This document shows positions 1 to 64,000 of a DNA stretch of 64,000 bases, piece by piece. Positions within the stretch are counted from its first letter, which is position 1; each line of letters begins with the position of its first letter. The translations under genes were made by a program, and so were the position numbers. Below the pieces are notes generated by a model. The model ran no database searches and was not told where the DNA came from. It saw only the letters and a program-made list of their open reading frames with translations. Source of the DNA: Flavobacteriales bacterium 34_180_T64 (GTDB lineage: Bacteria > Bacteroidota > Bacteroidia > Flavobacteriales > Flavobacteriaceae); contig MAAR01000004.1 in the NCBI GenBank assembly GCA_002162765.1, forward strand, positions 248,001-312,000, written 5' to 3'.

Positions 1-315
1 TTCAAAAAAGGCATTTGTAAAACTCGGAATTGTTTCAGTAAGCACATAAGGCAAAGTACCTGAAAGCGCCATTACAATCCAACCAAAAGTCACCACAATG
101 TAACCTTCGCGTTTGTTCATTTCTTTTCTGTGCTTTCTAGTAATAATCATTAGAAAAACACCAATAAGCAAAACAAGAACTCCCGACAACACCAATTCTA
201 AGGTTTTACCATCCTCATAAATTAAACTCATTATTGATGAAATGAGCATAAAACCACCATTGAATAGCAGTAGTAATCCGAAAAAATGAAAAATGATTTT
301 ATAGTTGAGTTTCAT
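1..315 (-). CDS. trkH: TrkH potassium uptake protein, N-terminal part (cut by window edge)
   Basis: The visible 105 codons start at the ATG at 313-315 and read MKLNYKIIFHFFGLLLLFNG, followed by more hydrophobic helices and a loop rich in Arg, Lys and Glu. This matches the N-terminus of the TrkH/KtrB-type K+ channel subunit, whose C-terminal part lies left of the window. TrkH is an inner-membrane ion-conducting subunit that is gated by TrkA. The gene starts 16 bases after the trkA stop on the same strand, so the two form an operon. The K+ filter repeats are not in view, so the family call rests on the N-terminus and on the trkA neighbour. Confidence 0.82.
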   Translation of the reverse strand, partial: MKLNYKIIFHFFGLLLLFNGGFMLISSIMSLIYEDGKTLELVLSGVLVLLIGVFLMIITRKHRKEMNKREGYIVVTFGWIVMALSGTLPYVLTETIPSFTNAFFE

Positions 316-331
316 TTCAATTTGTTAATGT

Positions 332-1681
332 CTAAAAGAAATATTTCTCGACTTGAGTTATCGCTCTAGGTAAGCAACAAACTACCACACGATCTCCAGA
401 TTCAATTTTAAAACTCCCCAATGGGATTAGACCTTCTCCATCTCTAATAACGCCTCCGATAATTGCTGAACGCGGGAATTTCATCTCTTTAATTACCTTA
501 TTACAAATTTTAGATTTAGGATTCACAACAAATTCTAAAAGTTCGGCATTCATATTATTCAATTTGGTCATTGCCACTACTTCTCCTTTTCGAATGTATC
601 TAAAAATGTTATTTGCAGCCAGTAATTTTTTATTAATTAATGTATCAATTCCAATCGATTGAGAAAGCTGGAAGTAATCCATGTTTTCCACCAAAGCGAT
701 GGTTTTTTTTACACCTCTAGATTTTGCTACAAGACAGGACATTATATTAGTTTCTGAATTACCCGTTACAGAAATAAAGGCATCCATATCGCGAATATTT
801 TCCTCTTCAAGTAGTTCTGCATTTCTTCCGTCTCCATTAATTATTAGCGCATTTGGAAGCTCATCTGCCAGCTCAAATGCTGCTTTTTTATCATTCTCAA
901 TAAGTTTAACGTTAAACTTACTAGCGCATAAATCTTTTGTAGTTTTCCGTCCAATATTACTACCACCGAGAATCATGACATTTTTAACATCAGTTTTCAC
1001 CTTTCCAGACAATGCGAAAAGCTCCTCATCACCACCTTTAGACGTTATAAAAACAACTTTATCACCTTCCTTAAACTTAGTATCTCCTCTTGGAATAATT
1101 GTATACTGCGTTCCAAATCGTTGAATAGCTATAGGAACAAAATGTATTTCGGATAAACTCTCAGCAGCTTCTTTTACGGTTTTATCAACAAATGCAGCAG
1201 TACGTGACAATCTAAGACTTAACATTGTTAATGCACCTTCTTCAAACTCATAACTGTCATTAAATGCATATTGACTTAAAAGCAATTCAATTTCAGATGC
1301 AGCGAGTCCTTCAGGAGATATTAATTCATCAATTCCAAATTTGGTGAATCCAACTTCTTCCTTTTGCTCGATGAATTCGGGATTAGAAATTCTTGCAATA
1401 GTACGTTTAGCACCTAATTGCTTCGCTAATACACAAGCCGTAATATTTGTAGTTTCAGACGAGGTTACAGCAATAAATAATTTCGCAGTATTAATTCTCG
1501 CATCTTTTAGAACTGCGATTGAGGTTGCATCACCCTTAATCACTCTAATATCTAAATGGTTATTAGCATAACTTAAGCTTTCTTTATTATTATCGATAAG
1601 CGTAATTTCTTGCGACTCATAAGACAATAATTTTGCTAAATGAAATCCTACTTCACCAGCTCCAGCAATAATTATTTTCAT
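332..1681 (-). CDS. trkA: Trk system potassium uptake regulator TrkA
   Basis: A 449-residue cytoplasmic protein with the duplicated RCK layout of TrkA. The first Rossmann fold begins at residue 2 with the nucleotide-binding loop GAGEVG. The second begins near residue 232 with GGSNIG. Each is followed by a TrkA-C-type ligand domain, near residues 140-220 and 370-449. TrkA binds NAD(H)/ATP and gates the TrkH channel. The length is normal for a full double-RCK TrkA (about 450-460). It is followed directly by trkH. A TATATTTG element 27 bases upstream of the ATG is its likely promoter. Confidence 0.95.
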   Translation of the reverse strand: MKIIIAGAGEVGFHLAKLLSYESQEITLIDNNKESLSYANNHLDIRVIKGDATSIAVLKDARINTAKLFIAVTSSETTNITACVLAKQLGAKRTIARISNPEFIEQKEEVGFTKFGIDELISPEGLAASEIELLLSQYAFNDSYEFEEGALTMLSLRLSRTAAFVDKTVKEAAESLSEIHFVPIAIQRFGTQYTIIPRGDTKFKEGDKVVFITSKGGDEELFALSGKVKTDVKNVMILGGSNIGRKTTKDLCASKFNVKLIENDKKAAFELADELPNALIINGDGRNAELLEEENIRDMDAFISVTGNSETNIMSCLVAKSRGVKKTIALVENMDYFQLSQSIGIDTLINKKLLAANNIFRYIRKGEVVAMTKLNNMNAELLEFVVNPKSKICNKVIKEMKFPRSAIIGGVIRDGEGLIPLGSFKIESGDRVVVCCLPRAITQVEKYFF

Positions 1682-1707
1682 GGGTATATCTATTCAAAAA
1701 AGATGAA

Positions 1708-1715
1708 CAAATATA
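1708..1715 (-). promoter_or_regulatory. Bacteroidota-type -7 promoter element of trkA-trkH
   Basis: On the minus strand this reads TATATTTG, an exact match to the Bacteroidota -7 consensus TAnnTTTG, about 27 bases before the trkA ATG. A -33 TTG is present only at slightly off spacing. Confidence 0.5.
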
Positions 1716-1883
1716 ATACAATTTTAAATTACAATAACAGCAACCGATAGTTTATAATTAAGACCTCCAATTATTTAAATCAAACATCGTATACTATCTT
1801 TATTTTTTATATCAAAAATTAAAGAATCATTGCTCTAATTTTGAGTATGTGTTAATTCGAAAATTTCAATGAAAAAAATTATG

Positions 1884-1891
1884 TAGTTTTG
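1884..1891 (+). promoter_or_regulatory. -7 promoter element of ubiE-porT
   Basis: TAGTTTTG matches TAnnTTTG and ends only 12 bases before the ATG at 1904. The implied transcript would have a leader of about 6-8 bases. This favours the start at 1904 over the TTG at 1889, which would lie inside the promoter. No good -33 TTG is visible. Confidence 0.5.
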
Positions 1892-1903
1892 CCAAAAAAA
1901 GGA

Positions 1904-2632
1904 ATGTCTTCAAAAGTAACGCCATATAAAGATAGTGACCTCAATAAAAAGGAACAGGTCACAAAAATGTTTGATACTATTTCTAAGGAATATGATGGTT
2001 TAAACAGAGTTATTTCCTTTGGAATAGACGTTAAATGGAGAAAGAAGGTTGTGAAAATCATTTCAAAAAAACAGCCTCAAAATATTTTAGATATTGCTAC
2101 TGGAACTGGTGATTTGGCAATTAATTTAGTACAGACCAATGCTAAGGAAATTATAGGATTGGATATTAGTGATGGCATGCTAGACGTCGGACGTCAAAAA
2201 ATTAGTGAAAAAAAACTAGACCATGTTATTAAAATGGTGTTAGGCGATTCTGAAAACCTTCCTTTTGGGGACAATCATTTTGATGCTATAACCGTGGCAT
2301 TTGGTGTGCGGAACTTTGAAACTCTTGATAAAGGACTTTCAGAGATATTGAGAGTCTTAAAGCCTGGAGGAACATTTGTAATATTAGAAACTTCAATCCC
2401 TACTAAATCGCCTTATAAACAAGGCTATAAGTTTTATACTAAATATATTTTACCTACTATTGGCAAACTCTTTTCCAAGGATCAATCGGCCTATTCATAT
2501 CTTTGTGAATCAGCATCAGTTTTTCCTTATGGTGAAGCATTGAACAATATTTTGAAACAAATTGGGTTTAATAATGTAATTAACGAGCCACAAACATTTG
2601 GTGTGGCAACAATTTATACAGCCTCTAAATAG
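1904..2632 (+). CDS. ubiE: Demethylmenaquinone methyltransferase (UbiE/MenG)
   Basis: A class I SAM-dependent methyltransferase of 242 residues. It makes menaquinone by C-methylating demethylmenaquinone, the only quinone expected in Flavobacteriaceae. The SAM-binding motif [11 protein letters not shown], is at residues 61-70. The UbiE signatures [20 protein letters not shown] (residues 23-42) and VAFGVRNF are clear. The ATG at 1904 gives the usual family N-terminus [11 protein letters not shown]. An in-frame TTG at 1889 would add five residues but falls within the promoter element. porT follows after five bases, so the pair is an operon. Confidence 0.95.
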
Positions 2633-2637
2633 TATTT

Positions 2638-3351
2638 ATGAAAAAAGTACTTTTAATTTTTACTTTGATTTTGTTAAGTCAAACAGTTTCTGCCCAACTA
2701 TTCAGTAAAGAAAAAATAAAAAATAACGAAAATTTTGACAAAGCGCGTTTATCTTGGGGATTTTATCTAGGTCTTAACAACTATGATTTTCAGTTTACAT
2801 ATGCCGAGGATTTAGATGAAATCTTATCAGAGTCTACTTCTGGTTTTAATGTTGGTTTGATTTCTGATTTAAGACTAAATGATCATTTAAATTTGAGATT
2901 TGAGCCTGGTTTATTTATTTCTCAACGAAATATTCTATACAATGAAAGTTACTTTGTGGGTATTGAACATAATGATTCTGACTTATTAAGAGAAGTAAAA
3001 TCTACTTACATCCATTTCCCGCTACTACTTAAAGTTTCAACCAAACGTCTTAATAATTTTAAACCATTTATTGTTGGTGGATTTTCAACAGCTATAAATT
3101 TATCAAGTAATGAGGAAAATCCTGATGATAATAGTGTAGGTCAATTTAGATCTAAAAAGAATATGATCTTTTATGAACTTGGTTTTGGTGTTGATTTCTA
3201 TTTATACTGGTTTAAATTTACGCCTTCAATTCGAGGTGTTTTCGCTTTAAATGACGAAATAGTTAAAGATGTTGATCCGAATAGCCCTTGGACAGGCAAC
3301 ATTAATACGATGAAAACACGTGGTATTTTCATAAATTTCACTTTTCAATAG
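2638..3351 (+). CDS. porT: PorT family outer-membrane protein, type IX secretion
   Basis: A 237-residue protein with a signal peptide ending at VSAQ (about residue 19), followed by alternating beta-strand sequence and a terminal aromatic, FINFTFQ. This is an outer-membrane barrel of about eight strands. The pattern of conserved stretches (ARLSWGFYLGLNNYDF, LRFEPGLFISQR, YIHFPLLLKVSTKR) fits PorT, a component required for type IX protein secretion and gliding in Bacteroidota. The position directly after ubiE is the usual one in flavobacteria. The last 14 bases overlap the converging methylase gene. Its exact role in the secretion machine is less certain than its family. Confidence 0.88.
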   Translation: MKKVLLIFTLILLSQTVSAQLFSKEKIKNNENFDKARLSWGFYLGLNNYDFQFTYAEDLDEILSESTSGFNVGLISDLRLNDHLNLRFEPGLFISQRNILYNESYFVGIEHNDSDLLREVKSTYIHFPLLLKVSTKRLNNFKPFIVGGFSTAINLSSNEENPDDNSVGQFRSKKNMIFYELGFGVDFYLYWFKFTPSIRGVFALNDEIVKDVDPNSPWTGNINTMKTRGIFINFTFQ

Positions 3352-4063
3352 AACATCTATTAAATTCGCTCAATACTATTGCAGCTGCAGTTGCAACATT
3401 GAGACTCTCTGTCGCTTTTAATTTTCCGAATTTCGGAATACTTATTTTTCGATTTACAAATTTCTCAACTTTTGAAGAAATACCATTTGCTTCATTTCCA
3501 AAAATAATAATTCCTTCAGAAGGCAATTCTTGAGAATATATAGTTTCCCCATTCATGAAAGTTCCAAATTTTATGGCTTTAGCAGCTCCCAAATATTCAT
3601 CTAAATCGACATAATTAATTGAAACTCTTGTTAGAGAACCCATAGTTGCCTGCACAACTTTAGTATTAAAACAATCTACGGTATCGACTCCACAAACTAA
3701 ATCTTTTACGCCAAACCAATCACACAGTCTAATTATCGTTCCTAAATTTCCAGGATCTCTTACTGCATCTAAAGCTACAATTATCCCAGAACCATTAATG
3801 GGCCTAGGTTTAGGCATCTTAAATATAGCTATGGCCATATTTGGCGTTGTAAGACTACTAATTTTTTTAAGTTCAATTTCAGTTATTAACTGAACCTTGC
3901 TATCAAAAACAGCATCGATTGTAAATAATTCGAAAAGTTCAAAATCAGAGTTCAAAAATTCCTGAATGCCTTTGACTCCTTCTACAACAAACAACTGATG
4001 TTCATTTCTAAACTTTTTTTGACTTAAACTTTTAATTAGTTTTATTTGTCCCTTTGTTAACAT
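3338..4063 (-). CDS. TrmH family (SpoU) RNA 2'-O-methyltransferase
   Basis: A 241-residue SPOUT-class methyltransferase. The N-terminal substrate-binding domain is followed by the three knot motifs: VRDPGNLGTIIRLCDWFG (about residues 97-114, with the catalytic Arg and Asn), IIFGNEANGIS (about 187-197) and KATESLNVATAAAIVL (near the C-terminus). These enzymes methylate ribose 2'-OH in rRNA or tRNA using SAM. Substrate cannot be told from sequence; 23S rRNA is the usual guess for this subgroup. The gene converges on porT, overlapping its 3' end by 14 bases, and diverges from tamL. Confidence 0.9.
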   Translation of the reverse strand: MLTKGQIKLIKSLSQKKFRNEHQLFVVEGVKGIQEFLNSDFELFELFTIDAVFDSKVQLITEIELKKISSLTTPNMAIAIFKMPKPRPINGSGIIVALDAVRDPGNLGTIIRLCDWFGVKDLVCGVDTVDCFNTKVVQATMGSLTRVSINYVDLDEYLGAAKAIKFGTFMNGETIYSQELPSEGIIIFGNEANGISSKVEKFVNRKISIPKFGKLKATESLNVATAAAIVLSEFNRCSIEK

Positions 4064-4157
4064 TAAAATGTCTTTACTTTTGTGATGATACTAATGGCTT
4101 ACAAAGTAATACTTTTTTGGACTAATTTTTGTTATGCTGTTACAACATTAAAAAGTG

Positions 4158-4165
4158 TAAATTTG
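4158..4165 (+). promoter_or_regulatory. -7 promoter element of tamL
   Basis: TAAATTTG is an exact TAnnTTTG match, 29 bases before the TTG start of tamL. No clear -33 TTG is at the preferred spacing. Confidence 0.4.
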
Positions 4166-4194
4166 AAAAGCATATCAACACAAATTATTTCTAA

Positions 4195-6735
4195 TTGAAT
4201 AAGCCTCATTTAAAAATAGTAATTATTGTCATCCTAACTGGGTTATTCACCTCTTGCAATATCATGAAACGTGTTGGTAAAGACGAACACCTTCTTACCG
4301 AAAATGAAGTTATAGTAAATGATAAAAAAAACAACACGGAAGTAATTGATAACATCTTAATTCAAAAACCTAATTCACAATTAGGTATTGGCAAATTAAG
4401 TTTCCCTTTAAGACTACACATCTATAATTTAGCACGTCCGAATATAGATTCAATTTTAAATGAAAAAATCTATAATGATCCAAAAAAAGCAGCTTGGAAA
4501 ACCAAACTTTTGTCAAAAAAACAATTGGTTAAAGATATTGAGTCAAGAAAAAAATTAAATAGCTGGTTAAAAAAAACAGGGGAAGCTCCAGTTATTGTAA
4601 ATGAAGAAAAAACTAAAAAAAGTAGCGAACAATTAAAAAAATACTTTATAAAAAATGGCTGGCTAAATGCTTCAACAAGCTATGAAATTACAAGAAATGA
4701 AAATCAAAGAGCTTCGATAGAATATAATATAACTACAGGACAGCCTTTTCTCTTAGATTCAATTTCGGAGAAAATATCTTCACCTGTTATTGATTCTTTA
4801 TATAGAGATTTAAGGACAAAGTCCTTATTAAAAATTGGAGATCAATATAATGAATCAAATTACACCAATGAGCGAGATCGCTTAACGGTTGAACTGAGAA
4901 ATTCTGGATTATTTCATTTTGGACAAGATTATATCACTTTTGAAATTGACACCATTGGAACCAATAAAAAGATAAATACTAAATTACTCATAAAAGATCG
5001 AATCCTAAGAAATGAAGATTCTATTGTAAGAACACCTTTTAAGGTGTACAAAATTAAAGATGTTAATATTTTTACCGATTATAAATTTGAAAACAGAAAT
5101 TCTATAATCACAGATACGGTTCAACACAACAATTTCAATTTATACAGTTTTGATGAGTTAAAATATAGGCCTAAAGCGCTAACTGATGCTATTTTTATAA
5201 CCAAGGGACAAGTTTTTAGAGATATTGATCGCACTAGAACATATCGATATATAAGTGAGTTGAGAACCTTCAAATACCCAAATATAGAATATATAGAAAA
5301 TGCAAACGATACAACACTGACCGCAAACATTTATTTAACCCCTAGAAAAAAATATGACTTAGGATTTGACTTTGACATTTCACAGAGTAATATTCAAACT
5401 TTAGGATTTTCTTTCAGCTCAGGATTAATCATCAGAAATATTTTTCGAGGTGCAGAAACGTTTGAGGTTTCGGCCTTAGGATCTATTGGGGCATCAAAAG
5501 ATGCCTCAGATGCCAATGACCAGTTTTTTGACATCAATGAAATTGGTGCGAACTTAAAATTAACTATCCCAAGATTATTTTTGCCATTTAATACTGAAAA
5601 AATCATCCCTAAATACATGTCTCCAAGCTCCCGTATCATAGCAGGAGCAACAAGTCAGAAAAATATTGGATTAGACAAACAATCGTTCACAGGTTCACTT
5701 AATTATAATTGGCGTCCTTCCTCTAAATTTACTAATAATTTAGACTTGTTTAATGTTCAATTTGTAAAGAATTTAAATACTGACAATTATTTTGGAGTTT
5801 ATCAAAACTCCTATGATAGATTAAATGACATTGCAAGGGAAATCAGTTATATTTCTCCAGATGAGTCTTTAGGTATTCCTAATGAAGCAGATACTTTTAT
5901 TTCCGATGTGCTTGATCAAAATACCATTTTAATTCCAGAAGATCAAAATTACGTAGACGTGAACAACATCTCACAGCGTAAAGACAGACTAACTGAAGAT
6001 AATCTAATTTTTGCCTCAAGTTTTAATATCATAAAAGATAACAGAGACAATATTTTTGACAACAATTTTTCCATTTTTAGATTCAAATTGGAGTCTGCTG
6101 GAAATTTATTGAGCAGTCTTGCTAAAATATCAAATTCACAAATAAACGAGAATGATCAACATGAAATTTTCGGTGTTGCTTTTTCTCAATATTTGAAAAC
6201 AGAAATTGATTATGTTAAGCATTGGGATTTAGGTAAAAAAAATGTAATCGCAATGCGGAGTTATTTCGGTATTGCCATACCATATGGGAATTCTAAAAGC
6301 ATCCCTTTTTCAAAAAGTTTCTTTGCTGGTGGACCAAATGACAATAGAGCTTGGACCGCTTATAATCTTGGTCCTGGAAGCAGTAAATCGAGTAACGAAT
6401 TCAACGAAGCTAACTTAAAAATAAACTTAAGCCTTGAACAGCGATTTAATATTTTAGGCAGTCTAAATGGCGCTTTATTTGTAGATGCTGGAAACATATG
6501 GAATGTATATGACATTGAAGAAGATGATGCAAAAACGTTCTCTGGTTTCAGTTCATTAGAAGATATTGCAGTTGGTTCAGGATTTGGTTTACGATATGAC
6601 TTTGGTTTCTTTGTATTGCGTACAGATATTGGTTTTAAAACATACGACCCTTCAAATGATTTGGGTAATAGGTGGTTTAAAACATACAATTTCGCTGGCG
6701 CAGTGTACAACATAGGTATTAACTATCCATTCTAA
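4195..6735 (+). CDS. tamL: Lipidated Omp85 family outer-membrane protein TamL
   Basis: An 846-residue BamA/TamA-superfamily protein. Unlike proteobacterial TamA it has a lipoprotein signal: hydrophobic residues 6-17, then FTSC with the lipid-attached Cys at residue 21. This is the Bacteroidota TamL architecture. POTRA-like sequence fills the first half, and a C-terminal 16-strand barrel (about residues 385-846) ends in INYPF. The motif GPNDNRAW near residue 718 corresponds to the conserved barrel-lid loop of Omp85 proteins. TamL is thought to work with the inner-membrane AsmA-like TamB; no tamB is next to it here. The start is a TTG: a stop codon lies immediately upstream in frame, and the next ATG would remove the signal peptide. 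Confidence 0.88.
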   Translation: MNKPHLKIVIIVILTGLFTSCNIMKRVGKDEHLLTENEVIVNDKKNNTEVIDNILIQKPNSQLGIGKLSFPLRLHIYNLARPNIDSILNEKIYNDPKKAAWKTKLLSKKQLVKDIESRKKLNSWLKKTGEAPVIVNEEKTKKSSEQLKKYFIKNGWLNASTSYEITRNENQRASIEYNITTGQPFLLDSISEKISSPVIDSLYRDLRTKSLLKIGDQYNESNYTNERDRLTVELRNSGLFHFGQDYITFEIDTIGTNKKINTKLLIKDRILRNEDSIVRTPFKVYKIKDVNIFTDYKFENRNSIITDTVQHNNFNLYSFDELKYRPKALTDAIFITKGQVFRDIDRTRTYRYISELRTFKYPNIEYIENANDTTLTANIYLTPRKKYDLGFDFDISQSNIQTLGFSFSSGLIIRNIFRGAETFEVSALGSIGASKDASDANDQFFDINEIGANLKLTIPRLFLPFNTEKIIPKYMSPSSRIIAGATSQKNIGLDKQSFTGSLNYNWRPSSKFTNNLDLFNVQFVKNLNTDNYFGVYQNSYDRLNDIAREISYISPDESLGIPNEADTFISDVLDQNTILIPEDQNYVDVNNISQRKDRLTEDNLIFASSFNIIKDNRDNIFDNNFSIFRFKLESAGNLLSSLAKISNSQINENDQHEIFGVAFSQYLKTEIDYVKHWDLGKKNVIAMRSYFGIAIPYGNSKSIPFSKSFFAGGPNDNRAWTAYNLGPGSSKSSNEFNEANLKINLSLEQRFNILGSLNGALFVDAGNIWNVYDIEEDDAKTFSGFSSLEDIAVGSGFGLRYDFGFFVLRTDIGFKTYDPSNDLGNRWFKTYNFAGAVYNIGINYPF

Positions 6736-6819
6736 ATTTTGTCGATCCAAACGAAACCATCATCAGGATCATTTAGTTGAACTTCATTCAAAAACGGTAG
6801 CAGATATTTAAAAATTGAT

Positions 6820-6827
6820 TACTTTTG
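6820..6827 (+). promoter_or_regulatory. Possible -7 promoter element of fbaA
   Basis: TACTTTTG matches TAnnTTTG and lies 33 bases before the fbaA ATG. No -33 TTG is seen at good spacing. Confidence 0.35.
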
Positions 6828-6859
6828 ACCTTACATTTTTTTAATAAAACATCCATAAA

Positions 6860-7927
6860 ATGAGTCATAATATAAAACCAGGAGTTGCAACTGGTACAGC
6901 TGTTCAAGAAATTTTTAAACTCGCAAAAGAAAAAGGGTTTGCATTACCTGCGGTCAATGTTATTGGCTCTAGTAGTGTGAACGGAGTGCTAGAAACAGCG
7001 GCAGCGTTAAATGCACCAGTAATTATTCAGTTTTCAAATGGAGGCGGTGTTTTTAATGCTGGGAAAGGGTTAAGCAATGAGAATCAACATGCTGCTATTA
7101 CAGGTTGTGTTGCAGGTGCAAAGCATATTCATGTCATGGCAAAAGCTTATGGTGTCCCGGTTATATTACATACGGATCATTGTGCAAAAAAATTATTGCC
7201 ATGGATTGATGGTTTATTAGATGCAAGCGAACAGCATTTTGCAGAAACAGGAGCACCTTTATACAGTTCTCATATGATTGATTTGTCTGAAGAACCAATT
7301 GAGGAAAATATTGCTATTTGTAAACAATATCTCGAGCGCATGAGTAAAATGGGGATGACTTTAGAAATTGAATTGGGAATTACTGGAGGCGAAGAAGATG
7401 GCGTTGACAATTCAGATGTTGATGATTCCAAATTATATACACAACCAGAGGAAGTTGCATATGCTTACGAAGAATTAAGTAAAGTAAGTAATCAATTCAC
7501 AATTGCAGCCGCATTTGGTAACGTCCATGGTGTCTATAAACCAGGTAATGTGAAACTAACTCCTAAAATCTTAAAAAACTCGCAAGAGTACATCTCTCAA
7601 AAATATAATGTTGAAACTAACCATATAGATTTCGTATTTCATGGTGGATCAGGATCTACGGTTGAAGAAATTAGAGAAGCGATAGGTTATGGTGTAATTA
7701 AAATGAATATAGATACCGATATGCAATATGCATTCATGACAGGTGTTCGGGATTATATGAGTGAAAAATCAGCCTATTTAAAAGCACAGATAGGAAATCC
7801 GGAGGGCGACGATGTCCCTAATAAAAAGCATTATGACCCAAGAGCTTGGCTAAGAAAAGGGGAAAACACTTTTGTAGAACGATTAAAAAAAGCGTTTGAA
7901 GACCTTAATAATGTAAATACTTTATAA
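6860..7927 (+). CDS. fbaA: Fructose-bisphosphate aldolase, class II
   Basis: A 355-residue metal-dependent aldolase of the class IIA (E. coli FbaA) type. It cleaves fructose-1,6-bisphosphate in glycolysis and makes it in gluconeogenesis. Visible signatures are PVILHTDHCAKKLLPWIDGL (residues about 96-115, with catalytic Asp and zinc-binding His), the metal-binding Glu region EIELGITGGEEDGVDNS, the second His in NVHGVYKPGN, and FHGGSGS plus NIDTDMQYAF for phosphate and substrate binding. Length is normal. accD follows 35 bases later, apparently from its own promoter. Confidence 0.97.
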   Translation: MSHNIKPGVATGTAVQEIFKLAKEKGFALPAVNVIGSSSVNGVLETAAALNAPVIIQFSNGGGVFNAGKGLSNENQHAAITGCVAGAKHIHVMAKAYGVPVILHTDHCAKKLLPWIDGLLDASEQHFAETGAPLYSSHMIDLSEEPIEENIAICKQYLERMSKMGMTLEIELGITGGEEDGVDNSDVDDSKLYTQPEEVAYAYEELSKVSNQFTIAAAFGNVHGVYKPGNVKLTPKILKNSQEYISQKYNVETNHIDFVFHGGSGSTVEEIREAIGYGVIKMNIDTDMQYAFMTGVRDYMSEKSAYLKAQIGNPEGDDVPNKKHYDPRAWLRKGENTFVERLKKAFEDLNNVNTL

Positions 7928-7932
7928 CTTTG
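7925..7932 (+). promoter_or_regulatory. -7 promoter element of accD, overlapping the fbaA stop codon
   Basis: TAACTTTG matches TAnnTTTG. Its TAA is the stop codon of fbaA, 30 bases before the accD ATG, so accD may have its own start site inside the fbaA end. Confidence 0.4.
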
Positions 7933-7962
7933 CACTCTAACTAATTAACTAAACTTCAATTA

Positions 7963-8820
7963 ATGGCTTGGTTTAAAAGAAAAGAAAAGGGAATAACAAC
8001 TACTACTGAAGAGAAGAAAGACACGCCCAGAGGCTTGTGGTATAAATCTCCAACCGGTAAAATTATAGATACTGAAGAATTAGAATCGAATTTTTACGTG
8101 AGCCCTGAAGATGGATATCACGTACGAATAGGAAGTGCTGAATATTTTGAAATTCTTTTTGATGATAACAAATTTAAAGAATTGGATCCTGATCTAACGT
8201 CTAAGGATCCATTGAAATTTGAAGACACTAAAAAATATCCAGATCGTTTAAAAGCAGCTCAAGAGAAAACACAGCTTAAAGATGCTATTCGTACTGCTGT
8301 GGGTAAATCAAAAGGTAACGACTTAGTTATTGCCTGTATGGATTTCACTTTTATTGGTGGTTCCATGGGAAGCGTCGTTGGAGAAAAAATTGCCAGAGCA
8401 GCTGAATATGCCTTAAAAAAGAAGATACCATTTATGATTATTTCTAAATCTGGTGGCGCACGTATGATGGAAGCGGCATTATCTTTAATGCAATTAGCAA
8501 AAACATCCGTAAGGTTGGCCCAACTTGCAGAAGCTAAAGTTCCATATATTTCATTATGTACGGATCCAACAACTGGTGGAACTACTGCATCATTTGCCAT
8601 GCTAGGAGATATTAACATTAGTGAACCAGGAGCTTTAATAGGTTTTGCTGGCCCAAGAATTGTAAGAGACACAACTGGAAAAGAATTACCTGAAGGATTT
8701 CAAACTTCTGAATTCTTATTAGAACATGGTTTTTTAGATTTCATATCGCATCGAAAACATCTTAAAGATAAAATTAACCTTTATATTGATTTAATTAAAA
8801 ATCAACCATTAAGAGCATAA
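7963..8820 (+). CDS. accD: Acetyl-CoA carboxylase carboxyltransferase beta subunit, zinc ribbon lost
   Basis: A 285-residue AccD. With AccA it transfers the carboxyl group from biotin to acetyl-CoA in the first step of fatty acid synthesis. The crotonase-like core is clear: [15 protein letters not shown] (about 128-142), [17 protein letters not shown] (about 162-178) and [16 protein letters not shown] (about 204-219). In E. coli the N-terminal region carries a CxxC...CxxC zinc ribbon. Here the aligned positions (WYKSPTG and VSPED) are Ser29, Gly32, Ser47 and Asp50, with no Cys at all in the first 100 residues. The fold outline is kept but zinc binding must be lost. A strong terminator follows. 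Confidence 0.96.
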
Positions 8821-8850
8821 AAAAAGCGAGCTAATTAGCTCGCTTTTTTT
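8821..8850 (+). terminator. Intrinsic terminator of accD (probably bidirectional)
   Basis: A perfect palindrome starts one base after the accD stop: a GC stem (AGCGAGC with GCTCGCT) flanked by an A run and a T run. It sits between convergent genes and could serve both. Confidence 0.9.
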
Positions 8851-8864
8851 ATGGACAAACGTCT

Positions 8865-9707
8865 TTAGTTAAGAGTTATATCAACAACATTTCCATTATT
8901 AAATGTAAATGTAGCTTGGTTATCACAATCGCCATTGCCATAATCAAAAGTACCTCCAAAATTTGTGCGTTCTACAGCGATGCTTCCACTCACAAAATAG
9001 TAACAAATAACTTCACGTCGTAAAGGAATTATGACTTCATAGTTATGTGTATTTCCATTTACAAATGTAGTTGACCAGCTTCCAGTTATTTCAAATACGT
9101 TATCACTGAAGACACCACTCCCGATTCCTTCTACCCATTCTCTAATTTTCAATCCTTCTCTACTGGCCTGTGCTCCATTAGGCCATATAACCATCAAATC
9201 TAAAGTATGTGTAAATTGTGGATTTCCATTTTCATTAGTTAATTGCTTAAGTAAAGTTTTACTACCGATAACATTTTTCGCATCATAATAAAAATCAAAT
9301 AATGTATAACTGATAAGCACCTCTTGTGCTTCTGGATCTCGCGTATAAGTAAATACAATCTGTCCTTTCAATACGTGACCCTGAACCATACATCCTTCAG
9401 AACCAAAATCAACAGTAATTTCTCTAAACCCCTGTTCCAATACTACAGTTATCATCACACAATCTGGTAATGCCGACTGCTCAGCATATCTTCCAGCTGA
9501 ATTGGATTCCTGAAACTCATAACTATCAATTACGATGTCTCCAATAATAGCTGCAACATCATCAACTTCAGACGACAATGCTACTTCTGAAGTGTCCTGT
9601 GTCACCGAAGTATTGGTTTCACTTTCTTCATTACTACAACTTGTAAATGTCAATCCTAAAATCATAAGAACTAACATAAACTTTGTCATTACATTTTCCT
9701 TTTTCAT
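8865..9707 (-). CDS. Uncharacterised surface-type lipoprotein
   Basis: A 280-residue protein of no family I recognise. The N-terminus is a lipoprotein signal: basic start, hydrophobic run LVLMILGLTF, then TSC with the Cys at residue 24. The residues after the Cys are acidic and polar (SNEESE), the kind of composition known to send flavobacterial lipoproteins to the cell surface. The rest is rich in beta-strand patterns and aromatic residues and has six further Cys, which could pair in the periplasm or outside. An internal ATG at 9689 is a possible alternative start. The gene stands alone and converges on accD. Confidence 0.75.
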   Translation of the reverse strand: MKKENVMTKFMLVLMILGLTFTSCSNEESETNTSVTQDTSEVALSSEVDDVAAIIGDIVIDSYEFQESNSAGRYAEQSALPDCVMITVVLEQGFREITVDFGSEGCMVQGHVLKGQIVFTYTRDPEAQEVLISYTLFDFYYDAKNVIGSKTLLKQLTNENGNPQFTHTLDLMVIWPNGAQASREGLKIREWVEGIGSGVFSDNVFEITGSWSTTFVNGNTHNYEVIIPLRREVICYYFVSGSIAVERTNFGGTFDYGNGDCDNQATFTFNNGNVVDITLN

Positions 9708-9800
9708 GATTATTTTTTTAATGTTAATATAGTGTTAAGACTTAGATTAAAGTAAAAGGTTTAATGTCTTTTTAAAAAAGAAAACACTCATAATGTAATT

Positions 9801-9829
9801 TGTAAATCACTAAAAATTACTATATTTGC
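9801..9829 (+). promoter_or_regulatory. Promoter of rpsO (-33 TTG and -7 TATATTTG)
   Basis: TTG at 9801-9803 and TATATTTG at 9822-9829 are 18 bases apart, close to the Bacteroidota consensus (TTG, 19-21 bases, TAnnTTTG). The predicted leader to the rpsO ATG is about 45 bases, enough for the S15 autoregulation known in other bacteria; no specific structure was recognised. Confidence 0.65.
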
Positions 9830-9882
9830 CGCTTGAAAGAAAAACTTTCATGTACATAAAAATCATTTAAATAAATATTGGA

Positions 9883-10152
9883 ATGTATTTAACAAAAGAA
9901 GCTAAAGAGAAAATCTTTAAAAAACACGGTAAAGACGCAAAGAACACTGGTTCTGCAGAAGGACAGATTGCATTATTTACAGCAAGAATTAATCACTTAA
10001 CTGAACACTTAAAAGAAAATCGTAAAGATTTTAACACCGAGCGTTCATTAGTAAAGCTAGTAGGAAAGCGTCGTTCGTTATTAGACTACTTAACTAAAAA
10101 GGATGTCTTAAGATATCGTGCAATAGTGAAAGAATTAGGATTAAGAAAATAA
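9883..10152 (+). CDS. rpsO: 30S ribosomal protein S15
   Basis: An 89-residue S15, the usual length, with the family signatures GSAEGQIALFTARINHLTEH (residues 23-42) and LVKLVGKRRSLLDYL (residues about 57-71). S15 binds 16S rRNA helices 20-22 early in assembly of the 30S platform. pnp lies downstream, the same rpsO-pnp order as in many other bacteria, but here a terminator and a palindromic element separate them. Confidence 0.98.
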   Translation: MYLTKEAKEKIFKKHGKDAKNTGSAEGQIALFTARINHLTEHLKENRKDFNTERSLVKLVGKRRSLLDYLTKKDVLRYRAIVKELGLRK

Positions 10153-10160
10153 TCAACATT

Positions 10161-10189
10161 AAAAACCACGCCTTTCAGCGTGGTTTTTT
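10161..10189 (+). terminator. Intrinsic terminator after rpsO
   Basis: Stem AACCACGC / GCGTGGTT with loop CTTTCA, followed by TTTTTTG, nine bases after the rpsO stop. Confidence 0.88.
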
Positions 10190-10212
10190 GTTTTAAAATA
10201 ACATAGTTACAT

Positions 10213-10299
10213 TGTCATTACGAAGAGTGTAACGACGTGGTAATCTTTTCAATAGAATCAGATTGCCACAGCAAATTAAAAATTTGCTTCGCAATGACA
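10213..10299. repeat. Imperfect palindromic intergenic element (REP/MITE-like)
   Basis: The outer ends are inverted: TGTCATTACGAAG at 10213 pairs with the complement of CTTCGCAATGACA at 10287-10299. An inner inverted pair is GTGGTAATCT on the left and AGATTGCCAC on the right. The right arm holds its own small hairpin (GCAAATT / AATTTGC). The motif resembles a palindrome I have seen dispersed in many bacterial genomes (GTCATTGCGA...). Only this copy is in the window, so dispersal here is inferred. Confidence 0.6.
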
Positions 10300-10389
10300 C
10301 AATATAGAAGAAGCTAATTACAGTTTTTCATTGGCCACACAACAACTACACAACACAACTACCAATGTTTAATTAGAATTAAAAAATTT

Positions 10390-12633
10390 ATGATTCCAAA
10401 AGTTTTTAGAGAGGTCATCGACCTTGGTGATGGTAGAGAAATTTCTATCGAAACCGGAAAATTAGCAAAACAAGCTCATGGTAGCGTTGTTGTGCAATCA
10501 GGAAAATGTATGTTATTATGTACAGTTGTTTCCAATTACGAACAAAAAGACCTTGGTTTTCTACCATTAACGGTAGATTACAGAGAAAAATTTGCTGCTG
10601 CAGGTCGTTATCCTGGAGGTTTCTTTAAAAGAGAGGCAAGACCAAGTGATGGTGAAGTATTAACAATGCGTCTTGTAGACCGTGTTTTACGCCCATTATT
10701 TCCAAAAGATTATACTGCCGAAACGCAAGTGATGATTCAATTAATGTCTCATGATGATGAAGTAATGCCAGAAGCAATGGCAGGATTAGCAGCATCTGCG
10801 GCTATCCAACTATCGGATTTCCCATTTGAATGTGCCATTTCTGAAGCAAGAGTTGGTCGTATTAATGGTGAATTTGTTATTAATCCAACACGTGCTCAAT
10901 TAGAAGAGTCTGATCTAGAGATGATGATTGGTGCTTCAGCTGATTCTGTTATGATGGTTGAAGGAGAAATGGATGAGATTTCTGAAGAAGAAATGGCAGA
11001 CGCAATCAAATTTGCCCATGAAGCTATTAAAGTACAAATCGCAGCGCAACTACGTTTAGCGGAAGCCTTCGGAAAAAAAGAGGTTCGTGAGTATGAAGCT
11101 GCAGAGCAAAACGAAGATTTAGAAAAAAGAATACACGATTTAGCTTACGATAGATGCTACGCTATTGCGAAGAAGGGAACTTCAAAGGCTGAGCGTGGTG
11201 CAGCATTTGCTGAAGTAAAAGAAGAAGTTAAAGCCTCTTTTACTGAAGAAGAAATGGAAGAATTTGGACATCTTGTTGGTGATTACTATCGTAAAGCTGA
11301 AAAAGAAGCCGTACGTGAATTAACTTTAAGTGAAGGTGTACGATTAGATGGTAGAAAAACTGATGAGATTAGACCAATTTGGAGTGAAGTAGATTACTTA
11401 CCATCTACTCATGGATCATCTATTTTTACTAGAGGAGAGACTCAAGCATTAGCGACTGTTACTTTAGGAACATCTAGAGATGCTAACAAAATAGATATGC
11501 CATCTTTTGAAGGTGAAGAATCATTTTATTTACATTATAACTTCCCTCCATTTTGTACTGGAGAAGCTAGACCATTACGAGGAACATCTCGACGTGAAGT
11601 AGGACATGGTAATTTAGCTCAACGTGGATTAAAAGGAATGATTCCAGATGATTGCCCGTATACCGTACGTGTCGTGTCAGAGGTACTAGAATCTAACGGT
11701 TCGTCTTCTATGGCAACAGTTTGTGCTGGTACTATGGCTTTAATGGATGCCGGTGTTCAAATTACAAGACCAGTTTCTGGTATTGCAATGGGACTTATTT
11801 CAGATGGTGATCGTTATGCAGTATTGTCTGATATTTTAGGTGATGAAGATCATTTAGGTGATATGGACTTTAAAGTAACTGGTACTTCTGAAGGAATTAC
11901 CGCTTGCCAAATGGATATTAAAATTAAAGGCTTGCCTTATGAGATTTTAGTGAATGCATTAAAACAAGCTCGTGCTGGTCGTTTACATATTTTAGATAAA
12001 ATTACTGAAACAATTGCGGAACCTGCTGCAGATGTGAAACCACATTCTCCTAAAATGGTGACTAGAACTATTCCTAACGAATTTATTGGTGCTTTAATTG
12101 GTCCTGGTGGAAAAGTAATTCAAGAATTACAAAAAGAAACGGGATGTACTATCGTTATTAATGAAGACCCAGTTACTGAAGAAGGTATTGTTGAAATTCT
12201 TGGGACAGATCAAAATGGTATTGACCAAGTATTAGCCAAGATTGACTCGTTAATGTTTAAACCAGAAGTTGGTAGCGTTTACGAAGTTAAAGTTATAAAA
12301 ATGCTAGATTTCGGTGCAGTTGTTGAATATATGGATGCTCCTGGAAATGAAGTGTTATTACACGTCAGTGAATTAGCATGGGAACGTACTGAAAATGTAT
12401 CTGATGTAGTAAACATGGGAGACGTTTTTGATGTGAAGTATTTCGGTGTGGATTCTAGAACTCGTAAAGAAAAAGTATCTCGTAAAGCAATTTTGCCAAA
12501 ACCAGAAGGTTATGTAGCAAGACCACCAAGAGATAATAGTAGAAATGGCGGACGTGATAATCGTGGTCGCGATAATCGTAGTCGTGATAACCGACGTGAC
12601 GATAGAAAACCTAGAGAAGACAAACAAGATTAA
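10390..12633 (+). CDS. pnp: Polyribonucleotide nucleotidyltransferase (PNPase)
   Basis: A 747-residue phosphorolytic 3'-5' exoribonuclease, active as a trimer in mRNA decay. Domains in order: first RNase PH domain (about 10-145), an all-alpha linker (about 240-320), second RNase PH domain (about 325-555, with [20 protein letters not shown]), KH domain (about 560-620, [12 protein letters not shown]) and S1 domain (about 630-700). The tail after about residue 708 is a basic, low-complexity run of Asp-Asn-Arg and Gly-Arg repeats. It is absent from short PNPases and may help RNA or partner binding. No good promoter match is seen; the ATG at 10390 gives the standard N-terminus. Confidence 0.97.
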
Positions 12634-12656
12634 TTCCTTCCTGTTTATATTTATAA

Positions 12657-12688
12657 AAATGCCTCACACTTGTGAGGCATTTTTTTTA
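12657..12688 (+). terminator. Intrinsic terminator of pnp
   Basis: Stem ATGCCTCACA / TGTGAGGCAT with a two-base centre, followed by eight T. It sits between convergent pnp and the small lipoprotein gene. Confidence 0.9.
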
Positions 12689-12717
12689 CATTTAATTACC
12701 ATCTCCAAGTATTTTGA

Positions 12718-12760
12718 TATTACTTGCAGCACCAATTAGTATTACTTGCAGCACCAATTA
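12718..12760. repeat. Tandem 21-bp direct repeat, period 22
   Basis: The 21 bases at 12718-12738 are repeated exactly at 12740-12760 with one base between. The repeat spans the 3' end of the small lipoprotein gene. Because 22 is not a multiple of three, the duplication changes the reading frame and creates the present stop codon. Confidence 0.9.
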
Positions 12761-13109
12761 AAAGTGCACCAACAACAACTGCTCCAACCGCAACTGGAAT
12801 TACAGTGTTAAGACTTTTAGACTTTCGCCTTTCCTCAAGATTAATCGAGGCTATTTTGCTTTCTATCAGTTCCGTTTTAACAATTTCTCCTTTTACGATA
12901 TTAATACCATAGTACTTTTCATTTTCAAAAATGACCTGCTCATATTTAAATATCTGGCTAGTTTTCGTTTCTATTTTTACCCAATTTTTAGACATTGAAG
13001 CTCTTTTCAAAGTAACGGAATGATCTTTATAGACAACGCAACTCTCCATCAGTATGAGCATTGTGAAAAAAAATGTTACCATTCTAATTTTCTTTTTATA
13101 CGTTTTCAT
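12720..13109 (-). CDS. Small lipoprotein, C-terminal end altered by tandem duplication
   Basis: From the ATG at 13107-13109 this is 129 residues: basic start, hydrophobic run, lipobox MESC, then a soluble part. A Gly/Ala/Val-rich hydrophobic segment (about 100-120) lies near the C-terminus. The middle (KYYGINIVKGEIVKTELIES) aligns with the protein at 13799-14077 (KYFGLSRIKGKMQRMFLNI), so they are divergent members of one small-lipoprotein family. The function is unknown. The last five residues, NWCCK, come from a 22-bp tandem duplication read out of frame. Without it the protein would end SNIKILGDGN. Reading back to 13205 is open, but that part is the remnant of another family copy. Confidence 0.6.
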   Translation of the reverse strand: MKTYKKKIRMVTFFFTMLILMESCVVYKDHSVTLKRASMSKNWVKIETKTSQIFKYEQVIFENEKYYGINIVKGEIVKTELIESKIASINLEERRKSKSLNTVIPVAVGAVVVGALLIGAASNTNWCCK

Positions 13110-13128
13110 CATTTTTAATTTTAGTTTA

Positions 13129-13256
13129 TTATAATTATGTGATATTTTTAATATCATTATACTTGAAAATATCTTTTGCATTTTCCCATTAAACCTATCA
13201 TGCACATAAATCTTTTCTGATGCTATCCTTTTTTAAATAAATTGTGGGTTCATATT
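13129..13256 (-). pseudogene. Frameshifted remnant of a third small-lipoprotein family gene
   Basis: Read in successive frames on the minus strand, this piece gives EYEPTIYLKKDSI, then SEKIYVHDRFNGKMQKIF, then YNDIKNIT and a stop. The intact neighbour at 13799-14077 has YENGILKLKKVGI, AGKYFGLSRIKGKMQRMF and NINDIKKIT in the same order. At least two frame changes separate the blocks. The 5' half is missing, cut off right after the stop of the barrel gene. DNA similarity continues past the stop into the spacer, where 13121-13160 matches 13791-13830 at 35 of 40 positions. Confidence 0.7.
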
Positions 13257-13778
13257 CTAATAATTCCATTGTAACAAAAGTCCAGCTGAATATATATTAT
13301 CAATCCTATTGATATTAGCTTGAAGCTTTATCCCTATCGAAAATTTATCTCCAGTTTTAAATCTAAATTTTGCAACTAAGGGTATTCCAATTTCAGAAAA
13401 ACGGTTATTCCCATTATTGTAAAGAAAAAGACCAACACCAGCATTAGTATCAATAAAAAACCATTCTTTTAATTTCAATGCTCTTCCATATAAAATATTT
13501 AACTGTTGAAATCGATCTCCTCTCCCAAAAACTGCGATTGTCTCACCTACTGTTGCAGAAAAAGTGAATATGTGCTTTCCATAAGAATAGCTTAATTCCC
13601 CTGTAATAGAAGCACCTCCGTCATTATCTGTTAAAAAAACTTCAAGCGGAGTTATTGAAAAAGAGTTGAACTTTAATTTATCCTTATTAATTGTATTTTG
13701 AGCAAATACAGTAACTGATAACAGCCACAATGCTAAGCCAACAAATCGCATCTGTTGTTTTGTTTTAATAATTTTCAT
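13257..13778 (-). CDS. Small predicted outer-membrane beta-barrel protein
   Basis: A 173-residue protein with a signal peptide (LALWLLSVTVFAQ, cleavage near residue 26) and alternating polar/hydrophobic strands. It ends in an aromatic residue, LLLQWNY, as outer-membrane barrels do. The size fits an eight-strand barrel, but I recognise no specific family. It lies between an intact and a broken copy of the small-lipoprotein family on the same strand, 20 bases after the intact one, so the lipoprotein and barrel may be expressed and act together. That pairing is inference from position. Confidence 0.65.
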   Translation of the reverse strand: MKIIKTKQQMRFVGLALWLLSVTVFAQNTINKDKLKFNSFSITPLEVFLTDNDGGASITGELSYSYGKHIFTFSATVGETIAVFGRGDRFQQLNILYGRALKLKEWFFIDTNAGVGLFLYNNGNNRFSEIGIPLVAKFRFKTGDKFSIGIKLQANINRIDNIYSAGLLLQWNY

Positions 13779-13798
13779 GATCTGTTGGTTTTAGTTAA

Positions 13799-14077
13799 TT
13801 ATAATAATGTGATCTTTTTAATATCATTTATATTTAAAAACATTCGTTGCATTTTTCCTTTAATCCTTGACAACCCAAAATATTTACCTGCATCAATTCC
13901 TACTTTCTTTAATTTTAAAATCCCATTTTCATAGGTCGTAACATTGACCTTTTTTGATTCCATGATTGCTTGATTAAGTAAATCAGATTTCACCTTATAT
14001 ACTTTTAGCATTGAGCAACTCGTAGTAGACAAAAAAAGTACAATTGGCTTTGCGTGTTTTGATTTTTGTGATTCCAT
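13799..14077 (-). CDS. Small lipoprotein-like protein, family shared with 12720-13109
   Basis: A 92-residue protein of unknown function. Residues 1-21 look like a short lipoprotein signal (basic start, PIVLFLSTTSC), though the hydrophobic run is short for one and the start may be wrong. The rest is basic and contains the block KYFGLSRIKGKMQRMF, shared with the intact gene at 12720-13109 and the remnant at 13129-13256. It is first in a minus-strand group with the barrel gene and diverges from the HTH regulator at 14217. Confidence 0.55.
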   Translation of the reverse strand: MESQKSKHAKPIVLFLSTTSCSMLKVYKVKSDLLNQAIMESKKVNVTTYENGILKLKKVGIDAGKYFGLSRIKGKMQRMFLNINDIKKITLL

Positions 14078-14216
14078 GACGAACTAAATTAATTAAATAT
14101 GATGCTAAAGTAATTTGCGATTAATGAAAATCATTAGACCAAATCAAGTAGATTTTCAATTTTATTTTGTACTTTCTACAAATAGCACTCGCCTCTCTAT
14201 CATTGTTTTACAAAAA

Positions 14217-15215
14217 ATGCAAAAACAATTCATTACATATTTAAGAGAGAAATCGGGCGACAACACCTCCTTTATAGAAGAGGTGGCGACTGTTTTGGAC
14301 ATTGGGTATGACGCAGCATATAGACGCGTCAATTTAAAGACGAATCTATCTTTAGAAGAAAGTGTCATTCTTGCAAAACATTATAAAATATCATTAAATA
14401 GATTATTTGAAGTCGGAGGTCAAAATAGTATTCTCACCGATCTCTCACCACAAATTAATAATCAAGAAGATTTAGAAGGTTGGTTTAAGCAGTCACTAAA
14501 CAATGTATATCCGCTAACCAAATTAAAGAATTCAGTCTTTATATATTCAGCTAAGGACATCCCGCTATTTCACACGTTAAAAGATTCGCACCTAACCAAA
14601 TACAAAATTTATGTGTGGCTTAAAGACATAGACCCTACTATGGCAAAAAACAAAATATCTTTTGATGAATTTTTAAAAACAATACCCGAAAGTTTGCTAG
14701 AGAGCGCTTTCAATTTAGGTGAAATTTATAAAAATGTAAATACCTCAGAAATTTGGAACAACACAACCATAAACGGCACACTACAGCAAGTCATTTACTA
14801 TTTTGAATCAGGATTACTCTCGAAAGAGCTGGCTTTACATATTTGTGATGATATTGGAGACGTTTTTAATCATATTGAAAAACAGGCTATTCAACAAAGT
14901 ATAATCGGCTCTAAAAATCAATCCATTTACAATCTATACTTAAATGAAATTCATACACTTTCTAATACAATCATGGTAAAAACACCAGGTCAGAAAGTGT
15001 TTTTTGCACCATTTACGGTATTGAGCTATTTTAAAATTGACCACCAACCTACATGTGATCTTATGTATAAATTTTTACAAAACCTCATGAGTAATTCAAA
15101 ATTATTAGTAAATGCAGGTGAGAAAGACAGAACTCTGTTTTTTAATCGGATGCATAGAAAAATCAATAAATTGAGAGATCAAATTAATGCAAATGAGCCT
15201 TTTAGCTTTGAATAA
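14217..15215 (+). CDS. HTH-domain regulator, otherwise uncharacterised
   Basis: From the ATG at 14217 this is 332 residues. Residues about 1-65 form a helix-turn-helix of the XRE kind (FIEEVATVLDIGYDAAYRRV, then SLEESVILAKHYKISLNRLF). The remaining 260 residues are mostly helical with no domain I recognise, and there is no signal peptide. A longer reading from 14115 adds 34 residues that look like untranslated sequence. The gene diverges from the small-lipoprotein genes at 139 bases and precedes the lipoprotein/ECF sigma group, so it may regulate either side. Its ligand and targets are unknown. Confidence 0.65.
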   Translation: MQKQFITYLREKSGDNTSFIEEVATVLDIGYDAAYRRVNLKTNLSLEESVILAKHYKISLNRLFEVGGQNSILTDLSPQINNQEDLEGWFKQSLNNVYPLTKLKNSVFIYSAKDIPLFHTLKDSHLTKYKIYVWLKDIDPTMAKNKISFDEFLKTIPESLLESAFNLGEIYKNVNTSEIWNNTTINGTLQQVIYYFESGLLSKELALHICDDIGDVFNHIEKQAIQQSIIGSKNQSIYNLYLNEIHTLSNTIMVKTPGQKVFFAPFTVLSYFKIDHQPTCDLMYKFLQNLMSNSKLLVNAGEKDRTLFFNRMHRKINKLRDQINANEPFSFE

Positions 15216-15361
15216 TTTTAGGATTCCAAAACATTTTAAAAATCATACATGGTTTTACATTTCTAAAGAATAATGTCCATTACTTCAAATAAATCATCTC
15301 ATAACGCAACCTTTTTACTTTTTTCAGACTATAGGATATAGAACTTAAATTAATCTACATT

Positions 15362-16321
15362 ATGAAAACCCTAAAAGTTATTGCATCCCTTCTTATAGTT
15401 GTGAATTTAAATTCGTGCTCAGACGAACCATCAAATGAAAACATAGATGAAATACCAGAAGTAGTTGGTTACACCTATCAAACATATAACCTATCTACAG
15501 ATCCTATTTCTGTGACAAATTCAAGGGAATTCACCATAGAAAACAATAAGCTTCAAAGCTATACAAACGTTAATAGCCAAACGTCGCAAGTCCTTTCTGG
15601 GAGCTATAACTACAGTAATGATAAAATATCAGAAATATTGCAATATACGGATGAAAATTTAAGCTCTCGAAAACAATTTCTATACAATAGCAGTGGATCA
15701 TTAGCTGAATATAATCAAGAAACAATTGATGGGTCTCAATTATCATCCTATATTAGGATTGCTTTTTTACATACCAATGACACTATTTATGGCACTGCAT
15801 TGGCAAGTACAGATGGCATCAATTTTGATTTCAATCTCGCTACAGCGAAATTTGTGCTAGATAGCAATAAGAACCGAACATATTCTGAAATATATAGTTA
15901 TTCTAATTTTGAAACTAACATTATCACTAACACCTATGACGCCAATAATAATATGGTTATTGAAAATCGGTTTTCTAAACTTGAAGATGGCAGTTTTTTT
16001 AATGAACGCTCATACACATATACTTATGAAAACAGCCTAAATACTTTAGCTCAAATTTATGATGCTACTTTTGGAAGAGAACTTTTAATGCTTTTAAATC
16101 AACACCTTGAGCATGGCGGAAACGCCACTAATTATTACAACTCAAAATACATCTCTCCAAATTGTTTTGAATCTCATTCCTCAACTCTTTATGGTGATAT
16201 TGTTTCGGTAGAATTTGATAGCATATTAAATGAAAATAATTTTAGTGTTTTTAATGATTATAGAACGCTAGCTAATGGCGAGTTATTTAGTAAGTTTACC
16301 TATGATTTTACTTTTGAATAA
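15362..16321 (+). CDS. Uncharacterised surface-type lipoprotein upstream of ECF sigma factor
   Basis: A 319-residue protein with a lipoprotein signal (hydrophobic ASLLIVVNL, then NSC with the Cys at residue 19) and SDEPSNEN directly after the Cys, a typical flavobacterial surface-export composition. The body contains repeating strand patterns with many Tyr, Asn and Ser and a motif like QFLYNSSGSLAEYNQE. This resembles YD-type repeats and suggests a beta-rich extracellular part. No known family was recognised. The ECF sigma gene follows after 23 bases, so co-transcription is likely. Confidence 0.65.
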   Translation: MKTLKVIASLLIVVNLNSCSDEPSNENIDEIPEVVGYTYQTYNLSTDPISVTNSREFTIENNKLQSYTNVNSQTSQVLSGSYNYSNDKISEILQYTDENLSSRKQFLYNSSGSLAEYNQETIDGSQLSSYIRIAFLHTNDTIYGTALASTDGINFDFNLATAKFVLDSNKNRTYSEIYSYSNFETNIITNTYDANNNMVIENRFSKLEDGSFFNERSYTYTYENSLNTLAQIYDATFGRELLMLLNQHLEHGGNATNYYNSKYISPNCFESHSSTLYGDIVSVEFDSILNENNFSVFNDYRTLANGELFSKFTYDFTFE

Positions 16322-16344
16322 ACTTTAATTCATATTAAAATAAA

Positions 16345-16923
16345 TTGCTCCGAACAGTAAACCATTTGAATCTAAAACAACTAATATCGGCTTGTAAAAA
16401 AAACAATTTAAAGGCTCAGAGTGAGCTTTATAAAATGTACAAGGATGACCTATATATTTTGTCATTAAAGTATTGTAAAAACACAGAAGAAGCTCAAGAC
16501 AATTTACAGGATGCTTTTCTATACATCTTTAAAAACATTAAAAACTATAAAGAGCTAGGAACTTTTGAAGGCTGGATAAAACGTATCACCATTAATAAAG
16601 CCATAGACAAATACAAAAAAGAAAGCTTTATAAATATTGTTATTAATGATGACATATTAGTAGATGAATCAGTTAAAACTGAAGACATAACGATTCCTTT
16701 AGATGCTATTTTAAAAATCATTCAAAGTTTACCTTCGAGATACAGATTGGTATTTAACCTTTATGAGTTAGATAATTATTCGCATAAGGACATATCCGAG
16801 CTTCTCTCAATAAGCATAGGAACTTCTAAATCAAATTTGCATCGTGCTAAATTATTATTAAAGGAAAAAATAAGCCAAAAGACAATCGATAGAAATCAAA
16901 ATATCAAATCAAATGGGAACTAA
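16345..16923 (+). CDS. RNA polymerase ECF-type sigma-70 factor
   Basis: About 190 residues with both ECF domains. Region 2 runs from about 12 to 80 (SELYKMYKDDLYILSLKY, EEAQDNLQDAFLYIFKNI, FEGWIKRITINKAIDKYK). Region 4 runs from about 130 to 182 (LPSRYRLVFNLYELDNYSHK, then ISELLSISIGTSKSNLHRAK). There is no ATG before region 2. The start must be a TTG, either 16345 or the in-frame TTG at 16366, which gives the more typical N-terminus MNLKQLISACKKN. The stop overlaps the next gene by 11 bases. That overlap and the next protein's architecture suggest a sigma/anti-sigma pair. Confidence 0.85.
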   Translation: MLRTVNHLNLKQLISACKKNNLKAQSELYKMYKDDLYILSLKYCKNTEEAQDNLQDAFLYIFKNIKNYKELGTFEGWIKRITINKAIDKYKKESFINIVINDDILVDESVKTEDITIPLDAILKIIQSLPSRYRLVFNLYELDNYSHKDISELLSISIGTSKSNLHRAKLLLKEKISQKTIDRNQNIKSNGN

Positions 16924-18049
16924 AAAAAATATTGGCTCCGCAATTGAAGAGCAACTAAAAGGATTTCATTCATCTCCAGATGATGTCGTTTGGAATGCTA
17001 TTGAAGCCAAACTTAAAAAAGATAAAAAAGATAGAAAAATTATTTTCTTTTGGTTATTTGGTGGCACGGCAGCTTTATCATTACTACTAATAATGCTAAG
17101 TTTAAACAGTACAAATTTAATTGAAATAAAATCTACCTCTAATCCGGGAGAATCTAAATCAAATCTATCACATCATAAATTCGATTCAATTCCAGCTAAC
17201 GAAATTGGCAAAAGGCTTATCAATGAAACTGATGATGCTTTAAAAAATCAAGTCCATTTAAGTCAGATTAATTCTCAAAACCAACAAATTCAAAACAAAA
17301 AATCGAATGTATTATTTTCTCAAAATTCAAATAAAAAAGAAGAAAATATCGAGATTATACCAAATCGAAATAATAAGGACATTAAGAATACTACTTTAAA
17401 GACGGATAGTATATCAGAAAATAAAGATTCATTAAAAATTGTTTCAAAAAAAATTGATAAAAAAAGAAAACTTCCAATTAATAAAAAAGATAGCAGCAGT
17501 AGTAAACCAGAAAGAAAATGGAGCATCTATCCAAATGTATCTGCACATTATTATGGTGCCTTTGCTAAGTCTACAAATGATCAATTAACTCTAAATTATG
17601 GTCTCTATTTAAATTATTTGGCTACAAAAGATCTTACAATCAGGATTGGAGTACATAAACTTAATTTACAACAAACATCCACTGGAGGTAATTCTCTTAC
17701 TTTACAACAAAAAGCGAGTTATATAGAACTCCCGTTCGAATTAAAATATAGCCCTTTTAAAACAAAAGTTAAAACTAGTTTTATTGGAGGCTTTAGTTAT
17801 CTGCTGCTTGAGGATGCAAGACTAACTTCAACTACATCGAATAGTAGCTTACAAGTTTCAAATAATACTGTTTTTAATAAATCAACTTTATCGGTAAATC
17901 TTGGAATGGGATTTCAGGCTAAAATTTTCAAAAAATTACACATTAACATAGAACCTATGTTTAAGTATCATATAAAGCCTTATTCAGAATCAGTAGAATA
18001 TTCACCTTTTACACTCTCAGTATCAAGTGGTATTGAATATAAATTCTAA
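16913..18049 (+). CDS. Membrane-anchored protein with C-terminal barrel-like domain, candidate anti-sigma partner
   Basis: A 378-residue protein. Residues 1-43 are a cytoplasmic segment (LKGFHSSPDDVVWNAIEAKL) like the short N-termini of Bacteroidota proteins encoded beside ECF sigma factors. One membrane helix follows (about 44-64, FFWLFGGTAALSLLLIMLSL), then a Lys/Asn/Ser-rich spacer (about 65-200). From about 203 to 378 there is a beta-strand-rich domain ending YKF that resembles an eight-strand outer-membrane barrel of the PorT kind. The ATG overlaps the sigma gene. An anti-sigma role is inferred from context; no zinc-binding anti-sigma motif is visible. Confidence 0.7.
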   Translation: MGTKKNIGSAIEEQLKGFHSSPDDVVWNAIEAKLKKDKKDRKIIFFWLFGGTAALSLLLIMLSLNSTNLIEIKSTSNPGESKSNLSHHKFDSIPANEIGKRLINETDDALKNQVHLSQINSQNQQIQNKKSNVLFSQNSNKKEENIEIIPNRNNKDIKNTTLKTDSISENKDSLKIVSKKIDKKRKLPINKKDSSSSKPERKWSIYPNVSAHYYGAFAKSTNDQLTLNYGLYLNYLATKDLTIRIGVHKLNLQQTSTGGNSLTLQQKASYIELPFELKYSPFKTKVKTSFIGGFSYLLLEDARLTSTTSNSSLQVSNNTVFNKSTLSVNLGMGFQAKIFKKLHINIEPMFKYHIKPYSESVEYSPFTLSVSSGIEYKF

Positions 18050-18057
18050 AATATTAA

Positions 18058-18090
18058 TTTTGAATTCAACTAAACTTATCAATAAATTTG
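18058..18090 (+). promoter_or_regulatory. Promoter of the 124-residue protein gene (-33 TTTTG, -7 TAAATTTG)
   Basis: TTTTG at 18058-18062 and TAAATTTG at 18083-18090 are 20 bases apart, a good match to the Bacteroidota housekeeping promoter. The gene start is 33 bases downstream. Confidence 0.6.
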
Positions 18091-18123
18091 CCGGTTTCCT
18101 ATCTATTCACTACCTTATGAGCT

Positions 18124-18498
18124 ATGATAAATTCAGACATAGAAAAATACACTGACTTCTTAAACACGTCAATTTCCTATTTAGAACAAACAGGCTTTGA
18201 AAACATCAAAGCAAACATAGATGGTTATGACACTCCAAAATCTTATTCCAAAGTAGGAAGTGATTTTACAATCACACCAGATATTGTTGCAGAAAAAGGA
18301 GGCAGAACCCATATATTTGAAATCGGGCTTAAATCTTCAGAACCAAAATTGTTAAAAACAAAGTGGTTATTTTTAAATACATTAAGCAATATGAAGTCTC
18401 ATAGTTTTAAATTTATTACTACACGTGGCCATTATAAATTCACGAATGAAATGCTAGACGACATTAACTTGAATAACAGCAAGTTGATTAAACTTTAA
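18124..18498 (+). CDS. Conserved-looking small protein of unknown function
   Basis: A 124-residue soluble protein with no signal peptide or membrane segment. I do not recognise the family. The central stretch ITPDIVAEKGG...HIFEIGLKS has a PD, a following strand and an acidic/Lys strand end. This is the spacing seen in PD-(D/E)XK nuclease folds, though the classical E-x-K is not exact (EIGLK). The gene has a good promoter of its own and ends 95 bases before rpoD on the same strand. Confidence 0.6.
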   Translation: MINSDIEKYTDFLNTSISYLEQTGFENIKANIDGYDTPKSYSKVGSDFTITPDIVAEKGGRTHIFEIGLKSSEPKLLKTKWLFLNTLSNMKSHSFKFITTRGHYKFTNEMLDDINLNNSKLIKL

Positions 18499-18580
18499 AT
18501 TTATTTTTCAATTTGTGTAACATTTTATGCACTTTTTACGTATAACTACATAGTAACATAAAAATACACTCTAAAAAAAT

Positions 18581-18585
18581 AGGAG
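18581..18585 (+). promoter_or_regulatory. Shine-Dalgarno-like AGGAG before rpoD
   Basis: AGGAG lies 8 bases before the rpoD ATG. It is noted because most genes in this window have no such site, as is usual in Bacteroidota. Confidence 0.55.
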
Positions 18586-18593
18586 CAAACTAG

Positions 18594-19457
18594 ATGAGAC
18601 AACTTAAAATTACAAAGCAGGTTACCAATAGAGAAACCGCTTCGCTAGATAAATATCTTCAGGAAATTGGAAAAGTTGACTTAATTACTGCCGACGAAGA
18701 AGTAGAATTAGCACAACGCATAAAAGCGGGTGATCAATTGGCTTTAGAAAAATTGACTAAAGCAAATCTACGTTTCGTTGTATCAGTAGCTAAGCAATAT
18801 CAAAACCAAGGACTTACATTACCAGATTTAATTAATGAAGGTAATTTAGGGCTTATTAAAGCTGCTCAACGTTTTGATGAAACAAGAGGGTTTAAATTTA
18901 TCTCTTACGCTGTATGGTGGATTAGACAATCTATTTTACAGGCTTTAGCTGAGCAATCACGTATTGTGCGTTTGCCTCTTAATAAAATTGGATCAATAAA
19001 TAAAATAAATAAAACGTTTGCGTTTTTAGAGCAAAGTCATGAACGTCCTCCAAGTGCAGAAGAAATTGCCAAGGAGTTAGACATGACCATTAATGATGTA
19101 AAAGAGTCTATGAAAAACTCTGGTCGTCATGTATCAATGGATGCACCTCTAGTTGAAGGTGAAGATTCAAATCTTTATGATGTATTACGAAGTGGAGAAT
19201 CACCAAATCCAGACAGAGATTTGTTACATGAATCTTTAAGAACTGAAATCGAACGTGCATTAGAAACATTGACACCTCGTGAAGCAGATGTTATTCGTTT
19301 GTACTTCGGATTAGGAGACCAACACCCAATGACTCTTGAAGAAATTGGAGAAACCTTTGATTTAACACGTGAGCGTGTGCGTCAAATTAAAGAAAAAGCA
19401 ATCCGTAGGTTAAAACATACCTCACGAAGTAAAATATTAAAAACATATTTAGGTTAG
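18594..19457 (+). CDS. rpoD: Primary RNA polymerase sigma factor RpoD/SigA
   Basis: A 287-residue group 1 sigma factor of the short Bacteroidota form: region 1.1 and the non-conserved region are missing and it starts at region 1.2 ([20 protein letters not shown]). Region 2 carries [35 protein letters not shown] and [16 protein letters not shown]. Region 4.2 is [20 protein letters not shown]. This protein reads the TAnnTTTG promoters seen throughout the window. It is preceded by an AGGAG site and followed by two terminators. Confidence 0.97.
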
Positions 19458-19487
19458 TAAGATATTTACGACTAAATAACAGTAACA

Positions 19488-19516
19488 AACAGTTATACAT
19501 AACTGTTCGTTTTTTG
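19488..19516 (+). terminator. Intrinsic terminator 1 after rpoD
   Basis: Stem AACAGTTAT / ATAACTGTT with loop ACA or ACAT, then CGTTTTTT. Confidence 0.7.
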
Positions 19517-19527
19517 ATTGATGAAAG

Positions 19528-19561
19528 AACCCTCGGCTGATTACCGAGGGTTTGTTTTTTT
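19528..19561 (+). terminator. Intrinsic terminator 2 after rpoD
   Basis: Stem AACCCTCGG / CCGAGGGTT with loop CTGATTA, then GTTTTTTT. It is stronger than the first hairpin just upstream. Confidence 0.88.
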
Positions 19562-19564
19562 GTC

Positions 19565-19572
19565 TATTTTTG
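19565..19572 (+). promoter_or_regulatory. -7 promoter element of rpe
   Basis: TATTTTTG matches TAnnTTTG, 24 bases before the rpe ATG. The terminator stem occupies the -33 region and no TTG is at the right distance. Confidence 0.45.
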
Positions 19573-19596
19573 CACAAACTTATAGAATTATAACAT

Positions 19597-20259
19597 ATGT
19601 CTTCAAAACTAATTGCTCCATCAATATTAGCTGCCGATTTTGCTAATCTTCAACGTGATATTGAAATGGTGAATAAAAGTGAGGCTGATTGGTTTCACAT
19701 CGATATCATGGATGGTGTTTTTGTCCCAAATATCTCATTTGGCATGCCTGTTTTACAAGCAATATCAAAACATGCAAATAAAACTATTGATGTGCATTTA
19801 ATGATCGTTGACCCTGACAGATACATCAAAACTTTCGCCAATTTAGGAAGTAATATTCTTACGGTTCATTATGAAGCTTGCACGCATCTACATAGGACTT
19901 TACAAGCTATTAAAGCTGAAGGCATGCAAGCAGGTGTAGCACTTAATCCGCATACTAATATTAATGTTTTGGAAGATACAATTAATGACATTGATTTAGT
20001 TTGTATCATGAGTGTAAATCCTGGTTTTGGAGGACAGAGTTTCATTGAAAACACTTACAGTAAAGTAAAACAACTAAAAGAACTGATAACACGTAAAGGC
20101 GCTTCGACTAAAATAGAAATTGATGGAGGCGTTACTAATAAAAATGCGAAACAACTTGTAGAGGCAGGTGCTGATATTCTTGTCGCAGGAAGTTTTGTTT
20201 TCAAGAGTAATAAGCCTCTTGAGACTATAACAGATTTAAGAACACTCGCTAATTCATAA
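19597..20259 (+). CDS. rpe: Ribulose-phosphate 3-epimerase
   Basis: A 220-residue TIM-barrel enzyme that interconverts ribulose-5-phosphate and xylulose-5-phosphate in the pentose phosphate pathway. Signatures in order are APSILAADFANL (residues 7-18), HIDIMDGVFVPNISFG (about 34-49, metal-binding His and catalytic Asp), VHLMIVDP, MSVNPGFGGQSF (about 138-149) and EIDGGVTNKN (about 173-182, second Asp). Length is normal. It is monocistronic: own -7 element before, terminator directly after. Confidence 0.97.
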   Translation: MSSKLIAPSILAADFANLQRDIEMVNKSEADWFHIDIMDGVFVPNISFGMPVLQAISKHANKTIDVHLMIVDPDRYIKTFANLGSNILTVHYEACTHLHRTLQAIKAEGMQAGVALNPHTNINVLEDTINDIDLVCIMSVNPGFGGQSFIENTYSKVKQLKELITRKGASTKIEIDGGVTNKNAKQLVEAGADILVAGSFVFKSNKPLETITDLRTLANS

Positions 20260-20287
20260 AAAAAGCTCCTAAAGTGGAGCTTTTTTT
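20258..20287 (+). terminator. Intrinsic terminator of rpe, shared with the CBS gene
   Basis: Stem AAAGCTCC / GGAGCTTT with loop TAAAGT, flanked by A and T runs, between convergent genes. Confidence 0.88.
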
Positions 20288-20290
20288 AGT

Positions 20291-20710
20291 TTAAAATTGT
20301 TCTATTAAATAATTTATCAAATCGGTTGTAGTAACAATACCAACTAATTTATCGTCATCAACAACTGGAATAGCATGAAACTCTTTTTTAGAAAGTATTT
20401 CTGCTACTTCTTTAATTGTTGTTATAGACGATACACTAATTAAGTTTTTAGCCATAACCTGCTCAATAGAGAACATATTATAGACTATACTGTCTACAGA
20501 TTCTTCATCCTCATCAATAGCGTCTGCAAAGCTTATTCGCAATAAATCAGTATAACTTAACATTCCTATTATAGCGTCTCCATTAACTACAGGAATATGT
20601 CTTATATGATTTGATTTAAATAATCTTTCAGCCATTTCTAGACTGTCTTTATTACTTAAAGTAATAACTTCACTAGTCATAATCGTTGAAATTGGCGTTC
20701 TTTTTTTCAT
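20291..20710 (-). CDS. CBS domain pair protein
   Basis: A 139-residue protein made of two CBS domains (about 5-62 and 75-139) and little else. The first has PISTIMTSEVITLSNKDSL and HIRHIPVVNGDAIIGMLSYT; the second has VMAKNLISVSSITTIKEVAE and FHAIPVVDDDKLVGIVTTTD. Such free-standing pairs bind adenine nucleotides (AMP, ATP or SAM) and regulate a partner protein. The partner is unknown. The ATG at 20708-20710 gives MKKRTPISTIM; an upstream start at 20731 would add seven residues. It converges on rpe. Confidence 0.9.
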   Translation of the reverse strand: MKKRTPISTIMTSEVITLSNKDSLEMAERLFKSNHIRHIPVVNGDAIIGMLSYTDLLRISFADAIDEDEESVDSIVYNMFSIEQVMAKNLISVSSITTIKEVAEILSKKEFHAIPVVDDDKLVGIVTTTDLINYLIEQF

Positions 20711-20813
20711 TGTATTTCGATTTAAATTCACAATTAAAGTTAAGTATCCAAATTCTAATAAAGCATGATAATTGTCATACCCAATACTACTAAAGATATT
20801 AAATTAATTGCTT

Positions 20814-21749
20814 TTAAAATGGTAATTGATTTAAATTCACATTTCCACCCGAAATAAGAACAGCTACTTTTTTGTTTTTAAAAGCTGTTTTCTCTTTTAA
20901 CAAAGCTGCAAATGCAACAGCACTAGAAGGTTCTATTACAATTTTCAACCGTTCATAAATTAGTTTCATTGCCGAAACAATTTCAAACTCTTCAACTCGA
21001 ATAATTCGATTTACATGATTTTGAATAATTGGAAAATTAATATCGCCTAAATGGGTCTTCAATCCATCTGCGATTGTATTAGTGGTTTTGTTATATTCTA
21101 TTTTTCCATTTTGTAAAGAACGATAGGCATCATCCACTTCAAAGGGTTCTCCTCCTATCACTTCACAATTATTCCCATAATAATGAGCTGCCAATGCAGT
21201 TCCAGCTATTAAACCACCTCCGCCTATCGGTACAAATACAACATCTAACTCCGGATGATCCTCCAATAATTCTATACAAGCAGTTCCATTACCAAGGATG
21301 ACATTCATATCATTTGAAGGATGTATAAATGTAGCGTCTGTTTCATGAATTATTTGATTTGAAGCTTGCACTCTTGCTTTTATAGTCGGCTCACAGAAAG
21401 AAATGATTCCTCCATAGCCTTTAACGGCATCTACTTTAACTTCAGGTGCAGAATTTGGCATTACGATATATGCTTTTATCTCTAAACTACTTGCTGCCAA
21501 GGACAGTGCTTGAGCAAAATTACCTGATGAATGCGTAACGACACCTCTTGCTTTTTGAGTCTCACTTAATTGCATAATTGCATTGGTTGCGCCACGCATT
21601 TTAAACGCTCCCATTTTCTGAAAATTCTCACATTTAAACACAACATCGATGCCAATCATTTCATTAATTAATCGAGATGAAATGACAGCCGTCTTATGAA
21701 TATAAGGCTGGATACGTGAATGACATTCCGCTAATGAGGTTTTTATCAT
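20814..21749 (-). CDS. PLP-dependent threonine/serine dehydratase or serine racemase
   Basis: A 311-residue fold-type II PLP enzyme. The Schiff-base Lys is in ENFQKMGAFKMRGA (Lys about 50), the glycine-rich phosphate loop is GGGGLI (about 177-182), and SSGNFAQALSLAA is the Asn-loop of the serine/threonine dehydratase family. It lacks the C-terminal ACT-like regulatory domain of biosynthetic threonine deaminase, so a catabolic dehydratase or serine racemase is more likely than IlvA. Sequence alone does not separate these. It stands 36 bases downstream of the M90 peptidase gene on the same strand. Confidence 0.88.
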   Translation of the reverse strand: MIKTSLAECHSRIQPYIHKTAVISSRLINEMIGIDVVFKCENFQKMGAFKMRGATNAIMQLSETQKARGVVTHSSGNFAQALSLAASSLEIKAYIVMPNSAPEVKVDAVKGYGGIISFCEPTIKARVQASNQIIHETDATFIHPSNDMNVILGNGTACIELLEDHPELDVVFVPIGGGGLIAGTALAAHYYGNNCEVIGGEPFEVDDAYRSLQNGKIEYNKTTNTIADGLKTHLGDINFPIIQNHVNRIIRVEEFEIVSAMKLIYERLKIVIEPSSAVAFAALLKEKTAFKNKKVAVLISGGNVNLNQLPF

Positions 21750-21785
21750 ATGGATTCTAATATTTCAAGTTAATTTCAATTACGG

Positions 21786-22637
21786 TTAATAGCCAGCAAA
21801 ATTAAAATTAAGCATTTGCTTGGTTTTGTGATAAACACGTGGGAATTGAGATCGAAATTCGTCTGGAGTTTCTATAAAAGTTTCAATAATTACAGCAACA
21901 AATTCAAATTGATTCTTATAGGCATAATCTCTGAAATATTCTGAAGCAATTAAATCTTTCCGTAAGGATTCTTCATTAGAGAGCAATACAGTAAGTTCTT
22001 TAAATGAATCTGAAAACAAGGTCGAGCTCACATCACGTTCTTTTATGCTATTTAAATGAATTGCATGTGCAAATTCATGAATTCCCAAATTTAAATTATC
22101 ATCATCGATATCATAACCTTTTTCAAAATCTTCCCATGACAATACCAAGGTTTGTAATCTAGGATTGAATTCCCCCTTGTGATAAGCGTCATTTGTAGTT
22201 GAATAAAAGGCCTCAGGATAAATAAATATATTTGTAATCAAGCCAATATAAAAATCTCTAAATCCGAAAGTAAGCATGACTGCGGTTGCAGAAATCAGTA
22301 CTTTCATCTCATCCGAAACCTCCAAACCATCACGCCCAGCAAATTTCTTGTCTTTCATAAATGAAGCCACACGATGCTCAAAATATCGTTTATATCGACT
22401 ATCTAATTTATTATAAAATGAAAATTTATCGACAAGTATACTTATATGATCATTATCTAGGTGTTTCAAAAACAATGGCATGTGTACATAAAATGGTTTA
22501 CGTCGACGTATCATATAGCCGATTTCAGCCATCTTTAGCGTAAAACTGATAAGCATAAGACATAAGGCCGCAAAGAAAATTCCAATAATTAATTTTCCCC
22601 CAGTTGAGAATTGTTCTATAACAATTTCGAATATCAT
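21786..22637 (-). CDS. M90 family (MtfA-like) zinc peptidase
   Basis: A 283-residue protein with an N-terminal membrane helix (about 13-36) and the zinc-binding HEFAH at residues 187-191. MtfA of E. coli has the same HExxH fold and is a cytosolic peptidase linked to glucose PTS control; here a membrane anchor is added. The second metal ligand is probably a Glu in FEFVAVIIETFIETPDEF (about 247-264). The substrate is unknown. It heads a likely two-gene unit with the PLP enzyme. Confidence 0.86.
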   Translation of the reverse strand: MIFEIVIEQFSTGGKLIIGIFFAALCLMLISFTLKMAEIGYMIRRRKPFYVHMPLFLKHLDNDHISILVDKFSFYNKLDSRYKRYFEHRVASFMKDKKFAGRDGLEVSDEMKVLISATAVMLTFGFRDFYIGLITNIFIYPEAFYSTTNDAYHKGEFNPRLQTLVLSWEDFEKGYDIDDDNLNLGIHEFAHAIHLNSIKERDVSSTLFSDSFKELTVLLSNEESLRKDLIASEYFRDYAYKNQFEFVAVIIETFIETPDEFRSQFPRVYHKTKQMLNFNFAGY

Positions 22638-22772
22638 TATTTCATAAACGTTTAATATAAGTATAAGTTGTGAGTGTATTAATAAATGGAATGATTAAAG
22701 ATATAAAAGTAAGATAAGACACTAAAATTATTTTTACAATGATCTGCGAATTCTATATTATCTCACTACCTA

Positions 22773-22951
22773 GTTGTTCCCTAAAAGCTCTACTTTTTAT
22801 TATAGGATTAACGCGATTTCGCGTTGTTCCCTCAATGCTCCGCCTTGAAAATAAAAAACCTGAGCTCACAAATTCAATCAAGTATAATAACACAGCATTC
22901 TCTATGATTAACGCGATGCTCGCGTTATTCAATCAAAGCTCCGCTTTGAAA
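22773..22951. repeat. Degenerate intergenic hairpin repeats in a 377-bp gene-free stretch
   Basis: The gap 22638-23014 holds two aligned copies of a unit of about 48 bases, starting GATTAACGCGA at 22806 and 22908. Each has a first hairpin (AACGCGA / TCGCGTT, at 22810-22825 and 22910-22926). Each also has a second hairpin, CAAAGC / GCTTTG, perfect in the second copy (22934-22948) and worn in the first. A third, more decayed piece (GTTGTTCCCTAAAAGCTCTA) begins at 22773. The copies are not evenly spaced, so this is not an array. The function is unknown. Confidence 0.7.
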
Positions 22952-22970
22952 ATAGAAAAAGGCGCGAAAT

Positions 22971-23007
22971 AAAAAAGCAAGCTTTAAATTTTGCTTGCTT
23001 TTTTTAT
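22971..23007 (-). terminator. Terminator downstream of tRNA-Arg
   Basis: Stem AAGCAAGC / GCTTGCTT with A and T runs on the two flanks, just after the tRNA 3' end on the minus strand. Confidence 0.75.
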
Positions 23008-23014
23008 TTATTCG

Positions 23015-23088
23015 TGACCGCGAAGGGATTCGAACCCCCAACCCTCAGAGCCGAAATCTGATATTCTATCCAGTTGAACTACGCAGCC
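23015..23088 (-). tRNA. tRNA-Arg (anticodon TCG)
   Basis: Folds as a full cloverleaf: acceptor GGCTGCG / CGCGGTC, anticodon stem TCAGA / TCTGA with loop TTTCGGC (anticodon TCG, codon CGA), and T-arm GTTCGAATC. The discriminator is A and the CCA is not encoded. It lies six bases after the yqeY stop on the same strand, so it may be cut from the yqeY transcript. Confidence 0.93.
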
Positions 23089-23094
23089 ATTATT

Positions 23095-23544
23095 TTAAAT
23101 TAATTTAGTTTTCACGATTGTGGAAATTGTTTTACCATCTGCTTTACCTGCGAGTTGTTTGTTCACTATTCCCATAACTTTCCCCATATCCTTCATGCCC
23201 TGAGCTCCAACAGAATCAATTGCTTTTAATACGACAGCTTCAATCTCCATTTCACTTAATTGTTCCGGTAAAAATTTACTAATAATTTCCGCCTGAGCTA
23301 TTTCTGGTTCAGCTAAGTCATTTCTATTTTGCTCAGAAAATATTGCCGCGCTATCTTTTCTCTGTTTGACAAGTTTAGATAAGATTTTTATTTCTTGCTC
23401 CTGGCTAATCTCAGTTTTAGTACCAGTTTCAGTTTGAGCTAATAACAACTCTGACTTTACAGCTCTCAACGCAGCCAGTGCCATCTGATCTTTCTCTTTC
23501 ATTGCTGCTTTCATTGCAGTCATTATATCTACTTGTAAACTCAT
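23095..23544 (-). CDS. GatB/YqeY domain-containing protein
   Basis: A 149-residue helical protein, the standard length of YqeY. Signatures are MKAAMKEKDQMALAALRAVK (residues 11-30), LVKQRKDSAAIF (about 58-69) and the C-terminal VGAQGMKDMGKVMGIVNKQL. The fold matches the tail domain of GatB, which recognises tRNA in the amidotransferase. The free-standing protein's role is not established, though the adjacent tRNA-Arg is a curious neighbour. It is downstream of ftsZ but separated by a terminator. Confidence 0.92.
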   Translation of the reverse strand: MSLQVDIMTAMKAAMKEKDQMALAALRAVKSELLLAQTETGTKTEISQEQEIKILSKLVKQRKDSAAIFSEQNRNDLAEPEIAQAEIISKFLPEQLSEMEIEAVVLKAIDSVGAQGMKDMGKVMGIVNKQLAGKADGKTISTIVKTKLI

Positions 23545-23603
23545 TGGTTTTCATTTTAATTGAACTGCGAAGATAAAAATAAAAAATACAACTTTTAAAA
23601 AGA

Positions 23604-23636
23604 AAACCCGAAAAGCCAATATAACTTTTCGGGTTT
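23604..23636 (-). terminator. Terminator at the end of the dcw cluster (after ftsZ)
   Basis: Stem AAACCCGAAAAG / CTTTTCGGGTTT with a nine-base loop, and TTTTCTTTTT following on the minus strand, 36 bases after the ftsZ stop. Confidence 0.85.
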
Positions 23637-23672
23637 GACAGAAGTGTGAAAACACTAAACTAAAATTTGCTA

Positions 23673-25595
23673 TTAATCTACGTTGTCGTGTAAAAATGAA
23701 TTGTTGCTTCTCAATTGAATATCGTCGTTGTCGTCAGTGCCAACGGATAATCTAGAAGCATCAGTATCAGAAGAATGTTGAGACTCTTCTAAATTCACAC
23801 CTTGTCTCTTATAAGCAGGTTCTTTTTCTATTTCGTCTATTTTCGCATTATTAAACTTGTAATTGAAGTCCTTCATCTTACGACGTCTTTCATCTGCACG
23901 CTCTATAAGTAGCTCAGAAATTGGGCTGTTAATAGGATCTATTTCTTCTCTTACTGTTTCTTCAGTAGTTTCAGAAGCTATAGTTTTCTTTTCAAAAACA
24001 ATTTCTTCTTCCACATCTGGCGTTTGTTTCGTTTTTGTCTCGTTCATTGAAGATTCTACAGACACAAAATCATCTAATGCATACCGAGTTTCTCCAGTTT
24101 CATTCACTTCAGTTACGGGTATGATTTCAACATGATCATTCACATTTAAATCTTTAACTTCATCTTCTAAATCGAAAAGAATTTTTTCCTCTTGAATTGA
24201 TTCCTCTTCTATCTCAGATGTAGCAGAAAGTGGCAAATCGAAAGTCAAAGTAATTTGTTCTTCTTCTTGATCTTCAACTTTAATTTCATCAACAACAACT
24301 TCTTGTACAGGAGTGATGATAAAATCTTCTTCACGACTAATTTTATGATCTAAAACCTCATCATAAATAACATTCATGTTTTTAATTAACTCCGTCGTAG
24401 GAATTAAATTTTCATGAAGTTCTTTTTCAACCACGCCTTCCAATAAGGTATGACGAACAACATCTTGCTCGTTATTCTCTGCGTTCTCAAGAATAATATC
24501 AGGAGTAATTATTGCTGGCTCACGCTCTATAACTTTAACTTCATCATTACTATCTTCTTCTAAAGCATGCACAACTTTCGTGATTTCAGTATTTGCAATC
24601 TCATGTTGTTGATCGATATCAAAACCTGTTGCAATGATTGTAACAGATATCGATTCTTCTAACGATTCATCTTCACCAACACCCATAATGATGTTTGCAC
24701 ACTGTCCAGCTTCAATCTGAATATGATCATTAATTTCACCTATTTCGTCAATAGTAATTTCTTGAGAACCAGAAACGATCAGCAACAATACGTTTTTAGC
24801 ACCTGTAATTTTATTATCATTTAACAAAGGAGAATCTAATGCTTTCATAATTGCTTCTTGAGCTCTCGCTTTCCCAGAAGACGTAGAAGAACCCATTATC
24901 GCAGTACCACTATTAGACAAAACCGTTTTTGCATCACGTAAATCAATATTTTGTGTGTAGTGATGTGTAATCACTTCAGCAATTCCTCTAGAAGCAGTAG
25001 ATAATACTTCATCAGCCTTTGAGAATCCTGCTTTAAAACCTAAATTCCCATAAACTTCACGAAGTTTGTTATTATTTATAACTACAAGAGAATCCACATG
25101 ACTTCTCAACGTTTCAATTCCTTTATGAGCTTGTTCATTTCTTGTCTTTCCTTCAAATTGAAAAGGCATTGTAACAATCCCTACTGTAAGAATATCTAAC
25201 TCTTTAGCTAGCTTAGCAATAATAGGAGCTGCACCAGTACCAGTTCCTCCACCCATTCCAGCAGTAATAAATACCATTTTAGTATTGGTATCTAACATAC
25301 GACGTAAATCCTCTAAACTTTCTACGGCTGCTTGCTCACCAACTTCTGGATTAGCACCAGCACCTAACCCTTCGGTTAGATTAACACCTAATTGGATTTT
25401 ATTTGGGACTCCACTATTTTGTAGTGCTTGGGCATCCGTATTACATATCACAAAATCAACGCCTTTAATGCCTTGTTGAAACATGTGATTAATAGCATTG
25501 CTACCACCTCCTCCAACACCAATCACTTTAATGACATTAGATTGGTTTTTTGGTAAGTCGAAAGCAATATTCCCTAATTCATTTTTGTTGCTCAT
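23673..25595 (-). CDS. ftsZ: Cell division protein FtsZ
   Basis: The tubulin-like GTPase that forms the division ring. The GTPase core spans about residues 20-330, with VGGGGSNAINHM (27-38) and the tubulin signature GGGTGTGA (115-122), plus the T7 loop at FSKADEVLSTASRGIAEVI. At 640 residues it is far longer than E. coli FtsZ (383). The extra length is a very acidic C-terminal linker of about 270 residues, rich in Glu, Asp and Val. It ends in NSFLHDNVD, the C-terminal peptide that should bind FtsA. It is the last gene of the dcw cluster, 41 bases after ftsA, and is followed by a terminator. Confidence 0.97.
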   Translation of the reverse strand: MSNKNELGNIAFDLPKNQSNVIKVIGVGGGGSNAINHMFQQGIKGVDFVICNTDAQALQNSGVPNKIQLGVNLTEGLGAGANPEVGEQAAVESLEDLRRMLDTNTKMVFITAGMGGGTGTGAAPIIAKLAKELDILTVGIVTMPFQFEGKTRNEQAHKGIETLRSHVDSLVVINNNKLREVYGNLGFKAGFSKADEVLSTASRGIAEVITHHYTQNIDLRDAKTVLSNSGTAIMGSSTSSGKARAQEAIMKALDSPLLNDNKITGAKNVLLLIVSGSQEITIDEIGEINDHIQIEAGQCANIIMGVGEDESLEESISVTIIATGFDIDQQHEIANTEITKVVHALEEDSNDEVKVIEREPAIITPDIILENAENNEQDVVRHTLLEGVVEKELHENLIPTTELIKNMNVIYDEVLDHKISREEDFIITPVQEVVVDEIKVEDQEEEQITLTFDLPLSATSEIEEESIQEEKILFDLEDEVKDLNVNDHVEIIPVTEVNETGETRYALDDFVSVESSMNETKTKQTPDVEEEIVFEKKTIASETTEETVREEIDPINSPISELLIERADERRRKMKDFNYKFNNAKIDEIEKEPAYKRQGVNLEESQHSSDTDASRLSVGTDDNDDIQLRSNNSFLHDNVD

Positions 25596-25636
25596 ATAAT
25601 TAGTTCTTTAACTGGGGTTTATTATATATTTTTTCG

Positions 25637-26968
25637 CTATTCAGCGTTATCTAAAAAATCTTTAACTCGCTCTGTTAGTTTATCTAAAAACGATTTTCTT
25701 TCTTTTTTTGGTGAATGCACAACATCTTCAGAATTATTTGAATCTTCAGAAGTACTTTCCATCACCTCTTCAAAATTCTCTGCTTCATGTTCTATCTGTT
25801 TGCGTTCTTGACGTTTTAAACCATCCATTACTAATCCGACTGCTGTTGCAAACAATGGACTTGCAACTTCCTCATCACTATCTCCTGCCAAATGCTCGTT
25901 AGGAAATCCTATTCTGGTATCCATTCCAGTTATGTATTCGACAAGTTGCTTCAAATGTTTTAATTGTGCTCCACCTCCAGTTAAAACAATACCTGCAATT
26001 AATTTTTTCTTTTGCTCTTCATGACCATAATTTTTGATCTCTACATATACTTGTTCAATAATTTCAACAACGCGAGCATGAATGATTTTTGAAAGATTTT
26101 TAAGCGTAATTTCTTTAGGCTCTCGTCCTCTTAATCCTGGAATTGAAACAATTTCATTATCCTTATTTTCTCCAGGCCAAGCAGACCCAAACTTTATTTT
26201 TAATAATTCAGCCTGTTTTTCAATAATCGAACAGCCTTCTTTAATGTCTTCAGTAACCACATTTCCTCCAAAAGGAATTACAGCTGTATGACGAATAATT
26301 CCATCTTTAAAAACCGCTAAATCTGTCGTCCCACCACCTATATCAATCAAAGCGACTCCTGCTTCCTTTTCTTCTTGACTAAGAACTGCATTTGCAGAGG
26401 CAAGTGGCTCTAATGTTATGCCTTCAAGCTCCAAACCAGAACTTTTTACGCAACGTCCAATATTTCTAATCGAAGACACTTGACCAACAACTACATGAAA
26501 ATTTGCTTCCAATCGTCCACCATACATTCCAATAGGCTCCTTTATTTCGGCTTGACCATCAATTTTATATTCTTGAGGCAATACATGTATAATTTCTTCG
26601 CCAGGAAGCATTACTAATTTATGTACTTGATTAATTAAACGATCAATATCATCTTCATCAATTACAACATCGGAATTGGTTCGTGTGATGTAATCACTAT
26701 GTTGTAAACTACGTATATGCTGACCAGCTATTCCTACAGTGACATCTTCTATTTTTAATCCAGCCTCAGCTTCAGCTTCTTGAACTGCCTGTTGAATGGA
26801 TTGAATTGTTTGGGTAATGTTATTTACCACACCACGATGAACGCCTAAACTTTTAGATTTTCCAATTCCCAAAATTTCGGCTTTCCCATATTCATTTTTA
26901 CGACCAATCATAGCCACAATTTTTGTGGTTCCTATATCTAATCCTACTGAAATTTTATTATTCTCCAT
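25637..26968 (-). CDS. ftsA: Cell division protein FtsA
   Basis: A 443-residue actin-like ATPase that tethers FtsZ to the membrane. The phosphate-1 motif is GLDIGTTKIVAMIG (9-22), phosphate-2 is ALIDIGGGTTDLAVF (about 201-215) and the adenosine motif is IVLTGGGAQLKHL (about 326-338). The C-terminus has a charged linker and ends in an amphipathic helix, FLDKLTERVKDFL, suited to membrane binding. Three bases separate it from ftsQ upstream and 41 bases from ftsZ downstream. Confidence 0.97.
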   Translation of the reverse strand: MENNKISVGLDIGTTKIVAMIGRKNEYGKAEILGIGKSKSLGVHRGVVNNITQTIQSIQQAVQEAEAEAGLKIEDVTVGIAGQHIRSLQHSDYITRTNSDVVIDEDDIDRLINQVHKLVMLPGEEIIHVLPQEYKIDGQAEIKEPIGMYGGRLEANFHVVVGQVSSIRNIGRCVKSSGLELEGITLEPLASANAVLSQEEKEAGVALIDIGGGTTDLAVFKDGIIRHTAVIPFGGNVVTEDIKEGCSIIEKQAELLKIKFGSAWPGENKDNEIVSIPGLRGREPKEITLKNLSKIIHARVVEIIEQVYVEIKNYGHEEQKKKLIAGIVLTGGGAQLKHLKQLVEYITGMDTRIGFPNEHLAGDSDEEVASPLFATAVGLVMDGLKRQERKQIEHEAENFEEVMESTSEDSNNSEDVVHSPKKERKSFLDKLTERVKDFLDNAE

Positions 26969-26971
26969 TCT

Positions 26972-27691
26972 TTACTTTTTGGTACAAATGACTTGGTTAT
27001 CAAACTTTAAATTCACAACACTATAATCATCAAGTGTTTTATCTCTCATTGCTTTCTGATAAAAGGCTTTGAGGTTATTCACTTTTTTATCTAATACTGT
27101 TAGAGACCCTAACTCAACTATAAAATCATTTAATCTAAATTTTAAATCAATTGACTTATTTTCATTTTGATGAATTCCAATGACGTGTTTTTTTAAAAAC
27201 GCATCGCTTTGAATTGCTTTAGCAATAGCGTACACATTTGCCAAATCATTTTTCATCACCATTCCAGTTACCAGAGGCACTCTTGCCGTATGATTTGTTG
27301 ATAAAGGCATGTAGGAACCTTGGTCATCAACATAATACGAAGCGTTAGTACTGACTCTTGCTATTGGTTTTTTTTGTTCTATCTCAGCGGTAAGTAATCC
27401 ATCGATACCGATAAACACTTGCGCTTCCTTAATCATTGGATTAGAGTTTAGGGCAGATTCCAATCTGTTCAAATCTATAATTTCTTTAGGCTTGTTCGTA
27501 ACAGGCTCTTGATTTTGTATTAACAATTTACTAACAGTCTCATGAGTGATGTATAAATTCTCATCACCAATAAATTGTATGTATGGTTTTGAGATTTTTC
27601 GAGTTGTATTTCTTGCATTTGAAAACGCATATAAAAACACCACTAACACCAGCAATACAACGACTTTTATATAATTATAATTAACTCGCAA
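26972..27691 (-). CDS. ftsQ: Cell division protein FtsQ/DivIB
   Basis: A 239-residue bitopic membrane protein: short cytoplasmic start, one helix (about 7-24, YIKVVVLLVLVVFLYAFS), then a periplasmic part with a POTRA-like segment (about 39-110) and a beta domain with YVDDQGSYMPLS near residue 127. FtsQ links early and late division proteins. Sequence similarity in this family is low, and the call leans on architecture and position between murC and ftsA. The start overlaps the murC end by 11 bases. Confidence 0.9.
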   Translation of the reverse strand: MRVNYNYIKVVVLLVLVVFLYAFSNARNTTRKISKPYIQFIGDENLYITHETVSKLLIQNQEPVTNKPKEIIDLNRLESALNSNPMIKEAQVFIGIDGLLTAEIEQKKPIARVSTNASYYVDDQGSYMPLSTNHTARVPLVTGMVMKNDLANVYAIAKAIQSDAFLKKHVIGIHQNENKSIDLKFRLNDFIVELGSLTVLDKKVNNLKAFYQKAMRDKTLDDYSVVNLKFDNQVICTKK

Positions 27692-29033
27692 AACTCAAAG
27701 CTTGTTTAATATGTTCAACTTCCTCTCCTATATCTCCAGCTCCAATAGTCAAAATAATTTGAGCATTAGACTGTTTCACCTCTGAAATCAAATCAGATTT
27801 GTTAATTAATTTTTTATTTTTATTGTCAATTTTATCTAATAACCATTTTGATGTTACACCAGCAATAGGTAGCTCTCTAGCTGGATAAATATCTAAGAGT
27901 AAAATTTCATCAAATAAGGCTAGCTTTTCAGCAAAATCCTCTATAAAATCTCTAGTTCTACTAAATAGATGTGGTTGAAAAATTGCCAATACTGTCCGAT
28001 TAGGGTACATTTCTCTTATGGCCTGATGAACGGCATTAATTTCTACTGGATGATGTGCATAATCATCAATAAACACTAATTCATCAGTTTTAATTTGATA
28101 GGTAAATCTGCGTTTTACACCTTTGTAAGATGCTAAAGCCTTGGCGAGCTGTTGGTGAGGGCAACCATACTCCACAGCCATCGCCACGGCTATTAATGCA
28201 TTCGACAGATTATGTCTACCAGGTAGGTCAAATTTAAAATTTTCTAGTACTGTATTTGGTGTTTTTATATCAAATACATACGTACCGTTTATAATTTTTA
28301 TATGTTGTGCGGAATAGTCAGAATCATCTTCTATCCCATAAGTTATGCCTTTAAGTGGCAATCCATTTTTAATAAAAAGTTTGCCATTGGGCTTTAATCG
28401 CTTAGAAAAATCAACAAAGGACTTTTGTAATTCTTCCGCTTCGCCATAAATATCCAAATGATCTGCATCCATTGAAGTGATACAAGCCAGATTGGGCGAT
28501 AATGTCAAAAAGGACCGATCAAATTCATCTGCCTCTACTACTGTGACTTCAGTTCCATTTAAAATTAAATTCGAATTATAATTTTCACTGATACCTCCTA
28601 AAAATGCAGTCACTTCAATATTACACTCATTAAGCAAATGTCCTAGAATACTCGTTGTTGTAGTTTTCCCATGTGTTCCAGCCACAGCCAAACAATAAGT
28701 GTCTTTTGTTATCAAACCAAGGATTTCAGAGCGTTTTAAAACGGTATATTGATTAGTTCTAAAATAGGCCAGTTCACTATGATTATCAGGCATTGCTGGC
28801 GTATAAACAATCAACGTCTTTTCGGGGTTTAAAAAACAGGTTTCTATAAGCTGGATAGAATCTTCAAAATGTATCTTAACCCCTAAACTCTCAAGACCAA
28901 TTGTAATTTCGGTTTTGGTCTTATCATAACCTGAAACTCGCATATTCTTGGCAACAAAATATCGTGCTAAGGCACTCATACCTATCCCTCCAATTCCTAT
29001 AAAATAGATATTATGTATGCGGTCTAAATTCAT
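27681..29033 (-). CDS. murC: UDP-N-acetylmuramate--L-alanine ligase
   Basis: A 450-residue Mur ligase that adds L-Ala to UDP-MurNAc in the cytoplasm, the first amino acid of the peptidoglycan stem. It begins with the UDP-binding motif [14 protein letters not shown] (residues 13-26). The ATP loop is [17 protein letters not shown] (about 118-134), and the C-terminal domain carries [14 protein letters not shown] (about 314-327). Length is typical. The start overlaps murG by four bases (ATGA). Confidence 0.97.
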
Positions 29034-30127
29034 TTACTTTTTAATAGTTTTTCTACTTCATCAGCAATATCACTAGTTGCATTAACCAATGCTAAATTTT
29101 TAATATTAGCTCCTAGTTCTTTCTGTTTATCAATTGAATTCACCAATTGTGATAATTTATTTTCAAAGTCAATTTCCAAATCATTTTCTTTAATCAACAA
29201 CGCAGCATTTTTCTCTACTATGGACATCGCATTTTTGGTTTGATGATCTTCAGCAACATTTGGTGACGGAATGAAAATGACAGGTTTCCCAACGATACAC
29301 AGTTCTGACACCGAAATCGCGCCTGCTCGAGATATAATTATATCAGAAGCAGCATAAGCAAAATCCATAGTATCTAAAAAAGGAAATACCTGAATATCAT
29401 CTAACTTATTATAGCCCTTGTATTCTTGATAGTATAACTTTCCACATTGCCAAATGACCTGTACATTTTGAGTTTGTAAAAACTCTAATTCATCTTCAAT
29501 TAATTCATTGATACGTCGTGATCCTAAACTCCCCCCTAACACCAATAATGTATGTTTACCATGGTTCAACTTAAAAAAGTCTTTTGCCTTTATTGTTTTA
29601 TTTTCAATTTCTAATAAATCTTTTCTGATAGGATTTCCAGTAATTACTATTTTTTCCTTTGGAAAAAAACGTTCTAAACTCTCATATGCAACACAAATCT
29701 TATCCACTTTTTTTGCCAAGAGCTTATTCGTTATTCCTGGGAAAGAATTCTGCTCTTGAATTAAAGTCGGAATTCTTTTAGAAGTAGCAATTTGCAATAA
29801 AGGACCACTAGCATAACCACCAGTACCAATAACAACATCGGGATTAAAAGTCTTTACTATATTTCTAGATCTTAATAGGCTAAGTATCAACTTAACTGGA
29901 AACATAAGATTCTTTATGGTAAGTCTTCTCTGAATCCCTGAAATCCATAGGCCTTCAATTTCATATCCTGCTTCTGGCACTTTTTCCATTTCCATTCTAT
30001 CCTTAGCACCAACAAATAAAAACTCAGCATCCGGAAAACGAGCCTTCAATTCATTTGCAATTGCAATAGCAGGATAAATATGACCTCCTGTCCCTCCACC
30101 TGATAATATGATTTTATAATGACTCAT
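29030..30127 (-). CDS. murG: UDP-GlcNAc--undecaprenyl-PP-MurNAc-pentapeptide transferase
   Basis: A 365-residue GT-B glycosyltransferase that makes lipid II from lipid I on the inner face of the membrane. The N-terminal acceptor loop is [18 protein letters not shown] (residues 10-27), and [11 protein letters not shown] follows near residue 100. The donor-binding domain has [11 protein letters not shown] (about 197-207) and [20 protein letters not shown] (about 264-283). Length is normal. It starts immediately after the ftsW stop. Confidence 0.97.
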
Positions 30128-31321
30128 CTATAATGTTTCGCTCAATATTTCTAAAGGGTTGTCTTCTTCATTTACTTGATTTTTATCTGCTTCTCGTTTC
30201 GCACTCACACTCAAAATTATTCCAATTGCCATACAGGTCATCCAAATTGATGTTCCTCCACTACTAATAAGTGGAAGTGTTTGTCCTGTAACAGGAAATA
30301 ATTCTACAGCGACAGCCATATTAATTAAAGCTTGAAAAACAATTGGTAAACCAACCCCAAGGACTAATAATTTACCAAAAATGGTGTCAGATTTCTGAGA
30401 TACAATTACAATTCTAAATAACAGCCATGAATATAAAATCAGTAAAAACATACCGCCAATCAATCCATATTCTTCAACAATTATGGCAAAAATAAAATCG
30501 GATGAAGACTGTGGTAAAAAATTCTTTTGCACACTTTTCCCGGGACCAACACCTTTTACTCCTCCAGAAGCAATTGCAATTTTTGCTTTTTCAATTTGAT
30601 AATCGGCTTCAGTGTCTTCGCCATTAGAGAAGCTCTCAATTCTACTCATCCAAGTATCAATTCTATTGGGCATTGCTTCAGGAAATGCTTTTGCAATCAA
30701 AATAAATAATGCTAGAGCTGCTATACCAGATACTAATATGGCAAGTAAATACCGGCTGGGATAACCTCCAATAAACGCGAGTATAATTATCATAACAAAC
30801 ATTATGGCTGCTGTCGATAAATTTGCTGGAAGTATTAATATCAATACAAAAAACACTGGCGTCCATAGTGGCAAAATAGTCTCTTTGAATGCTACTTTTT
30901 TATCTTTAATTTTAGATAAATATCTGGCAACATATACCATTAAAACAACGGAAGCTAAAGTGGATGTTTGGAAAGACATGCCAACTATTGGTATCTGAAT
31001 CCACCGACTGGCATTTGCCCCATCAATTGTTGTCCCTTGAAGCATGGTTACTATAAGAAGTATCAATATAATTGGCATCATGACCATTGATAACCCTCTG
31101 AAATAACGATATGGAATTCTATGAATTCCAAACATTATAGAGAACCCTAGGAATAAATGCATAAAATGCTTTACAAAAAATGAAAAGGTGTTTCCTGATC
31201 CACCAACATATGCTAAATTACTCGCTGCGCTATAAACAGGTAGGAATGAGAAAATTGCTAATAATGCAGCAATTGCCCAAATTAATCGATCTCCTTTTAT
31301 GTTATTAAAAACAGCTTCCAT
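30128..31321 (-). CDS. ftsW: SEDS peptidoglycan polymerase FtsW
   Basis: A 397-residue protein with about ten membrane helices, of the FtsW/RodA/SpoVE family. Conserved spots are the GGVKGVGPGKSVQKNFLPQS loop (about 252-271), SDFIFAIIVEEYGLIGG (about 273-289) and PLISSGGTSIW (about 350-360). FtsW polymerises glycan strands at the septum together with the class B PBP encoded upstream (ftsI). Its place in the dcw cluster supports FtsW rather than RodA. The gap to murD is 30 bases. Confidence 0.95.
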   Translation of the reverse strand: MEAVFNNIKGDRLIWAIAALLAIFSFLPVYSAASNLAYVGGSGNTFSFFVKHFMHLFLGFSIMFGIHRIPYRYFRGLSMVMMPIILILLIVTMLQGTTIDGANASRWIQIPIVGMSFQTSTLASVVLMVYVARYLSKIKDKKVAFKETILPLWTPVFFVLILILPANLSTAAIMFVMIIILAFIGGYPSRYLLAILVSGIAALALFILIAKAFPEAMPNRIDTWMSRIESFSNGEDTEADYQIEKAKIAIASGGVKGVGPGKSVQKNFLPQSSSDFIFAIIVEEYGLIGGMFLLILYSWLLFRIVIVSQKSDTIFGKLLVLGVGLPIVFQALINMAVAVELFPVTGQTLPLISSGGTSIWMTCMAIGIILSVSAKREADKNQVNEEDNPLEILSETL

Positions 31322-31351
31322 GTTTTAGATCTGCTACGTAATTTTTGGTTG

Positions 31352-32683
31352 TTATAAATTTCTTACTGAGTCTTTGAACTGACGTCCTCTATCCTCATAA
31401 TTTTCAAATAAATCAAAACTTGCACATGCCGGCGATAGTAAAACGTTATCACCTGCTTCTGCTATTTTATATGCTATTTTAACTGCTTCACTCATAAATT
31501 GAGTTTCAACAATTATATCTACCATGTTCCCGAAATTGTGTATCAACTTTTCATTGTTCACTCCCAAACAAATAATTGCTTTTACCTTCTCATTTACAAA
31601 TGGAAATAACTCTTCATAATTGTTGCCCTTATCTTCCCCTCCTACAATCCAAACAGTAGGCGCTTCCATGCTTTCTAATGCAAAATATGTTGCATTTACA
31701 TTCGTGGCTTTTGAATCATTAATGTATTGTACTTTATTAATCTTTAACACGTGTTCTAGACGATGCTCCACGCCTTGAAAATTCTCCAAACTCTCTCTAA
31801 TCGTTTGTTTTCTAATTTTCAACAAATGCGCTACTGTTGAGGCAGCCATTGCATTTTTAATATTGTGTTTTCCCTCTAAAGCTAAATTTGCTGTTGGCAT
31901 AATTATTTGATTATTATCTATTGTTATTTTTATATTCTCTTTATCTAAATACGCTCCATTGTTAATTACATTTTCTAATGAAAATGGTAATAATGTAGAT
32001 TGAACTGGATGGTCATTTAACCATTTTGTAATGACCTTATCATCGGCATCAAAAATCAAAAAATCTTCTTTCGTTTGATTTTTTGCTATTCTAAATTTCG
32101 AAGCGATATAATTTTCAAATTGATAATCATATCGATCCAAGTGATCTGAAGTGATATTTGTTATAACAGCTATATGTGGATTAAAATCTACAATCCCATC
32201 TAGCTGAAAACTGCTCATCTCTAAAACATAATTACCATAATCATATTCAAGAATTTGTTTCGCAAAACTATCTCCAATATTACCTGCCAAGCCTACATCT
32301 AGATCTTGTTTTAGAATGTGATGTGTTAACGATGCTGTTGTTGTTTTACCGTTACTCCCAGTGATTCCGACAATCGTTGCTTCTGTATACTTTGAAGCAA
32401 ACTCTATTTCCGAAATCACAGGAATATCAGCTGCTATTAATTGATGTATCATCGATGCCTTATCAGGAATACCTGGGCTTTTCATCACTATATCTGCATT
32501 CAGAATTTTCGACGCTGTATGCTTTTCATCTTCCCATTCAATCTCATTATGTTTAAGAACGTCTTTATATTTTTTCTTTATTGTTCCTTTATCCGAAACA
32601 AACACTTCGTAACCTTTCTCTTTTCCCAAAAGCGCTGTACCTACGCCACTTTCTCCTCCGCCAAGTACTACTAGCCTTTTCAT
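31352..32683 (-). CDS. murD: UDP-N-acetylmuramoylalanine--D-glutamate ligase
   Basis: A 443-residue Mur ligase that adds D-Glu to UDP-MurNAc-L-Ala. Visible motifs are the N-terminal GGGESGVGTALLGK (8-21), the ATP loop GITGSNGKTTTASLTHHIL (about 106-124), HRLEHVLKINKVQYINDSKA (about 307-326) and the C-terminal LLSPACASFDLFENYEDRG (about 413-431). Length is normal. The ATG follows the mraY stop with no spacing (TAAATG), which suggests translational coupling. Confidence 0.97.
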   Translation of the reverse strand: MKRLVVLGGGESGVGTALLGKEKGYEVFVSDKGTIKKKYKDVLKHNEIEWEDEKHTASKILNADIVMKSPGIPDKASMIHQLIAADIPVISEIEFASKYTEATIVGITGSNGKTTTASLTHHILKQDLDVGLAGNIGDSFAKQILEYDYGNYVLEMSSFQLDGIVDFNPHIAVITNITSDHLDRYDYQFENYIASKFRIAKNQTKEDFLIFDADDKVITKWLNDHPVQSTLLPFSLENVINNGAYLDKENIKITIDNNQIIMPTANLALEGKHNIKNAMAASTVAHLLKIRKQTIRESLENFQGVEHRLEHVLKINKVQYINDSKATNVNATYFALESMEAPTVWIVGGEDKGNNYEELFPFVNEKVKAIICLGVNNEKLIHNFGNMVDIIVETQFMSEAVKIAYKIAEAGDNVLLSPACASFDLFENYEDRGRQFKDSVRNL

Positions 32684-33925
32684 TTATCTTATTTTCAATG
32701 TCACTATAGAAATGATCGCGAGTAAAATGCCAATAATCCAAAAGCGCGTTACAATTTTACTTTCGTGATATCCCGATTTCTGATAGTGATGATGTAAGGG
32801 AGCCATTTTAAAAATGCGTCGCCCTTCACCATATTTTTTCTTTGTGTATTTGAAATAACTCACCTGCATGACTACGGATAAATTTTCCGCTAAAAAGATT
32901 CCACAAAGCACTGGAATCAACCATTCTTTGCGAACTGCAATTGCAATAACTGCGATAATACCTCCTATAGTTAAACTTCCCGTATCTCCCATAAACACTT
33001 GCGCAGGGTACGTATTATACCATAAGAAACCGATTAAAGCACCAACAAAAGCGGCTATATATATTGTAATTTCCTCAACTTTTGGAATGTACATGATGTT
33101 CAAATAGTCAGAGAAAATAATATTACCTGAAACCCATGCAAAAATTCCAAGCGTAAGCACAATTATGGCTGATGTTCCTGCCGCTAATCCGTCAATACCA
33201 TCCGTTAAATTCGCACCATTTGAAACAGCCGTAATAATAAAAATAGTAGCCAAAATAAAAATGATCCAAGCATACTTTTCAAGGCTTGGACTAATCCATG
33301 TGATCAAATCGGCATAATTAAATTCATTCCCTTTTACAAATGGTATGGTAGTTTTAGTAGACTTCTCTTCTAGTTTGTAAAGTTTAGTGGGTGATATATT
33401 AGGGTTTTCTGCTAATAATTCTTGTTGTTGTGCTAATGGTAACTTTTCTTTTATGGTAACATCATTGTGAAAAAACAGAGTAGCTCCAACAATTATTCCA
33501 AGACCGACCTGACCAAGCACCTTAAATCGACCTTTTAAACCTTCTTTATCATTTTTGAATTTCTTAATATAATCATCAATAAACCCTATAGTTCCCATCC
33601 AAAGCGTTGTAACGATGAGCAAAATGATATATATATTTTCTAGCTTCGCCAATAGCAAAACAGGAATTAATGTAGCTAGGATTATTATTAATCCTCCCAT
33701 TGTAGGCGTTCCAGCTTTTTCAACTTGACCTTCTAGCCCAAGATCTCTTATCGTTTCCCCTACTTGTTGCTTTTGAAGAAAACGAATAATTCGCTTTCCA
33801 TATATGGTAGAAATTAACAAGGACAATATTATGGCAATTGCGGCTCTAAATGTTATGAACCCAAAGAGTGATGCTCCAGGAAACTGGAACTGCTTTTCTA
33901 AATATTCAAATAGGTAGTATAACAT
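32684..33925 (-). CDS. mraY: Phospho-N-acetylmuramoyl-pentapeptide-transferase
   Basis: A 413-residue polytopic membrane enzyme that forms lipid I from UDP-MurNAc-pentapeptide and undecaprenyl phosphate. Signatures are [11 protein letters not shown] (72-82), the DDY of GFIDDYIKK (about 113-121), [15 protein letters not shown] (about 233-247) and the HHH of [12 protein letters not shown] (about 372-383). It is about 50 residues longer than the E. coli enzyme (360). The extra length is a polar stretch near residues 155-205, between two membrane segments. Confidence 0.97.
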
Positions 33926-33926
33926 C

Positions 33927-35390
33927 TTATTTTTGCAATTGCTTTAAAAATTCTTGAACTAGTTTATAATCATCGAAATCAAATCGTTCGCCTTTAATTT
34001 CCTGATATGTTTCATGACCTTTTCCAGCGATCAATATGATATCCTTTGATTTTGCCAATTGACAAGCGGTTTTTATCGCCTGTTTTCTATCAACAATTGA
34101 CATTGTTTTTTTATAGTTTAATGGATCTACTCCTGTTTCAATTTCTTCAATTATCGTTTCAGGAGCTTCACTTCGAGGATTATCACTAGTGAAAATAACT
34201 TTGGTACTCAATGCAGAAGCAATGTGGCCCATTTTCGGGCGTTTAGTTTTATCTCTGTCCCCTCCACAACCCATAACAGTTATCAATTCTTCATTTTTAG
34301 TACGAATACTATTTATGGTTTCTAATACATTTTTTAAGGCATCGGGAGTATGTGCATAGTCAACTATTGCCGTAATTTTGTCATCTGAAATTAGATACTG
34401 AAATCGCCCACTAACACTCTCGAGCTCACTTATAAATCTTAAATTCTCAACTTTTTCAAGTCCTAACAACTCTGCTGTAGCATAAATTGCTAATACATTG
34501 TAAGCATTAAAAGTTCCTACTAATCGCGTCCAAACTTCACTTTCATTTATTTTTAGTAAGAGTCCTCCAAATTGATTCTCTAAAATTTGAGCTTTATAAT
34601 CGGCATAAGTCTTTAAAGCATAGGTAAGTTTTCGAGCCTTCGTATTTTGAAGCATTACTAAGCCATTTTTATCATCAATATTTACCAATGCAAATGCATG
34701 GCTTGGAAGTTCATCAAAAAACTTCTTCTTAACATCTCTATACTCAGCAAAAGTTTCGTGATAATCTAAATGATCATGTGATAGGTTCGTGAAAATCCCT
34801 CCTTCAAAAGCGAGGCCTTCAGTTCTAAATTGATGAATCCCATGAGAACTGACTTCCATAAAACAAAATTCCACTCCTTCGAGATTCATTTCGTTTAAGT
34901 ATTTATTTATGGTAAGAGAATCTGGCGTTGTATGTGTTGCTTTATACTCTGTGGTGTCTACCATTATTTTAACTGTTGAAAGCAATCCAACTTTAAACCC
35001 AGCTTTCTTAAACAATTGATACAACAAGGTTGCTACCGTAGTTTTACCATTCGTCCCTGTAACCCCAATTAGTTTAAGATTTTCCGAAGGCAGATGATAA
35101 TAATTTGATGCCACATACGCCAGTGCTTTACTGGCATTTTCAACTTCTATATAAGTAGTATTTTTATCTAAATCTTGAGGAAGGCTTTCACAAATTACAG
35201 CTACTGCACCTTGAGCTATTGCACCTTCAATAAAATCATGACCATCAACTTGCCCTCCTTTTATTGCGACAAACACATCTTTATCTCCAATATTTCTTGA
35301 GTCGAAATCGATTGTATTAATTTTCACACTAGTGCTTCCAACTACTGCATTAATGGTGACCTTATATAATATGTCCTTAAGCGCTTTCAT
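33927..35390 (-). CDS. murE: UDP-MurNAc-tripeptide synthetase (meso-DAP adding)
   Basis: A 487-residue Mur ligase that adds the third residue of the stem peptide. The ATP loop is [19 protein letters not shown] (about 107-125). The substrate-selecting motif is DNPR in [14 protein letters not shown] (about residue 405), which marks enzymes that add meso-diaminopimelate rather than lysine, so this organism has DAP-type peptidoglycan. [13 protein letters not shown] and GKGHETYQ are also in place. It overlaps ftsI by four bases (ATGA) and is followed by mraY after one base. Confidence 0.97.
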
Positions 35391-37399
35391 GAGGCCTCTA
35401 AAACAACTATTTGATTGCTTTTAAGTTTGATGTTTTTATTAATTGACTGTGCTTTAACTGTACCGCTTCCACTGAGTTTTACCTTAACTTTAACTTGCAT
35501 GTTTTCTAATAAGGCTATGGCATCCATTGCTGGCATTCCCACCAAATTTGGCATGATGGTTTTATATTTCTGTGCAATGTCGTAGTATGATTCAAAATTA
35601 TTTTCAACGCGTTCATTTACAAATTCCAAAGTCTCAATAGCCTCAACTAAAGGTGTATCTGTATATATTTTTTGAGCAATTCTCTTAAAAACCGGCCCAG
35701 ACACATCAGCGCCATAAAATCCAACATCGGTACTTGGTTTATGGATTACCACAATGCATGAATACTTAGGGTTTTCTGCCGGGAAGTAGCCTGCAAAAGA
35801 CGAAATGTATCTAGGATTTTCTTCCCAATCTTCCATCCAATATTCTGTTCGTGCAGTTCCTGTTTTTCCAGCCATAGAGAAATTCTTAGAATACAACCTA
35901 GAACCCGTTCCTCTAACAACTATATTTTTTAAGATTTCTTTTATTTCACCTAAGGTCTTAGCCGTGCATATTTTAGGTTTGATAACTTCTTTATCAAAAG
36001 TTTCTATTTCGTAATCAAATTCCTTAACTGCTTTTATAAATCTAGGCCTAACCAATTCGCCGTCATTAGCAATGGAATTGTAAAATGCGAGTACTTGTAA
36101 AGGGGTTAACCGTAGATTATATCCATATGCCATTGAAGGCAATGCATTTTTACTCCACAAATCATGTCCTGGTTCTGGAATAACTGGTTTTCCTTCTCCA
36201 ATAATTGAGACTCCTAATGGTTCATCTAAATGCCATTCTTTAATTCTGTTTATGAATTTATTAGGCTTATCTGAATAATGTTCATCTATTATTGTGGCAA
36301 GACCAATATTAGAAGACACTTCTAATGCGCGAGCGGCAGAAATTTCACCATAACCTCCACGATGAGAATCGTGGATATTTCGACCGTAAAACCGTTTAAC
36401 ACCCTTTTTAGTATCAACTATTGAGGATGTATCAATCACCTTATCTTCAAGTGCAGCCATCAGCGCCATGACTTTAAACGTAGAACCTGGTTCATGACTT
36501 TCTCCTACGGCATAATTTAATCGCTCATAATAAGTTCCTTTTTTATTACGCCCTAGATTAGATATGGCTTTTACCTCACCAGTTTTAACATCCATTACAA
36601 CGGCACAACCATGTTCAGCTTTATATTTCTCTAATTGACCAAGTAAAGAGTGATGAGCGATATCTTGAATATTAACATCTATAGTAGTATAAACGTCATA
36701 TCCATCTTGAGGTTCTATTTGATTTGAATCGTAGATTGGCTTCCATTGACCATTGCCAATTTTTTGCTTTAGACGCTCACCATTAACTCCTTGCAAATAT
36801 TTTTCACCAAATGCGCCATCGATTCCTGGACGTGTCACGTTTCCATTTGCATCTTTGCGTTCATAACCAATTGTACGTTCAGCAATTCCTCCCATTGGAT
36901 GCTCTCGTCTTGTCGTTTGTTCAACAATAAGACCGCCTTTAATTGCTCCAAGTTTTAGTAATGGAAAATTCCTTAATCTTATATAATCTGAATAACTGAT
37001 ATTTCGCGCTAATAAGAAATATCTGTTTTTATTCGATCTGGCCTCTGAAATTGATTTCCTATGAAATCCAGGAGCTTTACCTGTATATTTTGATAAGGAA
37101 TCACTTAGTGAATTTATATATTTATTGAATGTGATTTGCTTAGACTGAACAGCATCAATTCGAATATCATATTTTGGAATGGACGTTGCCAAAAGACTCC
37201 CATCTGCTGAATACACATTTCCTCTATTTGCTGGAATCTCAATTGTTTTAACTGTCAATTTTTCGGCTAAATCTCTGTATTGATCCCCTTGTATGAATTG
37301 AATACTAAATAATTTAAAAACTACGGCAAGTGCGAACACAAACATAATTCCAGCTACAAAATACAATCTGTTTAATATGTTATTTTCAGTTACAGCCAA
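35387..37399 (-). CDS. ftsI: Septal penicillin-binding protein FtsI/PBP3 with C-terminal PASTA domain
   Basis: A 670-residue class B PBP (transpeptidase). A single N-terminal helix (about 10-32) anchors it; the pedestal domain follows; the transpeptidase domain holds SxxK at Ser306-Lys309 (STFK), SxN at 362-364 (SSN) and KTG at 512-514. A PASTA domain fills about 610-670 (IMPNLVGMPAMDAIALLENM). The PASTA tail is unusual for E. coli-type FtsI but common in Bacteroidota and Gram-positives. It cross-links septal peptidoglycan with FtsW. It sits between ftsL and murE. Confidence 0.96.
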   Translation of the reverse strand: MAVTENNILNRLYFVAGIMFVFALAVVFKLFSIQFIQGDQYRDLAEKLTVKTIEIPANRGNVYSADGSLLATSIPKYDIRIDAVQSKQITFNKYINSLSDSLSKYTGKAPGFHRKSISEARSNKNRYFLLARNISYSDYIRLRNFPLLKLGAIKGGLIVEQTTRREHPMGGIAERTIGYERKDANGNVTRPGIDGAFGEKYLQGVNGERLKQKIGNGQWKPIYDSNQIEPQDGYDVYTTIDVNIQDIAHHSLLGQLEKYKAEHGCAVVMDVKTGEVKAISNLGRNKKGTYYERLNYAVGESHEPGSTFKVMALMAALEDKVIDTSSIVDTKKGVKRFYGRNIHDSHRGGYGEISAARALEVSSNIGLATIIDEHYSDKPNKFINRIKEWHLDEPLGVSIIGEGKPVIPEPGHDLWSKNALPSMAYGYNLRLTPLQVLAFYNSIANDGELVRPRFIKAVKEFDYEIETFDKEVIKPKICTAKTLGEIKEILKNIVVRGTGSRLYSKNFSMAGKTGTARTEYWMEDWEENPRYISSFAGYFPAENPKYSCIVVIHKPSTDVGFYGADVSGPVFKRIAQKIYTDTPLVEAIETLEFVNERVENNFESYYDIAQKYKTIMPNLVGMPAMDAIALLENMQVKVKVKLSGSGTVKAQSINKNIKLKSNQIVVLEAS

Positions 37400-37402
37400 C
37401 GT

Positions 37403-37720
37403 TTAATTTCGGGATTTTATTTTTATTTTTTTTGGTGGAATCTCTGATGGAACAATTCCTTTTACAACCATTTTATTAATTATAGATGATTCCATTTTTA
37501 GTTTCATCAATTTTGATCGCCCGTCAACGAAGGACGATCGTAACTCTTTGACTTCATCTTTCATTTTTGCAATCTGATATACTTTTTTATCAGCACTATG
37601 CGAACTTGCGATCATAACTATAGCTAAAGCAGATATAAATAGTATCATTCTCCAGTTCTTGAAAGAATCATCACTAATTAAAAATTTCCCCTTTAGGATG
37701 CTATAAATACTTTTTCTCAT
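37403..37720 (-). CDS. ftsL: FtsL-like cell division protein
   Basis: A 105-residue bitopic protein: basic cytoplasmic start, one helix (about 27-43, ILFISALAIVMIASSHS), then a periplasmic heptad-like helix (about 48-85) and a basic tail. This is the architecture of FtsL, which holds FtsQ, FtsB, FtsW and FtsI together. The sequence itself is poorly conserved, and the call rests on the fold pattern and the position between rsmH and ftsI. Confidence 0.85.
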   Translation of the reverse strand: MRKSIYSILKGKFLISDDSFKNWRMILFISALAIVMIASSHSADKKVYQIAKMKDEVKELRSSFVDGRSKLMKLKMESSIINKMVVKGIVPSEIPPKKIKIKSRN

Positions 37721-38619
37721 AGTTTTTCAGCAATTCTAAGTTTTGCGCTACGCGCTCTATTGTTTTGTTTTATTTCTGTATGCCCAGGAACGATTAAATT
37801 TCCGACTTTCTTTAAAGGCACTTCATAATTCCCAAAAACATCTCTTTCAGGCTCACCTTCAAACAACCCATTTCTTATAAAACGTTTTACTAAGCGATCC
37901 TCCAAAGAGTGATACGATATACAACTTAATCGTCCACTAGGTTTTAAGACTTGAGGCGTTTGTAACAAAAACTCTTTTAATGCCTCTATTTCCTGATTAA
38001 CTTCAATTCGTATAGCTTGATATATCTGTGCTAAAACCTTATTCTCTTTTTTATGCTGTAAAAACTGTTTTAATACGCGTTTTAATTCTTCACTTGTTTT
38101 AATTTCAGAAATTTCACGTTGCTCTATAATTACTCTGGCCATTGTAGGAGCTTGTCTCAATTCTCCATATTGCCAAAGCACTTGCTTCAATCGCTCTTCA
38201 TCGTACTCATTGATAACGTGAAATGCCGAAAGCATATTATCTTGATTCATTCTCATGTCAAGACTCGCTTCAAAACGCGTCGAAAAGCCACGTTCTGCTA
38301 CATCAAATTGATGTGATGACACACCAAAATCCGCAAGAATACCATCAACTTCCCTAACGCCATGAAATCTTAGAAATCTTTTGACATATCTAAAATTTTC
38401 ATTTATGAGTATAAAACGTTTATCATCTAAACTATTTGAAAGAGCGTCCTTATCCTGATCAAAAGCAAACAATTTACCATCAGGTCCTAAGCGATTTAAT
38501 ATTTCTTTGCTATGACCACCACCACCAAAAGTAACATCTACGTAAACCCCATTTGGTTTAATATTTAAACCATCAACAGTCTCTTTAAGCAATACAGGGT
38601 TATGATATTCCATCATCAT
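37717..38619 (-). CDS. rsmH: 16S rRNA m4C1402 N4-methyltransferase RsmH
   Basis: A 300-residue SAM-dependent enzyme that methylates N4 of C1402 in the 16S rRNA P-site. It has the family start YHNPVLLKETVDGL (5-18), the SAM loop DVTFGGGGHSKEIL (about 28-41), ADFGVSSHQFD (about 95-105) and SYHSLEDRLVKRF (about 226-238). Three ATGs in a row begin the gene. All overlap the 3' end of mraZ, by 20, 17 or 14 bases, so the exact start is open. ftsL overlaps the other end by four bases. Confidence 0.96.
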   Translation of the reverse strand: MMMEYHNPVLLKETVDGLNIKPNGVYVDVTFGGGGHSKEILNRLGPDGKLFAFDQDKDALSNSLDDKRFILINENFRYVKRFLRFHGVREVDGILADFGVSSHQFDVAERGFSTRFEASLDMRMNQDNMLSAFHVINEYDEERLKQVLWQYGELRQAPTMARVIIEQREISEIKTSEELKRVLKQFLQHKKENKVLAQIYQAIRIEVNQEIEALKEFLLQTPQVLKPSGRLSCISYHSLEDRLVKRFIRNGLFEGEPERDVFGNYEVPLKKVGNLIVPGHTEIKQNNRARSAKLRIAEKL

Positions 38620-39070
38620 TTTCTTCTTGTCCCATTACCTCTTCAGCTAAATCAGCAAAATCTAGTGCTGCATCATCAATAGCTTGTTCATACTTCGTTT
38701 TATCCCATATTTCAATAATATCACCAACACAGGAAACGACAATATCTTTTGAAATTCCTGCGATGAATATTAAATCTTTTGGTACCAGCAATCGTCCGGA
38801 TGCGTCCAATTCTATGAGCTTCACACCAGCTGTAAACCGACGAATAAAATCATTATTCTTTTTCTTAAATCGATTAAGCTTATTGATCTTTTGCATCAAC
38901 TTCTCCCATTCATTCATTGGATACAATTCAAGACAGGGTTGAAACACCGAACGTTTTAAAACAAAACCATCTTGCAATACAGAAGACAATTGCTTCTTTA
39001 ATGCAGACGGAAGCATCAATCTTCCTTTTGCATCAGCTTTGCATTCGTATGTTCCTATTAATGAGTTCAA
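38600..39070 (-). CDS. mraZ: Transcriptional regulator MraZ
   Basis: A 156-residue protein made of two SpoVT/AbrB-like swapped-hairpin domains. Each has the DxxGR signature: YECKADAKGRLMLPSALKKQ (about 8-27) and LIELDASGRLLVPKDLI (about 86-102). MraZ forms a ring and binds repeated GTGGG boxes in its own promoter to control the dcw cluster. Three such boxes are visible upstream, at 39123-39147. It is the first gene of the cluster. The C-terminal tail is acidic (EEVMGQEENDD). Confidence 0.97.
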   Translation of the reverse strand: MNSLIGTYECKADAKGRLMLPSALKKQLSSVLQDGFVLKRSVFQPCLELYPMNEWEKLMQKINKLNRFKKKNNDFIRRFTAGVKLIELDASGRLLVPKDLIFIAGISKDIVVSCVGDIIEIWDKTKYEQAIDDAALDFADLAEEVMGQEENDDGIS

Positions 39071-39103
39071 AATGATTGGTTTATATGACTAACGATTAAG
39101 AAT

Positions 39104-39111
39104 CAAATATA
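39104..39111 (-). promoter_or_regulatory. -7 promoter element of the dcw cluster
   Basis: The minus strand reads TATATTTG, 33 bases before the mraZ ATG. The -33 region upstream lacks a TTG and is filled by the GTGG boxes. Confidence 0.6.
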
Positions 39112-39122
39112 TTGAAAATATT

Positions 39123-39147
39123 CCCACATTTTACCACTATATACCAC
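39123..39147 (-). promoter_or_regulatory. Putative MraZ operator: three GTGG(T/G) boxes, 10-bp period
   Basis: On the minus strand, GTGGT, GTGGT and GTGGG lie at 39147-39143, 39137-39133 and 39127-39123, each separated by exactly five AT-rich bases. The E. coli MraZ operator is three TGGGN repeats separated by five bases, and the Mycoplasma one is repeats of AAAGTG(T/G)NNN. Both fit this site. It starts 11 bases upstream of the -7 element of mraZ. Confidence 0.75.
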
Positions 39148-39420
39148 TTTTGTTAATAATTTTTTATTTTTATTTAATTTTTGAGTTCAAAAACGACATC
39201 TATAGATTGCTATTTTACTATATCTCAATTACTTATGTTTAGTTAATTAATGAAATATCGATTTCCACAAAGCGGAAGAAATCAACAATGCATTATATCC
39301 TTCAAGGAAAAAATAAAGCGTATAAATTACTTCATTTAAATTTTTATCCCTTATAAGAATGAATATTAGAGTATTGAATTTGGCTCATAAAAAACAGTAT
39401 AAATAGTCAGATGAAATAAC
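39148..39420. other. AT-rich intergenic stretch between mraZ and the hydrolase gene
   Basis: The gap between the divergent genes is 385 bp (39071-39455). Apart from the mraZ promoter and boxes on the left and a TATATTTG on the right, I see no ORF, strong hairpin or repeat here. Confidence 0.5.
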
Positions 39421-39428
39421 TATATTTG
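39421..39428 (+). promoter_or_regulatory. -7 promoter element of the hydrolase gene
   Basis: TATATTTG is an exact TAnnTTTG match, 27 bases before the ATG at 39456. No -33 TTG is at the right distance. Confidence 0.45.
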
Positions 39429-39455
39429 TTTTTAATGACTTTCACTAGCTAATAC

Positions 39456-40220
39456 ATGAAACACCTTTTAAAAAAAGAAAAAAATTACAGTTATATTGAG
39501 ATAGGTGAAGGCAAGCCGATTATTGTTTTACATGGATTAATGGGTGGTTTAAGTAATTTTGATGCAGTCACTGATTTTTTTAGCGCGAAGGGTTATAGAG
39601 TTCTTATTCCAGAACTACCAATTTACACAATGTCATTACTAAAAACCAACGTAAAAAGTTTCGCGAAATATTTACATGATTTTATAGAATTCAAAGGTTT
39701 GGATGACGTGATTTTATTGGGTAATTCCTTAGGTGGTCATATAGGGCTGTATCATACTAAATTATTTCCTGAGAAAATTAAAGCGCTTATAATTACTGGC
39801 AGTTCAGGCTTATATGAAAGCGCTATGGGAGGTGGCTATACAAAACGTAGTGATTATGAAGTCATAAAGAAAAAAGCACAAGATGTTTTTTATGATCCCG
39901 AAGTTGCTACTAAGGAAATAGTTGATGAAGTTTACGAAACTGTAAATGACAGAAACAAGCTAATAAAGACCTTGGCAATTGCCAAAAGTGCAATACGACA
40001 TAATATGGCAAAAGATCTTCCAAAAATGCAGACACCTACGTGCATAATTTGGGGTGAAAATGACAATGTAACACCACCAGAAGTCGCTACAGAATTTGAC
40101 GAATTATTACCTGATTCAGAATTATTTTGGATTGATAAATGTGGGCATGCGGCAATGATGGAGCGCCCTGAAGAATTTAATACCATTTTAAACGGATGGC
40201 TTATTAAACGTTCATTTTAG
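39456..40220 (+). CDS. Alpha/beta hydrolase
   Basis: A 254-residue alpha/beta-fold hydrolase with no signal peptide. The oxyanion motif is LHGLMGGL (about 25-32), the nucleophile elbow is GNSLGGH (Ser about 91), the acid is the Asp in WGENDNVTPPEV and the catalytic His is in CGHAAMMERPEEF near the C-terminus. The substrate cannot be read from sequence. It is divergent from the dcw cluster and 62 bases upstream of engB. Confidence 0.9.
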   Translation: MKHLLKKEKNYSYIEIGEGKPIIVLHGLMGGLSNFDAVTDFFSAKGYRVLIPELPIYTMSLLKTNVKSFAKYLHDFIEFKGLDDVILLGNSLGGHIGLYHTKLFPEKIKALIITGSSGLYESAMGGGYTKRSDYEVIKKKAQDVFYDPEVATKEIVDEVYETVNDRNKLIKTLAIAKSAIRHNMAKDLPKMQTPTCIIWGENDNVTPPEVATEFDELLPDSELFWIDKCGHAAMMERPEEFNTILNGWLIKRSF

Positions 40221-40282
40221 TTATCTAATCTTATCAAAAAAGCATCTGAAAATCGGATGGATTCAAAACTCAATTTAAGAAA

Positions 40283-40891
40283 ATGAAAATTAAAACTGCA
40301 GAGTTTATTGTTAGCAATTCTGATGTTGCAAAATGTCCTAAAGACATGCGATTTGAATATGCTTTTATAGGACGAAGTAATGTTGGAAAGTCGTCTTTAA
40401 TAAACATGCTTACCAAGCATAAAAATCTCGCAAAAACATCGGGAAGACCAGGGAAAACACAACTTATTAATCACTTTCTAATAAATAAGAATTGGTTTTT
40501 AGTCGATTTACCTGGATATGGTTATGCAAGAGTTTCAAAATCTGCCAAACAAAAATTTCAAAAATTCATTACGAATTATTTTGAAAAACGCGAGCAATTA
40601 ATCGCTGCATTTGTATTAGTAGATATTCGACATGAACCTCAAAAAATAGACTTAGAATTCATGCAATGGATGGGAGAAAAGGGCATTCCTTTTTCAATAA
40701 TTTTCACTAAAGCTGATAAGTTAAAACCCAAAGCTATTGACAAGCATATTGAAGTTTATTCCAACGAAATATTGAAAACTTGGGAAGAAATGCCTCAACA
40801 TTTTGTGACATCATCAAGCAAATCTATTGGAAGAGATGAAGTCCTCCAGTTTATTGATGATACTAATACTCAAATAAAGACGTTACAATAA
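40283..40891 (+). CDS. engB: Ribosome biogenesis GTP-binding protein EngB/YsxC
   Basis: A 202-residue P-loop GTPase needed for 50S subunit assembly. The G1 loop is GRSNVGKSSLIN (about 29-40), the G2 region is KTSGRPGKTQLINHF, G3 is DLPGYGYA (about 74-81) and G4 is FTKADK (about 143-148). Length and motif order match the family. Its 3' end is two bases from the stop of the converging ABC permease gene, with no terminator between them. Confidence 0.97.
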   Translation: MKIKTAEFIVSNSDVAKCPKDMRFEYAFIGRSNVGKSSLINMLTKHKNLAKTSGRPGKTQLINHFLINKNWFLVDLPGYGYARVSKSAKQKFQKFITNYFEKREQLIAAFVLVDIRHEPQKIDLEFMQWMGEKGIPFSIIFTKADKLKPKAIDKHIEVYSNEILKTWEEMPQHFVTSSSKSIGRDEVLQFIDDTNTQIKTLQ

Positions 40892-40893
40892 AC

Positions 40894-41988
40894 CTAACTT
40901 TTCACGTCTAAAGCATCTCTAAGGGCATTACCAATAAGCATGAATGCCATTACCAAAATCATTATACAAAGTCCAGGAATCATAGCCAAATATGGTTTCC
41001 CTAGTATAATATAATTATAATGATCTTTAATCATTGCTCCCCAACTTGCCATTGGAGGTTGTGCACCAATTCCTAAAAAACTAAGACCGCTTTCAATGAG
41101 TATTGCGGCTGCAAAATTAGCAGCGGAAATAACTATTACTGGAGCCATTATATTGGGTAAAATATGTCTTGTGATTATTCTATAATCATTAAAACCTAGG
41201 GCTTTTGCGGCAGTAACATACTGCATTTCTTTTACACTAATTATCTGTCCTCTAACCACTCTTGCTACCTCGACCCACATGGTAAGACCAACCGCAATAA
41301 ACACTTGCCAAAACCCCTTTCCTAACGCCAGAGTTATTGCAATTACAAGCAACAAAGTTGGTATAGACCAGGTGACATTAATAATCCACATTATTAACGC
41401 ATCAACTCTACCTCCAAAATATCCAGCTATGCTGCCCATAAACACACCAATAATTAAAGAAATTAAAACGGCTATAAATCCTATAAAATAAGAGATTCGA
41501 GATCCAATTAATACCCGACTTAATAAATCTCGTCCATATTTATCGGTTCCAAATAAGAATTTTTTCTCCTCTATAAACGACTCATAGTCATTACCTGGAA
41601 ATCTATTTAAATCAACCGTTTTAACGACACCATCTAATCCATCGGAAGCATATTCTGTATAAATCAACTGATCTTTTTCTACTTCATAATTAGTGATTGG
41701 AATTTCAGAATCAGAATTTTTTATTCCAAAAAAAACTTTTGAAAACGTTGACTGTTCAACGTTTAATTGTGAAGGAAGCGTTAACATTTGAACACTAAAT
41801 CCAGGTTTTTCTGAATGAATTGACAAATGCATTTGATTTGCATTCTGAGAATTATCAGGCGCAATAACATAAGCGAAAATGGAAATTAATCCTATTCCTA
41901 CAATTAACCAAAAACTTAAAACGCCCCAAAGGTTTTTTTTAAACTTTTGAAGCGCTAATTGAGTTAATGAGTTATTAGATGTACTCAT
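40894..41988 (-). CDS. ABC transporter permease, dipeptide/oligopeptide type (DppC/OppC family)
   Basis: A 364-residue inner-membrane permease. The first helix (about 18-42) is followed by a periplasmic region of about 100 residues, then five further helices. The cytoplasmic EAA loop, AAKALGFNDYRIITRHILPN (about 262-281), is the contact for the ATPase. The FGTDKYGRDLLSRVLIGSRI stretch is typical of DppC-type permeases. No partner permease, ATPase or binding protein is nearby; they must be encoded elsewhere. It follows the tail-specific protease gene after five bases and is probably co-transcribed with it. Confidence 0.9.
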   Translation of the reverse strand: MSTSNNSLTQLALQKFKKNLWGVLSFWLIVGIGLISIFAYVIAPDNSQNANQMHLSIHSEKPGFSVQMLTLPSQLNVEQSTFSKVFFGIKNSDSEIPITNYEVEKDQLIYTEYASDGLDGVVKTVDLNRFPGNDYESFIEEKKFLFGTDKYGRDLLSRVLIGSRISYFIGFIAVLISLIIGVFMGSIAGYFGGRVDALIMWIINVTWSIPTLLLVIAITLALGKGFWQVFIAVGLTMWVEVARVVRGQIISVKEMQYVTAAKALGFNDYRIITRHILPNIMAPVIVISAANFAAAILIESGLSFLGIGAQPPMASWGAMIKDHYNYIILGKPYLAMIPGLCIMILVMAFMLIGNALRDALDVKS

Positions 41989-41993
41989 CTATA

Positions 41994-44108
41994 TTAATTT
42001 TTTATCGTAGTAGCAACTTTGGTTTTAATTCCATACGTCATTTTTAAATCATTCAAAACATTTAATGCTTCTTCCATATAGACATCTTGCGAAAGACTCT
42101 TATGCCATCGATCTCTTCTATCTAGTAATACAGAATCTTGTTCCATTAATTTTAATTCATATGGTAATGATTGAAATGATAAATTCGTCTGATAGTCTGA
42201 TATCTTATCAAAACGTTTAGCTTCTTTTTCACTTATTTTTAACGCCTCTTTATAGGCATCGTAATTCAACGAATATGAGTTCTTATCTCTAATTTTTTTA
42301 ATCCATTGGGCATTCGCATCAATTAGTTTTAATTGCTCATTTTTTGCCATCCTATCTTTACTTTTTTGAACTGTAGCCTCATAATCAAAATAATTATCCC
42401 ATAAAGAAAATTCAGCAGCATCGATTCTATCATAAGCTAATGGATTCTCTAAATTACGCTCTCCAAATTCAAGATAACTTCCTCTATTTGGCACTACAAC
42501 GTCACTTTTAACGCCTTCTAGTTGCACAGATCCTCCATCAATTCGATAGTATTTTTGAATGGTATATTTTACGGCTCCTAAATTTCCATTAGAATTATTT
42601 CTGACAAAACGATTAAGGTCAGAAAATGTTTGCACACTTCCTTTCCCGAAGGTTTGTTTACTACCAATTACAATTCCTCTTTTATAATCTTGCATTGCGG
42701 CTGCAACAATTTCTGAAGCAGATGCCGAATTTTCGTTTACCAAAATTACGAGTGGTCCATCCCAAACTATTGATTTATCTCTATCTTCATGAACTTCCTT
42801 TGGTTGACCTGTTGTTTTCACTTGTACAATTGGACCATTCTTTATAAATAATCCTGATAACTCAACAGCAGTATGTAAATACCCACCACCATTATTTCTT
42901 AAATCTACAACCAGACCTTCAATACCTTGTTCCTTCAATCGTTCAATTTCCCGCTTCACATCTGAGGATGCACTTCGTTTATTCTGGCCCTCTCTACTAT
43001 CATAAAAACCAGGCAGGTTTATCACTCCAAATGTTTTACCATCCTTTTCAACAGTTGTCGATTTAGCATAGGTTTCCTCTAACTCAACTATATCTCTAGT
43101 AATTGTAATTTCTTCAATAGATTTATCAACTTTTTTCAGCGTAAGGATCACTTTAGTTCCTTTTGGGCCTTTAATTAATTTGATAGCTTCATCTAATTTC
43201 ATTCCAACAATATTCACCGATTCCTCTTCATGTTCTTGTTTTACTTTGATAATTTGATCTCCAACTTCCAATTCTTTTTGTCTCCAGGCAGGGCCTCCAC
43301 TAATAATTTCACTTACAATTGTTGCTTCTCCTTTTGGTTGAAGCCTAGCTCCAATACCCTCAAACTTTCCAGACATTGCAACGTCAAAACGATCCTTATC
43401 TTCTGGAGCATAATAATTGGTATGAGGATCAGATTCTGACACCAGTGTATTTAAGAATACTGAAAACAAATCTTCGCGATCTCTATTATCGATATACACA
43501 AAAAGTTCGTCTAGGAATTCTAAGGTTTCCGCTCTCGCTTCTTTCTCCATATCAGCCATAGACATATTAGATACGTCGTCATTACGAGACATTAAATCAT
43601 TATAATTAGCTATGGTCGAAAACTTTAACTGATGCCTCCATCTGCTTTTCATTTCTTTTTTAGAATTGACATATGTCAAATCTTCATATTCGGTAGAATA
43701 CACTTCATTTATTGCAAAATCATAAGGTTTCGATAAGACCTCCTTATAAATTGCCTTTGATTCTTCTATTCTCTGTTTATAACGCTCATGAGTTAAATTA
43801 AAAAATGTTAAATCGAAAGCACTAATTTGATCATCGAGATCACGTTTGAAAGCTTCAAATTCCTTCATATCTGACGCGTGAAAGTAACGTTTATAAGGAT
43901 CTAATTGTTCCATATAATGCTCAAAAAAGGACTCAGAGAATTCATCGTTTAATTCTTGCGGACTAAAATGTCCTTGCTCTAAAACGTAACTCACTAATTG
44001 AATTAACAATTTATCTTTATCTGGATCTTCAAAAGTTTTATTAGTAAAGCTACAAGACGCAAATGCTAGCAGTAAAACCAATAGCAATAGTTTATAATTC
44101 CTTTTCAT
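41994..44108 (-). CDS. Carboxy-terminal processing protease (tail-specific protease, S41)
   Basis: About 704 residues, with an N-terminal signal that looks like a lipoprotein (LLLLVLLLAFASC). In order: an N-terminal helical domain with YMEQLDPYKRYFHASDMKEF (about 65-84); a PDZ domain with GKFEGIGARLQPKGEATIVS and GPAWRQKELEVGDQIIKV (about 250-300); the S41 core with NENSASASEIVAAAMQDYKR (Ser near 465, Lys about 25 residues later); and a C-terminal helical domain. This is the Prc/Tsp layout. It degrades or trims periplasmic proteins by their C-termini. The ATG at 44108 is preferred over those at 44111 and 44120. Confidence 0.93.
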   Translation of the reverse strand: MKRNYKLLLLVLLLAFASCSFTNKTFEDPDKDKLLIQLVSYVLEQGHFSPQELNDEFSESFFEHYMEQLDPYKRYFHASDMKEFEAFKRDLDDQISAFDLTFFNLTHERYKQRIEESKAIYKEVLSKPYDFAINEVYSTEYEDLTYVNSKKEMKSRWRHQLKFSTIANYNDLMSRNDDVSNMSMADMEKEARAETLEFLDELFVYIDNRDREDLFSVFLNTLVSESDPHTNYYAPEDKDRFDVAMSGKFEGIGARLQPKGEATIVSEIISGGPAWRQKELEVGDQIIKVKQEHEEESVNIVGMKLDEAIKLIKGPKGTKVILTLKKVDKSIEEITITRDIVELEETYAKSTTVEKDGKTFGVINLPGFYDSREGQNKRSASSDVKREIERLKEQGIEGLVVDLRNNGGGYLHTAVELSGLFIKNGPIVQVKTTGQPKEVHEDRDKSIVWDGPLVILVNENSASASEIVAAAMQDYKRGIVIGSKQTFGKGSVQTFSDLNRFVRNNSNGNLGAVKYTIQKYYRIDGGSVQLEGVKSDVVVPNRGSYLEFGERNLENPLAYDRIDAAEFSLWDNYFDYEATVQKSKDRMAKNEQLKLIDANAQWIKKIRDKNSYSLNYDAYKEALKISEKEAKRFDKISDYQTNLSFQSLPYELKLMEQDSVLLDRRDRWHKSLSQDVYMEEALNVLNDLKMTYGIKTKVATTIKN

Positions 44109-44254
44109 CATATCTCTCATATTTTATTTTTCACTAAAATAAATGAAAAAATCATGCCAATAAACTGAAATGCTACTAATTTTTTGTTAAAGCTAATATT
44201 CATCCGTTTTAAAAGGTAATTTGTGTATTTTAGTAGTCTCAAAAACGAGTTCAA

Positions 44255-45031
44255 ATGACAGAAAAACCTTTAATTTTAGTAACTAATGATGATGGCATTA
44301 CGGCGCCTGGCATAAGAGCTTTAATTGAGGTCATGAATGAGATTGGAGATGTGGTTGTGGTTGCTCCTGACAGCCCTCAAAGTGGAATGGGTCATGCCAT
44401 TACTATAAATTCTACACTCTTTGTAGAACAATTAAAGGTAGATGATGGTAAACAAAAAGAATACAGCTGTTCTGGTACGCCGGCAGATTGTGTTAAAATT
44501 GCCGTAAACCAAATTTTAAAAAGAAAACCAGATTTATGTGTTTCAGGCATTAATCACGGCTCTAATTCATCAATAAATGTGATCTATTCTGGCACTATGA
44601 GTGCTGCTGTAGAAGCTGGGATTGAAGGCATTCCAGCCATCGGGTTCTCCTTATTAGATTATAATTATAATGCAGATTTCGAAGCTGCAAAAATATACGT
44701 GAAACGCATTACAGAAAATGTTCTTAGCAATGGACTTTCTGATGATGTTGTGCTGAATGTAAATATCCCTAATCTTTCCAAATCAGATATTAATGGTATC
44801 AAAATTTGCAGACAAGCTAAAGGAAATTGGAAGGAAGATTTTGACAAACGAATGACCCCTCAAGGGCGAGATTATTACTGGTTAACTGGTAAATTTGTTA
44901 ATTTAGATAAAGGTGAAGACACTGATGAATGGGCATTAGAGCATGGATTTGTATCTGTGGTTCCGATACATTTTGATCTCACAGCACATCATTGTATACA
45001 AAACTTAAATACTTGGAATTTGAATGATTAA
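44255..45031 (+). CDS. surE: 5'/3'-nucleotidase SurE
   Basis: A 258-residue metal-dependent phosphatase acting on nucleoside monophosphates. The metal-binding start is LVTNDDGITAPGI (8-20), followed by VVVAPDSPQSGMGHAIT (about 33-49, with the conserved Ser), SCSGTPADCVKIAVNQIL (about 70-87) and CVSGINHGSNSSINVIYSGT (about 95-114). Length is normal. It begins a plus-strand group through comEC; the next gene overlaps its end by eight bases. Confidence 0.97.
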   Translation: MTEKPLILVTNDDGITAPGIRALIEVMNEIGDVVVVAPDSPQSGMGHAITINSTLFVEQLKVDDGKQKEYSCSGTPADCVKIAVNQILKRKPDLCVSGINHGSNSSINVIYSGTMSAAVEAGIEGIPAIGFSLLDYNYNADFEAAKIYVKRITENVLSNGLSDDVVLNVNIPNLSKSDINGIKICRQAKGNWKEDFDKRMTPQGRDYYWLTGKFVNLDKGEDTDEWALEHGFVSVVPIHFDLTAHHCIQNLNTWNLND

Positions 45032-45308
45032 AAGAGAAGTAGGCATAGGGCTTTTAGTAGGAATTGTTGCCAATATCATTGGTTTATTTTTAGCGATTCA
45101 ATTTTTGGGTAACGGTGAAGGCGTAGAAGCTACAATACAGCAATCAATTGTTGAAGGCTTTTTTAGTAAACTTGTAAGCATAGGAGCCATACTTAATTTG
45201 GTTGCGTTTTTTATCTTTATTAAAAAGAAACAAGATTATAGAGCTAGAGGTGTACTTTTAGCAACAGTAATAATTGCAGTATTTACATTTGCCGTTAAAT
45301 TTTTATAG
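45024..45308 (+). CDS. Small conserved-looking membrane protein
   Basis: A 94-residue protein with three hydrophobic segments (about 7-26, 46-66 and 75-93) separated by short charged loops. I know of no function. It overlaps surE by eight bases and ends seven bases before lpxB, so it is translated as part of the operon. Its basic residues cluster in KKKQDYRARG, the probable cytoplasmic loop. Confidence 0.75.
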   Translation: MIKREVGIGLLVGIVANIIGLFLAIQFLGNGEGVEATIQQSIVEGFFSKLVSIGAILNLVAFFIFIKKKQDYRARGVLLATVIIAVFTFAVKFL

Positions 45309-45315
45309 GATATTC

Positions 45316-46434
45316 ATGAAGTATTATATCATTGCTGGAGAAGCCTCAGGAGATCTACATGGTTCCAATTTAATGAAAGCATTACAAAGACTTGATGTCA
45401 ATGCAGAATTTAGATTTTGGGGCGGAGACTTAATGCAGCAAGTTGGTGGAACTCTTGTTAAACATTATAGAGACTTGGCGTTTATGGGATTTGCCGAAGT
45501 CCTCATGAATATTAGAACTATTACTAAAAATTTAAGTTTCTGTAGGGAAGACATCGAAACCTATCATCCTGATACCATTATTTTTATCGACTACCCTGGA
45601 TTTAATTTGCGTATAGCTAAATGGGCTAAGCAAAAAGGATTTCAAACGCAGTATTATATTTCACCACAAATATGGGCTTGGAAGGAAAACAGAATTAAGG
45701 ATATTAAACATGACATCGATAAAATGTATGTCATTTTACCATTCGAAAAAGAATTTTATGAAGATAAACATCAATATCCAGTTGCCTTTGTAGGTCATCC
45801 TCTTATTGACGCTATTTCAGACCGACCACAGGTTAGTGAATATGACTTTAGAGCCAAACATGGTTTAACAGATAAGCCAATTATTGCGCTATTACCAGGA
45901 AGTCGAAAGCAAGAAATTAAGAAAATGCTTTCCATTATGCTAAGTGTTGTTAACGATTTCAAAGCCTATCAATTTGTAATTGCCGGAGCTCCAAGCCAGG
46001 AATTGAGTTTTTATAATACGTTCATAAAAAATTCAAACGTATCTTTTGTAAGTAATGAAACATACGATTTACTTAGTGTTTCAACTGCTGCATTGGTTAC
46101 TTCAGGCACTGCTACATTAGAAACGGCCTTATTTAAAGTGCCTCAGGTGGTTTGTTATAAAGGTAGTTGGGTATCGTATCAAATTGGAAAGCGACTCGTG
46201 AAATTGGATTATATTTCGTTAGTGAATTTAATAATGAACGCTGAAGTAGTTACTGAATTGATTCAAAATAAGTTCAATAAAAATACCTTAAAAAAAGAAC
46301 TTCAGAATATATTAGATGATGCTGAGCGTATTAAATTTTTCATTAATTATTACGAATTAGAAAAGAAACTTGGAGGCAAAGGCGCCAGTGAGAAAACTGC
46401 CAAATTGATTATAGAATCTGTTAAACAGCGCTAA
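45316..46434 (+). CDS. lpxB: Lipid-A-disaccharide synthase
   Basis: A 372-residue GT19 glycosyltransferase that joins UDP-diacylglucosamine and lipid X to make the lipid A disaccharide at the inner membrane. The start GEASGDLHGSNLM (7-19), WGGDLMQQVGG (about 37-47), YISPQIWAWKENRIK (about 115-129) and LLPGSRKQEIKKML (about 194-207) are family signatures. The ATG at 45316 gives the standard MKYYIIAGEASGD start. The upstream in-frame ATG at 45274 lies within the previous gene and was not used. Confidence 0.96.
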   Translation: MKYYIIAGEASGDLHGSNLMKALQRLDVNAEFRFWGGDLMQQVGGTLVKHYRDLAFMGFAEVLMNIRTITKNLSFCREDIETYHPDTIIFIDYPGFNLRIAKWAKQKGFQTQYYISPQIWAWKENRIKDIKHDIDKMYVILPFEKEFYEDKHQYPVAFVGHPLIDAISDRPQVSEYDFRAKHGLTDKPIIALLPGSRKQEIKKMLSIMLSVVNDFKAYQFVIAGAPSQELSFYNTFIKNSNVSFVSNETYDLLSVSTAALVTSGTATLETALFKVPQVVCYKGSWVSYQIGKRLVKLDYISLVNLIMNAEVVTELIQNKFNKNTLKKELQNILDDAERIKFFINYYELEKKLGGKGASEKTAKLIIESVKQR

Positions 46435-46438
46435 ATCA

Positions 46439-46951
46439 ATGAAAAAAATCGCCTTAATCCTACTGTTAAGTATTAGTCTTGTAAATTGCAAATCTTCAAA
46501 ATCTACAAAGTCCGTTAAAAAACCCAGGACAACAAAAACGACAATACATTCACCAAAAAAAGTAAATTCAAAAACGAATAACATCATTGATTATGCATTG
46601 CAATTTGAAGGTGTAAAATATCGGTATGGCGGCACTACTAAAAAAGGAATGGATTGTTCTGGACTTGTAATAACCGCTTTCAAAAGTGAAGCAATAAATT
46701 TACCACGAACAACTAGAGACCAAGTGTTAAGTGGTAATTGGATTGACCTCCATGATGTTCAAAAAGGGGATCTGTTATTTTTTGCCACAAAAAAGAATAG
46801 TAGAAGCGTAAATCATGTTGGCATTGTAACGGTCTCCCGATCTGGTTATGTTGAATTTATTCATTCTACGACTAGCAAGGGCGTTATTGTTTCAAACTTA
46901 GCCGAGCGTTATTGGTATTTAGCGTTTGTGCAAGCAAGGCGTATTTTGTAG
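46439..46951 (+). CDS. NlpC/P60 family lipoprotein (peptidoglycan endopeptidase)
   Basis: A 170-residue lipoprotein. The signal (LILLLSISLV) ends at NC with Cys 17 as lipid anchor, then a Lys/Ser/Thr-rich linker to about residue 48. The C40 catalytic domain has Cys73 in MDCSGLV, His126 in VNHVGIV and His142 in EFIHSTTSKG, the complete triad. Members cut the D-Glu to DAP bond in peptidoglycan stems, as in E. coli Spr/MepS. The gap to lpxB is four bases, which places it in the surE operon. Confidence 0.93.
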   Translation: MKKIALILLLSISLVNCKSSKSTKSVKKPRTTKTTIHSPKKVNSKTNNIIDYALQFEGVKYRYGGTTKKGMDCSGLVITAFKSEAINLPRTTRDQVLSGNWIDLHDVQKGDLLFFATKKNSRSVNHVGIVTVSRSGYVEFIHSTTSKGVIVSNLAERYWYLAFVQARRIL

Positions 46952-46994
46952 ATTATTTACTTTATAATCATAGAATATTTACTATATTTAAGGT

Positions 46995-49034
46995 GTGAAA
47001 ATCTTTGATTTTAGTATAATAAAGCTTACGATTTGTCTGGTAATTGGCATTATTACAGCACATATCTCCAACATAACTCTTAGTTGTATTTTCATCATTG
47101 CAAGTTTTTTAATTCTATTAGTATTTCTCTTATTTTTATTCGCCAGAAATCAATTTAATAAAACCATTTGGTACGGATTAGCTGTATTTACAACAATGTC
47201 CGTAATTGGTATATTGATTTATAATCTTCATGACCAAAAAAACTTCAAAGGTCATTATTTAAAAAACGAAAACATAAGGATAGAGCAAACCAATTTTATG
47301 ACTATTAAAGTCAAAGAATTGCTCAAGCCAAATTCATATAACACCAAATACATCGTTGAAATTATAAAAATCAATAGCGAATACTTAACGGGAAAACTGC
47401 TATTAAATGTTAAACATGACAGTTTACAAAACCCTTATGAAATAGACGACATCCTTCTAACCAAAGTGAAGTTTACCAATATAAATCCTCCTTTAAATCC
47501 CAATCAATTTGATTACCAACATTATTTAGAAAAGAAATATATCTACCATCAAATTCACACTAATAATCAATCCATTTACACCATTAGTTCTTCGAAGAAC
47601 AGCATTTTTGGCTGGGCAGGAGCACTTCGTGACCATATTAATAAAAAACTACTATCACACAATTTAAAGCCTGATGTTCTCGCAATTATTAACGCTCTAA
47701 TATTAGGTCAGAGACAGGGTCTTAGTAAAGAAATCTATAGTGATTATGTAAATGCTGGTGCCATTCACATACTTGCTGTTTCCGGACTCCATGTTGGTCT
47801 TATATTATTAATTTTAAATAAACTATTTTCTCCAATCTCGTATCTTAAACATGGTAGAATTTTAAAGGTTTTCATAATACTTATCCTATTATGGGGTTTT
47901 GCGGTAATTGCCGGCTTATCAGCCTCAGTAACAAGAGCCGTAACCATGTTTAGTATTGTTGCTATTGCAATGCATTTAAAACGACCCACAAATATTTACA
48001 ATACACTGGCCGTCTCCATGTTCATATTGCTCTTATTTAAACCCTTGTTTTTATTTGACATTGGATTTCAATTGAGCTATTTAGCGGTTATTTCTATTGT
48101 AACTATTCATCCCTTACTTTATAAATTATGGCGACCAAAATGGAAAACAACAACCCATTTATGGCAAATTTTCACTGTATCTATTGCTGCACAATTTGGA
48201 GTCGTACCAATTAGTCTGTATTATTTTCATCAATTCCCAGGACTATTCTTAATATCAAATATGATATTACTTCCATTTCTAGGTCTCATTCTTGGATTGG
48301 GAATATTAATAATTGTTTTGGCAGTTTTTAATGCCCTACCTGCGCAAATAGCGCATACTTACGAAAGCATTATATCCACGATGAACTTAATTATAAGTTG
48401 GATTTCTAAGCAGGAAACATTTCTATTTAAAGACATTTCATTCAATATATATCATGTTTTTGCAACCTATATTATACTGATTATTATTTTAAAATTTTTT
48501 TATAAACGCAATTATCAAAACATGAAGCTTTTATTAATGTCAGTAATGATTCTTCAAGTTGCATTAATCATACAAAAATTTGAAACTAATAATCGTGAGT
48601 TTCTTATATTCAATAAAAGTAGATACAGCATTTTGGGACATAAAATTAATTCGACATTACATGTTTCACATACAATGGATAGTTCTAAACTTAATACTGA
48701 AACTATTATTAAGAATTACCGCATACAGAACTTTATTAAAACTTTAGAATTAGAGGAATTGGAATCTGTTTATACATTTAATGATAAAACCTTATTGATA
48801 ATTGATAGTCTCGGTATTTACAATGTCATGTATTTCAGACCAAATTATATCCTATTGAAAGATTCTCCGAAGCTAAATTTAACCCGTTTAATTGACTCCA
48901 TCAAGCCTCAATTAATTATAGCAGACGGAAGTAATTACAAATCTTATGTCCAACGCTGGAAATCGACCTGTGAAACGAAAAAAATCCCTTTTCATTATAC
49001 CTATGAAAAGGGAGCTTATATTTATCAATATTAA
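46995..49034 (+). CDS. comEC: ComEC/Rec2 family DNA uptake channel protein
   Basis: A 679-residue polytopic membrane protein. N-terminal helices are followed by a DUF4131-like soluble region (about 75-200) and the Competence domain (about 235-510), which begins LILGQRQGLSKEIYSDYVNA and includes HILAVSGLHVGLI. The C-terminal 150 residues occupy the place of the metallo-beta-lactamase domain of Bacillus ComEC but lack any HxHxDH metal site. The start is a GTG at 46995, and no nearby ATG suits. ComEC carries single-stranded DNA across the inner membrane in natural transformation. Confidence 0.9.
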   Translation: MKIFDFSIIKLTICLVIGIITAHISNITLSCIFIIASFLILLVFLLFLFARNQFNKTIWYGLAVFTTMSVIGILIYNLHDQKNFKGHYLKNENIRIEQTNFMTIKVKELLKPNSYNTKYIVEIIKINSEYLTGKLLLNVKHDSLQNPYEIDDILLTKVKFTNINPPLNPNQFDYQHYLEKKYIYHQIHTNNQSIYTISSSKNSIFGWAGALRDHINKKLLSHNLKPDVLAIINALILGQRQGLSKEIYSDYVNAGAIHILAVSGLHVGLILLILNKLFSPISYLKHGRILKVFIILILLWGFAVIAGLSASVTRAVTMFSIVAIAMHLKRPTNIYNTLAVSMFILLLFKPLFLFDIGFQLSYLAVISIVTIHPLLYKLWRPKWKTTTHLWQIFTVSIAAQFGVVPISLYYFHQFPGLFLISNMILLPFLGLILGLGILIIVLAVFNALPAQIAHTYESIISTMNLIISWISKQETFLFKDISFNIYHVFATYIILIIILKFFYKRNYQNMKLLLMSVMILQVALIIQKFETNNREFLIFNKSRYSILGHKINSTLHVSHTMDSSKLNTETIIKNYRIQNFIKTLELEELESVYTFNDKTLLIIDSLGIYNVMYFRPNYILLKDSPKLNLTRLIDSIKPQLIIADGSNYKSYVQRWKSTCETKKIPFHYTYEKGAYIYQY

Positions 49035-49039
49035 TACTT

Positions 49040-49588
49040 CTACCCTTTAAATTCAGGTACAAAAGCATTATAGTAATCATTAAAATGATCTTGAGACGTC
49101 ATTTCCTTATACTTATCACTTTTAAATAATTTCAAGTACAATTCTATTTGTTGTGGTTTTTGATACCCTCTTACAGGTGAAATAATATTTGCTTCTTCGT
49201 CAAAAAACACGATGGTTGGATAAGCACTAACTTTCAGAGCTCTTGTAAGTTCATGGACACCATTTCTCCTATTTGCTAAATCTGGGTTATAGTTCGGATT
49301 GCTATACGTAGTAGCCATATATTTCACTACATCATTCCCTTCAGCATTAAACTTAACCGCATAATAATTAGCATTAACAAATTTCACCACATCTGGGTTA
49401 TGAAACGTGTTTTTATCTAACATTTTACATGGACCACACCAATTGGTGTACACATCCATCATTATCTTCTTAGGGTTTTTCTTTTGTAATTCTAAAGCCT
49501 CTTCAAAGGTGACCCAATTAATTTCTTGTGCCATGCTACTAACCGAAGTCAAAAGCGCTAAAAGCACTATATATCCTATTTTTTTCAT
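49040..49588 (-). CDS. Periplasmic thioredoxin-like protein
   Basis: A 182-residue protein from the ATG at 49588, with a signal peptide (IVLLALLTSVSSMAQ) and a thioredoxin domain with the active site WCGPC at residues 50-54. After the active site there is KMLDKNTFHNPDVVKFVNAN, and a cis-Pro in VSAYPTIVFFD. It resembles the thioredoxin-like DUF255/TlpA-type oxidoreductases of the Bacteroidota envelope. The partner is unknown. A longer reading to 49648 adds residues with no signal character. It is 38 bases downstream of a terminator, so it is probably separate from the transporters. Confidence 0.88.
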   Translation of the reverse strand: MKKIGYIVLLALLTSVSSMAQEINWVTFEEALELQKKNPKKIMMDVYTNWCGPCKMLDKNTFHNPDVVKFVNANYYAVKFNAEGNDVVKYMATTYSNPNYNPDLANRRNGVHELTRALKVSAYPTIVFFDEEANIISPVRGYQKPQQIELYLKLFKSDKYKEMTSQDHFNDYYNAFVPEFKG

Positions 49589-49625
49589 AATATCATTTGT
49601 TGCAATAGTTATTCCTAACTTACAA

Positions 49626-49651
49626 AAAATGCTCCAAGAATGGAGCATTTT
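49626..49651 (-). terminator. Terminator after the first POT transporter gene
   Basis: Stem AAAATGCTCCA / TGGAGCATTTT with loop AGAA, and TTTTTTG continuing on the minus strand. Confidence 0.82.
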
Positions 49652-49676
49652 GCGTTTATTTTAACAATATATTCGA

Positions 49677-51467
49677 TTATCGAACACCATGCATCAATTT
49701 TTTAAGGAGTGGATTCAATAACATTGACACTACACCAACGGCTATAGGCACTAATGTAAATATCAAAAAGAAGGTACTTAAAGAATACTCTTCTGTTATT
49801 TTATCAATCATTCCACCCATGGTTCCTGCAGCTTTTTGACCTATTGCAATAGCTAGATACCAAATACCAAACATAAACCCGATCATTCTACCTGGCACTA
49901 ATTTACTCAAATAAGACAACCCAACTGGTGACAAACACAATTCTCCCATCGTATGAAGAAGATAAGCTAAAATTAAAAATATCATACTAACCGATGCAGT
50001 TTTAGCTCCTGGTGCAATTCCCAAAGTTCCAAAAACTAAAATCCCAAATCCTAATCCTAATAATATCAACCCTATTCCGTATTTCATCGCAGCACTAGGA
50101 TTATATTTACTCTCCCACCATTTTGAAAATAATGGTGCTAATGTAATAATGAAGAATGAATTCAAAATCCCAAACCATGACGCACCAACTTCGGTTGAAT
50201 CCTTGCTAAACTCATTGTTTATTTTATAAAACACTATATACCAAAGAAAAGCAAATGTAATTCCTAAAATAATGTTTGAATACGGTATTTTAGAATAGGT
50301 TTTTTTGAATAGTAAATACAGAACCCAAGTAATAATTGCCAAGGGCACCACTGTTAAAATAAGATCAATAATTTTAAATACAAGTGCTGAATTTCCAGAT
50401 AAAGCACGTGCTGTATAATCTCTAGCAAATAAAGTCATAGATCCTAAAGATTGTTCAAAAGCGGCAAAGAAAAACACCGTAAATAATCCGAATATTGAAA
50501 CTGCGAATATTTTATCTCTAACCACTGGTGTATATCTTAATATTCTGGAGATAATTAAATATAAAAATAAAACCAATGCTAATAACACAGTGGCACTTGA
50601 ACCATCAAGACCACCAATTTCAAAATTCAATATATTAATATTCGCAATTTTAGATAAAGGGTCATTGAACAAGTACAACACACCACCAATAGCAGACAAA
50701 ACGATTAATATTTTATCGATACTGGTAAACGGGTTCAATTTTTCTTTCTTCTCTTCAGTGTCTTTACTTACTTCAATTGGAGCCTCTTCATTTATATTTT
50801 GAGGTAACTCGACCTCATGTACTTTAGAAGGTCTCTCTCCTATGCTTCCAAATAAGTCTTTAGCTAACCAAAACTGTAGCATTCCTAAGAACATAAAGAT
50901 TCCGGCAAGGCCAAAACCATAGCTCCATCCAACGTTTTCAGCTAAATAACCACATAACATCATTCCAAAAAAGGCACCTGCATTTACGCCCATATAAAAT
51001 ATAGTATAGGCACCATCTTTTTTAGACTCTTTGCCTTTGTACATCGTTGAAATCATAGATGTAATATTCGGCTTAAAAAAACCTGTTCCAATAACCAATA
51101 AGGCTAACCCTAAATAAAGAGACCAGGTTGTTTCAAATACCATTGCCGCATGACCAAGCATCATAATAAAACACCCAATAATTACAGCCCATTTATACCC
51201 AGTAATTTTATCGGCAACATAACCTCCAACAATTGGTGTTAAGTATAGCAACGACGAATAGGTACCGATAAGTGCTAAAGCATTCTCTCTTGACCAATCC
51301 CATCCTGGATTATCACTCAAAAATGGTGCTGTTAAAAAGAGCACCAAAAGAATTTTCATTCCATAAAATGAAAAACGCTCCCACATTTCTGTAAAGAACA
51401 ACACAAACAAGCCAGCTGGATGCCCAATTACCTTGTCTTTAAATAGATTTTCAATATCAGTATTCAT
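49677..51467 (-). CDS. POT family peptide transporter (596 residues)
   Basis: A proton-coupled oligopeptide transporter of the major facilitator superfamily. The proton-coupling motif EMWERFSFYGMK (about 27-38), FFKPNITSMISTMY (about 130-143), KKDGAYTIFYMGVNAGAFFG (about 149-168) and the FYWxxF-like region are present. Between helices 6 and 7 there is an insertion (about 215-250) rich in Glu and Lys. It is paralogous to the gene directly upstream (51522-53087); a hairpin between them suggests partial termination. Substrates are di- and tripeptides by family. Confidence 0.92.
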   Translation of the reverse strand: MNTDIENLFKDKVIGHPAGLFVLFFTEMWERFSFYGMKILLVLFLTAPFLSDNPGWDWSRENALALIGTYSSLLYLTPIVGGYVADKITGYKWAVIIGCFIMMLGHAAMVFETTWSLYLGLALLVIGTGFFKPNITSMISTMYKGKESKKDGAYTIFYMGVNAGAFFGMMLCGYLAENVGWSYGFGLAGIFMFLGMLQFWLAKDLFGSIGERPSKVHEVELPQNINEEAPIEVSKDTEEKKEKLNPFTSIDKILIVLSAIGGVLYLFNDPLSKIANINILNFEIGGLDGSSATVLLALVLFLYLIISRILRYTPVVRDKIFAVSIFGLFTVFFFAAFEQSLGSMTLFARDYTARALSGNSALVFKIIDLILTVVPLAIITWVLYLLFKKTYSKIPYSNIILGITFAFLWYIVFYKINNEFSKDSTEVGASWFGILNSFFIITLAPLFSKWWESKYNPSAAMKYGIGLILLGLGFGILVFGTLGIAPGAKTASVSMIFLILAYLLHTMGELCLSPVGLSYLSKLVPGRMIGFMFGIWYLAIAIGQKAAGTMGGMIDKITEEYSLSTFFLIFTLVPIAVGVVSMLLNPLLKKLMHGVR

Positions 51468-51496
51468 AAAAAAGAATGTTTATAATTATAAGAAAG

Positions 51497-51516
51497 AAAC
51501 CCTCAAATGAGGGTTT
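51497..51516 (-). terminator. Weak terminator between the two POT transporter genes
   Basis: Perfect palindrome AAACCCTCAAATGAGGGTTT. The downstream T run on the minus strand is interrupted (CTTTCTT). Confidence 0.6.
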
Positions 51517-51521
51517 ATATA

Positions 51522-53087
51522 TTAATTTTCGTCAGCTAATTCAAAGCCTTCAGCTTCATTGTAATGCATTTCAACTTCATTATCCTCTGCTCCATGCGTT
51601 AAACGTTTAAGTGGTTTAAGCAGTGCGATTACTAATAATCCGAAAATTACTGTAAATATTACAATTCCTGCAAAAATAGTGTATTCACCAAAAGCTTCAG
51701 ATTTCTCCCCCAAAATCCCAGCAACTTTACCTCCAAGACCAGTAGCGGCAAAATACAATCCCATCATTAAGGATGCATATTTCACAGGAGCCAATTTTGT
51801 TACAAACGATAAAGACACAGGAGAAGAGCATAATTCTCCAATAGTATGAAATAAATAAGCTAATACTAGCCATTGCATTCCCGAACTTCCATTTGCTTCA
51901 AACTCTTTAACTGCAAAAATCATAAACACAAAGCCTAAGCCCATTATAATTGTTCCTGTAGCCATTTTAAATAATGATGACGCTTCTTTATTTTTCAATT
52001 TACGTTTAGCCCAAATATTAGCCACCCAAACCGCAAGTAATATAATAAATCCAGCATTTAACCCCTGAAACATTGGTGTTGGAACTAGCCAGCCAAATAG
52101 CATTCTGTCTGTTTTTTGTTCAGTGTAAACATTCATCAATCCACCAGCTTGTTCAAAAGCACCCCAAAACACAATAACTAATAAAAAAGAGAGCAGCAAT
52201 ACTAAAAAACGATCCCTCATAATTTGATTTTCTAAACTTTTATAAATCATCATCAGTAACCCTATAACAATAGATAAAAAGATAAAAAGAGCTCCATAAC
52301 CCCAATGATCAACACCTTCAAATGTAAAACCAGCGTATAGCGATAATGCTAATAATACTATTAGGATGACTAGTTGAATAGGAGATTTAAAAATATTTGA
52401 GAATAGCTTAATTAAAGATACATCATTTTTCTTTTCTTCAACTGTAGGTTTATTTCCAACATGTGTAATATATTTTTGTCCATAAACATATACCATTAAA
52501 CCAAATAACATCGCTATTCCAGCCATACCAAAACCAGCATGCCAACCCCATTTCGCAACCACAAGTCCAATAAAAGTTGTAGCCAATAATGAGCCTAAGT
52601 TAATCCCGATATAAAAGATACTAAATCCTTTATCTCGTCTTATATCTCCTTTTTTATAAAGGCCTCCAACCATTGTTGAAATATTAGGTTTTAAACACCC
52701 AACTCCCAAAATAATTAAACCTAAACCAGTAAAGAATGCCCAATCAGCTTCAATTGCTAAAGTACCATGCCCTAAACACAAAATAACTGCGCCTAGCATG
52801 ACTGTTTTTCTCTGACCCAAGACTTTATCAGCTAAAATACCTCCTGGAATTGATATCACATAAACCAACATTACGTACCAACCATATAGTTGATAAGCTT
52901 CAAGTTTTGACCAACCTAGACCTGGTCCATCTGCATGACCTGCTTGAGCAATCATATAAATAACCAATAATGCACGCATACCATAATAAGAAAAACGTTC
53001 CCACATTTCAGTAAAAAATAGAACATAAAGTCCTACTGGATGTCCCCAAAGTTCTTTTTGATTTGGTTGTAATGTTGTAGTTGACAT
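51522..53087 (-). CDS. POT family peptide transporter (521 residues)
   Basis: A second POT/PTR2 transporter with the same signatures: EMWERFSYYGMRALLVIY (about 27-44), GVGCLKPNISTMVGGLYKKG (about 126-145) and RDKGFSIFYIGINLGSLL (about 149-166). The C-terminal tail is acidic. It is shorter than its neighbour, mainly because it lacks the long central loop. Tandem copies suggest a duplication followed by divergence in substrate preference, which is inference. It is upstream of the 596-residue gene on the same strand. Confidence 0.93.
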   Translation of the reverse strand: MSTTTLQPNQKELWGHPVGLYVLFFTEMWERFSYYGMRALLVIYMIAQAGHADGPGLGWSKLEAYQLYGWYVMLVYVISIPGGILADKVLGQRKTVMLGAVILCLGHGTLAIEADWAFFTGLGLIILGVGCLKPNISTMVGGLYKKGDIRRDKGFSIFYIGINLGSLLATTFIGLVVAKWGWHAGFGMAGIAMLFGLMVYVYGQKYITHVGNKPTVEEKKNDVSLIKLFSNIFKSPIQLVILIVLLALSLYAGFTFEGVDHWGYGALFIFLSIVIGLLMMIYKSLENQIMRDRFLVLLLSFLLVIVFWGAFEQAGGLMNVYTEQKTDRMLFGWLVPTPMFQGLNAGFIILLAVWVANIWAKRKLKNKEASSLFKMATGTIIMGLGFVFMIFAVKEFEANGSSGMQWLVLAYLFHTIGELCSSPVSLSFVTKLAPVKYASLMMGLYFAATGLGGKVAGILGEKSEAFGEYTIFAGIVIFTVIFGLLVIALLKPLKRLTHGAEDNEVEMHYNEAEGFELADEN

Positions 53088-53292
53088 AAAATTTAGTATT
53101 AGTTAGTATTTATTTTTTTATAATAATCTTGTTTTGCACAAGACTTATGTTAAGCGTAACTTTGATAAGAATAAAAGCTGATTTTTAGACAAAATTATGC
53201 CAAGTTTACTAAAAAAAATGCAAAAAACCGTAACTATTAACAGTTAAATACGCAATATTGAACAAGACCAAAATATTTATGGTCAAGAATAG

Positions 53293-53300
53293 TATCTTTG
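53293..53300 (+). promoter_or_regulatory. -7 promoter element of the HMG-CoA reductase operon
   Basis: TATCTTTG matches TAnnTTTG, 19 bases before the ATG at 53320. No -33 TTG is seen at good spacing. Confidence 0.5.
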
Positions 53301-53319
53301 CAACCTTAAATTCAAGCAG

Positions 53320-54642
53320 ATGACCAAAACTATTAGTGGATTTTCAAAACTCTCGAAATCGAAAAAAATCGATTGGATTGTCAACACCTACTTTTCCAAC
53401 AAAGAGGCCGCTAAAAGTGTTTTAGAACAATATTGGAATTCCAATGACAACCTGCAACAACTTCATGATGAATTCATTGAGAACACAATTACCAACTACT
53501 ATTTACCTTTAGGAGTCGCGCCAAATTTTTTAATCAATGGGAAATCTTACACTATCCCAATGGCTATTGAAGAGAGTTCTGTTGTAGCTGCGGCCAGTAA
53601 AGCCGCGAAGTTTTGGTATGATAGAGGCGGATTTAAAGCAGAAGTACTTTCGACAACAAAAATTGGACAAGTTCATTTTATGTTTCATGGGAATTTAGAA
53701 AAACTACAACTGTTTTTTAATTCCGTGAAAGATAAACTTATTACTGAAGCAAAGCCAATCACAAAAAGTATGGAACAGCGTGGTGGTGGTGTTTTAGCTA
53801 TCGAATTGCGAAATAAAACAAACGCGATAGACAACTATTACCAATTACATGTTTCATTTGAGACGCTTGACGCAATGGGCGCTAATTTTATTAATTCCTG
53901 CTTAGAACAATTTGCTAAAACCTTTAAAGCTGAAGCGCAATTATTTGAATTGTTCTCAGAAGATGAAAAAAACATAGAGATTATAATGAGTATATTATCC
54001 AATTATGTTCCTGATTGTCTTGTGAGGGCAGAAGTAAGCTGTAATATTGAGGATTTAACAGAAGATAAAACAATATCAGCGACTGACTTTGCAAATACAT
54101 TTATTCAAGCTGTTAAAATTGCGGAGGTTGAACCCTATAGAGCAGTAACACATAATAAAGGTATTATGAACGGAATAGATGCCGTTGTTTTGGCTACGGG
54201 AAATGATTTTAGAGCTGTTGAAGCTGGTGTTCATGCCTACGCTTCTAGAAACGGAAGTTATAGTAGTTTGACACATGCTTCTCTTGAAAATGGTGTCTTT
54301 AGATTTTGGATGGAAATTCCTTTAGCACTTGGAACAGTTGGCGGATTAACGAATTTACATCCATTAGTGAAATTAGCGCTCGAATTATTGGATAAACCTT
54401 CAGCGAAAGAACTAATGCAAATTGTTGCTGTTGCTGGATTGGCTCAAAATTTTGCAGCACTTCGATCCTTAACTACCACTGGAATTCAAGAGGGTCATAT
54501 GAAAATGCATTTGATGAATATCTTAAATCTATTAGATGCAAATGCTGATGAAAAAATAAAGCTTACAGAACATTTTAAAACGCATAGCGTTTCACATTCT
54601 ACGGTTTCTGAAGCACTTCAATCATTAAGATCAAAAAATTAA
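53320..54642 (+). CDS. Hydroxymethylglutaryl-CoA reductase, class II
   Basis: A 440-residue HMG-CoA reductase of the bacterial (class II, P. mevalonii-like) type, usually named degradative. Signatures are SGFSKLSKSKKIDWIV (6-21), MAIEESSVVAAASKAAKFW (about 81-99, with the catalytic Glu), LETLDAMGANFINSCLEQF-like residues with Asp near 188, HNKGIMNGIDAVVLATGND (about 275-293, with Lys and Asp) and a His near the C-terminus (KTHSVSHS). In Flavobacteriaceae this enzyme makes mevalonate for isoprenoids, as the GHMP kinase two bases downstream supports. Confidence 0.94.
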   Translation: MTKTISGFSKLSKSKKIDWIVNTYFSNKEAAKSVLEQYWNSNDNLQQLHDEFIENTITNYYLPLGVAPNFLINGKSYTIPMAIEESSVVAAASKAAKFWYDRGGFKAEVLSTTKIGQVHFMFHGNLEKLQLFFNSVKDKLITEAKPITKSMEQRGGGVLAIELRNKTNAIDNYYQLHVSFETLDAMGANFINSCLEQFAKTFKAEAQLFELFSEDEKNIEIIMSILSNYVPDCLVRAEVSCNIEDLTEDKTISATDFANTFIQAVKIAEVEPYRAVTHNKGIMNGIDAVVLATGNDFRAVEAGVHAYASRNGSYSSLTHASLENGVFRFWMEIPLALGTVGGLTNLHPLVKLALELLDKPSAKELMQIVAVAGLAQNFAALRSLTTTGIQEGHMKMHLMNILNLLDANADEKIKLTEHFKTHSVSHSTVSEALQSLRSKN

Positions 54643-54644
54643 TT

Positions 54645-55559
54645 GTGAAAGCATATTTCAGTCACGGGAAATTATTAATTACAGGAGAATATGTAGTTCT
54701 AGATGGTGCTATAGCGTTAGCAATCCCAACAAAATTTGGACAATCATTAACTGTTGAGAGCATACTAGAACCTAAAATAATTTGGCAAAGTCTAGATGAA
54801 AAAGGGCAAGTTTGGTTTGAGGATGAATTTTTCTTCAATCAAAGTGGTGCTATTCTGTCACAAACAACACATGTTGAAACCTCTCAGCGGCTTATTCAAA
54901 TTTTAGAAACTGCAAGACAGCTCAATCCAGAATTTTTAATGCCTCAATCTGGCGTAAAAGTGATAACTAAATTAGACTTTCCAATTGATTGGGGATTAGG
55001 AACTTCTTCATCATTAATAAACAATATTGCAAACTGGGCAGAGATAGATGCCTATACGTTATTAGATAAAACATTTGGTGGTAGTGGTTATGATATAGCC
55101 ATAGCTCAAAAAAACAGTGCTTTAACCTATCAAATTATTAATCATTCTAGAACGATTAAATGCATTCCTTTTGAACCGACGTTTAAAGATTGTATTTATT
55201 TCGTTCATCTGAATAAAAAACAAAATAGCCGGGATGGTATTTCAAAATATAGAACAAACGATTCTGCCCTTACAAATCAGATTTCTAAAATTAACGCAAT
55301 CACATCTAAGATACTCAATTTCTATTCATTATCTGAGTTTGAATTATTGATTGAACAACATGAAACTATCATTTCCAAGCTTCTTAATCAAAAACCTATA
55401 AAGGACATTCTGTTTAATGACTTTGAGGGTAGCATTAAGAGCCTTGGTGCTTGGGGAGGTGATTTTATATTAGTGACCTCAAAACACAACCCTACAGCCT
55501 ATTTTAATAGTAAAGGGTATACTACTGTTATTTCCTTTAACGACATGATCTATTACTAA
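54645..55559 (+). CDS. GHMP kinase, probably mevalonate-pathway kinase
   Basis: A 304-residue GHMP-superfamily kinase. The N-terminal motif is GKLLITGEYVVLDGAIALAI (8-27), the ATP loop is PIDWGLGTSSSLINN (about 111-125) and the C-terminal glycine motif is GAWGGDFILVTS (about 269-280). The GSGYDIAIAQ near 146 is like mevalonate and phosphomevalonate kinases. Which phosphorylation it performs is not decided by sequence. The start is a GTG, two bases after the HMG-CoA reductase stop, so the two are one operon. A strong terminator follows. Confidence 0.85.
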   Translation: MKAYFSHGKLLITGEYVVLDGAIALAIPTKFGQSLTVESILEPKIIWQSLDEKGQVWFEDEFFFNQSGAILSQTTHVETSQRLIQILETARQLNPEFLMPQSGVKVITKLDFPIDWGLGTSSSLINNIANWAEIDAYTLLDKTFGGSGYDIAIAQKNSALTYQIINHSRTIKCIPFEPTFKDCIYFVHLNKKQNSRDGISKYRTNDSALTNQISKINAITSKILNFYSLSEFELLIEQHETIISKLLNQKPIKDILFNDFEGSIKSLGAWGGDFILVTSKHNPTAYFNSKGYTTVISFNDMIYY

Positions 55560-55590
55560 AAAAAGCCTCACAATTGTGAGGCTTTTTTTT
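55558..55590. terminator. Bidirectional terminator between GHMP kinase and ppiD-like gene
   Basis: Perfect palindrome with stem AAGCCTCACAA / TTGTGAGGCTT, flanked by A and T runs, between convergent genes. Confidence 0.9.
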
Positions 55591-55613
55591 TATTATGATT
55601 TGCTAAATAATTA

Positions 55614-57776
55614 CTAGTAAAAATTAGCTCTATTATCTTCAATATCTGCAGCAGCTTTAAGTGCATTATACACTTTTGAAAGCACGGCATTCGTTCGAGT
55701 AGCACTTAAACGGTTCGCAATTGGCTGGTAATTTTCCAATTTTGTTGCCGTATTAACTTTAGTTACTTGCACCATGAATACGCCTTTATTTCCATCAATT
55801 AATTTTGAGTTTTCACCTTCTTTCAATCCAAATGCGGCACCAACCACCATAGGTTCTTTTCCCGCACCAACTAAAGTTGGGTTTTTCATATTTACTGCAG
55901 AAGCTTTATTAGCTAAAACACTTTGATTTTTAGCTATTTCATCTACAGTTGATGCTGAAATTTTCGCTCTTATTAATTTAGCTTTCTTCTCTTTAATGAT
56001 TTCGGCATTAGCCGTAGCTGAAGCACTTTCAACACTCATTAAACCAGCCTTATTAATCTTTACTAACTGAACAACAGCATAACCTCCACCTGGAATTGTA
56101 AAACGTTTAAAATCGCCTGCTTTAGTTCCTTTTTCATAAGCCCAACGTACAATTGTACGTTGATTTCCTAAACCTGGAATACTTTCGTCTAACACTTTAA
56201 TACCATTAACAGGCTTAAGGTTGTATTCGTTTTCCGTTGCCGCTTCTTTAAATCCTTTATCTTTACTAGCAAGTTCAAATTTGGAAGTTGTATTAAATAT
56301 AGCGTTACTTGTATTATCTGAAGGTTCAATTTTTTGAGCTAGAGTTGCAATTTTAATCGCTTTCTTCTCATTTTTCTGTCCTAAAATTTCAATAACGTGA
56401 AATCCAAATACTGTTTTTACAACTTCGATATCTCCCACATTTTTTTCAAATTCAAAGTCGTTAAATGGCTTCACCATTGTTCCATATCCATGAAAATCAT
56501 ATTCACCTCCTTTAGCAACACTTCCTGCATCAGAAGATAAGGCTGTTACTAATTCTGGAAATTTAGATGCATCTGCTTTCACAAGAGCTGCAACACTATC
56601 AGCAATAATTTTTGCTTCTTCAACTGTGCTCGTCACATCTGGTTTAGCACTACTAGCACCGAGGTGCGGAATTAATATATGTCTAACTTTTACTGAATCT
56701 GGCATTTGCTTTTCAGCAACTACTTTAGTGATTTTATAAAATCCATTGTCCTTATATGGTCCAAAAACCTGACCAACAGCTAAAGGATAAATGCTATCTT
56801 GAACAGCTTGAGGTAAACCAGATTTAAACACAAAGTTATCATTAAACTTAAGATCAGAATTCGCAGCCAAATAACCGTCATGGTCTGTGGTATCTTTAAA
56901 TCCTAATTCCGTTTCGTCTACTGCAGTTGTTGTAGTATTATCGGGAGTACCATTTAACAATTTCAATAAGTCATTTTGAATATTAGTTTCATCTTCAAGC
57001 GATGCAACTTCTAAAAACTCAACAAATGCAATATCTCTTGAAGCCTCAACTTCATATTTACTTTTATGAGCATTAATATAATTAGAGACATCTGATTTAG
57101 TAACTTCAACTAAGCTATCTGGAATTGAAGTAAAAGGCACATTCACAAACTTTAAGTCTACCGTTTCATTCTCCAATAAATAATCCACTTCTGCTTCGGC
57201 AAGTGTTACATTTACACCAGCCTTAATCATATTGTAATAGGTTTGCTCTTGTGCACCAACAGCAATTGACTTTTCGTTATTAACCCATTCGTTATAATTT
57301 ATTTGAAACGTTCCAAGTGGTGCTCTATTTTGAGCATCGCCACGAATAGCCTTTAAATTTGCAATAAATTCATTTAATTTATTTTCATCAAAAACACCAT
57401 CTGCATTTTGAAACTCAGCATAACTTGAAAAACTTGTTTTCAACAGTTCTCTCATTTGATCCTGTTCAACAGATAATCCTAATTCATCAAACTGACCATT
57501 CATTATCGCTTTTCTAACTTCCTGATCATAAACTCTATTCATTGCTTGAGTAGAGGACGCATTAGGTCCTTGTGAACGTTGCGCATTTTCAACTCTAGTC
57601 ATAAAGTCTTCTCTATTAATATCTGTACCATTAACTGTTGCGACCACATCTTGTGAACCACTGGTTAATGCATCGCTATTTCTGAACAAATCAGATAATA
57701 CGAATGAGAATAATGCTAACGCAATAATAAGTATTAAAAAAAGTGAACGTTGTCTAATTTTATTTAAAACTGCCAT
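55614..57776 (-). CDS. PpiD/SurA-like periplasmic peptidyl-prolyl isomerase
   Basis: A 720-residue foldase. One N-terminal helix (about 10-30, LFLILIIALALFSFVLSDLF) anchors it in the inner membrane. A SurA-N-type chaperone region follows (about 35-340). A parvulin domain spans about 345-465: VKVRHILIPHL at its start, SKFPELVTALSSDAGSVAKGG, and FGFHVIEILGQK at its end. The C-terminal chaperone part completes the PpiD layout. It helps outer-membrane proteins fold. It is the last gene of the coaX-lptC operon, 97 bases after the CNNM gene. Confidence 0.92.
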   Translation of the reverse strand: MAVLNKIRQRSLFLILIIALALFSFVLSDLFRNSDALTSGSQDVVATVNGTDINREDFMTRVENAQRSQGPNASSTQAMNRVYDQEVRKAIMNGQFDELGLSVEQDQMRELLKTSFSSYAEFQNADGVFDENKLNEFIANLKAIRGDAQNRAPLGTFQINYNEWVNNEKSIAVGAQEQTYYNMIKAGVNVTLAEAEVDYLLENETVDLKFVNVPFTSIPDSLVEVTKSDVSNYINAHKSKYEVEASRDIAFVEFLEVASLEDETNIQNDLLKLLNGTPDNTTTTAVDETELGFKDTTDHDGYLAANSDLKFNDNFVFKSGLPQAVQDSIYPLAVGQVFGPYKDNGFYKITKVVAEKQMPDSVKVRHILIPHLGASSAKPDVTSTVEEAKIIADSVAALVKADASKFPELVTALSSDAGSVAKGGEYDFHGYGTMVKPFNDFEFEKNVGDIEVVKTVFGFHVIEILGQKNEKKAIKIATLAQKIEPSDNTSNAIFNTTSKFELASKDKGFKEAATENEYNLKPVNGIKVLDESIPGLGNQRTIVRWAYEKGTKAGDFKRFTIPGGGYAVVQLVKINKAGLMSVESASATANAEIIKEKKAKLIRAKISASTVDEIAKNQSVLANKASAVNMKNPTLVGAGKEPMVVGAAFGLKEGENSKLIDGNKGVFMVQVTKVNTATKLENYQPIANRLSATRTNAVLSKVYNALKAAADIEDNRANFY

Positions 57777-57873
57777 TTTATTGTATTTGTTTGTAAAATA
57801 TAAGTGGGCGAAAATACCATTTTCTATTAAATAATAAAAGCAGAAGAACAGATTTTATTCACTTTATAACGTT

Positions 57874-59163
57874 TTAATCTTCTTCAAGTATGCTAAGTGC
57901 CACGACATCAATTTTAGTAGAAGAAACCTCCACTATAGTAAACCTGTAATTTTGAATATTAACTTTGTCATTTGGTTGCGGTATTTCCTCTGTCTCATCT
58001 ACAATTAAACCGCCCAAAGTTTCATAATTCTCACCTTCTGGTAAATTCAATTTATAGGTTTCATTAATATAATCAACCTCTAAACGTGCTGAGAATTTAT
58101 AATGGCTGTCATCAATCTTTTCTTCTATGAGTTCTATTGTATCATGTTCATCCTCTATTTCACCAAAAAGCTCTTCTACGATATCTTCTATAGTCATAAT
58201 ACCTGACGTCCCTCCATATTCATCAATTACCACTGCCATACTTTTTCGTTTTTTCGTTAAGCTATTTAGCACATCTTTTACTAACATAGTTTCTGGAACA
58301 TAAACTACAGGCTTTGTTACGGATTTAATGGATATAGGTTTTTTAAATAATTCGAAAGAATGCACGTACCCCAAAATATCATCAATGGTTTCTTTATAAA
58401 CTAAAATTTTTGACAACCCTGTTGAAGTAAATAATGAATTTATATTTTTTATAGAATCATTAACTTCCACTGCAATAATTTCTGTTCGTGGCACCATCAC
58501 TTCTCTAGCCTTAACATCTGAGAATTCTAAGGCATTTTGAAATATTTGAATTTCACTATCGACTTCTTCATGTGCTTCGACCGATTCCATCTGCTCACTT
58601 ATATAATTACCCAAATCCACTTTGGTCATTGCCAATTCTACTTTGTCACCATCAGTTTTAAAAAACCGTTTGAGTATAAAATCTGAAATCCAAATCACAA
58701 AAGAAGAAATAAACCAAAATAGTATATAAAACACATAGGCTGGAAACGCAAATATTTTCAAAAACAGATTTGCATAGATTTGAAAAAAAACCTTTGGCAA
58801 AAACTCTGCAGTAATTAATATTACAATAGTAGAAATAATAGTTTGGGATAATAAACTCAAATCAACCAATAGATAATTAAGAACTCCATATTGAGTAGGG
58901 AGTATCGATTGAAACCAATTCATCAACACATCACCCATTAAAAACCCATATACTACTAAGGCAATATTGTTACCAATGAGCATGGTCGCAATAAATTTAG
59001 AAGGCTTAGCAGTTAATTTTCTTAGAATTTTAGACAGAAAGAATTCTTGCTTTTTCTCGATTTCAATATATATCTTATTAGAAGACACATACGCAATTTC
59101 CATTCCTGAGAAAAAAGCTGAAAGTAAAAGTGAAATAACAATTATGATGACTGTAGAATCCAT
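57874..59163 (-). CDS. CNNM/CorC family membrane protein (hemolysin-like) with CBS domains
   Basis: A 429-residue protein. DUF21 membrane domain (about 1-180): LLLSAFFSGMEIAYVSSNK, then LIGNNIALVVYGFL. CBS pair (about 205-330): VKAREVMVPRTEIIAVEVND and KRKSMAVVIDEYGGTSGIMT. C-terminal CorC/HlyC domain (about 345-429): LNLPEGENYETLGGLIVDE. Such proteins act in magnesium or cobalt transport. GldE of flavobacterial gliding belongs to the same family, but gldE normally sits with ssb/mutY and gldD, which are absent here, so I do not call it GldE. Confidence 0.92.
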   Translation of the reverse strand: MDSTVIIIVISLLLSAFFSGMEIAYVSSNKIYIEIEKKQEFFLSKILRKLTAKPSKFIATMLIGNNIALVVYGFLMGDVLMNWFQSILPTQYGVLNYLLVDLSLLSQTIISTIVILITAEFLPKVFFQIYANLFLKIFAFPAYVFYILFWFISSFVIWISDFILKRFFKTDGDKVELAMTKVDLGNYISEQMESVEAHEEVDSEIQIFQNALEFSDVKAREVMVPRTEIIAVEVNDSIKNINSLFTSTGLSKILVYKETIDDILGYVHSFELFKKPISIKSVTKPVVYVPETMLVKDVLNSLTKKRKSMAVVIDEYGGTSGIMTIEDIVEELFGEIEDEHDTIELIEEKIDDSHYKFSARLEVDYINETYKLNLPEGENYETLGGLIVDETEEIPQPNDKVNIQNYRFTIVEVSSTKIDVVALSILEED

Positions 59164-59169
59164 AAAATC

Positions 59170-59358
59170 TTACTTACCTCTATCTTCGAATCGTTTTCTG
59201 AATTTTTTTCTAAAGAAAAACATAAAAATGGCTAAAGCTCCAAGTAACAGAGAAATATAAGAGCGATTAGAACCATCATTCCAATTCGAAATCGCATCAT
59301 AAATAAATAACACCGCAAAAATTAAATATATGTACTGAAAAAACTGAAGTATCTTCAT
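59170..59358 (-). CDS. Small membrane protein of the lptC operon, unknown function
   Basis: A 62-residue protein with two hydrophobic segments (about 5-22 and 32-51) separated by a polar loop with NWNDGSNRSY, and a very basic C-terminus (RKKFRKRFEDRGK), probably cytoplasmic. The gap to the CNNM gene is six bases, so co-translation is likely. I recognise no family. The position between lptC and a CNNM protein is the only functional hint. Confidence 0.7.
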   Translation of the reverse strand: MKILQFFQYIYLIFAVLFIYDAISNWNDGSNRSYISLLLGALAIFMFFFRKKFRKRFEDRGK

Positions 59359-59480
59359 TGAAGTAGATTTTAATTATACCACAAAGATAACGAATTATTT
59401 ATCTGTATGCATCTAATTTAGATGTAATGGTAACTTAGAACAACCTCAACCTGCTGTTCTTGATTTGAATTTAATTTGCA

Positions 59481-60053
59481 TTAAGGCGTTTCATCTAAAA
59501 ACACAAGACCGCTACCTTCCATAATTTCGAAGGTTTTAAAATTAGAATCAGAGTCAAACCCATTTCCATTTTGCCTGTTTCTTCCAAATTTTAAGGTCAC
59601 AGGCCGATTCGTAAATAGCCATTCCCTTTTTTGGTCATAATACAATTGCTCGGCATATAATGTGTCTTTATTATGAGTAGACAATACAACATTGCCTTGA
59701 AGATCGATGATATTGGTTTCACTATAATAAATGGCATAATCGGAAACAATTACACTCTTATTATTATCGTCATCAAAAACGATAAGATGAATACCATCGG
59801 GATATTCTGAATATGCAAAATCCCTATTCGAATAATCAAGCATTTTAGGGCTAATCAAATTAGCAATTACGCGACCTGTATCTGCAAGTTTTTCGGTGTA
59901 TTTTAAATTAATGTTTTCGGCAATTCCAATAGGTTCATTTTGTAGAACACCTATTTTCTGAACTTCCTTTAAATTGCTATTACATGAAAAAAACAAAGTC
60001 ACAGCAAATGCTATGACTAAGTTTTTAATTCTATATAAATTTTTTAATACCAT
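59481..60053 (-). CDS. lptC: LptC-like LPS export protein (lipoprotein-type signal)
   Basis: A 190-residue protein from the ATG at 60053. The hydrophobic N-terminal segment ends in LFFSC with Cys24, so it may be lipidated rather than merely membrane-anchored as in E. coli. The rest is a beta-jellyroll-like periplasmic domain with regularly spaced strands (YAIYYSETNIIDLQGNVVLS, TLYAEQLYYDQKREWLFTNR). LptC hands LPS from the inner-membrane LptBFG complex to LptA. The stop of the TPR gene overlaps its ATG by one base (TAATG). Confidence 0.88.
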   Translation of the reverse strand: MVLKNLYRIKNLVIAFAVTLFFSCNSNLKEVQKIGVLQNEPIGIAENINLKYTEKLADTGRVIANLISPKMLDYSNRDFAYSEYPDGIHLIVFDDDNNKSVIVSDYAIYYSETNIIDLQGNVVLSTHNKDTLYAEQLYYDQKREWLFTNRPVTLKFGRNRQNGNGFDSDSNFKTFEIMEGSGLVFLDETP

Positions 60054-61435
60054 TACAGACCAGGAACTGTTACACTCGCTCCAATCCAGCATCCAATTCT
60101 AATGGTTGTTTTTTGGCAATCGCAATTAAATATTTCACTTCTTTGCGGTGCTTTGGCTAAATAATTTGCTGCCGTTTGTGCAGCAGCTTTTTTTAAATTA
60201 GCATCTACATTCCCTGCTTTTTTAGCTTCTTTTGCAGCTAACCAAAATACAGCTCTTTTGTTAAAGTTTGTATCTCCGCAGCTATTTGCACTCGCGGCAT
60301 ACATTCCTGCAATAGATAAATATGGTCTTCCGTTAGAAGGGTTCAACTTTAAAGCTTCTCTGTAATAGCCTCTAGCTTGCCCATACTTCCCTTTTTTCTT
60401 AAGGATAGATCCAATTCTATTTGCTAGTTTTCCTTTCTTATAATTGTCACTTTCTAACTCAAAAGATTGCTTAAAGTATTCAATTGCCTCATTTAACTTA
60501 CCATCTTTTAATAATAATCCAGCAACAAAATATTTTGTGTCAGCAGATGGCGCTGTTTCATCATAAGCTTTTACTAGTTTAATATATAATGGATCATCTG
60601 TACATTCTTTATTGAACATTCTGCTTACTGCTCTTTTTAACCAAATTGCATCATTCTTAAACTCCTCAAAGTCTTTAGTGTACAATGGTATTAAGTTTTC
60701 ACAGTTAGCCAAAATCCCTAATTTAGTATCAATACTTCCTGAAATCTTATCGTAATTCTCTAAATAACTATTGTAAGACTTTTTATACTTTCCTTGTTTA
60801 GAAGTTAAGGTTTGACCAGCCTCTTCTTTTTTAACTAAAGCGTTCAATTTTTCCGTATAGTTTTTAATCTCGTTCTCAATTTTGTCTGAAACATCATCGT
60901 ATTTATTAAAAACGTTTTGAATCGGAAATTGACCAGAATTAAATAAATCAACTGCTAAAGAGAAATAGATATATAATCCTTTAGGACTTGTAAAACTTTC
61001 TAGATGTGTTTTATATAAATTATCGTATTCATTATAAACTTGTACATCAGATAATCCTAATTCTTTTCTATTATCGTATTTTAATTGAGTTTTATCTTGA
61101 AGCACATCTCCAGCTGAGTATTTACTTGGATAGTATTGCATAGCATCATCCCAAACTTTCATTAAATCATGAACATAATGAACCTGTTCTGCACCAGAGG
61201 TATTCTTAATTTTATGTTTCAGAATTCGTTCACCATATTGATAAATTGCTCTACTTAACTTAGGGCATTTATTTTTTAATTTCTTCCATGGTTCATATGC
61301 TTCGTCATATTTTTTGCTTTTAGCAGCATCAGAAAAAATAGTTAACCAAGTCATACATTCATCGTCTTGCTGCGCAAAACTCACATTCACACTTAAAAAC
61401 AGGGCCGCTATTATTAAAGTAATTTTCGTCTTCAT
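60053..61435 (-). CDS. Periplasmic TPR protein
   Basis: A 460-residue protein with a signal peptide (IIAALFLSVNVSFAQ). The C-terminal half has recognisable tetratricopeptide repeats, such as GKLNEAIEYFKQSFELESDN (about 312-331) and GKYGQARGYYREALKLNPSN (about 351-370), and it ends with several Cys (IFNCDCQKTT). The N-terminal half is helical and probably holds divergent repeats. TPRs bind proteins; the partner is unknown. It lies between a barrel protein and lptC in one operon, so an outer-membrane or LPS-related role is likely. Confidence 0.85.
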   Translation of the reverse strand: MKTKITLIIAALFLSVNVSFAQQDDECMTWLTIFSDAAKSKKYDEAYEPWKKLKNKCPKLSRAIYQYGERILKHKIKNTSGAEQVHYVHDLMKVWDDAMQYYPSKYSAGDVLQDKTQLKYDNRKELGLSDVQVYNEYDNLYKTHLESFTSPKGLYIYFSLAVDLFNSGQFPIQNVFNKYDDVSDKIENEIKNYTEKLNALVKKEEAGQTLTSKQGKYKKSYNSYLENYDKISGSIDTKLGILANCENLIPLYTKDFEEFKNDAIWLKRAVSRMFNKECTDDPLYIKLVKAYDETAPSADTKYFVAGLLLKDGKLNEAIEYFKQSFELESDNYKKGKLANRIGSILKKKGKYGQARGYYREALKLNPSNGRPYLSIAGMYAASANSCGDTNFNKRAVFWLAAKEAKKAGNVDANLKKAAAQTAANYLAKAPQRSEIFNCDCQKTTIRIGCWIGASVTVPGL

Positions 61436-61451
61436 ATTAATTAATTTACCG

Positions 61452-62756
61452 TTAGTTATATTTTATTTTTTGGAACCATCTATCGTTTAATGACAAACTT
61501 ATTTGAAGGTTTACAAAATTTTCTTGAATCAAGTTTTGGCTCGTTGTTCCTCTCTTACCAATTTCAAATCCTAAATTAGCATTTGAAAAAATCCCTCCAA
61601 CTGGTAATCCAACTCCAAAAGATATGCCAAACTCGTTAATTGTTTCATCATTAATTTTCAACCCTGTATTTTCAAAATGCACACCCGCTCTATAAGTGGC
61701 TCTTTTCCAGTAATTTGAAAACGAATTGTAATTAGGAATAAAATAACCTCCAAGTGCTATTGTTGATGCATCTACAAAAGTAGCATTATCTATAGAAAAA
61801 ATTGGATTAGAAAATTCACTCGTTTTTTGGATTGTATATTCAGCACCTAAAAACCATTTTCTTGGCGCGCCAATTCCTGCGCCAAAGGACAACCTCGATG
61901 GCAGTGTTAACTCTGTAGTTTTAAGATTATCTGCTTCTAAATCGGCATCAATAGTATTTATAACAAATTCTTGATTGGTTTGTCCATTAATTACTATGGT
62001 AGAAAATGATCTTGTATTATTTGAATTGATTGTGCTTTTGGGCGTGTATGTTAACCCAGAAATTAATTCTAACCTATCACTTATCATTGTCTTATAGGTT
62101 AATCCCAAATTGAAGTTCAATCCACTCAAATCGGAACGATTATCTTCTCTGGTTTGATATTGAATTATATTACCTTCATCATCATAAAGGATTTCAATCG
62201 CACTGTTTTGAATATTACCAAAATTGTAGCTTGCTTCAACTCCCACGCTTAATTTTTCATTAATTTGATATCCCAACCCTGTAAATGCTTTATTAAGACC
62301 ACCTTCTCCGCGATATCTATTTTTAACATCTCCATCAACGATAGATTCCAATTTATAACCAACTGAAGTATACGGCAAGAGTCCGAAACCAAATCCAAAT
62401 TTTCCCATCGGAACCGATAAGGCAAAATAATCGAATGTTGTTGTACTTGCTTTCTCACTTCCTGAATCACTCTCTAAATTCAAACTTGAATAACTCGCTC
62501 CAACCGCAAATTTAACTGGGCGGCTTTCATTATTAAACGTTTTTAAATTTGTTCCTGCGTATCCAGCCGGATTTCTGAGATTAACATGAATACTATCTGT
62601 AAATATGCTCAGCCCCCCCATACTTCTGTTCTCTACAGTTCCTTTAAATTTTAAGCTTCCAATTCCATAAAAAGAATAGGGTGACGCTGTACCCTCTTGT
62701 GCATAAGATTGCATTGCAAAAGCAGCTATTAAAACTATTACAAGTTTTTTTATCAT
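61452..62756 (-). CDS. Outer-membrane beta-barrel protein (FadL-like)
   Basis: A 434-residue protein with a signal peptide (IVLIAAFAMQSYAQ). The mature start (ASPYSFYGIGSL...NRSMGGLSI...NLRNPAGYAG) is the plug-like N-terminus common to FadL/PorV-type barrels. About fourteen amphipathic strands follow. The C-terminus is WFQKIKYN, not the classical aromatic. Cargo is unknown. Its start is next to the coaX end with one base overlap, and the TPR gene follows after 16 bases, so the envelope operon order is coaX, barrel, TPR, lptC. Confidence 0.82.
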   Translation of the reverse strand: MIKKLVIVLIAAFAMQSYAQEGTASPYSFYGIGSLKFKGTVENRSMGGLSIFTDSIHVNLRNPAGYAGTNLKTFNNESRPVKFAVGASYSSLNLESDSGSEKASTTTFDYFALSVPMGKFGFGFGLLPYTSVGYKLESIVDGDVKNRYRGEGGLNKAFTGLGYQINEKLSVGVEASYNFGNIQNSAIEILYDDEGNIIQYQTREDNRSDLSGLNFNLGLTYKTMISDRLELISGLTYTPKSTINSNNTRSFSTIVINGQTNQEFVINTIDADLEADNLKTTELTLPSRLSFGAGIGAPRKWFLGAEYTIQKTSEFSNPIFSIDNATFVDASTIALGGYFIPNYNSFSNYWKRATYRAGVHFENTGLKINDETINEFGISFGVGLPVGGIFSNANLGFEIGKRGTTSQNLIQENFVNLQISLSLNDRWFQKIKYN

Positions 62757-63484
62757 TAGTTTGAATTAAATTCTAAAATAAAGTTTAAACCTTCTAAAAG
62801 AAAATTTGAATTGGCAAATATGCCATTTTTTAATTGTTTTGACAAGAAATCTGTATCTCCACCTGTTAAAATAATTGTTAAATCCACATGTTTTTGTTTA
62901 TAGGTATCTATAACTCCATCAATTTCATTAATAATTCCAAATTGAACACCTGAATGAATGGAACTTGCCGTCGAATCTCCAATAATATCTTTTGGTATTT
63001 TTGATTCTAATAACGGTAAATTTGCTGTCAAATTATGTAACGACTGATAACGTAATCGAATTCCAGGTGAAATTGCACCTCCATAATACTCGTTTTTATA
63101 AGAAATAAAATCATAAGTTATACATGAACCCGCATCAATAATGAGTACATTTTTATTTTTAAATTGCTGAACTGATGCACTGACTAAAGCCATGCGGTCT
63201 ACACCTAAAGTTTTTGGTGTTTTATAAAAATTCTTGAAAGGCAACTTTGTGTCATGCGTAAGACATAGCACATCATAATATATTTTAACGACATCAATTT
63301 GTGATCTTTCTAATCGCCCTACAGAAGAAATTATTACCTTTTTAATATTTTTAAATTCATTGCGAATCTTTTTAAACTCTTTTATAAAATCTTCAACGCC
63401 ACATACCTTCCGTGACTTTATTTTAAAGTTCTGAAAAACAGCGAGTTTAACATAGGAATTACCAACATCAATTATTAAGTTCAT
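62756..63484 (-). CDS. coaX: Type III pantothenate kinase
   Basis: A 242-residue ASKHA-fold kinase that phosphorylates pantothenate, the first step to coenzyme A. Motifs: phosphate-binding IDVGNSYVKLAVF (5-17), pantothenate site TLGVDRMALVSA (about 92-103), catalytic region LIIDAGSCITYDFI (about 115-128), and GGAISPGIRLRYQSLH (about 135-150). Type III enzymes are not feedback-inhibited by CoA and need a monovalent cation. Length is normal. It is the first gene of the operon that runs to the PpiD-like protein. Confidence 0.95.
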   Translation of the reverse strand: MNLIIDVGNSYVKLAVFQNFKIKSRKVCGVEDFIKEFKKIRNEFKNIKKVIISSVGRLERSQIDVVKIYYDVLCLTHDTKLPFKNFYKTPKTLGVDRMALVSASVQQFKNKNVLIIDAGSCITYDFISYKNEYYGGAISPGIRLRYQSLHNLTANLPLLESKIPKDIIGDSTASSIHSGVQFGIINEIDGVIDTYKQKHVDLTIILTGGDTDFLSKQLKNGIFANSNFLLEGLNFILEFNSN

Positions 63485-63536
63485 AGCTTAAGTAAAAGTT
63501 GTAAATTTACAAAACCATTTTTTATTAGTTTTTCTT

Positions 63537-63566
63537 TTGCGAATATTAAAAATGGATTTATATTTG
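63537..63566 (+). promoter_or_regulatory. Promoter of tRNA-Phe (-33 TTG, -7 TATATTTG)
   Basis: TTG at 63537-63539 and TATATTTG at 63559-63566 are 19 bases apart, the consensus spacing. The mature tRNA begins 18 bases later. This is the best promoter match in the window. Confidence 0.75.
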
Positions 63567-63583
63567 CAACCGCTTTAAGCAAT

Positions 63584-63659
63584 GGTGCCTTAGCTCAGTT
63601 GGTAGAGCAATGGACTGAAAATCCATGTGTCCCTGGTTCGATTCCTGGAGGCACCACCA
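63584..63659 (+). tRNA. tRNA-Phe (anticodon GAA)
   Basis: Full cloverleaf: acceptor GGTGCCT / AGGCACC, D-arm GCTC / GAGC, anticodon stem ATGGA / TCCAT with loop CTGAAAA (anticodon GAA), T-arm CCTGG / CCTGG read as a stem through pairs around TTCGATT, discriminator A. CCA is encoded at 63657-63659, unlike in the tRNA-Arg at 23 kb. Confidence 0.96.
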
Positions 63660-63661
63660 CT

Positions 63662-63691
63662 AAAAACCCGAACAGATTGTTCGGGTTTTTT
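63662..63691 (+). terminator. Intrinsic terminator after tRNA-Phe
   Basis: Stem AACCCGAACA / TGTTCGGGTT with loop GAT, followed by TTTTT, just after the tRNA. Confidence 0.88.
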
Positions 63692-63883
63692 GGTTTTATA
63701 AGGTGCTGATTCGTGTGTTAATAAATCGAAATACTTTAAAAAAATTTATTAATTGACCAGAACCAATTGAAAATAACTGTGATAAATTACAGTTGTTAAA
63801 ACTTTATCTTGAGTTTGTCTAAAGGAGTATTCTTTACTATAAAATCACCCTCAACCCCTTCAAATTTTAGTCAAAACAAACCT

Positions 63884-63951
63884 TAGGGAAAAATTGCCAA
63901 CTCCTCGGGAAATTCTACCTAATCTTTTCTCGCTTTCTCATCACATCTTTG
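63884..63951 (+). promoter_or_regulatory. Leader with 21-bp-period direct repeat and -7-like element
   Basis: In the gene-free stretch 63692-63989, GGGAAA occurs at 63886 and 63907, exactly 21 bases apart. The two 21-base units share 13 positions, including CC and an A-TC ending. A near-consensus -7 (CATCTTTG, 63944-63951) follows without a -33 TTG. The pattern suits a factor-dependent promoter for the gene starting at 63990. Confidence 0.45.
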
Positions 63952-63989
63952 CTGTATCAAAATATTTATAAACATTAAAATATAAAAAC

Positions 63990-64000
63990 ATGAAAAAAGT
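63990..64000 (+). CDS. Start of a gene cut by the window edge (MKK...)
   Basis: ATGAAAAAAGT at the extreme right reads Met-Lys-Lys, typical of a secreted protein's start, and lies 38 bases after a -7-like element. Too little is visible to say more. Confidence 0.35.

Follow-up and report, generated by a model that had tools for sequence, protein, structure and literature searches.

What is a single polypeptide doing when it appears to begin in the cytoplasm and end in the outer membrane, and what is the relationship of such a protein to the sigma factor and the lipoprotein that are encoded beside it? This question is raised by three open reading frames (ORFs) within the window, the 64-kb stretch of DNA analysed here, which comes from a marine-type Flavobacteria genome of 3.16 Mb in 19 contigs with 19 Sigma70_r2 matches. 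From the sequence and the ORF list, a lipoprotein (15362-16321, 319 aa), an ECF sigma factor (16345-16923, 192 aa) and a fusion protein (16913-18049, 378 aa) follow each other in that order, all on the + strand, and the sigma and fusion genes share 11 bases (16913-16923). Both the common strand and the overlap had been reported in the initial annotation and are borne out by these coordinates. The same 11-base overlap is seen in 9 of 11 pnp/rpoD-linked loci among the neighbourhoods of relatives.

The operon is flanked by two genes which, from their sequences, we take to be pnp (10390-12633) and the primary sigma gene (18594-19457). Between pnp and the operon lie three small reverse-strand ORFs (within 12720-14077), two of which start in a signal-peptide-like manner, followed by a regulator-like gene (14115-15215) with a DISYDAAYRRVNLKTNLSLEE-type motif, here DIGYDAAYRRVNLKTNLSLEE. 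Homologues of the latter with 40-43% identity flank the corresponding operons of L047 and L049, and L159 has a similar gene near its operon. Downstream, a 124-aa neighbour (18124-18498, + strand) is kept next to the operon in several relatives, with homologues of 69-76% identity adjacent to it in L043 and L046 and further off in L047; from this conserved position it is a candidate, if unproven, member of the system.

The fusion protein was modelled with AlphaFold from 50 aligned sequences (mean pLDDT 73.5) and divides into four parts. Residues 1-40 (16913-17032, +) are predicted to be cytoplasmic and to form two helices (7-18 and 24-36) with the motif P22/W27/I30/L34, in which W27 is invariant across the 50-row alignment, and this is the presumed sigma-binding part. 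Residues 41-64 (17033-17104, +) form the inner-membrane helix in the model, with a lysine/arginine-rich N side that is consistent with the inside-positive orientation. Residues 65-202 (17105-17518, +) represent a disordered and poorly conserved periplasmic tether with pLDDT mostly below 50, and residues 203-378 (17519-18046, +) are predicted to fold as an 8-strand outer-membrane barrel with a C-terminal F. The barrel scores 77-98 in 10-residue blocks, nearly all of them at least 90, and in a Foldseek search against solved structures its best match is OmpA (9fzd, E 2.8e-9, target TM 0.71), with further matches to OmpW, Ail, OmpX and others. The initial annotation had proposed a cytoplasmic part, one membrane helix, a long spacer and a C-terminal barrel, and had named a structure prediction of residues 203-378 as a check; the predicted OmpA-like barrel supports that layout. 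It also bears on the idea that the C-terminal beta domain stays in the periplasm, so that the protein would cross one membrane only, as a conventional anti-sigma factor with an extensive sensor domain. The Pfam match of ORF 3 to OMP_b-brl_2 could be read in this way, as its 28 bits are barely above the cut-off of 27, but the confidently predicted 8-strand barrel with its outer-membrane structural neighbours, the aromatic C-terminal residue and the description of same-layout homologues as outer-membrane barrels make a periplasmic domain highly improbable.

Conservation is distributed unevenly along the fusion, with a mean majority share in the 50-row alignment of 0.54 for the N-terminal helices, 0.45 for the barrel and 0.24 for the tether. 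In 133 barrel-bearing homologues the tether measures 126-307 residues (median 209), compared with 138 in the window, and a tether that is free in sequence yet has a length floor would fit the need of a link between two membranes. The barrel is present in 133 of 138 unique homologues. The five relatives without it (L153, L159, L160, L165 and L171, 188-232 aa) retain the N-terminal part together with the membrane helix; these barrel-less forms have a common C-terminal YYNS-type motif.

Is such an arrangement new? Proteins with this layout were first described in 2022 (PMC9308784), and the name Dma dates from 2024 (Pardue et al. 2024, as cited by others). According to PMC13088901, Dma proteins consist of an N-terminal anti-sigma domain, a membrane helix, a disordered tether and a C-terminal barrel, encoded beside an ECF21 sigma gene; deletion of dma2 has an effect that requires das2, with the dma2 operon and neighbouring genes ranking among those induced most strongly. 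The same layout is a proven anti-sigma type in Bacteroides and Phocaeicola (PMC13088901, PMC9308784), where Reo spans from the cytoplasm to the surface (PMC13114119, PMC9308784). The suggestion of the initial annotation that one polypeptide spans the envelope and reports on it would, by analogy, be right but already known, since the layout is published for the Dma anti-sigma factors. As in the Das-Dma systems of Bacteroides thetaiotaomicron (Dma1 and Dma2; Pardue et al. 2024, 2026), an ECF gene lies beside a four-part fusion (PMC13088901), and where the Das-Dma operon is induced upon loss of the anti-sigma factor (PMC13088901), autoregulation in the window is predicted from the promoter. Unlike Das-Dma, the Flavobacteriaceae have two parallel loci, at pnp-rpoD and at recA, with separate promoter codes, and the window operon is headed by a lipoprotein of another family. 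The window operon is thus most likely a Das-Dma system, with the B. thetaiotaomicron Dma likened to it by description.

The comparison extends to the EcfO-Reo-NigD system of Phocaeicola vulgatus and Bacteroides fragilis, in which a surface lipoprotein gene also lies beside the sigma/anti-sigma pair. In P. vulgatus reo (M0N98_03760), ecfO (03761) and nigD (03762) are consecutive (PMC13114119), and the NigD proteins, surface lipoproteins that belong to the EcfO regulon, require EcfO-Reo for their production (PMC13114119, PMC9308784). The window lipoprotein differs in that it is not a NigD by Pfam (PF12667/PF17415): neither it nor three regulon lipoproteins match the family, and there is no NigD_N match in its own genome; a NigD identity is rejected for want of a Pfam match. 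Across the class, a NigD_N search found eight places in 7 of 247 genomes. Four of these have an adjacent ECF gene, after which comes the gene for a 409-425-aa protein with a similar N-terminus and an OMP_b-brl barrel, in the order NigD-ECF-barrel anti-sigma on one strand in L399 and L400 and with a divergent NigD gene in L401 and L402; at the other four no ECF gene was found within the piece read. A profile of the fusion family matches the four NigD-linked proteins with a probability of 98.9 (E 2.8e-17) over the barrel part only; the likeness of the N-termini, which lie outside this match, is one seen by eye. In two other genomes of the class (L405, L406) an ECF gene and a barrel anti-sigma gene are followed by a 434-435-aa lipoprotein gene, downstream rather than upstream.

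A more distant comparison is with FecI-FecR, where an ECF sigma factor and an inner-membrane anti-sigma factor work with a separate outer-membrane TonB-dependent transducer barrel. The window operon likewise combines an ECF sigma factor, a presumed inner-membrane anti-sigma factor and an outer-membrane partner, but here the barrel is fused to the anti-sigma factor. With no FecR domain in the fusion by Pfam and with a fused barrel, signalling of the FecIR type is rejected.

The sigma factor itself is Das/EcfO-like on the basis of Pfam and alignment, with the domains Sigma70_r2 (E 4e-12) and r4_2 (E 6e-16) in ORF 2. Translation probably starts at TTG 16366 rather than at the TTG 16345 chosen by the ORF caller, because the first methionine of the homologues aligns there, giving a protein of 185 aa (16366-16923, +). 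The upstream start would add seven residues that are not present in the homologues; the frame used in the initial annotation also begins before TTG 16366. By sigma alignment the nearest named relatives are from Psychroserpens (69%), and the identity with the NigD-linked sigma factor of L399 is 35%.

How widespread is the operon, and what surrounds it? Of the 149 genomes sampled from the family, 124 contain a homologue of the fusion. Neighbourhoods were read at 149 loci (the window, 68 fetched stretches and 80 named loci), which contain 144 sigma-fusion records, 138 of them unique by the last 150 fusion residues; at four named loci the sigma gene is present and no fusion was detected. This constancy has a bearing on whether the fusion could serve chiefly as a mechanical link that joins the inner membrane to the outer one, with the adjacent sigma gene a by-product of operon growth. 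The long tether with its lower length bound and the barrel end are what one would expect of such a strut. Against it stand the adjacency of sigma and fusion genes in the 144 records, the N-terminal helices as the best conserved part, kept even in the five barrel-less forms, and the action of Dma1, Dma2 and Reo as anti-sigma factors (PMC13088901, PMC9308784), and a mainly structural role is accordingly given very little credence. An anti-sigma role for the fusion remains the preferred reading.

The unique records fall largely at two recurrent places: 44 adjoin pnp or the primary sigma gene (place A) and 82 follow recA (place B), with 12 left unassigned. The genome of the window carries both. 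Its second system (L050; C12:10000-22000, 5988-8488) lies after recA and consists of a 136-aa lipoprotein, an ECF sigma factor and a 505-aa fusion protein, under its own promoter type. The A and B sigma factors of script-readable loci differ before the tyrosine of what we presume to be region 2.4 (INKAI versus INTAL and variants) and in what is presumably region 4 (LHRAK versus LARAR).

In most loci a lipoprotein gene precedes the sigma gene. By a strict lipobox criterion this holds on the same strand for 24/44 A, 57/82 B and 5/12 other loci, or 86/138 in total, an undercount in that several lipoproteins clear by eye are not included. Among the other ORFs of the same stretches the share is 99/992 (Fisher p 6e-41, a value that is too small because the loci are related). 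In the window this lipoprotein (15362-16321, +) has the N-terminus MKTLKVIASLLIVVNLNSC followed by SDEPS after the cleavage point, with LNSC as the lipobox, and the SDEPS stretch resembles the lipoprotein export signal (LES) of F. johnsoniae, SDDFE (PMC5080379). It matched no Pfam or NCBIfam family and has counterparts in only 4 of the 149 sampled genomes of the family. The model is beta-rich and of low confidence (pLDDT 63.9), and a fold search with it gave weak and mixed matches to Rhs shells, OspA and porin-like proteins.

What controls the operon? A predicted ECF promoter (15304-15333, +) ends 28 nt upstream of the lipoprotein ATG and consists of the -35 element ACGCAACC, a 15-nt spacer and the -10 element GACTATA. 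The pattern ACGCAACC-N-GACTAT has a single match in the 64-kb window and none in 100 shuffles. Related elements recur upstream of the first gene in the relatives. For instance, the dyad GCAA-N18-ATCT is found at B loci in 57/60 cases with a lipoprotein gene and 21/22 without, where the largest count of any dyad in five shuffles was 14 and 5, respectively, and the dyad GCAA-N19-CTAT is found in 17/36 A loci, where shuffles reached up to 10. When the sites are aligned, ACGCAACC is followed after about 15-16 nt by CATCTA at B loci or GACTATA at A loci, so the recA-linked paralogous system has the same -35 and a different -10. Pattern scoring assigns a B-type -10 to 79 of 82 B loci and an A-type to none, with 3 unscored; of 42 A loci, 31 have an A-type -10, none a B-type and 11 are unscored, some of them because start codons are misplaced. 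The -10 thus agrees with the type of locus in all 110 scored cases. A search of one open literature library for the -35 letters together with Flavobacterium returned nothing, and the ECF motif with a CGT box in the promoter map of F. psychrophilum could not be equated with either the A or the B motif (PMC9723704).

The operon is probably autoregulated, in so far as the relatives, too, have an ECF promoter before its first gene. At B loci a B-type -10 lies before the first gene in 57/60 cases with the lipoprotein and in 22/22 without, and the presence of the same promoter in front of the sigma gene at loci that lack the lipoprotein means that the promoter belongs to the sigma locus. The lipoprotein gene is therefore part of an operon whose transcription is probably directed by the operon's own sigma factor.

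If the promoter is specific, what else does it mark? Across the 149 genomes the strict A pattern has 12 sites in 11 genomes (0 for the reversed-pattern control), whereas 132 sites in 68 genomes match the strict B pattern, against 1 in its control. The genome of the window holds seven perfect sites, two A and five B, and five of the seven directly precede a lipoprotein gene. Both A sites do so, before the operon itself and before a 146-aa lipoprotein (C13:14856), as do three B sites, before the recA operon and before lipoproteins of 155 aa (C13:4523) and 134 aa (C13:9476). The fourth B site stands before the start of a presumably SusC-like gene at a contig end, and no ORF lies within reach of the fifth, where the next gene is one that we take to be rhodanese-type. 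In L278 a B-type site (1668-1696) beyond recA faces away toward a presumed rhodanese-type (YceA/TrhO-like) gene, an arrangement also seen in L292, L318 and L319. Of 57 B sites remote from the recA and sigma genes, some picked by hand and the others as returned by the search, 23 precede a strict lipobox ORF, 18 another ORF and 16 none that was found. The 18 include five SusC-like genes and several with signal-like starts and a cysteine followed by acidic residues. With a mock promoter placed before each ORF of at least 100 aa in L111-L190, 123 of 1041 are lipobox ORFs (p 1.4e-7 against the remote B sites), so exact sites away from the operon precede lipoprotein genes above chance. B-type sites also lie about 110-140 nt before SusC-like genes in L277, L314, L324, L334 and L341, and such genes are likely to recur as members of the recA-linked regulon. 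With up to 2 mismatches there is no excess in the window's own genome (25 vs 51 and 33 vs 33 in the reversed control), and the regulon search with 1-2 mismatches was dropped since near-matches were at the control level.

These data return us to the lipoprotein, for which the initial annotation had allowed a role as either sensor or output. As sensor or barrel ligand it would bind to or within the barrel, and the switch would open when it is missing or misfolded. Its adjacent and co-directional gene in most loci is in keeping with this, and so is the acidic stretch after the cysteine, with at least two acidic residues among the next five in 21/24 A and 52/57 B operon lipoproteins against 32/84 other lipobox ORFs, which fits surface exposure near a barrel. 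However, the sigma gene directly follows pnp or recA, with no lipoprotein between promoter and sigma gene, in 28 of 126 loci (6/44 A, 22/82 B). Moreover, whereas the B lipoprotein is a single family of about 137 aa, the A lipoproteins belong to several by single-linkage BLAST, and the four larger families require nine changes on a tree of 51 barrels and nine on a tree of 56 sigma factors, with a minimum of three. The equal counts imply that the lipoproteins are swapped and track neither tree better, the barrel no more closely than the sigma factor. Among the five barrel-less relatives a lipoprotein of one family is still found in four, upstream in three and downstream in one, and the promoter is common to remote lipoproteins. 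A sensor or ligand role is therefore unlikely, and in view of family turnover, the barrel-less relatives and the loci without a lipoprotein the idea of an obligate partner of the barrel is rejected. The lipoprotein is more likely an output, since the slot changes family and four barrel-less relatives still have a lipoprotein; the operon promoter and the regulon favour that half of the earlier proposal, and the sensor half is not supported.

The operon can thus be described, with good though not complete confidence, as an autoregulated sigma/anti-sigma operon of the Dma/Reo kind with an envelope-spanning fusion and the lipoprotein as its first output. The N-terminal helices of the fusion would lie in the cytoplasm, its helix in the inner membrane, the tether across the periplasm and the barrel in the outer membrane. 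By analogy with Bacteroides, the ECF sigma factor would be bound by the N-terminal helices as long as the cell is at rest. A disturbance of the outer membrane, or of the assembly of its proteins, may cause the barrel end to move or to remain unassembled, whereupon the hold would be lost, probably by proteolysis, and the sigma factor freed to direct synthesis of the lipoprotein as the first product; release by envelope stress is again suggested by the Bacteroides systems, and both the nature of the trigger and the protease are guesses.

What, finally, does this mean for the family? The kind of system is already known, its layout having been published for Dma1/Dma2 and Reo. The present analysis contributes the Flavobacteriaceae branch and its promoter code, a pair of paralogous systems each with its own -10, a lipoprotein regulon, a lipoprotein slot with turnover and natural barrel-less variants. 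So far, Dma-type anti-sigma factors have come from a few gut Bacteroides and relatives, with outputs (NigD, vesicles, PULs) that seem to have little in common. The Flavobacteriaceae promoter code predicts the regulon from sequence and points to one common output, suggesting surface lipoproteins as the products that such systems induce. It makes testable, in a laboratory species amenable to genetics, what the sigma factors control and whether the tethered outer-membrane barrel is the sensor, a question for which the barrel-less relatives are natural controls. More tentatively, and as a possibility somewhat short of an even chance, the envelope-spanning anti-sigma systems of the Flavobacteriaceae may be devoted to the control of a surface-lipoprotein coat with exchangeable members: two systems side by side, with a common -35 and separated by the -10, would each induce scattered small surface lipoproteins, together with some SusC-like transporters in the recA-linked case, while at pnp-rpoD the lipoprotein at the head of the operon would be swapped as promoter, sigma factor and anti-sigma factor stay.
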